A DNA stretch of 64,000 nucleotides from Batillaria attramentaria (lineage: Eukaryota > Mollusca > Gastropoda > Batillariidae). The notes under the pieces were generated by a model. That model did not search any database and had not been told where the DNA came from. It worked only from the letters and a program-made list of their open reading frames with translations. A program made the translations under genes and the position numbers. The stretch spans positions 452,501-516,500 of the forward strand of contig JACVVK020000170.1 in the NCBI GenBank assembly GCA_018292915.2, in the 5' to 3' direction. Of this stretch, positions 1-64,000 are shown in pieces; the first letter of the stretch is position 1; each line of letters starts with the position of its first letter.

Positions 1-552
1 TAACAACCATGTAGTACCACAGCCAACCAACCAATCCACCAGCTTATAACAACCATGTAGTACCACAGCCAACCAACCAATCCACCGGCTTATAACAACC
101 ATGTAGTACCACAGCCAACCAACCAATCCACCGGCTTATAACAACCATGTAGTACCACAGCCAACCAACCAATCCACCGGCTTATAACAACCATGTAGTA
201 CCACAGCCAACCAACCAATCCACCGGCTTATAACAACCATGTAGTACCACAGCCAACCAACCAATCCACCGGCTTATAACAACCATGTAGTACCACAGCC
301 AACCAACCAATCCACCGGCTTATAACAACCATGTAGTACCACAGCCAACCAACCAATCCACCGGCTTATAACAACCATGTAGTACCACAGCCAACCAACC
401 AATCCACCAGCTTATAACAACCATGTAGTACCACAGCCAACTAACCAATCCACCAGCTTATAACAACCATGTAGTACCACAGCCAACCAACCAATCCACC
501 AGCTTATAACAACCATGTAGTACCACAGCCAACCAACCAATCCACCAGCTTA
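1..552. repeat. 46-bp minisatellite, 12 tandem units
   Basis: Twelve head-to-tail copies of a 46-base unit beginning TAACAACCATGTAG and ending CCAGCTTA or CCGGCTTA fill this stretch. The units are nearly identical; an A/G difference near the unit end separates outer copies (CCAGC) from inner ones (CCGGC). The array is cut by the window edge, so its true length is unknown. The unit is not a multiple of three and carries no sustained reading frame. Within the unit, CCAACCAACCAA is itself a short repeat. Confidence 0.97.
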
Positions 553-739
553 CAGAATGTGAACATTTCTGCTGGCTGTTGAAACTGCTGAGCGAGAAAG
601 GCGATTCGCAGGAAGAGGTTCCACTGAATTGTTAAATGAAATATTACATACCAACCAAACAACTGCATACTATAAGCAAGAAATAAACCAAATTACAACC
701 AGCGTTTGAACAGAGAGGTGATGATGACGATGATAATGA

Positions 740-818
740 TGAAAGGGGGGGGGGGGGGGGAGTTGGTGTGTGTGTGTGTGTGGGGGGGGGGGGGTTGGGA
801 GTTTAACGTCCTTTTCCA

Positions 819-888
<70 letters not shown>
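740..888. repeat. Simple repeats with a SINE A 3' fragment
   Basis: A poly(G) run, a (GT)n run, a second poly(G) run and a long (CA)n run lie together. Between the poly(G) and the (CA)n, GAGTTTAACGTCCTTTTCC is the reverse complement of the 3' end of the SINE A family found at 3763, 12673, 13484 and 62943. A 5'-truncated SINE A therefore lies here on the minus strand, with the simple repeats as its tail. Confidence 0.75.
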
Positions 889-890
<2 letters not shown>

Positions 891-965
891 CATACATTTT
901 TGCACACCCTGTCTAGAGGGTATGAAATGATGTAATAGAAGCCCGTACATGTAACATTCATGAGT

Positions 966-1060
966 AATGGCCCTTGACAAGTCAAGTCAAGTCAAGTCAA
1001 AGTTTATTTCAAAAACCCCGTTGGGGGTACATGAAACTAGAAATTAACATACATCAAGCT
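966..1060 (-). mobile_element. LINE 3' tail, minus strand
   Basis: Read on the minus strand, the stretch ends in AATAAACTTTGACTTGAC followed by further TTGAC copies, next to an inverted CCCCGTTGGGGG stem. Pentamer-repeat tails after an AATAAA-like signal are typical of CR1/L2-type LINE 3' ends. No coding remnant was seen, so this is called from the tail alone. Confidence 0.5.
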
Positions 1061-1115
1061 CACCACACCGACCAACATACATCATAGTCATTCGCACACA
1101 CGTTTTGCAGGACTC

Positions 1116-1403
1116 ATACATATACATACATACATACATACATACATACATACATACATACATACATACATACATACATACATACATACATACATACATA
1201 CATACATACATACATACATACATACATACATACATACATACATACATACATACATACATACTACGTACAAATATATAAATAGACATAATGGAATGGAATG
1301 GGATGGGATGGGGTGTGCCATACATACATACATACATACATACATACATACATACATACATACATACATACATACATACATACATACATACATACATACA
1401 TAC
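1116..1403. repeat. (CATA)n tetranucleotide arrays
   Basis: Two long CATA arrays (about 1116-1260 and 1319-1403) flank a short non-repetitive segment with a TGGAATGGGATGGG-like run. The open frames here (Cys-Met-Tyr-Val periodicity) are artefacts of a stop-free tetramer. Confidence 0.95.
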
Positions 1404-1922
1404 GGGTAAGTGGAAGTAATCAAGCAATGCATAATTACTGATGACCAGTAACCTCCAGTCACTCTAAACAATATACATCAGTCAATATTGTATATACAGA
1501 GATCAATACTTCATAATCCGATGGCCTAGCTGTTTGGAAAGGTTTGTTTTAAATCAGAGAGAGAACTCTCTAAAACGAAATGCTTTAGACAGCTCTGCAA
1601 AACGAAATGCCCTACACAGCTCACAACGAAAGACCAAAGTAACACAGCTTAGAGTTAGACTTCGGAAACGACAAACAAATAAAATCTACCTCAACTATGT
1701 TCTCCACGCTTTCCCGAACATGCAGATAATCTAACACAGAGAATCTAAATGAGAAATTGGACGCAGAGAGAGAGAGAGAGAGAGAGATAGCTGCCCAAAG
1801 TGGAAAGCTGTGTGAGAGACCTGCCCAAGCGTGTATGTGAACAGCGTGGTTGCTAGGCAACATTATTACACGAGCCACAAACAACGGAGCACTCACACCA
1901 GCCGTTTGTCACCAGGACCACA

Positions 1923-3685
1923 ATGTGGCTTTTTTCCGTCTGTTTAGGGCTAGGATTGATAATGATGTGTCTTGTTGGTGAACAACGTTCTCCGTACATG
2001 TAGACAAAAGACGCGTCAAGCTTTTTGCATGACTCAGTCCCATTCAATCAGATTATGCAGAACCTTGTCTGACCCGCGAAAACCGTGGCTTTTAGCTTTT
2101 GTGTGTTTGCGTGTTTGTTCACTTGTTTTGTTTTGTTTCGGTGGGTGTTTGAGTGTTTGGTTCGTGGTTTGGTTTCCTTGCTGGATAGTTGATTAGTTGT
2201 TTTATTTATGTTTTTTATTTTTATTTTTTAATTTCTTATGCCCATAACAGTTGGGGGCAGATGATCAACATAAGACTGCTGAGATTTAGTATTTTTGTGT
2301 GTCAGAGGACGCCAACAAAAACACGAGCACCCACCGATATCTTTATGGTGAAAGGTTCGAATCTTAATCGGTTTTGTGTATGGGGAAACTAACAGTAACA
2401 ACAACATCATCATCAACAACAACAACAACAACAACAAAGCTTGACAAGGCGCTAAAGCCGACTTCTCACCAGCTTTTTCTAGAAAACAGGAGATTTTGTT
2501 GTTGTTGTTGTTGTTGTTGTTGCTACTACAACCGTAAAAAACAAGTAATCTTCCAACCCGTTCAATTGAGTACATCGTTGTCATTTCAGGTGTGCTGGGA
2601 TTGCTGGGCAACCTGAGTCTGGTGCTGGCCATGTTTCAGAAGGGTGTGTGGCGCCGCCCAGCGGTCAACCTGTATGTGCTTGCCATAGTGACTGCCTCCC
2701 TCATCGAATCCGTGACTGGCTATCCAGTCCTAATTGCCTCCAACTTTCACGGCAGGTTGGTTTGCAATTGCTGGTCGAAGAATGCAAATGCAGAAGGTCT
2801 TAAAATGCCTCAATATAGCGTGTTAGCTTCAGGCATCATAGTCACCACCACACCCCCCCCCCCCCCCCCAAAAAAAAAAAAAAAAAAAATTGCTTCAATC
2901 TAGAAACAACAATTACCATGCAGAGACCATTCACAGGCACTCGCATGACAGGAGTTTTTTTTTTTTAAATAAATAATTGAGTGTCTCTTTTCCGCTCAGG
3001 CCGCACTGGATTAATGCAAGCCACTTCACTCAAATCCACTCGCGTCACCTCTGCCTCTCGTGTGCGCACAAAGTCCCGGTTTCACGGGCAGCTTGCCTCC
3101 TGTTGCAATCTTGTCGCCAGCTACACAGTACGAGGATTTCAAAGTCCCTGATTGAGCCGAGACTATACTGGCGCGGTCGGTGGTCTAAAGGTTAAGACTT
3201 TTCCACCAGTGCGAGAGGTCAGGTTCGTATCCCACTTTAGGCAAAAAAAAAAATTTTATCTCTAGTTTGTGTTTTAGGTTTATGAACACAACTTTAGTCA
3301 CGGGACTTGCTAGTCGAGATTTTGGAATCCGCTTAGTGTGTGGTTGACGACAAGGTATAATCATGACGCGTTCCACATCACCGAAACTATTTGACACTGG
3401 TAATTAGTTTCAGTGTTGACAATGACCCAGCTGGCATCAAAAATGAACTGTAATTAGTGTTATAGAATACAAAAGGTTCTGGGGAACATCTAGTTAAATT
3501 AAACCGAACAGATTCACCAGGAGGGACTGTTAATGAGCTTCTATAGAATCAAAACATCGATCCATCTTGTTAGTGCAGGCAGATCCTTTGTAGTAGGTCC
3601 TGCAAAACGAAGACTGGCGCATAGGATTTCTTCTATCATCTATACGCTGTGCGCTTCAGGTTTGTTGTATTATCCAAGCGATGTC

Positions 3686-3758
<73 letters not shown>

Positions 3759-3982
3759 ACGGGGGGAGCCGGGGTGGCCGAATGGTAGAGCGTTGGACTT
3801 CTAATGCTCGGGTCGTGAGCTCGTATCCCGGCTGGGGCCATATATTTGTGCTGGCTTTTTCATCGTTGCCCCGTCTTTGGTATCACCCGTATATGGTAGA
3901 AAAGGACGTTAAACACCCAAACACCCCTTCCCTCTCTCTCTCTCCACACACATACTCACACAATCTCATAGAGGCACGCGCG

Positions 3983-4051
<69 letters not shown>

Positions 4052-4209
4052 ACGCTCGCAATCACCACTCATTGCACATAGCGTACTACAGCAGTCGCTG
4101 CGGTAGCCGGGACAGACTACGCACCTCCGCCATATTCGATATGGAACCTTGTCCCGTTGCGTAGCAACATTCAATTTGAGCCTTCCTCACGCTGGTAGCG
4201 GTGCGCATT

Positions 4210-4297
<88 letters not shown>

Positions 4298-6248
4298 GCA
4301 CGCACGCACGCACGCACGCACAAACACACACACACAAGATTATACTGTTTCGGCTGTTGTTGTTGTCTCTTTATTCCTCTTTTTCTGGGAGGGGGGTGGG
4401 TGGGGGTGTGTGTGAGGAGTGGGGGTGGAGGGGGGATGAGTGGTTTCTCCCCCCCCCCCCTTTTTTTTTTTTTTTTTTTTGCTATGGACGTCGCATTGTA
4501 TCTTCATTATTCTCCAATGTCACAAACTCCATCCTCTACTTCAAAATAGACTTCTTTAGCAATTTTCATTTTACAATAAACAACAAAGAACCCAGTTTTC
4601 ATTTTGCTGCTTATATCTCGACCAGCGGGGGCACTTAAGAGAATACTTACCCTGGCTATACTGGCCTCTGCCCTTGTGACGTGAATGTGAATGGTGGTCA
4701 TTGGAACTGGAAAATGTCCTTTGTCTGCAGATGGATGTTCGGGGAAATGGGTTGCACGTTCTACGCGTTTACTGTGTACACATGCGTCATCGTGCAGATG
4801 ACCTGCTTTCTCATGGTCACCATTCACAGATACCGCGTTGTGGTGCAGCAGATGCCAGGTAGGTTGACGATGATGATGATGAAGAAGATGATAAAAAAGA
4901 CGATGATACTGGCGTTGTTGATGATAAATTTGATAAGACACCTTCTTCGTTTAATTTTGATAATGAAACTTATCTCATCACGACGATGATAACGACGGTG
5001 AAGAATGATGATGATGACAATGAAGACGATGATGCTGGTTCATGAGGAAACTTTTCATAATAAAAACGCTGGCAAAGATGACGCACATAAGGGTATGATA
5101 ATGATGACGATGGTGATGGTGGTGGTGGTGGTGTAATGGTGATGATGATTTTGATGATGACGACGATGACAACGACGACGATGATGGTACCAATCGTGGT
5201 AATGAAGGTAATGGTGATGGCAACGGCTACGATGGTGATAATGAAAAAGTTTTAAATGAAAAAGAAGACAAGGACGACGACGATTATGATTGAGATTATT
5301 CTGATGTCAACAAAAACAACGTCACATATGCGATGGTAAATTTGACTGGTGTGTGACGTCGCTAACTGCAGACTGTCGTTAACTGCAGACAGATCGCAGA
5401 AACTGATGATAACTGGGATACATCACTAATTTGGTAATTAAGGCACAATGATAATGTTAACACGCCTCCACCTAAGGATTTGTTGATCAATAAAAGAAGC
5501 AAACAGAACGTAGTTTAATAATTTGCGTTCCGTGATAATTTAATGAGAACTCCCGAACAATGCGGTGCTGACCTTGACCTCGAGTGCGCGCGAGGTACAG
5601 GCGCGTGATTTGCAAGAATGGCGTGAACGTTTGCGTATCATGTGCGCTTCTTTTGTGCAGCGTTTGCACTCACGAGTCACTTTGAGCACTGCTGTGTCGG
5701 ATGGAAACCAGGAGGAAAAGTGAGTTGTTGTTTTTTTTTTAATGGTAAAATGATGACATTTTGTAAGTGGAAGTCATGAAATGGAATTAGGCATACAGTC
5801 CCCCGTGGCCGATTTCAGTTATTTGTATTACCGTACTTTCCATAAAAAAAATCACAAGTTCTCAATACATTCTCATGGATTTTTATTCAATCATCTAAAG
5901 TCGAAGTTGTAGGCGTACTGATATTATGACTCCCACTTACAAAATGTCATCATTTTACCATAAGCACTCACTTTTTCCGCCTTGTTTCCATCCGACACAG
6001 CAGTGCTCAAAGTGACTGAGTACAACGCTGCACAAAAGAAGAGCACATGATAGGCAAACGTGCACGCCATTCTTGCAAATCACGCGCCTGTACCTGGAAT
6101 GTGTATAACGAGATGAGGAGTGCGGGGAATGCTCCTTATTTCCCACATGCGCCTACAACTTTCTGCAGTTAACGACAGTCTGCAGTTAGCGACGCCACAC
6201 TGGTGACATTACTAAAACTCCTCAAAGTGATCTTTAAATCATTTAAAG

Positions 6249-6312
<64 letters not shown>

Positions 6313-7034
6313 TGACAACAACTAAAACCGTTTTGTTACGGGGGCGGTCGATGGACTAGTGGTTAAGAGACTTGTCACCAATGGGAGAGGTCAGGGATTC
6401 GAGTCCCGCTCGGTGCAAAGATTTTTTCCTTCTCGTATGTGGCACCGTTTATTCGGGCCGATCGTCAGAAGTTCTTTCCGGGTACCCCGGATTCCTCCCC
6501 CTCTGCTTTGGAAATGCGGTTCAGCCCACCAAATTTGAAAAAAATAAATGCAATTCTAAATTCCGAAATTTAAAATAGCTGAGCTGACCCTTCGCCCCAC
6601 GTGATTGTAATGTGTTTATGTCCAGTGTGTGAGAGAATGCGTGTGATTCACGTGAGCGTTCGTGCTGGGTTCAGTTCGCGGCGCTTTGAGTCTATTCACG
6701 TAATTGGGTAAAGCGCCTATACAATACTCATTATTATTATTATTATTGTCTGTCATCAGCGAATAGTGCGGACACACGCCACTGGATCGCGTGGAGCGTG
6801 GCCGGTGCCTGGGTGTACGGTCTGGCGTGGTCCGTGTGTCCACTACTAGGCTGGGGAGGTTTCGGGTTGGAACCGTTCGGCACGTCCTGCAGTTTGGACT
6901 GGACCACCTCGCGGACTAGTGCAAAGGTAAGGGATACACACGTACGCACGAGCGCGCACGTCACATATGCAAACACGCACACACACACGTGACACGCACC
7001 CACACACGTGCGCGCTTACGCACTTACTAGGTGG

Positions 7035-7090
<56 letters not shown>

Positions 7091-7095
7091 ACACG

Positions 7096-7163
<68 letters not shown>

Positions 7164-7169
7164 ACCACC

Positions 7170-7201
<32 letters not shown>

Positions 7202-8630
7202 GAAAAAAATAATAATAATGTCCCACATGGAGAAAAGTGACTTTGACACTTTGAAAGCACTAGAAGTACCACTACCAATAATAACAACACAACAATAACA
7301 ACATCAACATTAATAATGATAATAATATCCCACATGGGGGAATTTGACACTTTGAAAGCAGGGGGGGAAAGCCTTACAAATAAGCTGGAACTTTTTTTTT
7401 TTTTTAAACCACTGTCCTCTTCTGCTTGCAGATGTACAACATGATGGTGTTCATCTTCATGCTTTTCCTGCCCGTCATCGCCATGGTCATCCTGTCGGTC
7501 AAGGTCATCAAGAAGGTCAACATGACCGTTGCCGTGGGGACGATCAACGGGCCCATCGGAAACGGGACGACCACCACCAACACAGGCCAGACGATACAGA
7601 CCCGTTCACTCAAGGTAACTCTTACATTCGTGGGAGGGCATCGGATAGTGAAGGGGGTGGTTGTATTGTCCGAGCTCATCATGCAATTTCGCCAGTACGG
7701 GAGGTTTGGAGTTCGAGTCCCACTCGCACAATGACGCAAGTGTATACACAGTAAACTGACGCGTAGCACGTGCAACCGATTTCCGCGAACATTCACCTGC
7801 AGGCAAAGGGCATTTCCAGTTCCCACTGACCCTCATTCACGTTACGGCGGCAGAGGCCAGTAGCCAGGGTAAATATTCTGTTACCTGCCTCCGCTAGTCG
7901 AGTTAGCGGCGAAATGAAAATTAAGGGTTTTTTTGTTGTTGTTTTTTTGCTGCCCCAACTCTTTGCCAACTCCAGTGGTGTTCCTCCCAGGTGATGGGTG
8001 GAACCCATGGAGGACTCGGAAGCTGGGGCAATTTTTATTATGCATGATGATGGAGATGAGGATGATAGTAAGATGATGCTATGGCGGTCCATGTGGTTTG
8101 GGACTGCGGGACAGGGCCACATTCCACGCTTCCTGTCATAAATATCCCGGCATTAACCAGGCCTAGGAACTGCGGCACCTGCGGTGCCGGCCGTGTAATC
8201 ATCCACATCATAAGACGTGTCATACTAAGGGAAGCACCCCCAAAGTCGCACTCGTGAAGTGGGTGAAAGTCGGCTGTGTGGCAACAGCCTCCCCATCGGG
8301 CCCATAGCACACCCGCTCTGGGTAGGAGCCGACCTAGGTAGGAAAAATCCCGCTTGCCTCGGCTGGGATTCGAACCCGGGTCTCCCGGTCCATGTTCCGA
8401 AGTGCTAACCACTACACTACGGGGGCCGGTGAAAATTAAGTTCTTTGTTGTTGTTGTTTTTGTTGTTGTTGTTGTTGTTGTTTTTAAAAACACCATCCAG
8501 TGGCGCGTGTCCGCAGTATCCGCTGATGGCACACGCACAGGAAGGATATTACAAACACGCTAATTCGACTACAAAGGTATTATTTTGATATGCTCGAACT
8601 GTGATAGGACATGTATAACTTGACCATGTC

Positions 8631-8718
<88 letters not shown>

Positions 8719-8890
8719 TAATTAAGAATATTAATAATTGATACTTATATAGCGCTCTTTCTCGCAGGGAGCTCACACCGCCTTACAAAATAAAGAAAAG
8801 AAAAACATTGGAACAATGCAGTCACATACAAACAATGCAGTACACCTTCACAAAACACACAACATATCAACACTACATTCAGACAGGTTC

Positions 8891-8943
<53 letters not shown>

Positions 8944-10311
8944 GTCTGGAAGTAATTGCTGTTCCCGTTGTAATAGGACAATAAAGAATCCTGGAAATGA
9001 TTGTGTAGTGGCCATCACGCCAGGGACACCGGTAAGCCGGCCACCGTCATTATCCACGCTAGGGCCAACCCTGTACCCGGGGCCGACGCCCCTGGGGAAA
9101 AATCTGCCCTTTTTTTTCAAGGGAAATAATTCCCGCGCACAATAATCTCCGAGCCATGCTGAAAATTCACTGTGCCGGTGAATTTGACAGAATTCCTCGC
9201 TTCTGTGCACACTGTGAAATAACACGGGGACCTCAAAGTTGTTCGCAACTGTCCACTTTCCTTGTCACCGAGTATCTTAATTTTTTTCCTTCTTAGCTAA
9301 GCTTATTACTTATTTCGGCTCGGTCTCGGTTAGCCCGACTTGGCCGTCATCGCAGGGGCCTAGAGTAGCGTCGGCCCCGGGTACAGGGTTGCGCTAGGGC
9401 AGCTTATTCTGATAATCAGACGACGTGAATCAGTATAGCTTGCACCACCACCACCCCACTCCCCCTCACCCCCCTCGCGTCATTCTCACGTGTGAACACG
9501 CGAGACACCACACAAATTCTGACGACCGTTACGTTCCGTTATACCACTCGCCAGTGCAAATTTCCAGTGAGTTAACTACGTGTGCTTTACGTCGTAAGGA
9601 AACAGAGAGTGAAAGTGTGAGATGGGACTTTACATAACCCACTCAGTGGTTTAAGAGTTCACCGTCTAAAAAAACACACTTTAGTGACATCATCAGTCAA
9701 AGACGCACCGAGAGTGCGTCGTTTCAAACGTTTGGAATTCATACGTCACGGCCGGTGCATAGTTATTTTGGTTACTTTTTTTTTGGGGGGGGGGGGGAGG
9801 GGGGAATTTTATTTTGCCTGAATCACGTGAAAAAATGATCGCGGTCCAAAAACCTCTGCGAAGTATTTGCGAGTACACTTTTGAATACCAGTACATGATC
9901 ACATGCTCTGAATGATATTCTTCTTAACATCAAACATCAGTGCTCTACGCATGTTCTCTCACAGATCAGTCGGCAGAATTTTGAAGGGGGAGGGGGTGGG
10001 AAGGGGGAAGAGGGGTGGGGGTGGGGCGGTAGGCGGAGGCACATAAGTCACAAGTCACCCTACCAGAAAAACAAAATGTCGCAAAAAATGTACGCTACTA
10101 GATGGTAATAGTTTGAATGCTAGTGGTATAAACACCGCGGAGGCTCGGTAGCTACATTAAAACAAATTGAAACATCTCGTGGTTTCTTTCGCAGTAAACC
10201 ACTCGAACTAATTATGTAAACTCTACGTGGAAAACTGCAGCGGGGAACAATGGCCGTGTTCTTTCAGTCAGTCGATGATTTCTAATCAGCTTGTTGTTTT
10301 CTGTTCCTTTC

Positions 10312-10386
<75 letters not shown>

Positions 10387-10404
10387 TCACACACACACCG
10401 ACCA

Positions 10405-10464
<60 letters not shown>

Positions 10465-12424
10465 CGACCACTACATACACACACACAGTTCACTCCACTT
10501 TCATCTTTGTACGGTGATTGATGGCATCTTCATCCGTCACTGATGGCTTTCACGTTGATGACGACTCTACAGTGGTAATGCCCTGGTTATTTGCAGCCTT
10601 TTGACTCTCACCGCTCCCCGGCTGCCGTTCGATAACACGACCCAGCTATGAATGAGACACTAAGCTTGAAAGATGCTTTTAGTCAGAGGTCGGTGGCCTT
10701 TCCACAGCGGTGAACAAAGTAACCAAGACGTGTAGAACCGAAAGTGTACTGTTAAATTGTTAATTTGTGTAGTAAACCAGCCGAAAAACGAATGAAGGTA
10801 AATGTATCAAACGATTTGCTTAGCTTCTATTCACGAAAAGAAATAATTCAGTAGAAACACAACCCCCTAAAACCCCAAAAAGGGAGAAAAGAAACGAACA
10901 CAACTACAACAAAAACAAACAAACAAACAAAACAACAACAACTAACAACAACACCAGCAACAAAACGAAACAGAACAACAAAAATAACAAACAACATGAA
11001 CCAAGACCCCTTAACCCCCCCCCAAAAAAAAAAAAACAACCAAAAAACCAAGAACAAAATCTACTCACAGGGGAAAAAAGGATTACCAATTTTCTTTCAA
11101 AAAAAAAAAAAGAATTTTTTTTAACGTACCCACACTTTAAGGTAAGTATACTGACTATTAGAGTGTCTAAATACAGAGGTTCAAATGAGAACAATTATCT
11201 CCATCTAACAGAGGTTATGTATGTATCGGGTGAATTCAAAGACGTAGGTGCTATCGATATCGATATCTTTCCTCTCTGCTGCAGCTGTACACACCCTCCA
11301 GACAACTCAGATCCTCCGCTGACACCCGCATCCTACGCATTCCACAGGTTAAATCAAAAACACTAGGTCAGCGAGCGTTGCTCTACCACGGTCCAGTCAT
11401 TTGGAACAGCCTGCCTTCCCATGTTCGCCATGCAGAGTTGACAGACTCTTTTAAATCTGCTTTGAAATCTCATTTCTTCCGGCTGTATTGTACAGACTAA
11501 CTACTCTACCATCACTGTCACCATCATTGTCATTTTACGATGTCGTGTTGGGATGTATCATAGCTGTGTGTATGTAGCGTTTATGCGACGTGTATTTCAT
11601 GTGATTGTGATGTTACATGTATTTCACGTGTATCTCATGCGCAGGTATTGCCACTCTACTATCATGAGGCGCCCAGAGCTCCAGCAGGAGGTTGGGCGCC
11701 AGACAAATCCTCATTAATATTATTCAATAAAAACTTGTATGAGATCACCCCTTTTTCTGCGATATGCAAGAAGACGGAACTCCTGTGTTTACCATGACAA
11801 AAACTAAACTACATTCTGCAGGCTGAGGAATTGACTGAGGAAAAGACTAAAACCTAGACCAGGGTGCAGAGGCAGTGTTCTGCTGGGGGACCAAGGGGGC
11901 AATGCCCCACTTAAGAAAACAAATTTTAGCATTTTTAAAGGCATTTAGCAGCCTCCCTTGGCATCAAAAAGTAAAATACTGACATTCAAGCCTTCAAAAC
12001 TGAAGTTGGACTGTCCCATATGGCATTTGTATCCGTACATGGCTGTGTGCAAGCTCCCCCCCCCTTCCTTTCGTTTGGCTGAAACTTCTTGTTGTTGTTG
12101 TTTTGTTTTTTGTTTGTTTGTTTTTGCTGAAAGAATAGTAAATTTGGCTACAAACTGCCAAATGACTGAAACTTCCCCAGCCTGATTCCGATTCTGCTGT
12201 TTCCCCAGATCGTGGTGATGACGCTGGTGGTGTTCCTCATCTGCTGGTCGCCGTACGGCATCATGTCCATGTTGTCCAACTTCGACGTGCACATCCCTCC
12301 CTCCACCAGCGTGCTGCCCACCATGATGACCAAAATGTTCCCTGCCATTAACCCCATGGTCTACTTCGTCTGCTACCACCACTACCGCATCTCCTTCAGG
12401 GAGCTCTTTGGTCAGGACGACTAA
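1923..12424 (+). CDS. Opsin-family GPCR, six exons
   Basis: Photopigment-type seven-helix receptor. Exons: 1923-1977 (probable), 2590-2755, 4731-4858, 6760-6926, 7432-7614, 12209-12424. All have AG/GT borders and phases that agree, giving 304 residues from the ATG at 1923. Helix 1 has GLLGN. Helix 3 holds the disulfide Cys in GEMGC and a Tyr two to three residues later. The second extracellular loop reads [11 protein letters not shown], with the Glu that acts as displaced counterion and the partner Cys. Helix 6 has CWSP. Helix 7 has the retinal Schiff-base Lys six residues before NPMVY. Oddities: DRY is replaced by HRY, helix 2 has Ser where Asp 2.50 is expected, and the tail after NPxxY is only about 20 residues. 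The extracellular N terminus would be only about five residues if translation starts at 1923, so an upstream exon is likely. The loop-2 wording resembles the Opn5/peropsin (tetraopsin) side, but the class cannot be fixed by eye. Confidence 0.88.
3172..3245 (+). mobile_element. SINE C tRNA-like head, truncated
   Basis: GCGGTCGGTGGTCTAAAGG begins a tRNA-like head, with GGTTAAGAC (A-box side) and GGTTCGTATCCC (B-box side), as in the fuller SINE C copies at 6341 and 30217. The body after it is not recognisably the same. It lies in the opsin intron between the exons ending at 2755 and starting at 4731. It is not a real tRNA: the acceptor stem is not closed. Confidence 0.65.
3684..4330. repeat. (CTGT)n, (CT)n and (CA)n runs around a SINE
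   Basis: A (CTGT)/(CT) run ends at about 3757. After SINE A come a (CG)/(CA) run (about 3977-4049) and a (CA)n followed by (CACG)n (about 4214-4323). All are in the opsin intron upstream of the exon at 4731. Long Thr-His or Cys-Val open frames here are simple-repeat artefacts. Confidence 0.93.
3763..3927 (+). mobile_element. SINE A (tRNA-derived)
   Basis: Starts GGGGAGCCGGGGTGGCCG, with an A box (GTGGCCGAATGG) and a B-box-like CGTATCCCGG, then a body with ATATTTGTGCTGGC and a conserved 3' end, AAAAGGACGTTAAAC. The same order recurs at 12673, 13484 and 62943, all on +. The repetition and the tRNA-like pol III promoter define a SINE family of about 155 bp. Confidence 0.85.
4860..5290. repeat. 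GAT/GAC trinucleotide-rich tract
   Basis: Imperfect GATGAT, GACGAC and GGTGGT repeats begin right after the splice donor of the opsin exon ending at 4858. No coding signal: all frames give acidic or Met/Asp-rich low complexity with stops. Confidence 0.8.
5347..6204. mobile_element. Fold-back element with long inverted repeats
   Basis: The left outer arm reads GTCGCTAACTGCAGACTGTC near 5359; its reverse complement lies near 6170-6195. A second block of about 170 bp (5590-5771) containing GGCGCGTGATTTGCAAG is mirrored at 5932-6090. About 160 bp of unpaired sequence (5772-5931) forms the loop. The ends are near GTGTGACGTC and GACGCCACAC; a target duplication was not clear. It lies inside the opsin intron between exons 4731-4858 and 6760-6926. 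Confidence 0.75.
6341..6749 (+). mobile_element. SINE C, full copy beside a splice site
   Basis: A tRNA-like head (GGTCGATGGACTAGTGG, then B-box GGATTCGAGTCCC) is followed by a body with CGTATGTGGCACCG and CCACGTGATTGTAATGTG, and a (TTA)n tail. A second long copy is at 30217-30558. The tail ends about 10 bases before the 3' splice site (AG at 6758-6759) of the opsin exon at 6760, so the SINE supplies most of the sequence just upstream of that acceptor. Confidence 0.85.
7035..7345. repeat. (CTGT)(CT)(CA)(CCA)(CAA) simple-repeat block
   Basis: Successive di- and trinucleotide runs follow the donor of the opsin exon ending at 6926. A short direct repeat follows: ATGTCCCACATGGAG near 7218 and ATCCCACATGGGG near 7327, each leading into TTTGACACTTTGAAAGCA. 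All of this is intronic. Confidence 0.85.
7941..8427 (-). mobile_element. SINE B, full-length copy, minus strand
   Basis: On the minus strand it starts at 8427 with GGCCCCCGTAGTGTAGTGG and continues with B-box GGGTTCGAATCCCAGCC. It ends at about 7941 in an A-rich tail after GTTGGGGCAGC. About 490 bp. Related copies are at 20770 (+, internally deleted) and about 32500-33222 (-, interrupted). It lies in the last opsin intron. The tRNA-like head is a SINE promoter, not a functional tRNA gene. Confidence 0.85.
8634..8940. repeat. (GT)n and (GA)n microsatellites
   Basis: A GT run (8634-8717) and a GA run (about 8893-8940) flank a segment containing TACTTATATAGCGCTCTTT, a phrase common in LINE and SINE 3' ends. 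All lie in the last opsin intron. Confidence 0.9.
9058..9399. mobile_element. Non-autonomous element with about 30-bp inverted ends
   Basis: The left end holds AACCCTGTACCCGGGGCC followed by GACGC (to 9089). The exact reverse complement of that block lies at 9368-9391, with CTAG just outside both. The interior (about 280 bp) has no coding potential. The length and ends fit a MITE; the superfamily is not identified because no clear target duplication was seen. Confidence 0.7.
10313..10487. repeat. (CA)n microsatellites
   Basis: Two CA runs are separated by ACCGACCACCA-like interruptions, in the last opsin intron. The rest of 9400-11280 has no recognisable gene. It is low-complexity in places, with G-rich (about 9985-10035) and A/C-rich (about 10850-11050) stretches. 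Confidence 0.93.
11285..11745 (+). mobile_element. LINE 3' fragment (RT C terminus plus 3'UTR)
   Basis: One frame reads [10 protein letters not shown], then [11 protein letters not shown], then [15 protein letters not shown] and a stop near 11500. This is the usual C-terminal wording of non-LTR retrotransposon reverse transcriptases. It is followed by a 3'UTR ending near AATAAAAACTTG (about 11727). 5'-truncated and dead. Confidence 0.75.
11819..12184. mobile_element. MITE, CAGGCTGRGGAA family, copy 1
   Basis: The left end is CAGGCTGAGGAATTG and the right end TTCCCCAGCCTG. Flanks are ATTCTG on the left and ATTCCG on the right, a 6-bp target duplication with one mismatch. A 372-bp relative lies at 31832-32203 in CMTR1. 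The interior of both copies shares GCAATGCCCCACTT and TGGCTGAAA. The right end lies 24 bp before the last opsin exon. Confidence 0.85.
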
Positions 12425-12500
12425 AAGCTGAGAGTACACTGGCGTACACGTCTTACCAGCTCACCACTGTAGCCTAACAGGTGACGTGGACAAGTTAAGA

Positions 12501-12637
12501 TGGCGGAGGTATACCGCTACGTCGAGTTCGTCCCAACATCCAACAATGTTCTTCGTTGTCGTCCATGTTGGCGGAGGTATACCGCTACGCCGAGTTCCTC
12601 TCAACATCCAGCAATGTTCTTCGTTGTCGTCCATGTT
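12501..12637. repeat. Tandem duplication, two units of about 68 bp
   Basis: TGGCGGAGGTATACCGCTAC starts both units (12501 and 12569), and both continue into AACATCCA and CTTCGTTGTCGTCC. The units differ at few positions, so the duplication is recent. It lies 80 bp after the opsin stop codon, possibly within the 3'UTR. Confidence 0.85.
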
Positions 12638-12672
12638 GGCCAAAGAAGATTTGATCTCTCTCTCTCTCTCTC

Positions 12673-12830
12673 GGGGAGCCGGGGTGGTCGAATGGTAGAG
12701 CATTGGACTTCTAATTCTCGGGTCGTGAGTTCGAACCCGGCTGGGGCCAAATATTTGTGCTGGCTTTTTCATCGTTGCCCCGCCTTTGATATCACCCTAT
12801 GTGGTGGAAAAGGACGTTAAACCCCCAAAC
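12673..12830 (+). mobile_element. SINE A (tRNA-derived)
   Basis: Same family as 3763: GGGGAGCCGGGGTGGTCG head, B-box GAGTTCGAACCCGG, and 3' end GGTGGAAAAGGACGTTAAAC. This copy has the best-preserved B box of the family. It is flanked by (CT)n runs. Confidence 0.87.
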
Positions 12831-13051
12831 ACCCACCCCCTCTCTCTCTCTCTCTGAATAAATAAACTGTCTCTCTCGGCTTCCGGCGAATGTGTATGTT
12901 ACGTGGGTGGGTGCCTTGGCCGGGTATACATGACCACACTACACCACCGGGGTTCTCTGACAAGTCAACCAGTGAAAGACGAAGCAGCGTGTTTGGATGG
13001 CACTGGGCTCTTGATTACATACAATTATATGTCTATGTTTGCACACCCTTA

Positions 13052-13468
13052 GGCCCGATGCACACGAGCGTCAGCGTCATGATGCCGCGCGGCGGATCTC
13101 ACTCCCGGCGGCAGTTTCAAGGCGCTGCCACGTGTGCATGACATCGGCGCCTGGCGTCAGGCAACGGCATCAATGGTGCCAGGCGGCGGAATCCTATGAC
13201 GCCGCGAATAGAACATGTCCTATTTCTGCTGCTGACGCCGCGCTGCAGACTTGGTTTCAGCCAACCAGAAAGCAGTGTGGGTCAGCGCGTGCAGTGTGGG
13301 TCAGCGCGTGCAGTGTGGGTCAGCGAACAGGCCGTGCAGGCGAATGACGCCGAAGCCAAGTGTGCATGCAAACGGCGCACACCGCGCGCTCACGCGAGGC
13401 GTATGATGCGAGACAGCCTTTGCTGCTTGCTTCGTGGTGCTGACGCTGACGCTCGTGTGCATCGGGCC
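13052..13468. mobile_element. PIF/Harbinger-like MITE, copy 1
   Basis: Starts GGCCCGATGCACACGAGCG and ends with the reverse complement, CGCTCGTGTGCATCGGGCC. TTA lies directly outside both ends. A 3-bp TWA duplication and GG(S)C termini are the known signature of PIF/Harbinger. No transposase frame, so it is non-autonomous. The copy at 13632 is about 95% identical by eye. Confidence 0.9.
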
Positions 13469-13483
13469 TTATCAGTGTGATAA

Positions 13484-14052
13484 GGGGAGCCGGAGTGGCC
13501 GAATGGTAGAGCGTTGGACTTCTAATGCTCGGGTCGTGAGTTCGATCCCGGCTGGGGCCAATTATTTGTGCTGGCTTTTTTCATCGTTGCCCCGTCTTTG
13601 ATATCACCCTATGTGGTGGAAAAGGACGTTAGGCCCGATGCACACGAGCGTCGGCGTCATGATGCCGCGCGGCGGATCTCACTCCCGGCGGCAGTTTCAA
13701 GGCGCTGCCACGTGTGCATGACATCGGCGCCTGGCGTCAGACAACGGCATCAATGATGCCAGGCGGCGGAATCCTATGACGCCGCGTATAGAACATGTCC
13801 TATTTCTGCTGATGACGCCGCGCTGCAGACTTGGTTTCAGCCAATCAGAAAGCAGTGTGGGTCAGCGCTTGCAGTGTGGGTCAGCGATACAGGCCGTGCA
13901 GGCGAATGACGCCGAAGCCAAGTGTGCACGCAAACGGCGCACACCGCGTGCTCACGCGAGGCGTATGATGCGAGACAGCCTTTGCTGCTTGCTTCATGGT
14001 GTTGACGCTGACGCTCGTGTGCATCGGGCCTTAAACACCCACCCACCCACCC
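13484..14052 (+). mobile_element. SINE A split by a MITE
   Basis: The SINE A head starts at 13484 (GGGGAGCCGGAGTGGCCG) and runs to GGAAAAGGACGTTA at 13631. It then resumes at 14031 as TTAAACACCC. The 399-bp PIF/Harbinger-like MITE at 13632-14030 sits exactly between, with TTA duplicated. The SINE is therefore older than the MITE insertion. Confidence 0.92.
13632..14030. mobile_element. PIF/Harbinger-like MITE, copy 2 (nested)
   Basis: Same termini as copy 1 at 13052, inserted at TTA inside a SINE A. The empty site can be rebuilt from other SINE A copies (GACGTTAAAC), which proves the 3-bp duplication. The two copies lie 163 bp apart in the same orientation. Confidence 0.93.
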
Positions 14053-14560
14053 AGTGTGATAAAGGCGAAAATCTCAGGAAAATCTGGACTGCATGTGATT
14101 GTAGGTTGGCAGTCAGTGAAGAAGTGACTGAATACACAGCTCATGATACTGACAAGCAAAGATAGGTGAACAGGGCTCATGCATGCAATACATGTGCTTA
14201 CTCACTAAAACAAAGCTGTGGTTACTATTGCCTGGACAGAAGGGCAGACAATACTACAGATACCAAAAGTGTAAATACTATACAAGAATTATCTCTGAAT
14301 GTTAACAATTACTGTATTTGACAATTTCATGATAATCAAATTAAGGATGTATATATGTCACATGATGTACTTTTATCTGAAGTCTTACATGTAACAACTA
14401 CACAAATACATTATCCAGTATGTAAATTATTAGACCCTGTAAGAAAACAACTCTGCCTCTGGTTATGTGCAGCTTGGTTTCAGACTTATTACATTGCCTA
14501 CAATTCCTTCATAAAATCCAGATCAAACCTGTTTAACAGAACACGGTCTCGCGCTCTCAT

Positions 14561-14609
<49 letters not shown>

Positions 14610-15352
14610 TACATGTATACTGCCCACAGGCAGCAAGACACTGTTCACACTTGTCCTGTAGCACGTGATCATGACCTGTAAACGGATCTGCCATCATTCC
14701 TGTTTGTGTACGTCAGTGTGCGCTCAGCTTAAAGTCTTGGGTGGTTGCTGTGCGGGGAGTTGGAATGATTCCCAAACGAGGAAGGAGAAATTCCAAGGAA
14801 TCATCATCATTAGCTTGCTTTACGTCCTATGGCTTTTGGCCCTTAAGGACAAGTTGTTCCTGGCATGTGTCTTTTTGGCGCATTCCAAGGAAAATGCGAA
14901 GGAATCCTTACAATCCCCTGTGAGCAAATGACAAATCGGGGTGTTGCCTGGGGGCGGGGTTGGGCGGGATAAAAGAAACACACGTTAACTACTGCTCTAA
15001 GCTCACACATCGACTTGGGTTCAGTGATTCCGACGACAAAGGCATGATATCGTAAAAATGCGTGCGCACAATTAGCGCCTTTTTCCCCGGGCTGTTTTGA
15101 GCCAACTGCACTGCTGTCGTTTGCTTTGGGTCCAACACAGGGCGATCAGGGGCTCACTTGATATCTGTGGCATGCTGCGCTACGTCGGCTTGCAGTCCGC
15201 GGCGGGGGACTCACATTACAGGGAGAGAGCTGAACTGTGCGAGTCCATACTCATACTCCTTTACCTTTTAACCCTAGTCTTGCTGAATTGTTTTGTGTTA
15301 TGCTGAAAAAGCCGTAGAGGAAGTCCGGAATATTCCATTCTCAGCACTACCA

Positions 15353-15655
15353 CTGGGCCCGCATGTAAAAGTCGAGGTTAGGGATTTTAGCCCCGGGTTA
15401 AAGTCTAACCTCAAACTAAACTAGCTCTAAGAGATAAATTTTCTTTTTGTGTGTGTGGGTTTTTTTTTTTTTGTATCAGGAAGCGGGTCCATTCCACTAC
15501 GGTGCCTAAGCCGTTATAGAAGGATTTCTTTCTTCCTTTCTTCGCTTCATTTTTTTTTTTTTTTTTTTTTAAACTTAGTTTGGTGTTTTGCCCTAGTCTG
15601 GCTTAGGCCCGTAGCCGTGAGTTAAATTAACCTCGAGTTTTACATGCGAGCCCAG
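15353..15655. mobile_element. Small inverted-repeat element
   Basis: The left end CTGGGCCCGCATGTAAAA continues GTCGAGGTTA. The right end carries TAACCTCGAG then TTTTACATGCGAGCCCAG, nearly the reverse complement. About 303 bp with no coding content. The remainder of 14053-17900 shows no gene apart from simple repeats (CA at about 14575 and 16535, G at about 17007, CA at about 17252). Confidence 0.75.
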
Positions 15656-16161
15656 AATTAAAACCTACAGCATGTTCTACCTGTAAGTGTCTTGTCCTCG
15701 AAGTCCTGTAAGAAAAGCAGCCATTCTGACAGAAAGTGTAGCAAGAGGATTACTGGCAAGACTGCATTGTGATGGGCTGTTGTGCTTTGATGAAGCACAT
15801 CCCCATGCAGATCTTGAGGTCAAGAGTCAAAATGCTCAGAACGAACGTATTTCAGAATCATGTACGACTGTTAAAAACATTTGTTTTTTTTTTCTTCTTG
15901 TTGTTTTGTTTGCTTTTTTTTGTTGTTGTTTTCTTTTTGAACTTCAGTTGCATGCAGGACACTACTGACTCTTATCTTTTAAATTTTGTTTTCTTTTTTG
16001 TTTCTTTCTGTAGTTTTTTTTTCTTTCTTTTTTTGACATATATAAGCCGAGCATCCTTTCTTCATTGGTTCTTTTTCCATGAAAACATTTGAATGTTGTT
16101 GTTACTATCTTTAATTCTTTTAATTCTCTTGTGTTTACACATAAGATCATGTTTATATCTG

Positions 16162-16390
16162 TCTCATTAACTCATGACGCGAGGAACAAAATATTTACAC
16201 ACACACACAAAAAAATCTAAATGTCTGTACAGTGTGTTTGAAATGGAAAAGAGCGACTCACTGAACAAATATTGGTCTCAATAACTCATGCTCTTGAGGG
16301 CCGAATATGTACACACACACACAAAAATTGTGCAAAATGTCTGTACAGTGTGTTTGAAATGGCAAACAGCAACTCACCGAACAAACACTG
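16162..16390. repeat. Tandem duplication, two units of about 113 bp
   Basis: Both units contain AACTCATG, a short CA run, and CTGTACAGTGTGTTTGAAAT with conserved flanks. They start near 16162 and 16275. Diverged more than the 12501 duplication. Confidence 0.75.
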
Positions 16391-16533
16391 TAATTCTATT
16401 ACATGGTGTTAACTGTGTCTGGCAATTTACAAAATGGATTCGGCTGTACATGTGGTGTAACAATTCACAAAATAAAAATTAACAACAACGTCTAAACGTC
16501 AGTACCCAAACACACAGCCAACTGCCCTCCCCC

Positions 16534-16588
<55 letters not shown>

Positions 16589-17247
16589 CTAAAATAAATC
16601 AGTGATGTTCTAAAGTTGCCTGATTATCGAAAGATTAAGTACATGTACCAACAGTGAGCACAGTCTCGGGACAAAGCCGAAAAATCGCGTGCTCTCTGGT
16701 GTATATACTGGGTTAGGGAGAACCCGGGCCGAGGTACATTTTTTGGCTTTGTCCCTTACCTGAACAACAATCCACATCTCTACCTCTGTCTTACCATATA
16801 AGACAAATACAAAGACAAAGAAAAGGAAAAGACAAATAAACAAACAAGCTCCCGACTCCCATCCCCATCCCCCAAACCAAACCAAACCAATAACATACGA
16901 AGAATAACAGAAAACACATGAAAAAAGCTGTTCAAAATAGGAATGCTGCCATGGGAAGAACACAGAGCAGAAGGGGGGGGGTTGTGAAGGGGAGATGGTC
17001 AGATGGCGGGGGGGGGGGGGGGGGGGGGTGGGGGTAGGGGGGAGGAGGAGACTTCACTAAAGAAAACATGACTACACTGATTATGAATTGCCTACAGAAT
17101 GAATAAAACACTGAATACACATGGACTTTGTGATATGTTTCAGCTGTCAGCAAAGGACTCTCTGTGAAATACTTATCCTCTCCCGCTCTCTTTCTCTCCT
17201 CTCTCTCCTCAACCCTTCCCCCCCCCCCCCTCTCTCTCTCTCTCTCA

Positions 17248-17308
<61 letters not shown>

Positions 17309-17698
17309 TTTACCAATTACATAGTAATCATTATACATGTATATGACCAAATGTGTGCATATCATTTCCAAGCTAGGCATTTTGTACATAAATCGCTGAT
17401 GCATAAACAAACTTTTATGCAATACAGGACATCCTGTGAAATTAATGCGAGAGCAACAGGTCGCACACTGACACACCAAATGACGTCAGGCTTTAGCGTG
17501 ACCCCGAAATGATCATGTGAACGACAGTGAAAAAGTCAGCACACATCTGTAACATGCATCAGAATTGTTCAAGGAAAACATCAACAACAACAACAACGTC
17601 TGACATAAGAGAACTGACAAAATGGCTGCCAAACTGGGCATGGCTACGGCTACCCTGAAGCAGATGTTTGTGAACCGTTTTGGGAATAACTGGTCTGC

Positions 17699-17743
<45 letters not shown>

Positions 17744-17904
17744 AGGCAGGTAGGGGTTGTGTTTTTTTTCCTTGGCGGAAACATACGACACTATGGGGAA
17801 AAACATCCTGTCAACTGGTACAAGTTGTTCTGATACTTGAAATAAGTTCATGGATTACAGGTACACATATATCAAGACACTAGTTTCACCGGAAACTGCA
17901 CCAC

Positions 17905-18437
17905 CACCTTGAACTACTCCACTACACAGAAGCGACAGGAAATACGAATCCCTGGTAATGGCGTCAGCCATGTTTCAACACAGCCAATGATACACACTGA
18001 AGCCTATCAACCATCCACGTCTGTTCGCTCTAGCTCCGAACGCCTTCTTGTCGTACCTGAGACCTACACCAAGTCCTTGTACCAAGCCCATGCAATTTGG
18101 AATTCTCTTCCCCAGCGCCTTAGTAATGCATGTGATTTGCTTGATTTCCAAGCCAAACTGAAAACCTTGTTTGGACTGTCCTACGACTAGATTCACCACA
18201 GATCTTGACCCATTCTGAGCCTTCTTGCTGGTGGAGTGGCAGGTTTTGTGCACGTGTGCGTGCATGCGTGTGTGTGTGTGTGTGTGTGTGTGCGTGTGCG
18301 TGCATGCTTGTGCGCATGTCTTGTGTCAGTATGTGTTGCATACTTTTGTTTTAGTAGTTTAGTTTAGACTGTATCTGTGGAGCGCCTTGAGCTAACCTTG
18401 CAGGGATACTGCGCCATATCAAAATGTGATATTATTA
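17905..18437 (+). mobile_element. LINE 3' fragment
   Basis: A frame running to a stop near 18190 contains RRLLVVPETYTKS-like text, then IWNSLPQRL and FQAKLKTLFGL, the C-terminal end of a non-LTR reverse transcriptase. The 3' tail has TGTGGAGCGCCTTGAGC and ends in (ATT)n. It is the first recognisable feature beyond the CMTR1 3' side. Confidence 0.75.
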
Positions 18438-19084
18438 TTATCATCATTACTATTAAGTGACAGCATCTGCAGAAGCCACTGGGCCGTCTAATAATCTAGC
18501 AAAAAAAAAACAAAACAAAAAAACTAGAGATATGTGTGACTAGCTCTTGTCCCTTCTGAACATTCAGTGTGGCATTCATTCAGATGCTATTGGCTTGTAC
18601 ATTTTTCGCGGATGCACCGAGCTGATGCTGTTTCCTCACACAAAAACTTGCCTTACAGCAAGCCACATATTAATTCTGAACGCATTTCTTACCATGCTCA
18701 GGGGGTTCACCATATCTCTGCTTCTCTTCCCACCATCCATCACAATATGCAAGAAATCAGGCAAGAGTAACGGTTCACTTTGGCTGTTTAGCAAGGGAGA
18801 ACACTGCTTACGTGGAACATGGAAATTTTTCTTGTTTCTGTGTTTGAAAGAAGGCAAATACTGACAGTTGCCGAGCAAAGGAAACGAATCCTGGTACGAA
18901 TTCTGTTCATCACACACTCACTTCACAAAGTTTCTGTGTCCTTCTAAAAGCATGGCACATATATTCAAGTAAAGCAAACCTAAGCTTCAGAAAACCCGAA
19001 GTCACTCGAATCGAAGGCGCAAATCTCGACACACACAGAACTGATGAGACAGGCAAGATGAACTGCTGAATGTTATGTCCCATT

Positions 19085-20201
19085 TCACTTCTTTTCCATG
19101 ATGTAGCGCACGAAATCGTCTCTGGAGGGCACAGAATCGCCAATGTGCTGCTGGCTATCATGAACTTTGACCCCTGGTGACCAGTTCCAGCGCAGACTAC
19201 TGAGCTTGCTGTCTCTGGAAAAGAAAATATTTCCTCAAACACTGAGAACTTTAAACTTTAAAGTTTATGTTTGTTTGTTTACACTTGTCATGGCTCATTC
19301 TGAGTACAAGAGTTCTGTGGATAAACAGGCTGAGTGTTTATTTTTCCGCTTTTGTCTCTGAAATCACCCTCAAAAACCAAGAATACGCCCAAGATCTAAA
19401 CACTCAACAGTACAAATCACCAGAGAAATGTCATTAATACATGTGCATCCGTCAACCAAAGTTATGACTCGTAACTAACCTGAAAGTAGCGATGCACTCT
19501 GCGTGGCAATCAAATGTAGAGGAATTCGGCATTCTCTTGTTGAACCAGTATTTCCTCCCGGCTTTCTTGCTCAGCGCCATAGACCACGGCTCTGCAGCAA
19601 CAACAACAAAAAACAACCCAGCCACACTTAGTAGTGCAAGGGAGATCCGGAAAATTTCACATTTCTGCACTGGACAGAAGATGAATATTGATGACTGCTC
19701 AGCTGCATAACCTACACTACTCAAACGAAAGTCATGGACAACCTTCAATTCTACCAGAAGACAAGCATCACGTTGCCATATCGCCCATGCCAGCTTGTAA
19801 AAACAACCAAATGCGCAGTCCTCAAAGCAAAACACTCATTCTTCTACACGCACATTGTCATTTTGTTCCAAACACGCTGCGGTGCATGTTTTGATGAGGT
19901 TTTTTTGGTTTTTTTTTAATCAAACTTTCAATATTTTGCTGAACCATTAAACCTATTGTGGCACAGTGTACTGGAATCAGAAGTGCAAGATTTTCTGCTT
20001 TCACCGTGTTGTCTGACTTGTGGAGTTTGGTTCATTTATCTTACAGTGTTGACGTAATGTGACCATTTCAAAACATCATGTCGAATGTTGTCCTTGACTT
20101 CTTTAAAAAGTAGTATACGAGGTATGAATTGTAATTATTGTAATGGTATGAATGTGTTGATCAAGAACACATGCTGAAATAAATGAAGGAGTTTTGGCGA
20201 C

Positions 20202-20239
<38 letters not shown>

Positions 20240-20464
20240 ATGACAATGACACTTTATTTTTCAAGGATGCAAGATTAGGTACAGCGTCCTTTCTTCTATG
20301 TTGTCCTTGCTACATTCTACTACACTCACACTTTCTCTCTCTCTCTCTCTCTCCAAATTCAAGCGGAATAACGTCAAATTGATGGTAAAAAAGAAAACGG
20401 TAAGAAACGTATTAGTGCAGGCTCACACCTATACAGAATGGATATGACATCATCATGACATCAC

Positions 20465-20496
<32 letters not shown>

Positions 20497-20978
20497 AACA
20501 AGTAAAATAAACAGAACATACCTTTGACAGTTTTGATCAGGTCAATCCCTGTAGGATGGAAGTAGTTCCCAGTGTGACTGAGGAAGCAAAGGCGCAGCTG
20601 ATTGGCAGACCCCTTCACTTTCATCATTTCTAATCTGAAAATGAAGATAAACAAACTAACTTCCATATACAGGCAAAGCGTACATCAAAACTACATTGCA
20701 CTTCCAATGTTGCAGCTGGTGCAGATTTGATTTTGATACCTCGCCACAATAAATATTGTACACACACCAGCCCCCGTAGTGTAGTGGTTAGCACTTCGGA
20801 CCATGGACCAGGAGACCCGGGTTCTCCATAGCATCATCCTACCATCATCCTCACCTCCACCATCATGCATAATAAAAATAAAAATTGCCCTAGCTTCAGA
20901 GCCCTCCGTGGATTCCACCCATTACCTGGGAGGAACACCACTGGAACTGGCAAAAGAGTTGGGGCAGAAAAAAGAATT

Positions 20979-21044
<66 letters not shown>

Positions 21045-23082
21045 ACTTGTCAAATAAGTGTGTGGCATCTTCCAGTCTGATAGCATCAGGCATGACGAGT
21101 TTCGCCAGGTCCGACCGTGTCTCTTTGTGGAGGGCTTTCACGAACTTCTGAAGGCAGTCTTGTCTAGAATAAATTGATCGGAACATTGTTAGTATTCCCC
21201 ATCCCTGCAGGTGTGACCATACAAAACAGATACTGTCAACACCAAATACTGTTTTCTAAATAAATACGAATAAAAGTGCACAGATATATATATATGTACA
21301 TACACACATTACATACATACAGTCAGACATACAGTCATACATACATACAAGCACTGACACCTACATACATACCAACATCCAATACACACCTACATACATA
21401 CACACTGCAAAACAAAGGGTTGGTGTTGGTTGTATATATATGTATATATATTCACACTATATACACACCATACAATGACGAAGACAAGTACAATATGCAT
21501 GCATTATATGTTTTTATACCACTCTACCACTATTACAAGTCATGGTATAAAATCCATAATTCACCACATGTGGTATAAACATTGTACCCATGACAACCAC
21601 GCGTGAATTTTATGGCTGTACCTATAGGTCATGTCACACGAGAGGGCAAAAACACTTGAAAACATTGTTTTCAGATGTTTGGCTGCTAAACAGTGTGTTT
21701 TGTCGTGTGACATACTTCACAACAATGTTTTCAAAACACTGTTTCGATCGTGTTTTCAGTTTTAGAGCCTGCCCTAAAATCCGCAAAACATGTTTTGTGT
21801 TTCAACCAATGAAAGCCGCCGTGCGGAGTGTCAAGTGACACCTTCCCGTATCCGCTCAGTCAACATGTATGTTTAAGGAAAAGAGACATCGACTTTACCC
21901 AGAAACCCCATCCAGAGGTATTTCATACGCATTGAAGTTCTACATACAAGAAAAGGGTGTCTAGTAAGGTAGGAATGTCTTGACCGTAGCAGGGAAACTT
22001 GTTTTCAGTGTGACATCGCCTTAAAGAGTGAACAGGTATTACCCCTAGCAGTGTTCCAGCAGTGTGTTCTGGTGAAAGGATTTGCGTCACAATATGACGC
22101 GAAAAGGGACTAAAGAATAATTTACGTCACGACATGACGTAGTTCGACTTCGTACGGAAATGGGGACGAAGGAGCTTTGCCAGTCGCTTGACGTGGAATT
22201 GTTGATCTTTTGCTGCGTGTTATCAATGAGCGGTCGTGTTTGTGACAAGCGTAAGCCTAGTTCCAGTTCTCTACTGAGACGGAGGCTTCGAAACGGAAAA
22301 GCTGACTTCTCAAAGCCTATGGACAAAGCGAGGTAAAGCACCTCAGTCAGTGATGTCGCGTGAAGCATTTGGATTGCCGATGTCAGCTTTCAAATCAAAG
22401 ACTTGAAATGCAGGTAGGGACGTGGTATAAATAATTTTCCCAATTCGGTGCCCCCGATTAAGTAAAATACACCACACTCGTTTGTTGATTTCGACCGTAA
22501 AACTGCTCGTTAAAACTCGCAGTTTTACGGTCGAAATCAACAAACTCGTGTGGTGTATTTTCCGTAATCGGGGGCACCTCATTGTGAAAACTCTATATAA
22601 TACATACAAGAATTGACAAAACATTTGAGTAGAGTCATGACACACAGGCCATAGGGATTACGAAAAAGCTGTAACAACCAAATTTGTCCGCCAGGTGATC
22701 GAACTATTCCCTTGCACAGTGTATAACTAAGACACGAAGAAACAATACAGTACATACATGCTAAGAATCACCCACTATACTCGGCATACTTACCTCTCTC
22801 GGAAGTGTCTGTGTCTCACATCCTTTCCACACAGGAAAAGTGCATCCATCACGTGCACAGTGGTCAGTCGCCTCTGGCCTTTGCCCTGCAGAAAGTCAAC
22901 AGTAGCTGTAAGTGAAGGAATTCATCTCTGCGTCAGACATCAGTCATCAGTGATAGAAAACAAGACTGTGACGTTTCTCCAGAAAGGAGATACTTTTACG
23001 CACACAGTGACGTAACGAAATCTGCGTCATAGACACCTTACGTGCAACTATGCTGCTGCGGTCTTTTTGGCGGGAGTTGTGC

Positions 23083-23149
<67 letters not shown>

Positions 23150-24321
23150 TGCAATTGTAGCTATGTCCTAAACCATCTCGTTGAAAAGCTTTTTACTTTG
23201 TGATGAAACGGGTATACACCTGTTCCAGAGGTAGGTTCACGATTTTTTTCCTCTTGCTGCATTTTCTTGTTATTCAGGAGAATGTCCTATACTTACACTT
23301 GGTAAGCCAGGACATATAATAATAGTTTGCACAGATATGAAGACCTACTCACCGAATAACAGCAAGCAAATTAGTGCAGCTTGTCGGAAATACAGAATTT
23401 TATATGAGCAGTGGAATGGGATGGAATCAGCCACTAAGAGTTACATACATGTAATTATGCAAGACATTCAGGAGAGGAAATCTGGACACATACCTCACCC
23501 CGGAGCTCTACAACAAACTCAACTTCCAGCAAAGTCTGCGTCGGCAGTTCCACCCGCATCCCTTCCAACTTTCGCCATCGCCCGTGGCTCCGCCCATCCC
23601 AGCAGAACACCACCGATTTCTGTTTGGAGAAATCTTACAAATGAAGCAATACTGGCAGCAGAGGCGCTGACGTCATGTTTCTATGCCACATACAGCGACA
23701 TGCAACTTGAAAAAAGAATGGCTGCATATATACTGCCTCACTGTGCATAAGAATTACGCCTGAGTCAGCATACAATAATTGAGAACATATATTCAAATTA
23801 CTGTTTCTAATACAATTATCTTGTGTTTTGCTGAAATATATAGAAGGTGAGGAGGAGATGCCCTGCTCCAACTTTTTAGTGACTTTTGAACTCTCTTTGA
23901 ACTTTGAGGCCTCTAATGGTGTGTGCGTGCATGTGTGCGTGGATGAGTGGGTAAGAGGTCGGAAGAGGTCGGACGGGTGTTGGGGTGGGGGGTTGGAGAG
24001 GTGAGGTGGTGGTGGTGGTGTGTGTGTGTGTGTGGGGGGGGGGGGGGGATTAAAGTTCTTACATGACAGCTTTCTGTAATTTCAAATAACCATCTCTTAT
24101 CAGTAAGCTCCTGCAGATGCAAATGCAAAATTAACCACTTGATTTTTAAAAGAACAACAGTGCAAGTCCTGCAATGATGAAAGAGAAGAGGTACCTCTGG
24201 AACACACTACCTGCCGGTCTGAGAGAGCAGTCGGACACAGATCGTTTAAAGTCCGACTTGAAAATGCATCTGTTCCGGCTGGCTTTCGACTAAGCCCACT
24301 TACCCCATCCTGATTCAGCTG

Positions 24322-24391
<70 letters not shown>

Positions 24392-27300
24392 TTGTTGGTA
24401 TGAGTGCGGGAGTACGTGCATTGAGTCACTCTGTGAGAATTTTGCGCTACATAAGTACAATTCATTATTATTATTATTATTACCTACCCCACAGCTGAGC
24501 AGAAAACTGCGGTGCTCATCCCCTGACACCACACACATGTAGTCATACACGCTCTCGATACAATGGAGATTTTCACTGGTCAGTTCTTTGGGTCTGTGGT
24601 CCTCGTAATCATGGCTCTCACCCTACAACACACACGCATACTGATAGAACTCTTTTGTAAAACACACATGAAGAGCTTTTCATCCCAAGGAATGACCCAG
24701 AACTATGTGTGACCCAGAACTATGACCCAGAAGAGAGTATGTGTGACACACCCAAGAACACGCAGGTGTATTCCTCTTTCCTAATTAAAAAGAAATACAA
24801 AAACAAACAAACAAACAACAAAACAGCAACAATCCTTCAAGCCCAAGAATCACCCAAGGAAAAAAAGAAAAAGAATCTGAATACATGTGCATGTACGAAA
24901 TATGACTGATTTTTGCTGGCTTAATTTGCTCTGCTAGCTAGAAACTTGGATGTCACGGCTAAAATCCAAAATAATGAAATGCAGACAACTGCAACAATTA
25001 CAAAGCTCACGCCTTCAGGGCCTACTTTGAGCCAGAAAGGTAGTGTATGAGAGGGGAGGCAAGGGATATGATCAGTCTCTAACGCTGTAGTTCACACAAA
25101 AGAACGCTGGCTGTCAGCAAAGCAGCGCCTGATGATGTGACTAACCTTCAACAACGTTTCAAACACAACCTTGGGATCCTGGCGGGTGGGTGCTGCTCTG
25201 ACCTCGTCTGGAACCTGCCACAAAGAATCAGTGGTCATTATAGTTTATATATAGTAGACTTGACCGGTGACGCTGTACGTCATGCAATACGTCTGTCTGT
25301 TTTCCTAAACTGGAAGCAGAGAGAGAGGGGAAAAAAAGAGAAAATTTGAAAATACTGAAGACCATTTTATGATGTAAACGATTGAAAAACCTTTCTAAAC
25401 AACCACTGAAAATGTATGCTAGACTAACGACAGTGGAATAAACAACTTTACAGATACATGTATCAATTAATCAGAGTGTTCGAACGAGACAGTTAAAACG
25501 TGTACAGTTTAAAGTGATTTTTACTAAGATTCAAGGGTTGTTGTTTTTTCCTGTTTGCTTGTATGTTTGTTTGTTTGTTTTTCTTGTTTTTTGTTTGTTT
25601 GTACAATTTGCTAATAATAAAAAAATGAAAAAAAAATCAATGGTCAGTGTGACAAAATGGATGCTTTTGTTTGTTTGTTTGTACAATTCGCTAATAATAA
25701 TTTTTTTATATATACTTTTGTTTTAATCACTGGTCAGTGCGACAAAAGGGGTGCTAATCTAACTCTTAACTACGGATGTGTCCAATTCATCAATCCATTA
25801 TTCGGATGTGAATAATTACACGGATGTGCACATACAGTGTGTACAACCAATCTGACTCGAATCATCTGGAGAGGTTACAATAAAGACACTAGAATGTCCA
25901 CACAGAAGGCGCTTCCACCTACAGTACCATGACTGGCTCCACTTACCTGCCATTTTTCCAAGCACTTTCTCCTCACTTCTGACTGTCTGACCTCATACAG
26001 ATCCCTGAAAACAAATCAACTGCCAACTTCAAATGATTACAGTGTACCTAATAAGCACGTATGTGTTTCCTGCTGCCCCAAAAAGAGGAAAACAGTATGT
26101 ATTATAATGAAAAAGAGCGAAACAGCAGAAAAAAACAACAGTAAATAGTACAATATATTACATAAAAATGGCAGAAATTGACCTAAGCACTGAAAAAACA
26201 AAACAAAAAAAAACATGGATGAACAATACATGATATTGCAAACTATCCAGCTTGTTCCACTTTTGTTTTTCTTTTTTTTTGCCTTGAGGGAGGAATGGCA
26301 GGAAAAAAAATGGCGGAAACTGGCCTAGAGCAGGCGGAAGTCCGTCGAACGGCAGAAAAGTATAATGCCTGACGAATAATACTGTCTCAAATAGCATTGT
26401 TATTAGTCCCATCGGCATACTTGTTGTTTAGTGAATACCGTAGGACATCGAAACTGGCACTGGTGTGTTTGTTTGTTGTTGTTGTTTTTTGCTCCATTAT
26501 TTTCGACCAGACCTTCAAATTCAAGATTTTTTTAGTGTAAAAAGCGGTCGAAATAGTTAAGGTCATTACAGTACATGTACATCAAAACATGAACAGGCAG
26601 ATGAGTATGCACTTAGAAAATATGCTGAAACACTTACACATTCTGTGCGAAGGCCTGTATCTTTCTCAAGTTCAGAATCTGTCTCTTTCCCAGCCTGTTG
26701 AAAAACAAACAGAAGGTTACAGATTCCATCACAATCAGGGCTTACTTTCAAATCTGCGTCAGACATCAGTCACAGACCAATTTATTTTCAAAATGTCTGA
26801 TTACGTTCTTAACAAGGTAGATATAAACCGCATCATTTCTGTGCCATAGAAGACAACGGTCAGGACAAATGTAGTTTTACGGTCAGTCAGGTCATTTGTC
26901 CTATGACAGTTCTTAAGGATATGAATCCCTGTACAATGTTAAACTGCGCCCTCTTTGATGTAGTCAAACATCTCTCCTACACTTCACTGCATGCTGCAGG
27001 TAAATGTCACATGCCGGTACTGGACTGGCGAGGAGCAGCAGTGGCTAAACGAGTCTTTAACGAGCATGACACAAAGATAAAATAAACGCCATGAGAAAAA
27101 GAGAACAAAAGAATTTAACAAAGAAATAAACAAGATATATAACAAAGCAATGTACACAGACACAAACCAAACTTACCCCCCCCCCCCCCCCCCCCCCCCC
27201 CCCCAGCCTATTAAGACAAATGAAAAGAAAAGAAAAGAAACCAGAATACACAGAGTTTAAAAAAAAAGAAAAAAAAAAATATAGCAGGAACATTGCTGAC

Positions 27301-29852
27301 AACCAGCCGTCACCAAGACCCCACCCGCACTGAAAAAAAAACTAGTCACCAACCCAACTACAATAACTGTTATTACTCACTGGAAAGGCAGCGGCTACAC
27401 GTGAAAACTATGCACTGACAAACCTATAACCTGACAAAACTGAACTCAGTCAAGAAACACTACAACAGGAACACTTTGATATCTTTGTTGTTAGTCACGC
27501 TGTACAAAACAAAATCACATTTTCTCCAGATTTCAACCACAGATCATAAACAAAGCATAAACTGTGCGTGAGTGCCGCCATGTTTTGAGAACAGTCTGAT
27601 CACAAAGCTAGTCACGCTATGGTAACAGTTCACACTCAAGGAGCTTGGGTATAGTGAAGGGAGTTGCTTCCCTTAGACCATAAGACCCTTGGGAACTGAG
27701 CCAACAAGATTTAGTTTCGCACATGCTATGTTACACTTGTCGCATGGGTTTTGAAATCACAACCACAGAAATATAAGGTACACGAGACACATGCACAAAC
27801 ACAACCGCTATGAAAACCCACAGTCACTTCTGTAAAAGCAACAGTGAAAAGACAACAAACAAATACATGTTAACTGTCAACAATCTTGACCTGCTGTTAA
27901 ACAGAACATTTGTCACAACAGACTTGTTATTTGAACCAACAATTCAACTCACTTGACATTTGAGTTGTAAATGTAGGTGAAGAAGGCAGCATCATCGAGC
28001 ATGACATCTTGATCAACGATGTGATTGACATCTGTCTCTGACAGCGTGGACGAGCAGGAACACAGGTCACGGTTGACTGCATCCATATAGTCTATTACTG
28101 GCTTGCAGTTTGCCCTCAGACCCTTACACACAATGTACCTGAAACGGCAAATCTGTTATATACACATATTCCAAAATTACAAGGCTTCCCAGCAGACTTT
28201 TGTTTCAGAACTGCTGTGAACCGAATCGCTTGTGCAGAAAGTGTGATATGGGTGTTATCGGTGATGAGTCCCATGTAATACTAGAGTGTCCCGCGGTTCG
28301 GTCGGAGCGTGAGGAATTCATTCCTGTTCGTTTCCGAAAAGTAAAATCCACCTTTAACCTGTGTCAGCTAATTGGAAACAGAACCAATAGCGTATGCCTG
28401 AACCTTGCTAAATTTCTTGTAGCGAGTGGGGCTGTTTGACACTCTGCGTGCGTGTGTGCGTGCGGGCGTGTGTGTGTGAATCTTGACTTAGTATCTTTTT
28501 TTTTTCTTTTTTTGTTTGTTTGTTGTTGTTTTTGTCTTTGTGCAGTGTTCTTTTTATTGTAATCCTCCATACCCCAAAAGGGGAAAAAGGAAATCTTGAA
28601 TCTTGCTTGTGAGTGCACCTATACGCTAAAAAAAAGTCTCTTCTAACTCATTCAAGACAGGCCGATTTTTCCCCTGCCGTCTCCTGTAGATGGGCCAATT
28701 TGTGGGGTTCAGAAAAAAAAAAATTTTTAAATAACAAAACGAGATACAGACTTGAAATTTTCAGATTAGTGTGCTAACATATTTATGCAGCTATTGCTGA
28801 AATTTCAACTTTCAAACTTTAAAGTAAATATCTTTGTTGTTAGTTATGTTGTTAAAAAAAAAAATCACATTTTTTCCAGATTTCAACCACAGATCATAAA
28901 CACAAAGCATAGACTGCGTGCGAGTGCCGCCATGTTTTGGGAACAGTCAGAACACAGAGCTAGTCACGCTATGATAACAGCTCACACTCAAACAAAGAGC
29001 ATGGGTAAAGTGAAGGGAGTTGCTTCCCTTAGACCATAAGACCCTTGGGAACTGAGCCAACACTATTTAGTTTCGCACATGCAATGTTAGGGCCGTTGCT
29101 ACACGTTGCCAGGATCGGTACTTGCAGGGCTGGAAACGCATGAAACCCTAATTAAATCGCTGGCGGCCAGCTGGCAAATCCCCCTTGCTGGTGCCGGCGC
29201 GGGAATAGAAAGCCGTTCTATTTTTCCTGGCAACCAGCAGTGTGCGGCAAAACCGCTGCCCGCTAGCAGGCAGCCAAGGACGGCAACATGCACACTGGCA
29301 GTCGTGTAACCATGCGCTTTACACTTGTCACGTGGGTTTTGAAATCATGATCCGCATATGCGGCCGTTCGTCTGAAAATGATGTGCGCGGTAGAGCCGCA
29401 TATGCGGCCGTTCATCCAGAAAGAGTTAATGATAACTAGAGCTCTAAAGACAATACACTGACATCTGATGGCTGTGCGAACTTCAAACGAAATGGCCCAA
29501 AGCTCCGCTGGTCAATGAGAGACAGCAACACTTTAGAAAACACCTCACTTTTCGCTTTGCTTATGGCCCTCTGTTGGCTCGGTGCCAGTCAAAAGCCACA
29601 GATGCAATTTGATTACCTTTCTGAGTTTGCTGGACGGCTGGTAACAGGCTTGAAGATGCAGACACTGTCGAATATGAGACGCATCAGGTAGACGAGCCCA
29701 GCACTGAACGGTGTGAACAGATCAAACAACTTGCACACAAAGTGCCCACCTGAAATTAAAACAAAGTATGTAGTACCTTTCTGTTTAAAACACGAACAAA
29801 CACCACCACCCAAAAAAAAAATTCTGCACAAAAAAAACAATAGTGACAAAAC

Positions 29853-29925
<73 letters not shown>

Positions 29926-32900
29926 TTTCATACAGTGCAATGCCATGAAAAGTTTCACTTTGTTGTTACACACAAATCAATGAGGTGAATCAAATGGTGC
30001 GAGGAACTATGTATTTGTCTCAGAATCAAGAGCAGGCGAAAGGCCCACTTTCTAAAACAATATTACACCTAATCCTTAACCTACGCATATACATTGTACA
30101 TGTCGTCCAGAGGACGGGGACCATCATTTATCTACACTCCTGCAGTTGTGACTGAGATGCAATCAACTGATCCCAGAACCCATTCAAACACTGATGCAGA
30201 AAGTATCACATCAAAATGTGTCGGTGGTCTAGTGGTTAAGAGACTTGTCACCAATGCGAGAGGTCACGGGTTCGAGTCCCACTCAGGCCAAAGAATTTTT
30301 CCTTCTCGTATGAGGCACCGATCATTCAGTCCACATCATTTGAAAAAAAAAAAATGCAATTGTAAATTCCGAAACTCAAATAGCTGAGCTGACCCTTCGC
30401 ACCACGTGATTGTAATGTGTTTATGTCCAGTGTGTGAGAGAATGCGTGTGATTCACGTGAGCGTGCGTGTCGGGTTCAGTTCGCGGCGCTTTGAGCCGAT
30501 TCATGAAATTGGGTACAGTGCCTATACAATACTCATTATCATCATTATTATTATCTGTGCAACAAAGAGTGGGTAAGCCAGCCATCCCTACAGGCCATGG
30601 CATGCAGCTCATGTTGTGAACGTTTATTACCCAAGACACTTCTGACAGATTTGTAACAAACTTCCACATACATGTACTAGAGAAAGAAGCAACACTACAC
30701 AGAAACAGTCATCAGGGACACACTGGAAAGGTGCAGTTTACTGACCTTCTCTCAGCACTGAAACAGCCACAAGGAACTGACAGAGATACAGCTGCTTGGA
30801 CAAAATCTCCTGGATGTTCTCCTGACCCTCTACAGAGAAACCCTGTGACGAATCAAATATAAATCAATGAACATCAGCATAACCGATCTGAACAGGGGAG
30901 TGAGCAGTAGTCTAGTAGGTAGTGCTTCCATCTTTATTACGCACAAGTGCATTACTGAACGTCCGTCACCACTGTCACTGCGAAGCATGGGTTCAACCCC
31001 AAGCTGAGTTGTGGTATGTCAGGGGTCGTGTTTATTGCAAAAATTTGCGTACCTGTTGCATTTTGGAACAGCCATACGCATTTTACAAAGGCCCATGCAT
31101 GTACGTACGGCCCATGAGTGCCGACAGAGTCACTAACATCAGCTTCTCGCTTTGTTTCTGTCATCGGGTACAGCTGCTCTGCGAGGGTGGGTGGTGGTGG
31201 GGGAAGGTGGAGGTGGGGTGATGCACGGGAAAATTGTAAAGCAGTCATTGATTGGCTGTACAGCGTCAAAGTGTGGTGTCATAAACTAAAACAGTTGGTG
31301 ATTGGAGCTAAAAATAGCAATCGGCCCTGACGATCTTTTCGGTGGGACAGTTTGGCGCCAGTTGATCACTTCATCAGTTGCACAGCGTGGTGATGCTACC
31401 TCAGCCATACGCATTTTTTTTCCTGCTATACGTGTTTTTCTAGACCCCTTGCGGTTGCAAACGCAAAATTTTAAAACCAGCGCGACCCCTGTATGTGATG
31501 CTGATTCTTCCGGGTTCCTGGGCTACTCATCCGGGGATTCTCTACAGGTCTTCTGGCTTTCTTTCCCCCGAGCAAAATTAAAAACTAGGTTAGGTAGTCT
31601 CAGTTGTACTGCACTGCACTGCAACGAGCGCTTCCCCTGGGAAGAGGCAGCCCAAATTTTAAAAAAAAAAGGACAAAAACGATTTTTACAAAAGTAAACC
31701 CACAAAATTCAACATAAAAACAATTTTCCTTATGGCAATTGTAACTCTGGGGTACGAAGGTGATAACCTTCTAGCCATTATATCAGATTTTCCTTACACA
31801 GTTCTAGCAGCCTATAAGACAGCCCAAACACCAGGCTGGGGAATTGCTAAGAAAAAAAAAAAAAGACTGAAACCTAGGCCAGGGTTCAGAGGCAACGCCC
31901 TGCTGGAGGACCACGGGGCAATGCCCCACTTCAGAAATTTTTTTTTAGCATTTTTAAATGCATTTGGTAGCATCTCCTGGCTCCCACAAGTGAAATACTG
32001 CCTTGGTACTGACATAGAAGTCTTCAAAAATGAAGTTCAACTGCTGTCTGATATGGCACTGCATGTATTATGTTACATTCCTGTGTGCACAGCCCTTTCT
32101 CCCCTTTCTTTTCTTTGGCTGAAAATTAATGTAGATTTTTTTTGGCTGAAAGGAAAAGAAATTTGGCTGAAAATTGCCAAATGACTGAAAGTTCCCCAGC
32201 CTGAAACATGCAGGCACGCACACATCCCTCCTCCTCCTCACCATCACCATCACCACAGTAAAATAAACTAGTACATGAATAATAGGTAGATAACAAGGCT
32301 CACCCCATCTGCCATGACGAAGTGCACGCCTTTTCCATCTGAGTTGCGGCGAACGAAGCTGATGAAGGCCTCCTGGTTATCGGGGCGGAAAATGTCTCCA
32401 TCTCCGTGAAGCCCTCCAACACCTGGAGGAAAACGTTGTAAGTCAAAACTACGTCCATCACAATAGGAGCTGTCAGATGGATGCATGTGTGTGCGCACAT
32501 GAAAGGGTCACATTCTGCAGTTCCTGTAATAAATAACCTGGCGTTAACCAGGACCGGAAACTACAGCACCTGCGATCATCCACATCATGAGATGTTTCAT
32601 AACAAGGGGAGCATGCATGTAAAGTTCAGACCTGCCTACCCACCAAACATGACATAAGTAGTGCCAAAAACCAAATGAGTAGTTTCCTGGCCAAATGAGT
32701 AGTCCCGGCTAACGTATCCCAACCGAAATGTGCCACTTGCCAGCTTGTTGCTTAAGCTACAAATCAACGATTCTATTCTTTGGCTTGTTTGAATGGACTG
32801 GTTCCAGTGTACTACCATAGTATCTTTTTTCTTTTTTTTTTAAGCCAAATTTCTTTCTACCGGGTATTTATACATCGTTAAACTTTGAATGAGGCTCGTT

Positions 32901-34486
32901 CAAACAGCTGGATCGGTGCGAGCAAAAGTTCAGATCCGATTTGACGAAAGCTAACTGCTAACTTGATTATGTAGATTTAGGAAACAAAATTGTGTAGTGG
33001 GGCAATTAAATGTGCAGTTGCGTAGTAAGCCCAAAATTACTTAGTTTTCTATGGTCAATGCGTAGGGTAGGCAGGTCTGAAAGTTGCACCCATGAAATGG
33101 GTGCGCGTCAGCTGTGTGTGGCAACACAAAAGCCAACAGCTTGCCAGCTAGGCCCACAGAATACGCACCCCGCATAGGAGCTGACTCAGGAAAAATCCAG
33201 TCTGCTTTGGCTAGGATTCAGTCAGTGCATGCCTACCAATTCATAGTCTGAGGCGCTAATCAAGTATTTTGCTTGTTTACCGTAGTGTGGCTCAAACATC
33301 TCGCTGGGCCCAGCAAAGAAATCCTCCAGCTTGAAGTCGTTTTGTCCTTTGAGGGTCATCCCGAACCCCTTGCACTCTCCCTTCCGTCGCCACAGCACGT
33401 ACTCACTGAAGCCACCAGGACCGGCACAGATGTCAGCAAAATACAGCAGTTCGTTGCTGCCTACCATTGGCCTCTGTCGCAGACAAGAGGTAGTTCGAAT
33501 ATACAACACAAAAATTGTACATTTCACAGGTATACGTGCATGCATGCATGACACACATATGCTGGCGCGCACACACAGGGCCAAAATTTCCATCTTGTTC
33601 TCTCTCTCTCTCTTCTTAATGCTTTTTTTTTCTCACGGTCAATATAAAATGTCAAAGCTTACCCCTTGTGAGTCATGAGGGTTTGTGAACATGAAATCCA
33701 TCACAGCGTCCATGTTGGCCATTTTCATTGCAGCCCTGAAATTATAACTCTTCGTCTTAAGAAGTATGCATTTCATAAATATGAGTGACTGTTGCAAAAA
33801 CAAAACAAAGACAAAAACATATTTGATCACCTACAATAATCTTTCCACAAAAACATGCCAGGCCTAGCTTTGGCTGAAGCTGAGAGTGAGAGTGGACCCC
33901 CCACTCCCCCCCCCCCCCCCCCCACCACCACACACACACAAGCAAAGACCAGTTACAACACTTATTACAAGGTTAGCATCTCAAGCTACATTGGCATGAA
34001 TTATTGACAGTCAGTAACAGATTTTGATCATTTTCATCAGATTTTGATCATTTTCATACTAGACTACACACAGTTCACCTGTTCAAAAAGAAAGCACCCC
34101 GGATTGTTTCGTAAGGATTGGATCTTGTGCGTGCTCGCCTCATTTCTTCGGACTCCAGTATGTCAAACACACTCTGAAAGTAAAATACAGCACAACATTT
34201 TTATGTTAGCTCAAAAGAACAAATGATAAAGGTGTGAATATGGTTGTTACAAAACATGCCAAACACGTTCTTATGATTGGAGGACTTTTCACAGATGAGT
34301 CTTAATGATGTTCCAAAGACCGATAGAGCATATCCACTACAGGTCATTTTTCTGCGGAGAGAAAGCAAATTGATGGAGGCAACACGCCTGTTGAAATATT
34401 AAAACAGGCTGCTTTTGTGATTATCTATATAATAAAGCAAAATTTTAACCATTTTCCACAGTCTAAATCGACGTTGGTCGAACCAC

Positions 34487-34546
<60 letters not shown>

Positions 34547-36847
34547 GTGTAGTTATAGAAGACAGAGAAACAGTTGGGTCACCTTGCTGGATAGTATGTT
34601 CTGCAGAACTTTCTCATTACAGTATGTAGTTTCATCATCAATGGTTCTCTTTTTCTGAAGGAGAAAAAACAAAACAAAAAACACTTAAACCCAATTTCAA
34701 CTCTGATGTCATTTAACGCTGGTCTTGCTGAATTATTGTCTTACAGAAATTAGAAATTTGGAAATTTGTCTTAATACTCTCAACCGTGCGCATCTTCAAC
34801 ATCCGATGGCCAGAGAAGATCCGAAACAAAGAGCTATGGGAGCGAGCGGGACAGGAACCAGTGGCCAAGCAGATCCTGCGGAGGAAGTGGAGCTGGATTG
34901 GACACACCCTCAGGAAGCCAGCATCCAGCATCACTCACCAAGCCTTGACATGGAACCCACAGGGGAAAAGGAAGAGAGGCCGGCCTCGCAACAGCTGGAG
35001 GCGGGACACTGAGGCAGAGCTATGCAAGCAGGGGATCAACTGGACTGGAGTGGAAAGAGTAGCCCAGAACAGAGTGCGATGGCGAAGGGTTGTCGATGGC
35101 CTATGCTCCACGTGGAGCCAGGGGTCTTAGTAGTACTCTCAACCGTACATACATGTCTATGTCAATTATAACTTCTGGCCAACTTTCACAGCTTCGCAGC
35201 CTACTGTCATGCCACTCTGAAGTATGTATTTATAAAAGCAATGAGACTTGGCCAGACTGAATCAGTGAATGACTAAAATTTAAATAAATGAACAAAGCTT
35301 AAGGGAGGTGACTAAACTAAACCTGGTAAAAGGGAAACTCAAAGTCAAAACAGCTTCATTATTTTTACACCACAGGGCTTCAAACATCAGCCGGGTTGCA
35401 CATTTCAGTCTGTCCCAGGACACTGACCTATGAAAATTTCAAATGTCCTATTTTTCCCACCTCATTCATTTTGTCCTATTAAAATTTTTATTGCCACAAA
35501 GTGGCCAGGACACTGTTTCCTATCACTTTGCTGTTTCCAGGACACTTTGTCCTATAGGACTGGAGCTGTGGAAAATGTGCAACCCTGCATCAGTCATACA
35601 AAAATTCAGTCATACACGACTCTGTTCTTACTCGGGACAAATGTTCTATACTGCTACAGTCAGCCAGAACATTTGTCGTTTTACTGTTCCTGCGGATATG
35701 AAGCCATGTAACTAAATCCGCTGATGACTAAATTGATAAATAGAGTTCCAAGGAGGTGTCTGCACTAAGTACAGTAAGTCTGCATCCAGAAAATTTCATT
35801 TCATATAGATTTCAATGCATGTGTCTTACTGGACCGATAACTTTCCACTGCATCATTTCTTCAAGTGATGGAACAGTGCCGTCTGAAGGGGGGATCCACT
35901 CCACTTCCTCATCCAGGATAATCTGAAAATACAGACCCATATTAAATACCCTGGAAGTTCACTACAACTGCAACTTAAAAGTGTTCACATTTAAGCTTCA
36001 CATTCCCTCACTTTTTTTTTCTTTTCTTTTTTAACCTGTTCAGTCTTCTCATACTCTGGTTTCCTTTTCCTTCAATAGTTTTTCAAGGTAAAAATATTAA
36101 TATTATTATGCCATTTCAATTTGATGCCATATTCTGTCACTGTGCAAAACAGGTGCTATTTTTTTTTCTCGTTCTTTCAGGGGTTGTTGTTGTTGTTGTT
36201 TTTTTTATATTTTGTATGTCTCTTTGCATTATTACACATAATTTCTGCATATAACATGCAGGCCAGCTCTGCTTGCTAAGCTATAGAGCTGCTGAGGCAC
36301 ACAACAGTTGCCTGAAAGTGGACAGGAAAAATGTATCACTTTAAAAAGTCACTCAGTGTGCAGCCGAGGATTTCCTTTAAAACATATATAAGTATAGTTG
36401 ACATCAGAATAATGCTAAAATATAGTAGCATCAAATTTATAATAATCCCCGAGACAGAGTTACACTGGCGGTGTGACCTGTACATAACCATACTCCGTAC
36501 CTGTTCTTTTTCAAAGTTCCACTCGATATCTGCTGGTTCAAACCCTTCCACCACATGTCCCAGACCACGTCGCCCACGCTGCTTTGAAGTCTCCACGATT
36601 TGTTGCCTCCCTTGGCCATGTTTTCCAAGACCTGTGCCTTCTGTGTATCCCATCTTGGCCTGTTGGCATCCAGTAGCAGACATTTGTGAATGACTGACTG
36701 CTCAAAACTAGCAGGCTGGTACACTTATTTTAGAAAAGTGGCTAAGTTTACTTAGATAAGCAGGACAGCTTGTGAGATAGGTGGATTATGTTTAAAAGCC
36801 ACTTTCCTAAAATAAGTGTACCAGCCAGTCAGATGCATGGTAGGGTG

Positions 36848-36915
<68 letters not shown>

Positions 36916-39231
36916 TATTTGTTTTTCTTCTTTTTTTTTAATTTGATATTCAGAATTCTTTGAGCTTATGACTAACAGTTTGTGGGTTTCTTTTCATTGT
37001 TTTTTTGTGACCTGAACATCCAAACAGGAAGCCAATTTTGTTTCTCATTTCAACTGAAAACTATAAAATCAGCTCCACTTAATTCAACACTGACTTCCAA
37101 AATTACAACAAATGTAATGCTTCTAAGAGAACTACAGGCATGAGAAAAAAACACAAAAGTTATACGGTACCAATACCTACATATAGTTTAGCTGGCGTCT
37201 ACGAAAGACAACATATGACAGGTAACAGGAACACTAATTATAATTCAAAACTAAGCTTATGAACCAACCATCATTTTCCCAACAACGGAGCTTGTCTGCA
37301 TTTGCGACTTTGCCGCGGTTTTGATGAATTTGGATGGACTGATATCATCATCATCTTCATCGTCATTATCGCTGCCACGATCTTGATGTCGAGTGCGTTT
37401 AGCTGTGGTTTCTGTCTGACTGCGATCCATCCCAGAAGTGTCAAATGTGCGCTTCAGTGCATCGGGTGCCATCTTGACTGCAAATGACTGTTGTGCCATT
37501 TGGCCAAAAGACGGGCGTTCCTCCACCTCTTCCTCAGAATCTGGGGAAAAAAGTACAAGAATAACACGTATATAAATATAAATAGGTATGTATACAAATT
37601 GATAGTCAGTTTCACCAGTGTATGTCTGTTTAGTTTGTAAAATGTGCGTGAGTGTCGGTGAGTGATTGGCGCATTGAGTTTATGCCAAAGAAATGCGCCC
37701 TACAAATGCCATTTATTATTATTATTATTATACATAGATCAATAGAGTGTTAGGGTTAATGGTGTATAAATTATTTCTCTTACAGTTACAGTTAGTCTTA
37801 CATCTTAACAACTGCTTGCTTCAGCATTTGTAAAATGGTTCAAAAGACAGTAAGTGACAGATTATTTTTTTTTAAAATCATCATTATATAATTTATATAC
37901 AAGCATGCCAGAATTTGTGGTCATTTCATTCTAAAACAGTACTGGAACTGCAAGAATCATCTTCATTGTAACCAAGCAGCCTCATGCAATATGAAACCAG
38001 TGTGGGTTGTTTATGACAAAAGAAACAATGTTTATACTGTAAGCAGGGCTCCCTAAACTGTGCGTCTGTGCGTAATTTACGCACTAAAGTAAAAATTTAC
38101 GTCCAAAAAAAAATTCGAGGGGGTACGTTGAAGCATTATGAACGCGATCTGTGCTTAGCTTGACGCACTACCTCTGCACTACCGTGCGTACGCCTATAGG
38201 CGTGTGATCGAATGGCCGCGTTCAGTTCGGTTGTTTTTGGTTCTGTTTAACGCTCGCAGGCGTTAACTGTCTACTGCTGCAGATCGGCGGCTTCTACAGC
38301 CACTCGTGCGTAGTGAACGTGCCCCATCTTTTCCCTCTGCACACTCAGTGAAACATCCCGGCAGCATACGTGCGATGTTGAAACCATGGACGAAAGATTT
38401 TAGACCCAGTGCTCTTGTTACCGATCGGATTCGCTTTCTCTGTGACGAATCATGCCACCGAAAAAAGTGAAAGTTCAAAAGACTATGGACTTTTTCGTCA
38501 GTGGAAAAGTTGTGAAGGGGCTCGAGCCCTCACCCGGCAGCGGGTGCACTTCGGCGTCGCATAGCTACGATTCAGACGTCGCATCAGAGTCGGCACAGAG
38601 CAGCAAAACTCAGTGTACAAAACTGAATTGTACCCACTTCATTTAATCATATGATTTGAAGTTGATAAAATTCAGTTTTGCACACACACACACACACACA
38701 CTTTATGTGTTCAGCAGTATTTACTGAATTTATAATTCCATGCACTAAAAACTTGAGAAATGATTCTGACCCTTTAAAAATTGAAAGTGGAGGTACAACG
38801 ACCCCCTAAAATTTTGAACTGGGGGTCAGTGGACCCTTTAGGTCTGTAGCTTTTAGGGAGCCCTGGTAAGGAAAAATAATAGTAATACAATGTAACTTGT
38901 CACCATGATCCATAGAGGGTAACGAAAGCAAGGCAACTTTGGTACCCAACTTGCCTGTGTGCATTGCCATGCAATTTTACAAGCCCTTCCTTTCCCTTAT
39001 TTCCAAATTAAGAGTTAGCGTAAAGGCTGTCTGTCTCTAAAGTCTAGGTAGGGGATTTTTCTGTTGGCAAATCTATGTGCGTTCGAAATGACTAGACTCG
39101 CGAGCTTCCAAGAAAAGAACTGCGAACACATTGATGGTGTGCACCCGATTGTATGCCTGCACTGAACTAATCTAACTTTGTAGGAGGAAAACTACATTTA
39201 TAAATTACATCTGACCTGATAAACGACTCAT
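19085..39231 (-). CDS. CMTR1: Cap-specific mRNA 2'-O-methyltransferase 1
   Basis: Methylates the ribose of the first transcribed nucleotide of capped mRNA in the nucleus. 22 exons from the ATG at 39231: 39231-39216, 37540-37265, 36697-36501, 35922-35830, 34654-34583, 34173-34079, 33735-33663, 33473-33281, 32422-32304, 30842-30746, 29749-29617, 28138-27953, 26694-26638, 26004-25947, 25214-25146, 24622-24488, 23619-23494, 22885-22794, 21163-21047, 20634-20522, 19591-19480, 19214-19085. All phases join, giving 852 residues (human 835). An acidic N terminus with basic KRTRHQDR is followed by a G-patch (about 103-150, [11 protein letters not shown]). The SAM motif is [16 protein letters not shown] near 287-302. 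The catalytic Lys-Asp-Lys are at about K254 (AAMKMANMD), D377 (HFVMADG) and K417 ([12 protein letters not shown]). A WW-like segment lies at about 773-805. The 16-nt coding first exon is tiny but in phase. The introns hold SINEs, LINEs and a hAT remnant. The exact border of exon 2 (37265 or 37268) is chosen by phase. Confidence 0.96.
20770..20975 (+). mobile_element. SINE B, internally deleted
   Basis: The head GCCCCCGTAGTGTAGTGG and the 3' part (CACTGGAACTGGCAAAAGAG, then GTTGGGGCAG) match the copy at 7941-8427. The middle third is missing after GACCCGGGTTCTCC. It lies in the CMTR1 intron between the exons at 21047 and 20634, followed by a CA run (20981-21041) that touches the donor side of exon 21163-21047. 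Confidence 0.8.
21627..22020. mobile_element. Harbinger-like MITE, related but older
   Basis: The left end is GGTCATGTCACACGAG and the right end CAGTGTGACATCGCC, imperfect reverse complements. The flanks are ATA and TTA, consistent with a decayed TWA duplication. The termini resemble those of the 13052 and 13632 copies (GGC..GATG..CACACGA). About 394 bp, in a CMTR1 intron, with no frame. Confidence 0.7.
22447..22578. repeat. Near-perfect hairpin, about 59-bp arms
   Basis: GGTGCCCCCGATTA at 22448 is mirrored by TAATCGGGGGCACC at the right end. The arms match almost throughout (CGACCGTAAAACTGC / GCAGTTTTACGGTCG) around a loop of about 12 nt. It could be a tiny fold-back transposon. It lies in the CMTR1 intron between exons 22794 and 21163. 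Confidence 0.85.
24160..24481 (+). mobile_element. LINE 3' fragment abutting a CMTR1 splice donor
   Basis: The frame [16 protein letters not shown] then [15 protein letters not shown] ends at a stop near 24292. A GT run and a 3' tail (TTTGCGCTACATAAG then (TTA)n) follow. The tail stops at about 24481, six bases from the minus-strand donor GTAGGT (24487-24482) of the CMTR1 exon 24622-24488. Confidence 0.78.
27470..27765 (+). repeat. Dispersed repeat of about 300 bp, copy 1
   Basis: Contains GAGTGCCGCCATGTTTTG and GGGAGTTGCTTCCCTTAGAC. A same-orientation copy lies at 28820-29345. The two flank CMTR1 exon 28138-27953. No coding frame; unclassified. Confidence 0.8.
28186..28612 (+). mobile_element. 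LINE 3' fragment with C-terminal Cys/His knuckle
   Basis: A frame from about 28200 reads [20 protein letters not shown], the CxxC-GDExH-C pattern found near the end of many LINE reverse transcriptases. It stops at about 28438. The 3' end at about 28590-28607 is AATCTTGAATCTTG, a pentamer/hexamer LINE tail. 50 bp beyond CMTR1 exon 28138. Confidence 0.78.
28820..29345 (+). repeat. Dispersed repeat copy 2, interrupted
   Basis: Same sequence as 27470-27765, including GGGAGTTGCTTCCCTTAGAC, but split after GCACATGCAATGTTA by a 229-bp insertion (29090-29318). It then resumes with TTACACTTGTC and TGGGTTTTGAAATC. After it, the motif CCGCATATGCGGCCGTTC occurs twice (about 29351 and 29396). Confidence 0.8.
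29090..29318. mobile_element. Harbinger-like MITE inside a repeat
   Basis: Comparing repeat copies 1 and 2 defines an exact insertion with TTA on both sides (29087-29089 and 29319-29321). It starts GGGCCGTTGCTACACG and ends CGTGTAACCATGCGCT, imperfect inverted ends. The interior is GC-rich (CTGGTGCCGGCGCGGG) with no frame. The TTA duplication and GGGC start fit PIF/Harbinger. Confidence 0.8.
29854..29924. repeat. (GT)n microsatellite, one of many
   Basis: A long GT run lies just outside CMTR1 exon 29749-29617. Comparable runs not listed separately: GT at 17701, 23089, 36851 and 57931; CA at 16535, 17252, 34488, 56715, 60415 and 61630; poly(C) at 27177 and 44797. None carries coding signal. 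Confidence 0.95.
30217..30558 (+). mobile_element. SINE C, second long copy
   Basis: GTGTCGGTGGTCTAGTGG, then B-box GGGTTCGAGTCCCAC, then CCACGTGATTGTAATGTG, and a tail ending ATTATCATCATTATTATT. Compared with 6341-6749 it has an internal deletion of about 60 bp after GGCACCGAT. It lies in the CMTR1 intron between exons 30746 and 29749. Confidence 0.85.
31832..32203. mobile_element. MITE, CAGGCTGGGGAA family, copy 2
   Basis: Ends are CAGGCTGGGGAATTG and TTCCCCAGCCTG. Flanks are AAACAC (left) and AAACAT (right), a 6-bp duplication with one mismatch, matching the pattern at 11819-12184. It lies 100 bp from CMTR1 exon 32422-32304. No coding frame. Confidence 0.87.
32500..33222 (-). mobile_element. 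SINE B split by an inverted-repeat element
   Basis: Two SINE B parts (about 32500-32626 with GCACCTGCGATCATCCAC, and 33080-33222 with GTGGCAACACAAAAGCC) are continuous if 32627-33079 is removed. The tRNA-like head at the right end is decayed. Minus orientation, like 7941-8427. Confidence 0.8.
32627..33079. mobile_element. 453-bp inverted-repeat element in a SINE
   Basis: It starts CAGACCTGCCTACCC and ends with the exact reverse complement GGGTAGGCAGGTCTG. AAAGTT flanks both sides (32621-32626 and 33080-33085, the first base shared with a possible longer end). The interrupted SINE B gives the empty site. The interior has repeated AAATGAGTAGT and no transposase. Confidence 0.9.
34775..35131 (+). 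mobile_element. LINE 3' fragment, intact C-terminal frame
   Basis: One open frame reads [32 protein letters not shown], then [20 protein letters not shown], and stops at 35128-35130. This is the well-known C-terminal text of RTE/CR1-like LINE polyproteins. There are no internal stops over about 115 codons, so the insertion may be fairly young. It lies in the CMTR1 intron between exons 35830 and 34654. Confidence 0.82.
35388..35587. mobile_element. 200-bp inverted-repeat MITE
   Basis: The left end is CAGCCGGGTTGCACATTTC and the right end GAAAATGTGCAACCCTG. The interior repeats CAGGACACT and TCCTAT several times. The CAG start suggests hAT, but the target duplication is not clear. CMTR1 intron. 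Confidence 0.7.
36708..36827. repeat. Inverted repeat next to a CMTR1 splice acceptor
   Basis: GGCTGGTACACTTATTTTAG (36714) is mirrored by CTAAAATAAGTGTACCAGCC (ending 36827), about 30-bp arms around a loop of about 53 nt. One arm begins within about 15 bases of the start of exon 36697-36501 on the transcript side. Confidence 0.85.
37630..37731 (+). mobile_element. LINE or SINE 3' tail
   Basis: GTGATTGGCGCATTGAG then CTACAAATGCCATTTATT and (ATT)n is a 3' end also seen at about 51120-51168. No coding part. Lies 90 bp upstream (transcript sense) of CMTR1 exon 37540. Confidence 0.55.
38044..38865 (+). mobile_element. Non-autonomous hAT-like element
   Basis: It starts CAGGGCTCCCTAAA and ends TTTTAGGGAGCCCTG, with GTAAG on both sides (38039-38043 and 38866-38870), a 5-bp duplication. 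On +, a 64-codon frame (38452-38646) begins [18 protein letters not shown], a basic, FF-containing start like the N-termini of hAT transposases, then stops. 822 bp, in CMTR1 intron 1. Most of the transposase is absent. Confidence 0.85.
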
Positions 39232-39622
39232 TTTGTCCGTTTCTCTGATCAAACAATAGCCAGCTACGTTCGCAGATCAAATGACACGAAACCGAAAACA
39301 CTTTTCCGCGTCCGGAAGTGATTTTTTGTGTTGCGCCCCCTTGCAAGGGAGTAAACGTTATCGTGTAGAAGAAATTTCAGTGTATGTTCCTTTTGAGGAT
39401 ACAAACTCTTAATGTTGTGTAGTAGCTGTACTTAGAACATATATTAGATTGGATAAATTATGTCAGTTAACAGGAGTAAGATGAAACAGGAATAATTTGT
39501 CGTGTTCAAAGTTCAGCAACTTAGAACTACTCCCTCCGAGGAAATTCGTCTGTTATTTCCTCTCTGAGCAGCCTTTCTCACCTCCTGCGGAAAAGTCTGT
39601 TCCCTGTTCAGACGATCTTCAG
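39232..39622. promoter_or_regulatory. CMTR1/ACTMAP divergent promoter region
   Basis: 391 bp separate the CMTR1 start codon (minus, 39231) from the chosen ACTMAP start (plus, 39623). TCCGGAAGTG at 39311-39320 is a consensus ETS-family site, common in TATA-less housekeeping promoters. No convincing TATA box was seen on either side. Shared use by both genes is inferred from the geometry. Confidence 0.6.
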
Positions 39623-42493
39623 ATGCCTTCTTTGCCACCACCTGCACCACCACCACCACCCCCGCCTCCCCCATCTGCTCCACCGCCGCCTGCATTATTA
39701 TTCTCCTCTGAGAAAGCAAAGGCAGGGGGAATAGTTTTGGAAGAGTCTTCCTCCTACAGACAGGCGGTGCTTGACGCTGTAGCCCAGTGCGGGGCATATC
39801 TCATAGAAAGGTAACAGAAGGACAGCATCCATAGTAAACCCGACATTGTGAATATATACAGTTACATATGTACGTTTCCTGCACAATTTTGATATACATT
39901 TACATTAGCTGAGAGTTCAGGAGTGTTAATTTCCCTTTCATTTAAATCCTTTTTTGTTTTACCCACACACAGGCATGGCGAGAGATATGAACAGGACATC
40001 AGATACCTGGCGTTCTACAGGCCTGTGGTTCCAGTTATTCAGAGTGGACCTTTGTAAGTGAACCATTTCATGGTTAGGGGGTGGAAGAGAGGAAACAACG
40101 GCCTCAGTGCCAAAATATATCTGTACATGTACGCACAATACCAGTTCATAAATAACTTATGCATGGAGTTCTGTATTCCTACCATCAATTGTAATAAATA
40201 CTTTCTGATTTTGCCATCATTGAACATGCATTTTATGACATGATATGACCAGTGCATAGACCCAGTTAACCTTTCACATGTTGCACCTGTGAATTGATGT
40301 ATTTGAATTCATATACATGTATGTAATTATGGTATGGACATTTCGTACAGAATTTTTTAACCCTTGGCAGATGCGGACTTGTTGCCCTGGCAATGGCAGC
40401 TCCACTGACTGGAGCGGAGGGAGTGACGGCTGAATCATTGCTAGAGCAGGCCCGCAGTCGAGGATACACCTTGCAGGGCGAGATGTTTTCAGGTACTTGT
40501 ACTGGTACCATGGTGCACCCCCTCCCAGTCCCTTCGCTTATCAGTTGATACACGCAAATTCCGTCTCCCACACTCAAACTCGAAAACATATGGTGAACGT
40601 TCCTTCTCTTGTTTCGGCCCCTGAGTGTGGAACCCCTTGCCTGCCTCCGTCATTCCCCATTCCTCTGTCCAGCTGCAAGTCCCATCTAAAAACCCATCTC
40701 TTTCATGAAGCGTTTGATCAATCTGTCCCAATTGTGTGTGTATATGTGTGTGTGTGTGGGGGGGTGGGGGGGGGGGGGAGGCGGGGGAGTACTAATTGTA
40801 GTTGTTGTGTTCTTGGTGTATATGTGTGTGTGTGTCTGTTAAGCGCCTAGAGCTCGTAGAATAGGCGCTCAAAAATCACCACTATTATCATTATTATTGC
40901 AATGGTCAGTCACGTATCGTGATGGTGACAGCAAACATCATGTAGCAAGTCACCACTGACATGACCATTTAGGATTCATACATGCATCATGGTGGAAGAC
41001 ACCATCTGGTTATGATCTTTGTATGATGTTTGTATGCATTATTGTTGAAGATGCTACAGAAGCTTGTCTAGTTTTGATGACCAGATACTTCATGTACAAA
41101 GTCAGTGTAATGATGGTCACATTCACCTTTGACCATGTCCACAGGTCACACATGGACAATGATAAATGTGCTGGTGATACACATGGAGGCAGAAGGATTG
41201 TCCTGTCATTTATCTGGTCCTATATAGTATTGTGGTACTGTATGTCCATGCTACGTCCCAGCTAGTTTTGCAGTACACTAGCGACTTCTCAAAGCGTGTC
41301 GTGCTGTGTAGGCCTGTCCTTTACAAGAGCCATGCTTATACATGTGTGTTTATTTCTTTACCAGTGGATTCCATGTGTGAACTTGCCAAATCAACTGTCC
41401 TCAGCCCTTACAGCGCCGAAGTCTTGAACAAGGCTAACCACATGGATGTGCTGAAATGTCTGCTGAATGATGAAATGTTATTGGTGCCGTATCCTTTTGT
41501 AAACAGTGACCAGTGTTCTTGTGGAATTTTAGGGTTACTTGATTTGAGAATAGCACAAGACGGCATGCGTTGTATACTTCTGCTGTGCTATTCTCAAAAA
41601 ATATTCTTAGTGAGTGCATTTTACTGACAATTTTTGTTGCTGTGTGGTGTGTATCAGTATGAATACAAAGAAAATTGATATTGTGTGTACTTTGGAAACC
41701 TTGACCTGTGGCCAGTTATGATGCAGACAAAAACCACAGTCCCTGTTTGATGAAAGGACACAAAGCTCACTGGATGCTTATCACAGGTGAGATAAACGTA
41801 GACAATGAATTCTCAGAACTAGACTTCTGGACAAGTAATACTGTCATCATGGCTATGTTGTAACCAAACTGTGACGTGTCACACTCTGCCGCGAATTAGT
41901 CTTTGTCGCTGACGCGGCGTTAAGCCTTAAAATACTCACTCACGTGTCACACTCGTCCACAAAAAGGAGCATACTTCCACCTGTGTTTGCATTTACTGCC
42001 AGTCCTCTAGTTTTTCATTTTAGAGGGAAGAAAAAAAATTTTTTTTTTTTTCAGCGACAACTGAACAAGGGACATTTGTCCTAGCACATTAGGTTTCTTG
42101 GTATGCAATTTCATATTTCATGAGGTTTTCTCCGATACAGGCTTTCTGGTTGCTGTGGAAACTGGAGATCAGGACAAGAGCACCTTCAGCCAGCTTGAAG
42201 AACATGCAGAATATTACCATCCTAGAATGTTTCATCTCTCCACACCCTTGTTAAACGAAGTACTGAAAGATAGACTGGACAAAGTCCGCTGTGTGTTTGT
42301 GTGTGTGCATCAAGGGAAGAGCAGGTATGCGGCTGCATGGCCTCTGCAGGATTTGCTGGACAGTAATGAGAATCTTGTGGAGGTCGGTCCAGAGCGGACA
42401 GGAGACAGTTACGTTGTGCCGCCAGGCAGCCTAAAGGAAGGCCTGTGTGGAAAAATGGTGCGCATTTTCAAGACTGTGTCTCAGCCTTGCTAA
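39623..42493 (+). CDS. ACTMAP: Actin maturation protease
   Basis: Cysteine aminopeptidase-like protease that removes the acetylated N-terminal residue of newly made actin (family formerly called C19orf54/UPF0692), acting in the cytoplasm. Exons 39623-39810, 39973-40053, 40371-40492, 41365-41488, 41716-41786, 42141-42493; phases join to 312 residues. The N terminus is a proline-rich run (about residues 5-30), as in vertebrate members. The catalytic Cys lies in QSGPLCGLVALAMA (C91), with the codon before it split across an intron. GYTLQGEMFS follows, and the His is in MKGHKAHWM (about H190). The C terminus has YVVPPGSLKEGLCG. The open frame extends upstream of 39623 without another ATG, so this Met is taken as start. 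An upstream exon cannot be excluded. A possible poly(A) signal AATAAA is at 42829. Confidence 0.93.
40500..40900 (+). mobile_element. LINE 3' fragment in ACTMAP intron 3
   Basis: Frameshifted reverse-transcriptase C terminus (SCKSHLKTHLFHEAF near 40675-40715). Then a GT/G-rich run and a 3' end TAAGCGCCTAGAGCTCG followed by (ATT)n. It starts eight bases after the donor of exon 40371-40492. Confidence 0.7.
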
Positions 42494-44840
42494 AACAGCA
42501 GCTTCACCATTTGAAAGTTTAAAGGTAGGCCGCATGCTATAAAACTCCGTCCTTCCCAGAAAAACAACCATGTTACGTTGGTCAGAACTCAGGTTTAGGA
42601 TCGAACATCTGCATTTTATCTCCCTATTTCCCTCTCCTTCAGCTTAATATTTTGTATTGGGCTCGTTTAGTTGCTCTACCCAGAGCTGTTTTGGTGCTAC
42701 ACGTGCATGCAAAATGCTGACTTCGTTTGATGGTGTCTACTGTTTCTTCTGCTGGTGTGCATTCATCCTTCTGTTACTCCATACATGTATATAATATATA
42801 TATAAATCCAGTCTGTGATATTTACGAATAAACACTGCACTGTTAAATAGTACCTCTGTGTGTGTGTGTGTGTGTGTTTGAGAGATGAAACAAAGACGAT
42901 GAGATATATATATATTTCTTAAGGATGTACCGCATACATGACTTGTGTGTACTCAGTGGTGTACGGCAAGTTTGCAAACTGCATGACACTGACCAATACC
43001 TACTTCATATTTACTACTTGTCATCAAAACAGGACACAATGCACATCTCATTCACCATCTCCAGACAACATGACAGAGTAAGAATTGAAACTGTGTTTAC
43101 TTGTTTATTTATTCTTGTCCACATTTTGATTCGGCATCACTTCCTAAGAAGTCAAACTCATTAGGAAATCATCAATGAAGGAACTGAATCTGTGCAAAAA
43201 TCATGATAGCAAAAAAAAAAAAAAAAAAAAAAACCAACCTAATGCCAGCACACTAAACACACACATGAAGATGGTACATGTAGTTTTATGTTACAGTCGA
43301 ACCTGCCAAGGCGGTCACCTGTATAAGCCATGCCACTGCCTAACCTGGTCACCCCAGAGGATCCCCTGACATGCTAACTGTTGACATGTCACCCTGGATA
43401 ACCCAGTCACACCTGTCTAAGGCGGTCAGTTTGGCCCCGTCCCTTGGGTGACCGCCTTACACAGATTTGACTGTACCACTTGGCAACACATATTTCACAT
43501 GCATGTCATAATTATAAAATGTACAACACTTGTAAGTTGAAACTAGATTAGTGTGAACAAGTGTGTAAGAACTGATCTTACAAAATCACAGATACACAAA
43601 GAATGTGATTAGAAGTCATGTGGTGCACTGTCTGCTGAATTATGCTTGAAAAATCAATTTATCAGTGCTCTGGAATTTGACGACAGGTTTTCACATGTAT
43701 AAAGATTTTAAGCGAATCAAAGTTGACAGGATGAAATACAACTGATGATAACAAATGACAATGTGGAATTTTGATGGGTGTTCAAACCAAACACTACCCA
43801 CATTCAACTTACCTGGTGCCACTGTGTATTGCAATCAAGTTTTTAAACTCTCCACGCAATTCCCAAAGAGATCACGTCCTTTTTCCAACTAGCCAATGTT
43901 TCCTAGTCTCCGTTTTCCCCACGAATCAACTACCTCACGAGCTATGTGATCAGAATATCACAAAGTCTGACATACTGATGGTAGGTACTGGATGACTGGA
44001 CACCTTTCCCATCTAACAAACAAAGATCTCATCACGACTTGCTAAACACACCCCAAAGCATGAACAGCTCCTGTACACTCTTGAACAGCCATGCACAAGC
44101 GTTTCTGAATTCCACTGAAATAGACTTACCTCACAAGATCCTCTTTGCCTCTGGGGTGAATGATGAGCAATTGAAAGAAACTTGGTCAAAATTCTTGTGT
44201 GAACGGACATTTAAGCAGTCTACCACAGGCATAAAACTTAGGACCAGAACAGTTGAACACAAGCTTTGCCGAAGGTGGAAGCTGACACGCTATTTGTCTT
44301 GACACTACTGGAATCTTCTGTACCTTGCCCGTGTCACTGTTTACAAATCAGAAACCTTCAACATACCACAGAACTCTCTCTGCAGACAGCGCAAGGTGAA
44401 CCTCAAGTTCTTGAAATGGAATAACAGGAAATAATTCAAGACAAAGGAACCACTAAAAGGTGGGGGGGAGAACAAATCTGATTTTGGAAAGCATGAAATT
44501 GAAAAAGACTACAGCTTTTGAATCTGATGGGCATACCATGATTGCAAACAGGAATGAATGGCACTTAGTCACTATCCAAGACGACTAAAATGGTCTGTAA
44601 CGCACTTTGCAGCTTCTGTTGTATGTGGATGCACTGCACAGTTGGTGCTGACAGTCATAGTGGTACCATACCTTTTCCTTGTGGACGAACCATGGTGGCC
44701 TGTGAAATGGACTTTAAATCTTAACATAAACATAACTTTAAAATTCATGACCACCGGAATCCCTCCCAACACACCCCCTACCCTCCCTACACAGCCCCCC
44801 CCCCCCCCCCCCCAAAAAAAAAAACCGAGTGCTGCCCATT
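42494..44840. other. Spacer between the convergent ACTMAP and PNN 3' ends
   Basis: ACTMAP (+) and PNN (-) converge here. Apart from AATAAA at 42829, a short GT run at about 42860, a poly(A) at about 43210 and the MITE at 43292, no gene or family match is seen. The longest frames (43771-43995, 44039-44302) show no recognisable domain and are treated as chance. The PNN 3'UTR presumably covers the right part, including the poly(C)/poly(A) run at 44797-44824. Confidence 0.6.
43292..43475. mobile_element. Tc1/mariner-like MITE, 184 bp
   Basis: The left end is TACAGTCGAACCTGCC then AAGGCGGTCACC; the right end GGTGACCGCCTTACACAG then ATTTGACTGTA is the reverse complement with few differences. TA is at both ends, consistent with a TA target site. 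No coding capacity. Confidence 0.82.
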
Positions 44841-47800
44841 TTACTCGTCTGCTGGGTCTTCCTCCATATCAGCTTCGTCCTCCGCCATGGTAGCGGTCGC
44901 CCTGAGCACCTCCTGCCCCCTTTCCATGTACAACTGTTCTTCACGCACTTCAGATGCTCCACTAAATTGAATACCACCACTCCCTGCCTCTCCCAATTCT
45001 TGCGAGGCTGCTTCAGACTGCTTATTCTGATCAGCAGAGTCTTCTTTCTTTTCTGCAGCTTTTGCTGTGACCTGTGTATCATCTGGTAGTGGTATGGCTG
45101 TGATAGGTGTGAACGAACTTTGCATTTCACCGGTGTTGTGAACTTCGTCGTCGTCGTAGTCAACGTCTGTGTTGTTGCCGTCATCAAAACTGCCCATGCC
45201 CGCGTCGAGTTTCTTGGGCACCTGGTCAGCACCCTCCACCTCCATTACTTCACCCTCCTCTTTCACACTCCCGCCCTCCAGACCCTTCTTCTCCCCCTTG
45301 CTTCCCTCCCCCTCTCCACCCTTGGGTGCTACCACCACCTCCCGATCTCCCAGCTCGATACGTGACCCTTCCACCTCCTCCTCCATTTCCTCGTCCTCGT
45401 CTTCGTAGTGCATCTCCGACTGCTTTTTCTTCGCCTCATGGTGGCTCGACTTCTTGTCCCGTGAGTGCCGGCTGCTCCGTGCCGTGTCCTTGGTCGACTC
45501 TTTCTCTCCTCGAGAATGGTGCTCATCGTCTGCGTTTTCTTTGTCAGGCATGCCTGTGCTGTCTCGACGCAGGCGCGACCGGATGCGCTCCTCCCGCTCC
45601 ATAACCTCGTTGATCTCCCTCTCCAAGGCGTCGCTCTTTTCCTTCAGCATTTCTGAAGCACAATAATACGAGTTTAGATGACGTTACTCAGTGAACCATA
45701 GCAGTCCTAACTGATGCAAACTTGAACCTACCACTGTATCAGCTTATAACGCTGAGGAAAATAGCGACATTACCGGAAAACAAGAAAAGCAAGCACTCAC
45801 ACTTGTCTATCTTGATCAGTTGACCAACAATTTTTTGCATTGTTGTTTTTCCAACATCAGATTATGAAATTTCTTCTTCTTCTTCTTCTCTTTCTGAAAT
45901 GTGCAGCTGGTGCCCATGAGAAAGAATCCACTCAATCTAGCGGTTCAATTACCCAATCAAATTTCAAACAGAATGCCAAGGACAAAAAGGAAGAAACATC
46001 TCACTCACTGTCAACAACCCGCTTTGAATCCTTCAGCCTGGTCTGTGCAGCTGAAGTCATGGTCTTGGGTAGCCAAAATATGCGTGGTTTGGCGTGAGTA
46101 CAGATGAAGTTTTGCAGTTTCTTAGTCTCTGCCACTAGTGCCTCATGCTGAAAATGAGAGGTAACTGGTTGTACGTTCATGCTGCTGCCTCAGAGACAGA
46201 AAATACAAGCACGCAAAATCAAACCGTAGTAGCATGATGGGGGTTGATGTCCTACAGAGAAAAATGGTAACCTTTGCGCAGTAATATGCTGTACACATAT
46301 TGCAGCCATTGTCATGTGTGGAAGTACATGTACCACCACATACCCAAACTGAAATGTAAAATTAAAAACAACATGGTAACAGAACTGACATAAAGAAAAA
46401 ACCGTCAAGTTTTGCATTTCACTTGTTCTCTGACACCCAACACCAACAGCTGGTTGTTATTTACATGTAGACCAAAATGCAGAATCTGTCAATGCAGGCA
46501 GACCATAATATTATCTTCACAATCAGTGATCTCTCACCTCGCTAACCAACTCCATTTTCTGTTGGAGACGAGTGATTCTGGCTTGCTCCTGCTGTGACTT
46601 TTCAATCAACTCCTGTGTTTCCTGCCGGTACTGCTGCTTCTCTCGCTCGGCATCAGCTTCTAGCTTTTTCTCGATCTTCCGCCGCTTCTCAGCCTGCACG
46701 CACGCCACAAGCATAATTATTTTCTCTCACAGAATCAGATACAACCTTTGTTTCAGTTCCTTAATACCTAACATTATCTACAGAGCAGAGCAAAATTTGG
46801 GTCAGCACAATCCTGATAATTACTGTCCTACGGTACCTGACTTAAAAAGTCTACAGGAGTAAAGCTTAATCATGTCAACTGGCTGAATAACTTTTGCTGT
46901 CAGAACAGATGCTAAAGATGTATTCCTGTAAAACTAAAAAAAAAAACAAAAAAACACACGCACAAAACTTTGTGCATGTCTGGTACCTTTTGACCATGAG
47001 CCTGTTCTTCTGTCTTGAATTTCTGCAAAGTCCCCAGCAGCAAACCAAACATTCGCCTGTTTCTGTAAAGTGTAGAGAGAGAGAGAGGAAAAAATCAAGC
47101 ATTATGATCACGTGTGCCAGTAAAATGACTCGAACGTTCTTCTACTTTGTAAATTGTTTTTTTTTGTTTTTTTTTTAAAGCTTATGTTTAAAAGAAAAAA
47201 AAGTTATTCATACACATCAATCATGTCAAACTTCAGAAAATTCACTGCAATTAGTGCAAATAGTCATTAGTTGCGACAAAATCAGATACAAATTAACCAC
47301 AAAAAAAACAAAAAACAAAACGAGCAGAACACAAGCTAGGCAACTTGCTAAGACGATTGTACATGTAGTCAAACATTTACTGTCCATCACAGACCCACAA
47401 TTACACACTTAGAGAACAAAATTTTATAAAAACCCACCTTTGCATGCCTTCTCTATCACTGCTCTGTTCTGCAAGAGAGTCTTTCCGACTGCGTGTGTCT
47501 TTAGGGGTAGCCACCACCGATGACTGGACAGTGAGCTGTAAAACACAAATTACAATGCAAACTTCAAATACAATGACATAAAAAATACAGTAAACGAATG
47601 CCAGGAGTAAGAGTTTTAATGCGTATTGTGCTGACAATAAATTTAAATTTACTGTCCTGCCCTTACCCCTGCGTATAATATGTACAGCCTCATCTCTGTG
47701 AAAGTCGAGACAGTCCAGTGGGAACAGCTTTCAACAGGTCCAGCACTTTTCATTTTCCATTTTCATTGTTGGACAAAAAAGAAAATAAAGAAACACACAC

Positions 47801-50755
47801 ACACACAAGAACAAACCTTTGTCCGAAGTTCATCCTCATCACCACTGTCCTCTCGCTCCCTCCTCCTGGCTGGCACCGGCCCCAGTCTACATGAAATATG
47901 CAATAAAGGCGATAAGCAAAAGCAGTTAGCACAATGAACACCATCAGGTACAACGTGGAGCCTTTTCTTTGTATTTTTCCACTAAACCAAATATAAACTG
48001 AGAGTGAGACTAGTGAGAGCTCACGCCAACAGGTTAGTTAAGTGGTTCACACAAAGGAGGAGAGAGAGAGAGTATGAGAGAAAGTTATCAGTAAGAATAC
48101 TAATAGGGCAATATCGACGTTATGAGAAGACTGAATGTTTTAATTCAATTCAACTAAGTTTTAATAAATGCATGCACATCTATCTAACACTAGTAACAGT
48201 TACACACCTGGCAAAGGCTCCACCAAAGTTTCTCCTCTTGGTCGGTGGTGCTCCCCCGCCGTCATCTGGGACAATCGCTCTCCTGGACACAGCACAGGAA
48301 GCATTGAATTATAGTATGCAGCAGTAAATTTATTATACTTCATGAAAATACTGGTAGGTCAGGTCTTCACTTGACTCAGCCCAAATTAATTCAAAGAGGA
48401 AGATTGCATAACACTGGCATCATTGCACAGAAATCAAGAACACATGGTGAAGTGTGCAAGACCACAACTTTAAATTTAATGGACAGTTCTGAATGTACCT
48501 GGCAAGGTTGAAAAGTCGTCCTCTACCCCTGCCATCTTGCTGTCGGCCTCTTCCAGCTCCACTTCCAGCCCTGGAAAAACAAAACCACATAAAATACTTC
48601 TGGTCATCATTTGTAACCAACCGAAGGTGCCCTAAGAGGTTTCCGGGGGGGCATGCCCCCCCCCCCCCCCCCCCGAAATTTTTTTAAATCTAGAATAAAA
48701 TCTGTGCAATCTGATGCACTCTGACTGCAAAACTGCACACAAACTAGGATGAAAACATTCAGAAAAGATATATATATGCTATTTTTTTGTTTTGTTTTAT
48801 CATACCATCAAACATCTTTGTTTTTGTGGTCTTCATTCGATTTCACACAACCCTTGAAAGAGCATGTTGACAAGACAAGACAAGATATTTTATTCAATCC
48901 CATAAAAAGGGAATTACAATCCCCACAATGACAATGCTTGAGTTGAGTTGAGGTCACTCATGCATCATCCAGACTACTCTCAACTTCAGATAAGCCATGA
49001 CACTGGTCTCTCAAAATAGAATTTTTTCTACAGTAGAGCCTCACTTGGCAACTAAGTTGGTCGCCCAAGTCACAGACACTCATGGTGGTGTCCGGACCCC
49101 TTCCCAGGAGCGCATGTCAACCATAGAGATCACGGCATAATTAGGACATGTATGCATAAATGTGACTCAGTAGCAGAGTTTGGTGTTTCTGTGGAGTCTT
49201 TTAGTAATCCAGACTGTGTGGCTTTACCTAAATTTGAGCGACAGATAACCTGTCCAAACGCTGTACACTGGTGACATACCACTTTACCAGTGTTGCTCAA
49301 CTTGCTGGTTTTCTAGGTGTCAAATCACCGTTTAGTCTGGTTGAATTCCCAGCGGCATCAAAGTCTCTCTTTCTCCCACCGTCAAGGTGGCAATGACACG
49401 CACACACACACACAAATATCCAAATGACAAACACCGACATCCCGGCGTTGCCGATTTGCTAAGTGTCAAATCACTGAATTCCCAGCGGCAGTTTCCGATT
49501 TCTTTTTGTGAAACATGAAAACAAGGAGGATTAGTAATAGTATTAGTTACCACACTATACCTATCAAATGTCCGCCTTAATTCGCTCACACACACACACT
49601 GGCATACAAAGAAACTCATTCACACGCATCGACAAGACACCCAATCACGCATGCGCGTGATTGGGTGTCTTGTGAAAACAATGGTCAGTGATTTGACAGG
49701 TGTAAAGGACAATGGAACTGGCGGATACGGCGACCACCACCCACATAGCTGCAGTTGTGTTTAGCCAGGGGCAATGTGCTAATTCAGTAACTGCTCTGTC
49801 CTAAGACTCCTTGTCAGCGGTCACACATGCACACAATTTTAATTTTTATTCTGATTCTTTTTTTCTTCCACGGAACCTAACTTGTTCTAGGCGGAAATGG
49901 ATTTCTGAAATGCGGAAATTTGTGGAACCACAGAGAATTTCAACCCCTGACGTAGTAATGCTAACACTAGCATCAGTATTGGCGACCAGTACAGGTAACA
50001 CCCACTTTACAATATACCCCCCCCCCCCCCCACTTTGTGCATGCTTGGCATGTGCTTGATTTTCATTCAGAACAGCCCCACACATGCACACACATATATA
50101 CTTGGAATTGGATTGGAAGCTTCATGCACATTTCATTATTATCAATGTTGGTGTACACATTATGTATGAAGATCAGACTGGTACTGAGGTGACTGTACTT
50201 TGTCAGTTTGTGAATGAGTAGATTAACTGGGAGAACCTTGATGAGTTTACAACTTCACAAACACACATACGTACAAGATCAGCCAGGTCATTATCACGAT
50301 GTCTGAACGTAAGAGTAAGAATGATACTTTCTCTGAGAGTGTGACTGGCCCTTGCCGAGTGTGAAACAAAGGGGAAGGGGAAGACCCGACATCTTGAATA
50401 AAATGGTTGCAATCAACGATTCCGCAGACGAATATCTGTAATTGCAACGCAGACTCCATGACAACAACCTCACAGCGTCTAGGCTGGATCTACAAATGTA
50501 CTATGCCAAACACTCCTACTCCTAAGTCCACGAAGTCACACAAAGCGGAGGGGAAAATCTTTACCGTTGACACCGGCCAACATCGAAGTACCGTATCACT
50601 TCACACATGAACGCAAATAAATCATAACGTACATACCTTATGTCTTCAGGATCACGGCCGGTTAATTTCTTGATATTTTCGTTAACATCTTTCAGTTTGT
50701 CTTTAGCCTTTTCGATTTCATGCAGCAGAATACTAGCTCCACGCATCTCCGCCAT
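44841..50755 (-). CDS. PNN: Pinin, nuclear splicing-associated protein
   Basis: Nuclear speckle protein associated with the exon-junction complex and alternative splicing; in vertebrates also described at desmosomes. Exons 50755-50637, 48570-48499, 48282-48208, 47886-47817, 47535-47438, 47062-46987, 46693-46538, 46147-46009, 45652-44841; phases join to 538 residues (human 717). The N terminus has KLKDVNENIKKLTGRDPEDI. A GR-rich segment (GRGRQQDGRGRGR) follows, then VQSSVVATPKDTRSRKD and RRMFGLLLGTLQKFK (about 147-161). A long coiled coil covers about 171-300. The second half (about 300-538) is Glu/Asp-rich with HSRDKKSSHH and no long RS or poly-Ser tract, so it is shorter than the vertebrate protein. 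Divergent from TRAPPC6B across a composite transposon. Repeats lie in intron 1. Confidence 0.95.
48860..48945 (-). mobile_element. LINE 3' tail, minus strand
   Basis: Minus-strand text ends AATAAAATATCTTGTCTTG with repeated TTGTC, preceded by CCCTTTTTATGGG. A pentamer-repeat LINE tail like that at 966. PNN intron 1. The adjacent 49290-49500 contains GAATTCCCAGCGGCA twice. Confidence 0.5.
49632..49673. repeat. Short near-perfect palindrome
   Basis: ACAAGACACCCAATCACGC is followed after ATGC by its exact reverse complement, GCGTGATTGGGTGTCTTGT. 19-bp arms, 4-nt loop, in PNN intron 1. Function unknown. Confidence 0.9.
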
Positions 50756-50804
50756 CTTGCTACTTACGACGGTTGCCTCGTTTTCGACTACATGTGCACT
50801 TCCG
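50756..50804. promoter_or_regulatory. PNN-side half of a split divergent promoter
   Basis: Only 49 bp lie between the PNN start codon and the composite element at 50805. They end in TGCACTTCCG, and the next base makes CACTTCCGG, an ETS-family consensus. The same TGCACTTCCG recurs at 54730-54739 on the TRAPPC6B side, as a target-site duplication would. Confidence 0.7.
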
Positions 50805-52987
50805 GTCCTACTACCAAATCCTGCCCGGAAGTGTCAAGCCTGCCCAGGGCTGCCCGGTCCCTACTGCCCGGGTTTTCCGGGGCTGGCTTACCGTGACTGC
50901 TCGGCCGGAATTCTGGGGCTGACATAATGTAAAGAAGTGGATGTGGCCTTAATTAACAAACTTTATTCTTTATTCTTCTTTATTCAGCCCCTATTATGTT
51001 GTTTCGTGCACTTTCCATCAGCCTGACGTGTCAAGATGTTTCAGTTTCATGAGTGTGAACTGACTCGGATCGGGAAGCACTATGATGCTCAGTAGGGATG
51101 TACATGCACTGAGTTGTATTTTTAAAATGCCATTTATGCTACAAATACCATTTATTATTATTATTATTTACACAGATCCACCCATCACGTCAGTTATTGT
51201 CTTTGCTCTTGGAGACCGGCATTTGTAGATTCAGTTCTTTTTAATTTATTCTCAAATGTGTTGTACGTTGTCAGTTTTCGTATAAAATTTCACAAATATA
51301 ACGTGAGGCGGTCTCACACACTCACTCCGCTTTCACATCACAGATCAGTATTCAGGAAGGCACGCATGCAAAACCTCATTCACTCCCTTTCATACACACA
51401 AGCAAATCAGTAGTTATTCCTTTTGACTGAAACCTTATAATGTAGACAAAACAATCACACAAGTAACCAATCCGGCAGTCAACACACTGAAAATATTAAT
51501 AGATAACAAACTGACTGAATGTACAAGGTCAAGTGAGTAACGGCCTTATTTAAAAAGATGCTGCAGACTTGTTGAAGACTTGTTGGTCTTGACTGCAAAA
51601 ACTACTATGATGTTCACGTCCAGACGATTCCTCTGGGAATTCTGGAGATCCACCGCTTTATTCACAATCTCGTGGGATGAATAATACAATATACGACGAA
51701 GGCACTTCTTCAAGAAGTGACTGGAACAGTGCTGGACCGCAGCCGGGCACCCTCAATTCACACGTAATTCGCGGCTGAGGATCAGACAAGGAAAAACGGC
51801 TTCACTTTGACACGGCGCTCGGTTGGATGGCTGCACTGACGTGACCTCAAGGGGAAACAGAAAACACGCCGCTGGCTTTAAGGTCAGAGCGACGGGGCAG
51901 ACAATAGAACACTGTAATATGGTGTCATCTATGCTGATCAAGCGGACTCAAAATTTGATTAGGCGGTCAGCTCACCGGGTCTCCGGCGTCGTTCATGTAC
52001 AATATTAATCCGTGATTAATCAGTACCGCTATCTCGGATAGTCAGTATTAACTGCGCAGTCTTTGTGGAAAACGGTCACCTCGTATTCTGAAAACTACTC
52101 AGGTCTACCTACAACAGCCTCGAGCAAGGGATAACAACTCGGAAAAAGCTATAGTCGTGCGTAGGCATTTTTCCTGCACTGACGAGAAAACGTTAGGTAG
52201 ACTGGGATAAAATACAGTACAGTACTACCTGTCCATAACACAAATTTAACAGTTCGCACTACTCATGAAAATACAATTTAAAAACTGCAAACCACATAAT
52301 TTATGCAAACCCGTAAATGCGGCTGGTTTGTCACAATAAACAACAGCCGGAGTGGTCCATTTACCGTCTTTGCCCGGCCAGTTTAACCAAATACAGCATC
52401 AGCTTAACCATCATAGCGGGCGTTCTAAAGTACCTAGATTCTTTCAATAAAATACAGCTGAAAGAGCGTGAAAAACGCTTTTAAACGATATAAGTTTCAG
52501 ATGTTGCTAAGCGGATCCGGCCGGGGAATTTCCTACAGCGGCTAAGAGGGCCGAATAACAGGGACTTCACTTTTGAAAAGGTATGCGGAAAATGCTAATT
52601 TACAACCCTTTAGCTATAACATCGGGTAAAGACCAAAACATGGTTAAAAAGTACTAACTTTCTTTATACTAATACAATCAAAAGAATAACTTTAGGTCAA
52701 CCGACTGAGGAGAAAATGGATCTTAGACATGGACAAACAAACACAACTAATCGTCACTAGAGCCGGATGAGCCATCGTGGATGCAAACTTGAAACACCGT
52801 TATCCCCCTGTTAATGGGGTGGGGACTAGTGGCCGGGTGTAGGGCTGGCCAGGGAACAAAGAGCTGGTGGGCGAGAGGTAGGAACCACTCGAGGCCACAT
52901 GCACTTTTCTCATTACACCAGTAAGTCAGTCCAGGGCAGCAAGTACCGGGCAGTAGGGACCGGGCAGTTTTGGACAGTATTGAGTAG

Positions 52988-54243
52988 TCCCGGTGTAGCA
53001 TCCGGTCCGGTCCCCCCTCTGAAGTAGTCCCCCGGGGGACCAATTCGTGGCAAAAACTGCTCTATAATGGTCCCCCCCTTAGACATCCAGCCTCGTTTTC
53101 GACTGGTCCCCCTGGGCGATTTTGGTCCCCCCTCGCATCCAAAATAGGCCCCCTCTCGAACTGGTCCCCCTCTTTTCTAACCAACGTAGAGCTATGTCAG
53201 TATTTATTTTTAACTTTATTGTTACAAAACTTTATTGTCCCCAAAAGCACAGGGCCATAGGAACATTTTTTTTCTTTTTTTTCCGATTTATGTGCTTGTT
53301 GTTATTTTTGTGTGTGTGAGATATATTTGTTTGGTTGTGTTCTTGTTTCTTTCAGTTGTTTTTTTTGCATTGGTTCTTTTTTGCTGTCCACATTTCCTGT
53401 CATTTTTTTTAAACTGGAAATAGCATTTAGAGAATAACATCAAAGACCAAGTATCTAATATTTTCTATACAACGCCATAGAAAAAATATTTCTTCAAAAT
53501 TAAGTAAGTGTCCATGACATGAAAACTAGTTGCCACCTTTGGCTTTCAGCGTACTTCAAGTAGACAGTCAAGACTGAGTACCAGTGTCTCAAATCATGAC
53601 CCTTGAAACAACAAAAACAGCAGAAGACTAACAGTTCTCAGGCTGGTCTAAGGAGTGACACAAAAAACAGGAGCAAAGTGATGTCCAAGATTCATTATAT
53701 AAATTACTCTGTCTGTTTTCAATGGGGCCGATTGCCAAACTGGCCCGTATTTCAGCCACCTAGGTTGTCGGCCTGGAGCCTCTCTTGTGAACACATACAC
53801 GGGCGTGTCCAAGAGGGTGGCTGCAGCAAATATCTCAACCTCGGTGGCCCAAGTACGGAATGAATTGTCGTGTACTTATAATTATAGGCATGTTTGACAC
53901 GAGTCACGTGACGTGTCAAGAAGCGTGGCGACCGTTTTCTCATCCCACAAAAAAAAAAAAAGAAAAGAGAAAACAAATCTAAACTTTTAAAAGTGATTTA
54001 ACTTCGTAGATTTGCCGTTCTATGTAGCCTATACTTTTGTTTTTTAGTGGCGACCGTTTTCTCATCCCACAAAAAAAAAGAGAAAATAAAAAAACAAAAG
54101 TATAGGCTACATAGAACGGCAAATCTACGAAGTTAAATCACTTTTAAAAGTTTAGATTTGACACTGTAACCTTGACCCAGTTCAAGATCATCTTGAATAA
54201 CATCTCTGTACAAAAATGAAAATAATTATACATATAACGAAAG

Positions 54244-54299
<56 letters not shown>

Positions 54300-54713
54300 T
54301 TGCGTGCGTGCGTGCGTGAGTGAGTGTGCACGCGTGCGTGCGTGCGTGCATAATGTGTGTGTGTGTGTGTGTGTTTGAGAGATGGGGGGAGGAGAGAAAG
54401 TGTGGGGGGCGAGAGAGAGAGAGAGAGAGTGTGAGAGAGATCCAGAGTCACGTTTTCTACTGAGTTGACACACACTATAACAATAAAGTTAAAAATAAAT
54501 ACTGACATAGCTCTACATTGGTTAGAAAAGAGGGGGACCAGTTCGAGAGGGGGCCTACTTTGGATGCGAGGGGGGACCAAAATCGCCCAGGGGGACCAGT
54601 CGAAAACGAGGCTGGATGTCTAAGGGGGGACCATTATAGAGCAGTTTTTGCCACGAATTGGTCCCCCGGGGGACTGCTTCAGAGGGGGGACCGGACCGGA
54701 TCCTACACCGGGA
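52988..54713. mobile_element. Fold-back unit with 236-bp inverted arms
   Basis: The left arm 52988-53222 and right arm 54479-54713 are reverse complements with few differences, from TCCCGGTGTAG to TTTTTAACTTTATTG. Each arm carries about seven GGTCCCCC-type motifs spaced roughly 15-40 bp apart, a pattern expected of repeated transposase-binding sites. The centre has a second hairpin (53975-54159) and a GT/GA run (about 54247-54440), and no gene. Confidence 0.87.
53975..54159. repeat. Hairpin inside the fold-back unit
   Basis: AAATCTAAACTTTTAAAAG (53975) is the start of a 72-bp arm mirrored essentially perfectly at 54088-54159. The loop carries a second copy of GTGGCGACCGTTTTCTCATC, also found just left of the hairpin (about 53925). 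This suggests duplication with inversion. Confidence 0.9.
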
Positions 54714-54739
54714 ATGTTTAGTAGGACCCTGCACTTCCG

Positions 54740-54799
54740 AAAGCCTTCAGCCAATGAAGAGAATCGTTACTAGCACACTTCGGTCTCCGATCAACAATG
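54740..54799. promoter_or_regulatory. TRAPPC6B-side half of the split promoter
   Basis: 60 bp between the right-hand TGCACTTCCG copy and the TRAPPC6B ATG contain CAGCCAATGAAG, a CCAAT box. Together with 50756-50804 this is all that remains of the original intergenic space. Confidence 0.6.
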
Positions 54800-56057
54800 A
54801 TGGCAGACGAAGTTCTCTTCGAGTTCCTCCACATGGAATTAGTGGCTCTTATTCACCGAGATGCTGTCAAAGACGAAAAGGTGAGAGACCTGTGTTATTG
54901 ACGATTCACCCCCATTGTGCTGGGCTGCAGCACTGCGTTTATCAGGGGAACGGAATGTCCCAAACACGCCCCCTCACACTTCATGCTTCCCCCCAGACTC
55001 GGAGGAATGATCAATTGCACAACTAGGAAAACAACGTATTACTATGTCTTTGGTACAAGGTACGTTCATGAATTTCAATGCAAATTTCTCCTTTCAGGAT
55101 GGTTGCATCGCAAAGCTGGAAAGCATCGGATTCCGTGTGGGACAGAGTCTAATAGAGAGGTAACTGAGTAACATGAATTTTTGCCATTAATTTTTTCAAT
55201 GCTTGTTTTTGCTAACACAATAATTTTTGTTGTAATGTGCAATCATGATTCACGAAAGATCAATTAATGTGTCTTAGTTCAGAATCTTCCCTGATTTTGG
55301 TGCTTTGTTTTCTTGATTAGATTTACAAAAGACTGCTCACGGTTCAAAGATGAGCTGGACACCATGAAGTTCATCTGCAAGGATTTCTGGAACTCTGTAT
55401 ACAAGAAACAGATCGACAACCTCCGCACAAATCACCAGGTATAAAGCCTACTCTGTTGTGGAACAGTTTCAGATATCCCTCCATCTTTCTCTCCCGCCAA
55501 TTGGTTGCTCTGGTTAAATTGTAGGAAGCATTGTTGCAAGTGTAATTCAGTATGATTTTATTGTCTTATTAAAACTTATATAATCTTATGTAAATTTCTG
55601 ACTGACTAGATGCTAACAGTATACATCAGAAGTACAATTTACATGTACCAGTATGTACAGTGCTGTCTTGGTGTAATTTGTATCTTGGCATTTTGTAACA
55701 GGGTGTATACGTTTTGCAAGACAACAAGTTCCGTTTCCTGACACAAATGTCAAATGGTAAACAGTACATGGAAGCAGCACCAAAGGTAAATATTGAAAAT
55801 GTTTGTGGTACAGTGTATGGTGGTGGGGGTGGTAGTGTGGCGTGGGTTGGCTTGGCGTGTGGTGTGGTGGGGTGTGTTGTGTGCAGACTGTGGTGTAATA
55901 TTTATTCGTACATGTCATGTCATGTCATGTCCGCTATGCCCTTGCCATCTTTTAGTTTAGATTTCTTAGTTTAGTTGCATAGTATTAGACTTGGACATCA
56001 CACATTACTTTAGGATCTGTGTTTAATATGTATGGATTTATATGTCTAGATAAATTA

Positions 56058-56112
<55 letters not shown>

Positions 56113-56712
56113 AGCCAGAAGAAAATTTTCTGCCATCGACAGACAATAAAGTTATATTGAATTGAATTGAATTGAATGTACTCTTGGAAAGTGTATTAAT
56201 TTATAATACATTAAGTTGATAATCTGATGTGTTCTTCTATAGGTCAGTTTGATATTTAGTCTGGTGCTTATGTGTGTTTGTGTTCACAGTACCTGGCATT
56301 TCCTTGTGGACTGATACGAGGAGCACTTTCTAGTCTGGGGATCAACTGTATTGTGACAGCTGAAGTCAGTGCTATGCCAGCATGTAAGTACATCAAGCAT
56401 TTGTGAGTGTGTTAAAGGCTGTTGTCGCTCATCCCTCTCTCCCCTTTGCCTGTTCTGTGCAAACGACCCTGCCTTGAACAATTAGTAATAGTTCTTGTCT
56501 TACGTGAACAGTGACCCCCATACAACAAGTCACGTACTTTGGCCTTCCTACTTTTTGCTGAGGGAGTGAGAGACTGAGAGTGAGACAGGTCGCATATATC
56601 GGGGTGGCAAGGAGTCCCAGAATCGCATCTCGGCACATAATAATAATAATAAAAATACATTTTTTTTATAGAGCGCTGCTTTCCAATTTCTGAGGACTCG
56701 CTGTGCTTAAAG

Positions 56713-56767
<55 letters not shown>

Positions 56768-57632
56768 TACATCCCCTCTTACATACAATTTGGCAGTGCA
56801 ACTACTCACGGTACACACAGACAGACTTAACAGAGGTTTCACTATCAAAGGCTTGGCGAAGAGAAAGGTCTTCAGATGGGATTTAAACAGGGTCAGTGAG
56901 GTCTGAAGGCGGAGTTCGACTGGCAAGGAGTCCCAGACAGTCGGGGCTAAGAAGCGGAATGAGTGCTCTCCGGCAGTTTTCATGTTAGTATTGTTACACT
57001 TCAGAATTTTCAGAAGTTTTTCGCTAGCAGCACGTAGGGTACGAGATGGTTGATACTCACAGAGTAGGACCGACATGTAGGGAGGAAGACAACCCTCAAA
57101 GAAACGGAATGCAAAAGTGGCGATTTTGTACTGGAAGTGGAAGAACATCTTCTTGACAGCTTTGTGGGTCAATCTGGGGTTTTTCTATTTGCCTCTGAAC
57201 CAGCCTCAGCGTATGACAGTCTTTAAGATGATAACCCAGTACTACTACTAGTAGACACTGTGCACTTATAGGTTGAGCAGAATGGTACTCTAAATGGTCA
57301 CGGTACTTCAAAGACTCAAGGATGATGGGATCCTGTATTTGGAAATGCTTTATTTTTAAATTAAATTCTGTTGAAATACTTCAAAGGTCTTGACATTATT
57401 TTCAGTCACATTTGAATCAGAGAAAAATCTATAGTAATTCAAGATACAAGATTAATTTATTAATCCCTCATGAGGAAGTTTAATGTAATGGAAATTAAGT
57501 AGTAGGCCTAATGTTGTGAATGTCCTCATAGATCTGCCATTTTTATCAGCTGCCATGTTTCTCTTCTGATATTTTTCTCTTTTTTCCCTCCTGATTTCAG
57601 GCAAATTCCAGATTCAAATTCAGAGAATGTGA
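54800..57632 (+). CDS. TRAPPC6B: TRAPP complex subunit 6B
   Basis: Subunit of the TRAPP tethering complexes, which act as Rab exchange factors in ER-Golgi traffic; TRAPPC6 pairs with TRAPPC3 through its longin-like Bet3 fold. Exons 54800-54880, 55098-55159, 55321-55438, 55702-55785, 56290-56383, 57601-57632; phases join to 156 residues (human 158). It starts [15 protein letters not shown]; an in-frame ATG three bases earlier is also possible. Family wording is strong: [54 protein letters not shown], and the C terminus [13 protein letters not shown]. The last exon is only 32 nt and lies beyond a LINE insertion. AATAAA at 58158 is a plausible poly(A) signal. Confidence 0.96.
56095..56176 (+). 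mobile_element. LINE 3' tail
   Basis: After a GT run, GACAATAAAGTTATATTGAA leads into four TTGAA/ATTGA copies, a typical 3' pentamer tail. TRAPPC6B intron between exons 55785 and 56290. A similar minus-strand tail (TTGTATCTTGAATT) is at about 57438-57485. Confidence 0.55.
56650..57200 (-). mobile_element. LINE 3' fragment, long open frame
   Basis: On minus, an uninterrupted frame from about 57172 reads [31 protein letters not shown], then [15 protein letters not shown] and [11 protein letters not shown], and ends in a CA/GT run. This is the C terminus of a non-LTR reverse transcriptase. It is inserted in TRAPPC6B's last intron, antisense to the gene. Confidence 0.82.
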
Positions 57633-57926
57633 AGTCATGCTGCAGTAATGTTTTGGAGTTGAAAATTTTATTCCATAGACATGTATGTTTTTTTGTTTTT
57701 TTTTTAAACATCAAATGTGCAATAGAATGCAAATGAAGGAAATATAAAGTTCTGCGTGTACACATACTAGTACAGGTTTGCATTGCAGTAGATCAGAAGA
57801 TGATCAGTATAGTGACTATCGGTTGGTTCTTCTGAAAATTGTTTCGATGTCTTGGCTGTGCACAGTATGTGAGAAACACAGTTGTATGCTGTATTTGTCT
57901 AGGAAATGTATAACACAGAGAGAGAG

Positions 57927-57985
<59 letters not shown>

Positions 57986-58261
57986 GATGTATCCAAGGCT
58001 ATCTACAGAGACTCTGTGCACCATTTGCATTGAGGAAAGCATGGCGTGTGATTTGTGTTGATGCAGGAGAGAGTGTCTGTTGTTGTTGTAATTTTCTTTT
58101 TGAGAATTATTGGCTTCAGCATGTTGGCTGTGTGTGCGATTGTTGTACCAATATATAAATAAAAGTAAAATTGAGAGCAGCATTGTCTAGTCTGTGGGAA
58201 CCTTGTGAAGTGTGTTGTTGAACGGCAATACATGATTATATGTCTTTTTTATGTTAATTAG

Positions 58262-58720
58262 TAAAGTTGAACACACACACACCAAGATACGCGGACACAC
58301 CAGTACACACTGACACAAATGCACCAGGGCGTACACATCAGGACGCACTGACACAAACAAACAAGGACACACTGACGCACCAGGACACACAAACTCACCA
58401 GGATACTGACCAAACACACCAGGACACACTGACAAAAACACACCAGGACGCACTGACACAAACACAGCAGGACACACTGACACACCACATCGACACGGCC
58501 ACACCAAGACATACGCTGGCAAAACTGAACACACGAAGTCGTACTGATATGTGCCAGAAGACACATACAGACCAAACACACCAGGACACACTGACAAAAA
58601 CACAGCAGGACACGCTGACAAAAACACACCAGGACGCACTGACACAGGGACACACACAAACACAGCAGGACACACTGACACCACGACATCGACACGGCCA
58701 CACCAAGACATACAACAAGA
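58262..58720. repeat. CACCAGGACACACTGACA-type minisatellite
   Basis: Degenerate units of ACACCAGGACACACTGACAC type are repeated about 20 times, with a higher-order duplication (the segment ending CACATCGACACGGCCACACC occurs twice, near 58490 and 58690). All three minus frames and two plus frames are open over long distances because the unit lacks stops. I treat these frames as non-coding. Confidence 0.85.
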
Positions 58721-58739
58721 TGGCCACCAGCCCAATATA

Positions 58740-60411
58740 TGTTGTTTTCATTCAATGACCTGCTGTAGTCACAGTCGTAGTCGTGTCATGTATGCAGCCC
58801 GCGCGCACACGAACGCAAGCTCTCTGACATCAAGCATGCTGACATAAAGAAAGTACTGAAAACCCTTATCGTGCCTCTATGCACTTGCAAAAGCCCAAAC
58901 ACATGAGGTCGTGTGAGCTCGCCTAGCTGGTTGACGTCACAAACATTTTGGCGTATGCGAGGTTCTACATATATGGGTGAATGAATTCTTGTAATAAAGT
59001 CGTTCCCCTTTGACAGAGTTACTTCACGCAGACCTGACTGACAGACGATTGCTTACTGGTATCGGAGAAGAGTACTCTCTCTCTCTCTCTCTCTCTCTCG
59101 CCTTAGACGCGCGCTTGCGCACGCACGCACACACACACATTATGCTTCTGAGTGTGAGTCAGTGGCAAAAACGAAACCCACTGAAACTCCCGCTTTCCAC
59201 ATGTCAAGTTGTAGAGATCGCGAAAAGATACTGCATTTCGATGCAAAATAATTTCTAGACCATCCCAGAACATGCTGGTGCAGTAACGTAAGTAGATTAC
59301 GTCACCTTGGAAAGATTTCGAACCTTCCAGTAAGTTGAGGAATGTTCTAGATCTGACCTGTTCAGTACGTAAGCAGCCCTGCACAGCGTTCTGGGTTCTT
59401 CTTCTTTCATGAATTTGTTCTCCGTGCATATTCTGTTTATAAAGTATTGGAGTTGTATTCTGTTATATCCCGTGTCTTCTCTGCGATTGCACGAAGATGG
59501 CGACATAGTAGAAGTAAAATACACCACGTCTCCAAACAGAGGAATTCGGAAAGAAAGTGGCGAGACACCCCCAAGAAAAAACAGCATCACGTCAATCAAA
59601 CATGACGCACTTACTTTACGTCAGTGCGCGTGCGTCTCTTCTTCGATGTTTGTGAGGCGTGTGGCTTGTAGAGGAAATGTGCTGTGAGTACAAATTTTCG
59701 AGTCAACTGACGATAACGGCTGCAGTGAATTTTTCTATTTTTTTTTTGGTATATTTTTTATGGCACCCCAGGCTCATTATCTATGTATAGTAGGAGCGAT
59801 TTTGAGATCTAAAGTGTGTTCACCAGCACTTTCATCAGCTTACGCCAAAAGTATAAAAGCGACAACCTCCAAAATTCACTTAGTTGAGAGTCCGTATTCA
59901 TGCTATCTATGTCCAAAAAATGGAGTAGTTTAGGTAAATATTACGCCTTTAAACGCCAGAAAGCCACTTTTTCTGAAAAGGGCGATAACACGCAAATCAT
60001 GTGTGCAATCGTACCTGGATCGGGCCTTCTATTCAACAATGTTGATTCATTTAGAAACCCCAAATCGATCGGTTCAGTATTATCGGAGAAATAGGCATCT
60101 GAACTGGGTTCACATGCAATGTCAACTCAGGCTCGGTTTACATGAAAACTATAAGAGCGACCATTTTCTAGTTGTGACTCTGTTCAGAGTCCGTATTCAA
60201 GCTATCTACTGCCAAACAATTGAGTGATTTAAATAAATATTACGCCTGTAAACGAAAGACAACCAACTTGTCTCAAAAGGGCGATAACTCCCAAATCACT
60301 TAAGCAATCATCACACGCTTGGTTCCTCTAATGTAACATTTTGATATATTTGGATACCCTAAATTTGAAGCCATTCGGTTAAGTATTTTCGAAGAAACGG
60401 GCCCGGACACA

Positions 60412-60477
<66 letters not shown>

Positions 60478-60715
60478 GGCACTCACTGAGGACAAGCGTT
60501 CGGCGCACCATACATGCCAGCATCGATGACGCACGTTTTCTTACGTCATTGTCAGAGTTACACTTGCATAATCGTCTCTGCGGGAGATCGGCAGTGACGT
60601 GCGTTTGTACCACAGATGCTTTCCCATGAACGTGGAAAATTTAGCCCCTCCTACATAAAAAGTGACACACGAAGTCGTGCTGACGCGTGCCAGCTACTGA
60701 GACACTCGGATACCG

Positions 60716-60755
<40 letters not shown>

Positions 60756-61066
60756 CGGGATCATTGTGGCGAGAGTTCAGAATGTACTATGAGCGAAATG
60801 TAGATAACATTAGCTTGTTCTGCGTGAGTAACAACATATGGTTGATTCAAGTTATCGGTGAAACATGTCCATTGCGGTTACGAGATTATTCTGAGCAAAC
60901 ATTCTGCTCTGAGACTGTCGTGAGCGAAGACCTCATTAGTAACAGTTTAAAATTTCCACTGGCACTGACACAGACAGCTTCTGTCGTACTGACATAACGC
61001 GACAATGGTCTCGGAGGTGGGAATAAACCTTTTTTCTGTTGTTTGTACTGGTACCTCGCCACGTAG
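58740..61066. other. Spacer with no recognised gene
   Basis: Holds a CT run (about 59072), CA runs (about 60415 and 60720) and a diverged duplication of about 295 bp: copy 1 about 59887-60120, copy 2 about 60184-60410. Both copies contain GAGTCCGTATTCA, AATATTACGCCT and AAGGGCGATAAC. No exon could be supported. Upstream exons of the coiled-coil gene may lie here unseen. Confidence 0.6.
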
Positions 61067-61629
61067 CTTGTGACGATGCCAGATACTTCTCAAGTCAACA
61101 GTCAGAAACAAAGGAATCGGCAACTTGCCAGGAAAGACTGGACAGTCTCGAAAGAAAGGTTCAGGTCTTATTGGAGGTAGGTGGTATGTTTATGACCAGG
61201 CTGTTACAACGTACTCAGTGTGGTCTGATGCCCTATTATGTATTGCTAGCCGTTACCAGTACTGGGTGATGTACCCGCCTTCGCCCGGGCTGTCAGTGCA
61301 GACGGTAAATGCTTTCTGGTCTACTGTCTCACTGTGTGGCGGCACTTGGTGGAAAAGGACATTCCAATCTTCCGAGCTTTTCCCACCGTACTGTTTCCGG
61401 GGTCCTCCTGAGTACCGTCATCCACTAGTTTTGATCATGATCACGATATGAGAACTTTAAACTGTTGTGGTTTGTTTTGTTGTTGTTGTTGTTTTTGTCT
61501 CCCTCAGTGTTTGGCGACTGATTCGTGGTCACGGTGGACTGACAAGGACGTTAAAAGTATTCACGACCTTCTTTCCGGTGTAACACCGCCGGCAGTTACA
61601 CTTATATGGACTGGCTCGCGCGCGCCCGT

Positions 61630-61670
<41 letters not shown>

Positions 61671-62104
61671 GGTGACGGACCCAGCGAACGCACATGTAAT
61701 GTAAGCCTACTATTGTCTCGGGCTCGCCGGCGGCAAAAACATCGGCCCAACACCAGCAGCCGCCTACTTATTAGGTATGTTTATCGCAAATCAGTTCCTA
61801 CTGGCACGCCGGGCCGCCCGATCGAGTAACATGCGCACAGTCCTGTCTTGGACGTGCGCTGCAGCCGATAAACAATGGTCTTTAAGAAAGCTATAGGACA
61901 GAAATATTCAGTGACACCCGGTCATCAGTACGTTTAACGGTGCCTCCCCCCCCCCCCCCCACCAATGTTATGCTTTACAGAGATGTCATTTTTCACAGCT
62001 GGAAAGGCCACGCAAACCAGAAAAGCTGAATGTGGCGCAGAGGACCAAAACACACGACGATGTCGTCAAGAGGTGAGTGAAATCAGTCCGGCCTACAAAT
62101 TTGC

Positions 62105-62143
<39 letters not shown>

Positions 62144-62174
62144 GCTGTCTCTCTCTAATACTCGAGCGAACACT

Positions 62175-62219
<45 letters not shown>

Positions 62220-62813
62220 GCGCACCGTGCACGCACGCACGCACGCCAGACTGTGACACACTGGTGCTGTTGTCTTCCCTTTAGTTTCTTCTTCAGTTTT
62301 TAAGTTGTATAGAGAAACAACTTTATGGGATGGGGCAGAGTCAAAAGAGTTCCAAATTTGCGATTTCATCAGCACAATCCAAGGTATTCTAGTCCACGTT
62401 TCACCAGCCCTCTAGATCTCCCAGATTTTATGTAAAAATTAGTTCAGTCAGGGAAGTCACATAAGCAACAAGGAAATCACAAGATATGCACAAGCATCAT
62501 CTGTCATACCACCAGTGTGAGGCTGACGTCAAACGCTTAGTTCACAGACAAAATAAGCAAGTATCGTCACTGCCTTCGACATTTCACCAGCCCTCTAGAT
62601 CTTCCAGATTTCATGTGAAAAATAATTCAATCGGGGAAGTCACAAAGCCAACAGGGAAATCACAAGACATAAACAAGCATCCTCAGACGATCTCAGTGCT
62701 AGAGTCTGACGTTTAGTTCACGGAATTGACGTCATCTCTCTCTATCTCTCTCTCTCTCTCTCTGTATGACGACCTGCCTGAGGCTGACGTCAAATGTTTA
62801 GTTCACGGAACTG

Positions 62814-62854
<41 letters not shown>

Positions 62855-62894
62855 CTGCCTGAGGCTGACGTCAAATGTTTAGTTCACAGAACTG

Positions 62895-62945
<51 letters not shown>

Positions 62946-63624
62946 GGGAACCAGGGTGGCCGAATGGTAGAACGTTGGACTTTCAATGCTCGGGTCGAGA
63001 GTTCGAATCCCGGATGGGGCCAAATATTTGTGCTGGCCTTTTTCTTGTTGCCCCGTCTTTGATATCACCCTTATGTGGTGGAAAAGGACGTTAACTCCTA
63101 AACCCCCACCCACCTACCCTCTCTCTCTGTCTCTCTCCCTCTCTCTCTCCCCCACCTGGCCCCACCCCCAGTCACGTGGCTAATCGGTCGAGGTCGTAGA
63201 GGATCTAGTGTCATTGGTAGAACTTGGAGAGGGGCGAACCGGCAACAAAAACAACAAAACAGACAAAATAAAATGAAGTTTGGAGAAACAACTTTGTAGG
63301 ACGGGGCCGTTCCTCCTTGTTAAATTTTCTTTGGGTGGTGGGGGGGGGGGGGGGGGGCGTACAGCACTGCATATACATCCAAGAGATCGACCGGTCTGAC
63401 TGCAAAATGGGTAGCTTTCCCGGCCATTTACTTTTTTTTTTTTTTTTGTCGTTGAGTTGCATTGGACGTCAGTTTGTCAACAAGATCTGACGACTCTGGA
63501 GCCTGGACACCTGTAGTGGAGCAGCTGACTCATCAAGTGACGGAGATGGCAGCTCGCATCTCGGCCTTGGAGAATGACAAGCAGTCCCTGCTGGGCCAGA
63601 TACAGGCTCTGGCGCAAGCCGACG
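61067..63624 (+). CDS. Coiled-coil protein, partial, three exons seen
   Basis: Not identified. Three exons with AG/GT borders fit in phase: 61067-61176, 61999-62072, 63473-63624, about 112 residues. The first has Cys-rich then helical text (ACDDARYFSSQQ, ERLDSLERKVQVLLE). The second is basic (LERPRKPEKLNVAQR). The third is a clear heptad coiled coil (VEQLTHQVTEMAARISALEN, then LLGQIQALAQAD). The chain begins with a codon split from an upstream exon and ends in a split codon before the donor at 63625, so both ends are missing. A short coiled coil before a globular domain is common in secreted molluscan proteins (C1q, fibrinogen-like, short-chain collagen C4-like). Which of these applies is a guess. 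A possible extra exon at 61508 breaks the phase and was left out. Confidence 0.55.
62396..62940. repeat. Tandem repeats carrying CRE octamers
   Basis: Two units of about 186 bp start with TTTCACCAGCCCTCTAGATC (near 62399 and 62581). They are followed by units of about 70 bp made of CTGCCTGAGGCTGACGTCAA, TTTAGTTCAC and a CT run. TGACGTCA occurs exactly at 62524, 62727, 62784 and 62865. Lies in the coiled-coil gene's intron. Confidence 0.85.
62943..63110 (+). mobile_element. SINE A, fourth copy
   Basis: GGGGAACCAGGGTGGCCG head, B-box GAGTTCGAATCCCGG, body AAATATTTGTGCTGGCC and 3' end GGTGGAAAAGGACGTTAAC. Flanked by long CT runs. In the intron before the coiled-coil exon at 63473. Confidence 0.87.
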
Positions 63625-63704
63625 GTTGGTATTTGTACATTGTAGTCGGCATATATCTTGCAGTTCCATTACCATAGCAAAGGAAATTCCTGCTACCCCC
63701 TCCG

Positions 63705-63815
63705 AATCCCGGCGAGGACCAAATATTTGTGCTGCCCTTTTTCTTGTTGCTCCGTCTTTGATATCAGCCATACGTGGTGAAAAAGGACGTTAAACTCCCA
63801 AACAACCCTTCCCCC
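63705..63815 (+). mobile_element. SINE A, 5'-truncated
   Basis: Begins inside the B-box side (CCGAATCCCGGCGAGGACC) and continues AAATATTTGTGCTGCCC to GGTGAAAAAGGACGTTAAAC. The A-box half is absent. Follows the last visible coiled-coil exon, and is followed by C-rich low complexity to the window end. Confidence 0.8.
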
Positions 63816-64000
63816 ACCCACTCGCCCGGCCCCTCCCCCCTCAGCCCTTCCCCGCTCCCCTCCCCCCCCCCCCCCCCCCCGCAATCTCCTCAGAGCCGTG
63901 GAGCTCGTCGCCATAGCACACCAACACGTGCATGTTGTTTTCCGGTCCATTCCGCGACCCCTCCTAAAAACCCAAGCCTCAGTGAGTCTGCCCGCGAATT

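Follow-up and report, generated by a model that had tools for sequence, protein, structure and literature searches.

Nested transposons between PNN and TRAPPC6B in Batillaria attramentaria and the possible splitting of a shared promoter by target-site duplication

When a transposon lands on a motif lying between two divergent genes and duplicates it, can one shared promoter become two? This question is raised by a 64,000-nucleotide stretch of the Batillaria attramentaria genome (the window), in which PNN and TRAPPC6B are placed head to head, the PNN ATG at 50755 (-) and the TRAPPC6B ATG at 54797 (+) being separated by 4,041 bp. The original prediction saw there an old divergent promoter split by a single transposon. 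The head-to-head order that it proposed is borne out by open spliced frames and by Pfam domains, i.e., Pinin_SDK_N and Pinin_SDK_memA in the N-terminal 268 aa of PNN, and TRAPP in TRAPPC6B. The PNN query region is also 100% identical over 42% to protein P0139 of Batillaria attramentaria, and TRAPPC6B is 94% identical to its Pomacea canaliculata counterpart. The locus is organized as follows:

44841..50755, minus strand: PNN (pinin) coding region, 9 exons, 538 aa, open spliced frame
50795..50804, plus strand: target-site duplication (TSD), PNN-side copy TGCACTTCCG, exact repeat
50805..51296, plus strand: element A, left part, differing by 6-9% substitutions from relatives elsewhere in this genome
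51297..52335, minus strand: solo LTR from a Gypsy-like retroelement, inserted within A, 1,039 bp, flanks ACAAA / ATAAA
52341..52989, plus strand: element A, right-hand portion as far as the CCGG site
52990..52993, plus strand: CCGG duplication, left of B
52994..54707, plus strand: element B, non-autonomous Ginger1-type, 1,714 bp, TGTAG...CTACA, terminal inverted repeats (TIRs) of about 230 bp
54708..54711, plus strand: CCGG duplication, right of B
54712..54729, plus strand: element A, right terminus GAATGTTTAGTAGGACCC, resembling the A ends in L031/L032
54730..54739, plus strand: TSD, TRAPPC6B-side copy, host context TGCACTTCCGAAAG
54797..57633, plus strand: TRAPPC6B coding region, 6 exons, 157 aa, spliced frame open through to the stop

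The pair looks anciently linked. Among the species with contig sizes in both lists of the best 120 protein matches, 20 of 22 give equal contig sizes for the two genes, and these cover molluscs, two nemerteans, a brachiopod, a scorpion, and a hemichordate. Adjacency proper is seen in Patella, where the two genes bear the consecutive tags SNE40_009509 and SNE40_009510, and in human; for the other equal-size species, a location on the same contig is the likely reading. The divergent order expected in human is confirmed by PMC8373074, which also describes the human start-site regions as separate and poorly compacted. A single shared promoter is thus not universal for the pair, and of the ancient shared promoter initially proposed, it is the apparent old linkage, in molluscs and in other animals, that is supported. 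A bidirectional pair is defined by head-to-head genes whose starts lie within 1 kb of each other; the head-to-head order is seen in the snail, and the two ATGs (which are not start sites) lie 106 bp apart once the insert is removed.

This insert, of 3,925 bp, is bounded exactly by TGCACTTCCG on both sides and carries the inverted termini GGTCCTACTA / TAGTAGGACC. The two flanking copies are the only exact occurrences of this 10-base sequence in the 64 kb (with at most one mismatch, 7 matches are found vs 3.33 expected). Host sequence outside the insert consists of flanks of 49 bases on the PNN side and 67 on the TRAPPC6B side. Removing the insert and one TGCACTTCCG copy leaves a gap of 106 bp to the first TRAPPC6B ATG; the predicted distance of about 109 bp is obtained with the second. 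The exact flanking repeats and the inverted termini agree with the proposed inverted-repeat element, but a single 3.9-kb transposon is ruled out, since the insert is made of three nested elements (1,163 + 1,039 + 1,714 bp, plus small duplications). Each of them has copies elsewhere in the genome and one copy of A lacks the LTR, which supports the nesting.

Element A, the inverted-repeat element of 1,163 bp, is the maker of the TSD. Its TIR GTCCTACTAAATCCTGCCCGG is found exactly in L031, L074, L076, and L077, and when B is set aside, its right end matches its left end at 71 of 90 aligned columns, giving a TIR of about 90 bp. The relatives L031 and L032 carry their own flanking near-repeats of 8-10 bp. 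The best TSD length is 10 (exact) in the window, 8 with one mismatch in L031, and 10 with one mismatch in L032; the joint best for the three is 8 (8, 7, and 5 of 8 bases), tied with 6, and the host duplication may accordingly comprise 8 bases rather than 10. hAT elements produce TSDs of 8 bp and Mutator-like elements of 9-11 bp. Element A may resemble these classes of cut-and-paste elements by its TIR and its TSD of 8-10 bp, but we found no transposase for it (the longest frame in L074, which covers one end of A plus the next 4 kb or so, is at most 142 aa), and it is hence placed in neither superfamily.

The LTR is nested in A between flanks that agree at 4 of 5 bases. It differs from L028-L030 by 12-13% substitutions over 432-672 aligned columns, and the L030 repeats enclose frames resembling gag (SCAN/zinc knuckle), integrase-zinc, and RT/RNaseH, listed here in no established order. 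The A relative L031, which is devoid of the LTR segment, represents its empty site. Homology to the ends of a coding element, a short flanking duplication, and an empty site are thus all found for this solo LTR. The C212 repeats (L029) were also considered as an RNA-gene array, which is ruled out by 0 Rfam matches at gathering scores; they are LTR-like instead.

Element B sits in the CCGG of the right end of A, where A ends without B read CCCGGG or CCCGG. Its TIR arms are 98% identical (237-bp arms including CCGG and flanking bases, with 232 identities, 4 mismatches, and 1 gap). Near-full-length matches at other loci reach 96.9-99.6%, and the closest relative, L055, aligned over 1,723 columns, shows a single mismatch and 6 gap positions; by its sequence, B is young and inserted very recently. 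CCGG is present at both ends in 14 of 15 B copies, window included, the right CCGG being missing in L072; these copies come from the window and from 13 of the 20 loci fetched (7 were excluded, their far end falling outside the stretch) and were gathered with a TIR query containing the left CCGG. This, together with the description of the Ginger1 group in PMC2836005, rules out B as an element without TSD; a degenerate 10-bp TSD (ATTGAGTAGT/AATGTTTAGT) was rejected by eye, at 7 of 10 bases. Like the Ginger1 elements of that source, B has TIRs within about 40-270 bp, a 4-bp TSD of the CCGG/CCGT type, and 5' TGTNR ends (TGTAG at both ends), and the Gypsy-integrase-like transposase with OTU/Ulp1 is represented through a longer relative only, L067, which encodes integrase and OTU domains. 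In L067, OTU scores 41.7 bits (cut-off 23.3) and H2C2 27.4 (25.5), while rve (31.1) stays just under its threshold of 32.6, and SH3_Tf2-1 (21.6) under 30. The one B frame scanned in the window (53651-53875, -) gave no Pfam match. Unlike Ginger1 as described (PMC2836005), the element in the window is a derivative that is short and non-autonomous.

Taken together, these observations make the following history very probable. Element A (about 1.16 kb) would have entered an ETS-like site in the gap of about 106 bp between PNN and TRAPPC6B, copying 8-10 bases; later, a Gypsy-like LTR and then, very recently, the non-autonomous Ginger1 element would have inserted into A, bringing the gap to 4.0 kb. 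On this point, the claim that the insertion struck the ETS-like core of a short gap and duplicated it is upheld by the exact TSD and the inverted termini.

What did this duplication provide to each gene? The motifs concerned are the following:

50748..50759, minus strand: CAAGATGGCGGA over the PNN ATG, TISU/YY1-like, sole exact match to SAASATGGCGGM in the window
50775..50789, plus strand: 15-mer of the PNN leader that also occurs, unchanged, within the Ginger1 TIR (TIR copies at 53090-53104 and, inverted, 54598-54612)
50796..50807, minus strand: junction ETS-like site, GACCGGAAGTGC towards PNN, formed by the TSD and the element end, with CCGGAAGTG at 50797-50805 (-)
50825..50833, plus strand: second CCGGAAGTG, within the left end of A, inverted relative to the junction site
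54749..54757, plus strand: AGCCAATGA, CCAAT/NF-Y-like, at chance level by itself

The class-I ETS consensus is ACCGGAAGT. The two ETS-like copies are unequal: the PNN side reads ACCGGAAGTG through the element end, and the TRAPPC6B side keeps the native TTCGGAAGTG. The CCGGAAGTG motif is above chance (3 in the window vs 0.22 expected), and the PNN-side junction holds two of the three, one of them built partly from the element end. The PNN ATG is preceded, at 42-78 bp, by these two exact sites, whose spacing is 28 bp; at the equivalent place of the second one, CCGGAAGTG is absent from all the other A ends fetched. For the CCAAT match there is no enrichment (7 in the window vs 10.73 expected). 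Thus, of the ETS core and CCAAT box foreseen in the gap, both are present and the ETS motif is enriched, but the CCAAT box does not exceed chance. Likewise, an ETS-like core was indeed duplicated to both sides, but the copies given to the two genes differ, the PNN flank being supplied by the element. The PNN start resembles the TISU consensus, matches to SAASATGGCGGM with at most one mismatch numbering 6 in the window vs 1.05 expected. It also fits the YY1 motif AANATGGN(C/G) as given in PMC3491394, in which YY1 sites over start codons are mostly repressive.

Separately, the 15-mer common to the PNN leader and the Ginger1 TIR is unexplained (0 of 2000 shuffles reach 15 in either of two schemes). 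Given this shared sequence, part of the PNN leader may not be ancestral.

By these motifs, PNN would keep its YY1/TISU-like start and, about 42 bp before the ATG, a candidate ETS core, and TRAPPC6B a candidate ETS core and a CCAAT box within 70 bp of its ATG. PNN would have lost the nearby CCAAT and gained, from the TSD and the transposon end, a better-matching ETS site. That one shared promoter thereby became two independently working ones, PNN doing without CCAAT but with the better ETS site, is a serious possibility to which we give somewhat less than an even chance. The chances are about equal for and against a neutral insertion, in which the ETS-like core is no important activator or serves one gene, both genes start from core elements near their own ATG, and the duplication leaves their regulation unaffected. 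Indeed, transposition produces a TSD automatically, the native TTCGGAAGTG departs from the ETS consensus, PNN has its YY1/TISU-like start right over the ATG, and the human start-site regions are separate (PMC8373074). Nor does the identity of the TSD copies speak for function: at 3-6% change per lineage, i.e., half the measured element divergences, the two copies of an 8-base TSD are expected to remain identical in 38-62% of cases. At the age of A, a perfect TSD is thus uninformative and no sign of selection, and selection on the two copies is unsupported. Against neutrality, A fell exactly on the ETS-like core of a 106-bp gap, and two exact CCGGAAGTG sites now stand just upstream of PNN.

LTR promoters are common, and one or both genes could be driven from start sites in the ends of A or in the LTR, some 540 bp away from the PNN ATG; the second CCGGAAGTG in the left end of A fits this idea, but the LTR has diverged from its LTR-like relatives and is distant from both ATGs, which makes it improbable.

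Slightly more improbable still is an artefact: a misjoin, or a single allele, would account for the young Ginger1 copy if not for the entire nest, and the gap would be shorter in many snails. B is near-identical to L055 and may thus be polymorphic, and the evidence comes from one assembly purged of haplotigs (PMC10382545), but the clean nesting (B enclosed by CCGG at either end, LTR flanks 4/5, A TSD 10/10) is unlike a random misjoin. To be set against the history proposed above, no allelic empty site was found by a genome search with up to 3 mismatches, which returned one match, at 3 mismatches (reversed-pattern controls 0 and 0; about 1 match expected by chance), at a locus without similarity to the gene flanks.

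The separation of ancient bidirectional promoters during evolution is documented elsewhere. In PMC3964217, human bidirectional promoters are reported to be enriched for ETS/GABPA sites, including inverted ones, and ETS1 with mutant p53 prefers motifs about 100-200 bp apart. The snail locus likewise has ETS-like cores in the space separating two divergent genes, with an inverted pair of them on the PNN side, but in contrast to this human evidence, its sites are putative, one copy was made by a TSD and a transposon end, and the spacing is 28 bp, not 100-200. Between amphioxus and vertebrates, bidirectional promoters have been disentangled; the passages of PMC6292497 considered suggest that this followed genome duplications and leave insertions unmentioned. 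The present pair resembles these cases as an apparently conserved head-to-head housekeeping pair with separated (here predicted) starts, and differs from them in that the sequence itself reveals a specific agent, namely a transposon that landed on a motif. Among the open-licence titles and abstract beginnings listed, we found no work on the PNN/TRAPPC6B promoter or on a TSD splitting a shared promoter, which is weak evidence of absence.

A more detailed version of this splitting is tentative and rather unlikely. The TSD would divide the shared promoter instantly, neither gene losing its ETS site, while the PNN copy, at first TTCGGAAGTG, would be upgraded to ACCGGAAGTG by the transposon end; a second, inverted ETS site would arise from later changes within the element, and the genes would be free for separate regulation as the gap fills with further transposons. 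The splitting predicts that each gene has an ETS site of its own and that the two sites differ in strength. The disentangling step itself is seldom exposed to view, and here the agent, its exact target, and the order of the later insertions can be read. If the splitting is true, insertions into shared motifs would be one way for paired genes to become independent without losing activation, and they could be counted across the genome.

PNN and TRAPPC6B of Batillaria attramentaria (863 contigs, 715 Mb, haplotigs purged, as described in PMC10382545) are divergent and separated by a 3,925-bp insert. The PNN query matches the Batillaria pinin record with 100% identity across 42% of the query region.

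Features of the PNN/TRAPPC6B gap
50755, minus strand: PNN ATG; spliced frame open, expected Pfam domains
54797, plus strand: TRAPPC6B ATG; spliced frame open, expected Pfam domains
50797-50805, minus strand: CCGGAAGTG, PNN-side junction, target-site duplication (TSD) plus start of element A
50825-50833, plus strand: CCGGAAGTG, inside A's left end
52994-54707: element B, TIR arms 98% identical

The original prediction of an element with inverted ends bounded by a duplicated target was correct: TGCACTTCCG is exact at 50795-50804 and 54730-54739, with no further exact copies in the 64-kb window, and the termini between the two copies are GGTCCTACTA and TAGTAGGACC. With the insert removed and one TSD copy counted, the coordinates leave 106 bp between the PNN start codon and the first ATG of TRAPPC6B, and 109 bp, the length first proposed, to the second. 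A genome search found no empty site, the sole 3-mismatch match being chance-like, at a locus without similarity to the gene flanks. Elsewhere in the window, a 46-bp tandem repeat (12 copies, match 99%) occupies 1-552, and a tRNA match (35 bits, 8355-8426, minus strand) is the sole Rfam hit at gathering scores.

The insert is not the single 3.9-kb transposon first supposed; genome searches found relatives for each part of a nest formed by an inverted-repeat element (A), a solo Gypsy-like LTR and a Ginger1-type element (B). The left part of A has relatives at L031 (matching window positions 50904-51290) and L032 (window positions 50896-51290), where substitutions amount to 6-9% and gaps are numerous; the right part matches them over short stretches (48-73 columns, difference 11-12.5%). 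The ends of both loci, flanked by near-repeats of 8-10 bases, resemble A's TIR GTCCTACTAAATCCTGCCCGG, of which L031, L074, L076 and L077 have exact copies, and a later search for A gave at least 60 matches (40 of 257 candidates scored). Contigs C159 (L074) and C46 (L075/L076) each carry an A-type element between shared flanking sequences, so that a duplicated haplotype may remain there in the purged assembly.

The LTR (51297-52335, flanks ACAAA / ATAAA) differs by 12-13% across 432-672 aligned columns from repeats including those of L030, where LTR-like repeats bracket reading frames in which SCAN, zinc-knuckle, integrase-zinc and RT/RNaseH domains are recognised. LTR-bearing units also stand head to tail at L029 (G000:C212:842500-852400; period ~3,440 bp, identity 99.7%), without any frame of at least 150 aa; this is a retroelement derivative repeated in tandem. 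A came first, and the LTR and B, the latter recent, came afterwards, because the A copy at L031 is continuous across the LTR position without an LTR, and A's two ends align once B is set aside (71/90 columns identical).

Aligned to L055, B shows 1 mismatch and 6 gap positions in 1,723 columns, and its TIR recurs with 100% identity (rounded) at all 39 other places among the matches listed (40 of 878 candidates scored). CCGG flanks 14 of the 15 B-type copies examined; this count excludes 7 of the 20 fetched loci, whose far end was not found within the fetched sequence (L056, L057, L060, L063, L065, L066, L067), and hence longer copies are present in the genome. One of them, L067, encodes OTU and integrase-type domains in a 609-aa frame. 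TIRs, CCGG flanks and the domains of this relative are Ginger1 marks as PMC2836005 describes them. Longer copies together with near-identical short ones suggest a recently active Ginger1 family. Within B, 53925-54160 holds a 72-bp perfect inverted repeat (43 bases between arms) overlapping a 53-bp direct repeat. Fifteen bases of the PNN leader (50775-50789) are identical to part of both TIR arms (53090-53104, 54598-54612), a length reached in 0 of 2000 shuffles under each of two schemes; this may be coincidence or an old Ginger1 scrap.

The ETS core and CCAAT box predicted in the gap are both present; the window has 3 copies of CCGGAAGTG, where 0.22 would be expected. The CCAAT match is at chance level. 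The class-I ETS consensus is ACCGGAAGT. Towards PNN the junction site reads ACCGGAAGTG, because the TSD is joined to the start of A; on the TRAPPC6B side, where that flank is host DNA, the site is TTCGGAAGTG. The second CCGGAAGTG looks private to this copy of A, since none of the other fetched A ends (~10 compared) carries it at that position and most read CCCGGGA. The PNN ATG lies within CAAGATGGCGGA, the sole exact window match to SAASATGGCGGM, the TISU consensus, a string that did not turn up in the text of PMC2518114. That paper associates TISU elements with YY1 binding and with a median 5' leader length of 12 nt. In one human reporter study start-codon YY1 sites were mostly repressive (PMC3491394), which disfavours the YY1/TISU-like start of PNN as a plain activator. 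According to PMC3964217, inverted ETS motifs are enriched in bidirectional promoters, a likeness to the PNN-side pair, whose 28-bp spacing nevertheless differs from the ~100-200 bp favoured by ETS1.

As to the supposed antiquity of the pair, the two genes appear to have been linked since ancient times. Among the best 120 of 1302 TRAPPC6B hits and best 120 of 204 PNN hits, 22 species, counted by eye, come with a contig size for both genes, equal size being taken as the same contig. Sizes agree in 20 (Pomacea, Nucella, Argopecten, Ylistrum, Mizuhopecten, Liolophura, two Saccostrea, Patella, Lottia, Lineus, Bulinus, Biomphalaria glabrata, Ostrea, Mactra, Tubulanus, Dreissena, Lingula, Glandiceps, Centruroides) and disagree in two fishes (Umbra pygmaea, Oncorhynchus keta). 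For whole chromosomes this is weak evidence of closeness; six common contigs are below 5 Mb (Saccostrea cucullata 0.54 Mb, Lingula 0.86, Mizuhopecten 1.46, Lottia 1.76, Ylistrum 2.7, Nucella 4.4), and the Patella gene tags are consecutive (SNE40_009509, SNE40_009510). In human, PMC8373074 places GEMIN2 rightward, TRAPPC6B leftward and PNN rightward, so the pair is divergent there as first supposed and as in Batillaria; its start-site regions are described as separate and poorly compacted, so that a single common promoter is not the rule everywhere.

At the level of sequence, we demonstrated that an element inserted into the gap on a putative ETS-like core and duplicated it, as foreseen, leaving a TSD copy at both gene sides, and that nesting followed. 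We give about an even chance to the insertion having been neutral and harmless. The perfect TSD is no evidence of selection, because at 3-6% change per lineage (half of the divergences measured between the insert elements and their relatives) identity would be retained 38-62% of the time for an 8-base pair and 30-55% for a 10-base pair. In the main reading proposed here, one compact promoter would have been common to both genes before the insertion; afterwards each would have retained an ETS core less than 70 bp from its ATG and, we propose, activation would therefore have survived in both, with CCAAT left to TRAPPC6B only and YY1/TISU to PNN only. Such a functional partition of a shared promoter into two is somewhat less probable than neutrality, but it may have taken place in this snail.
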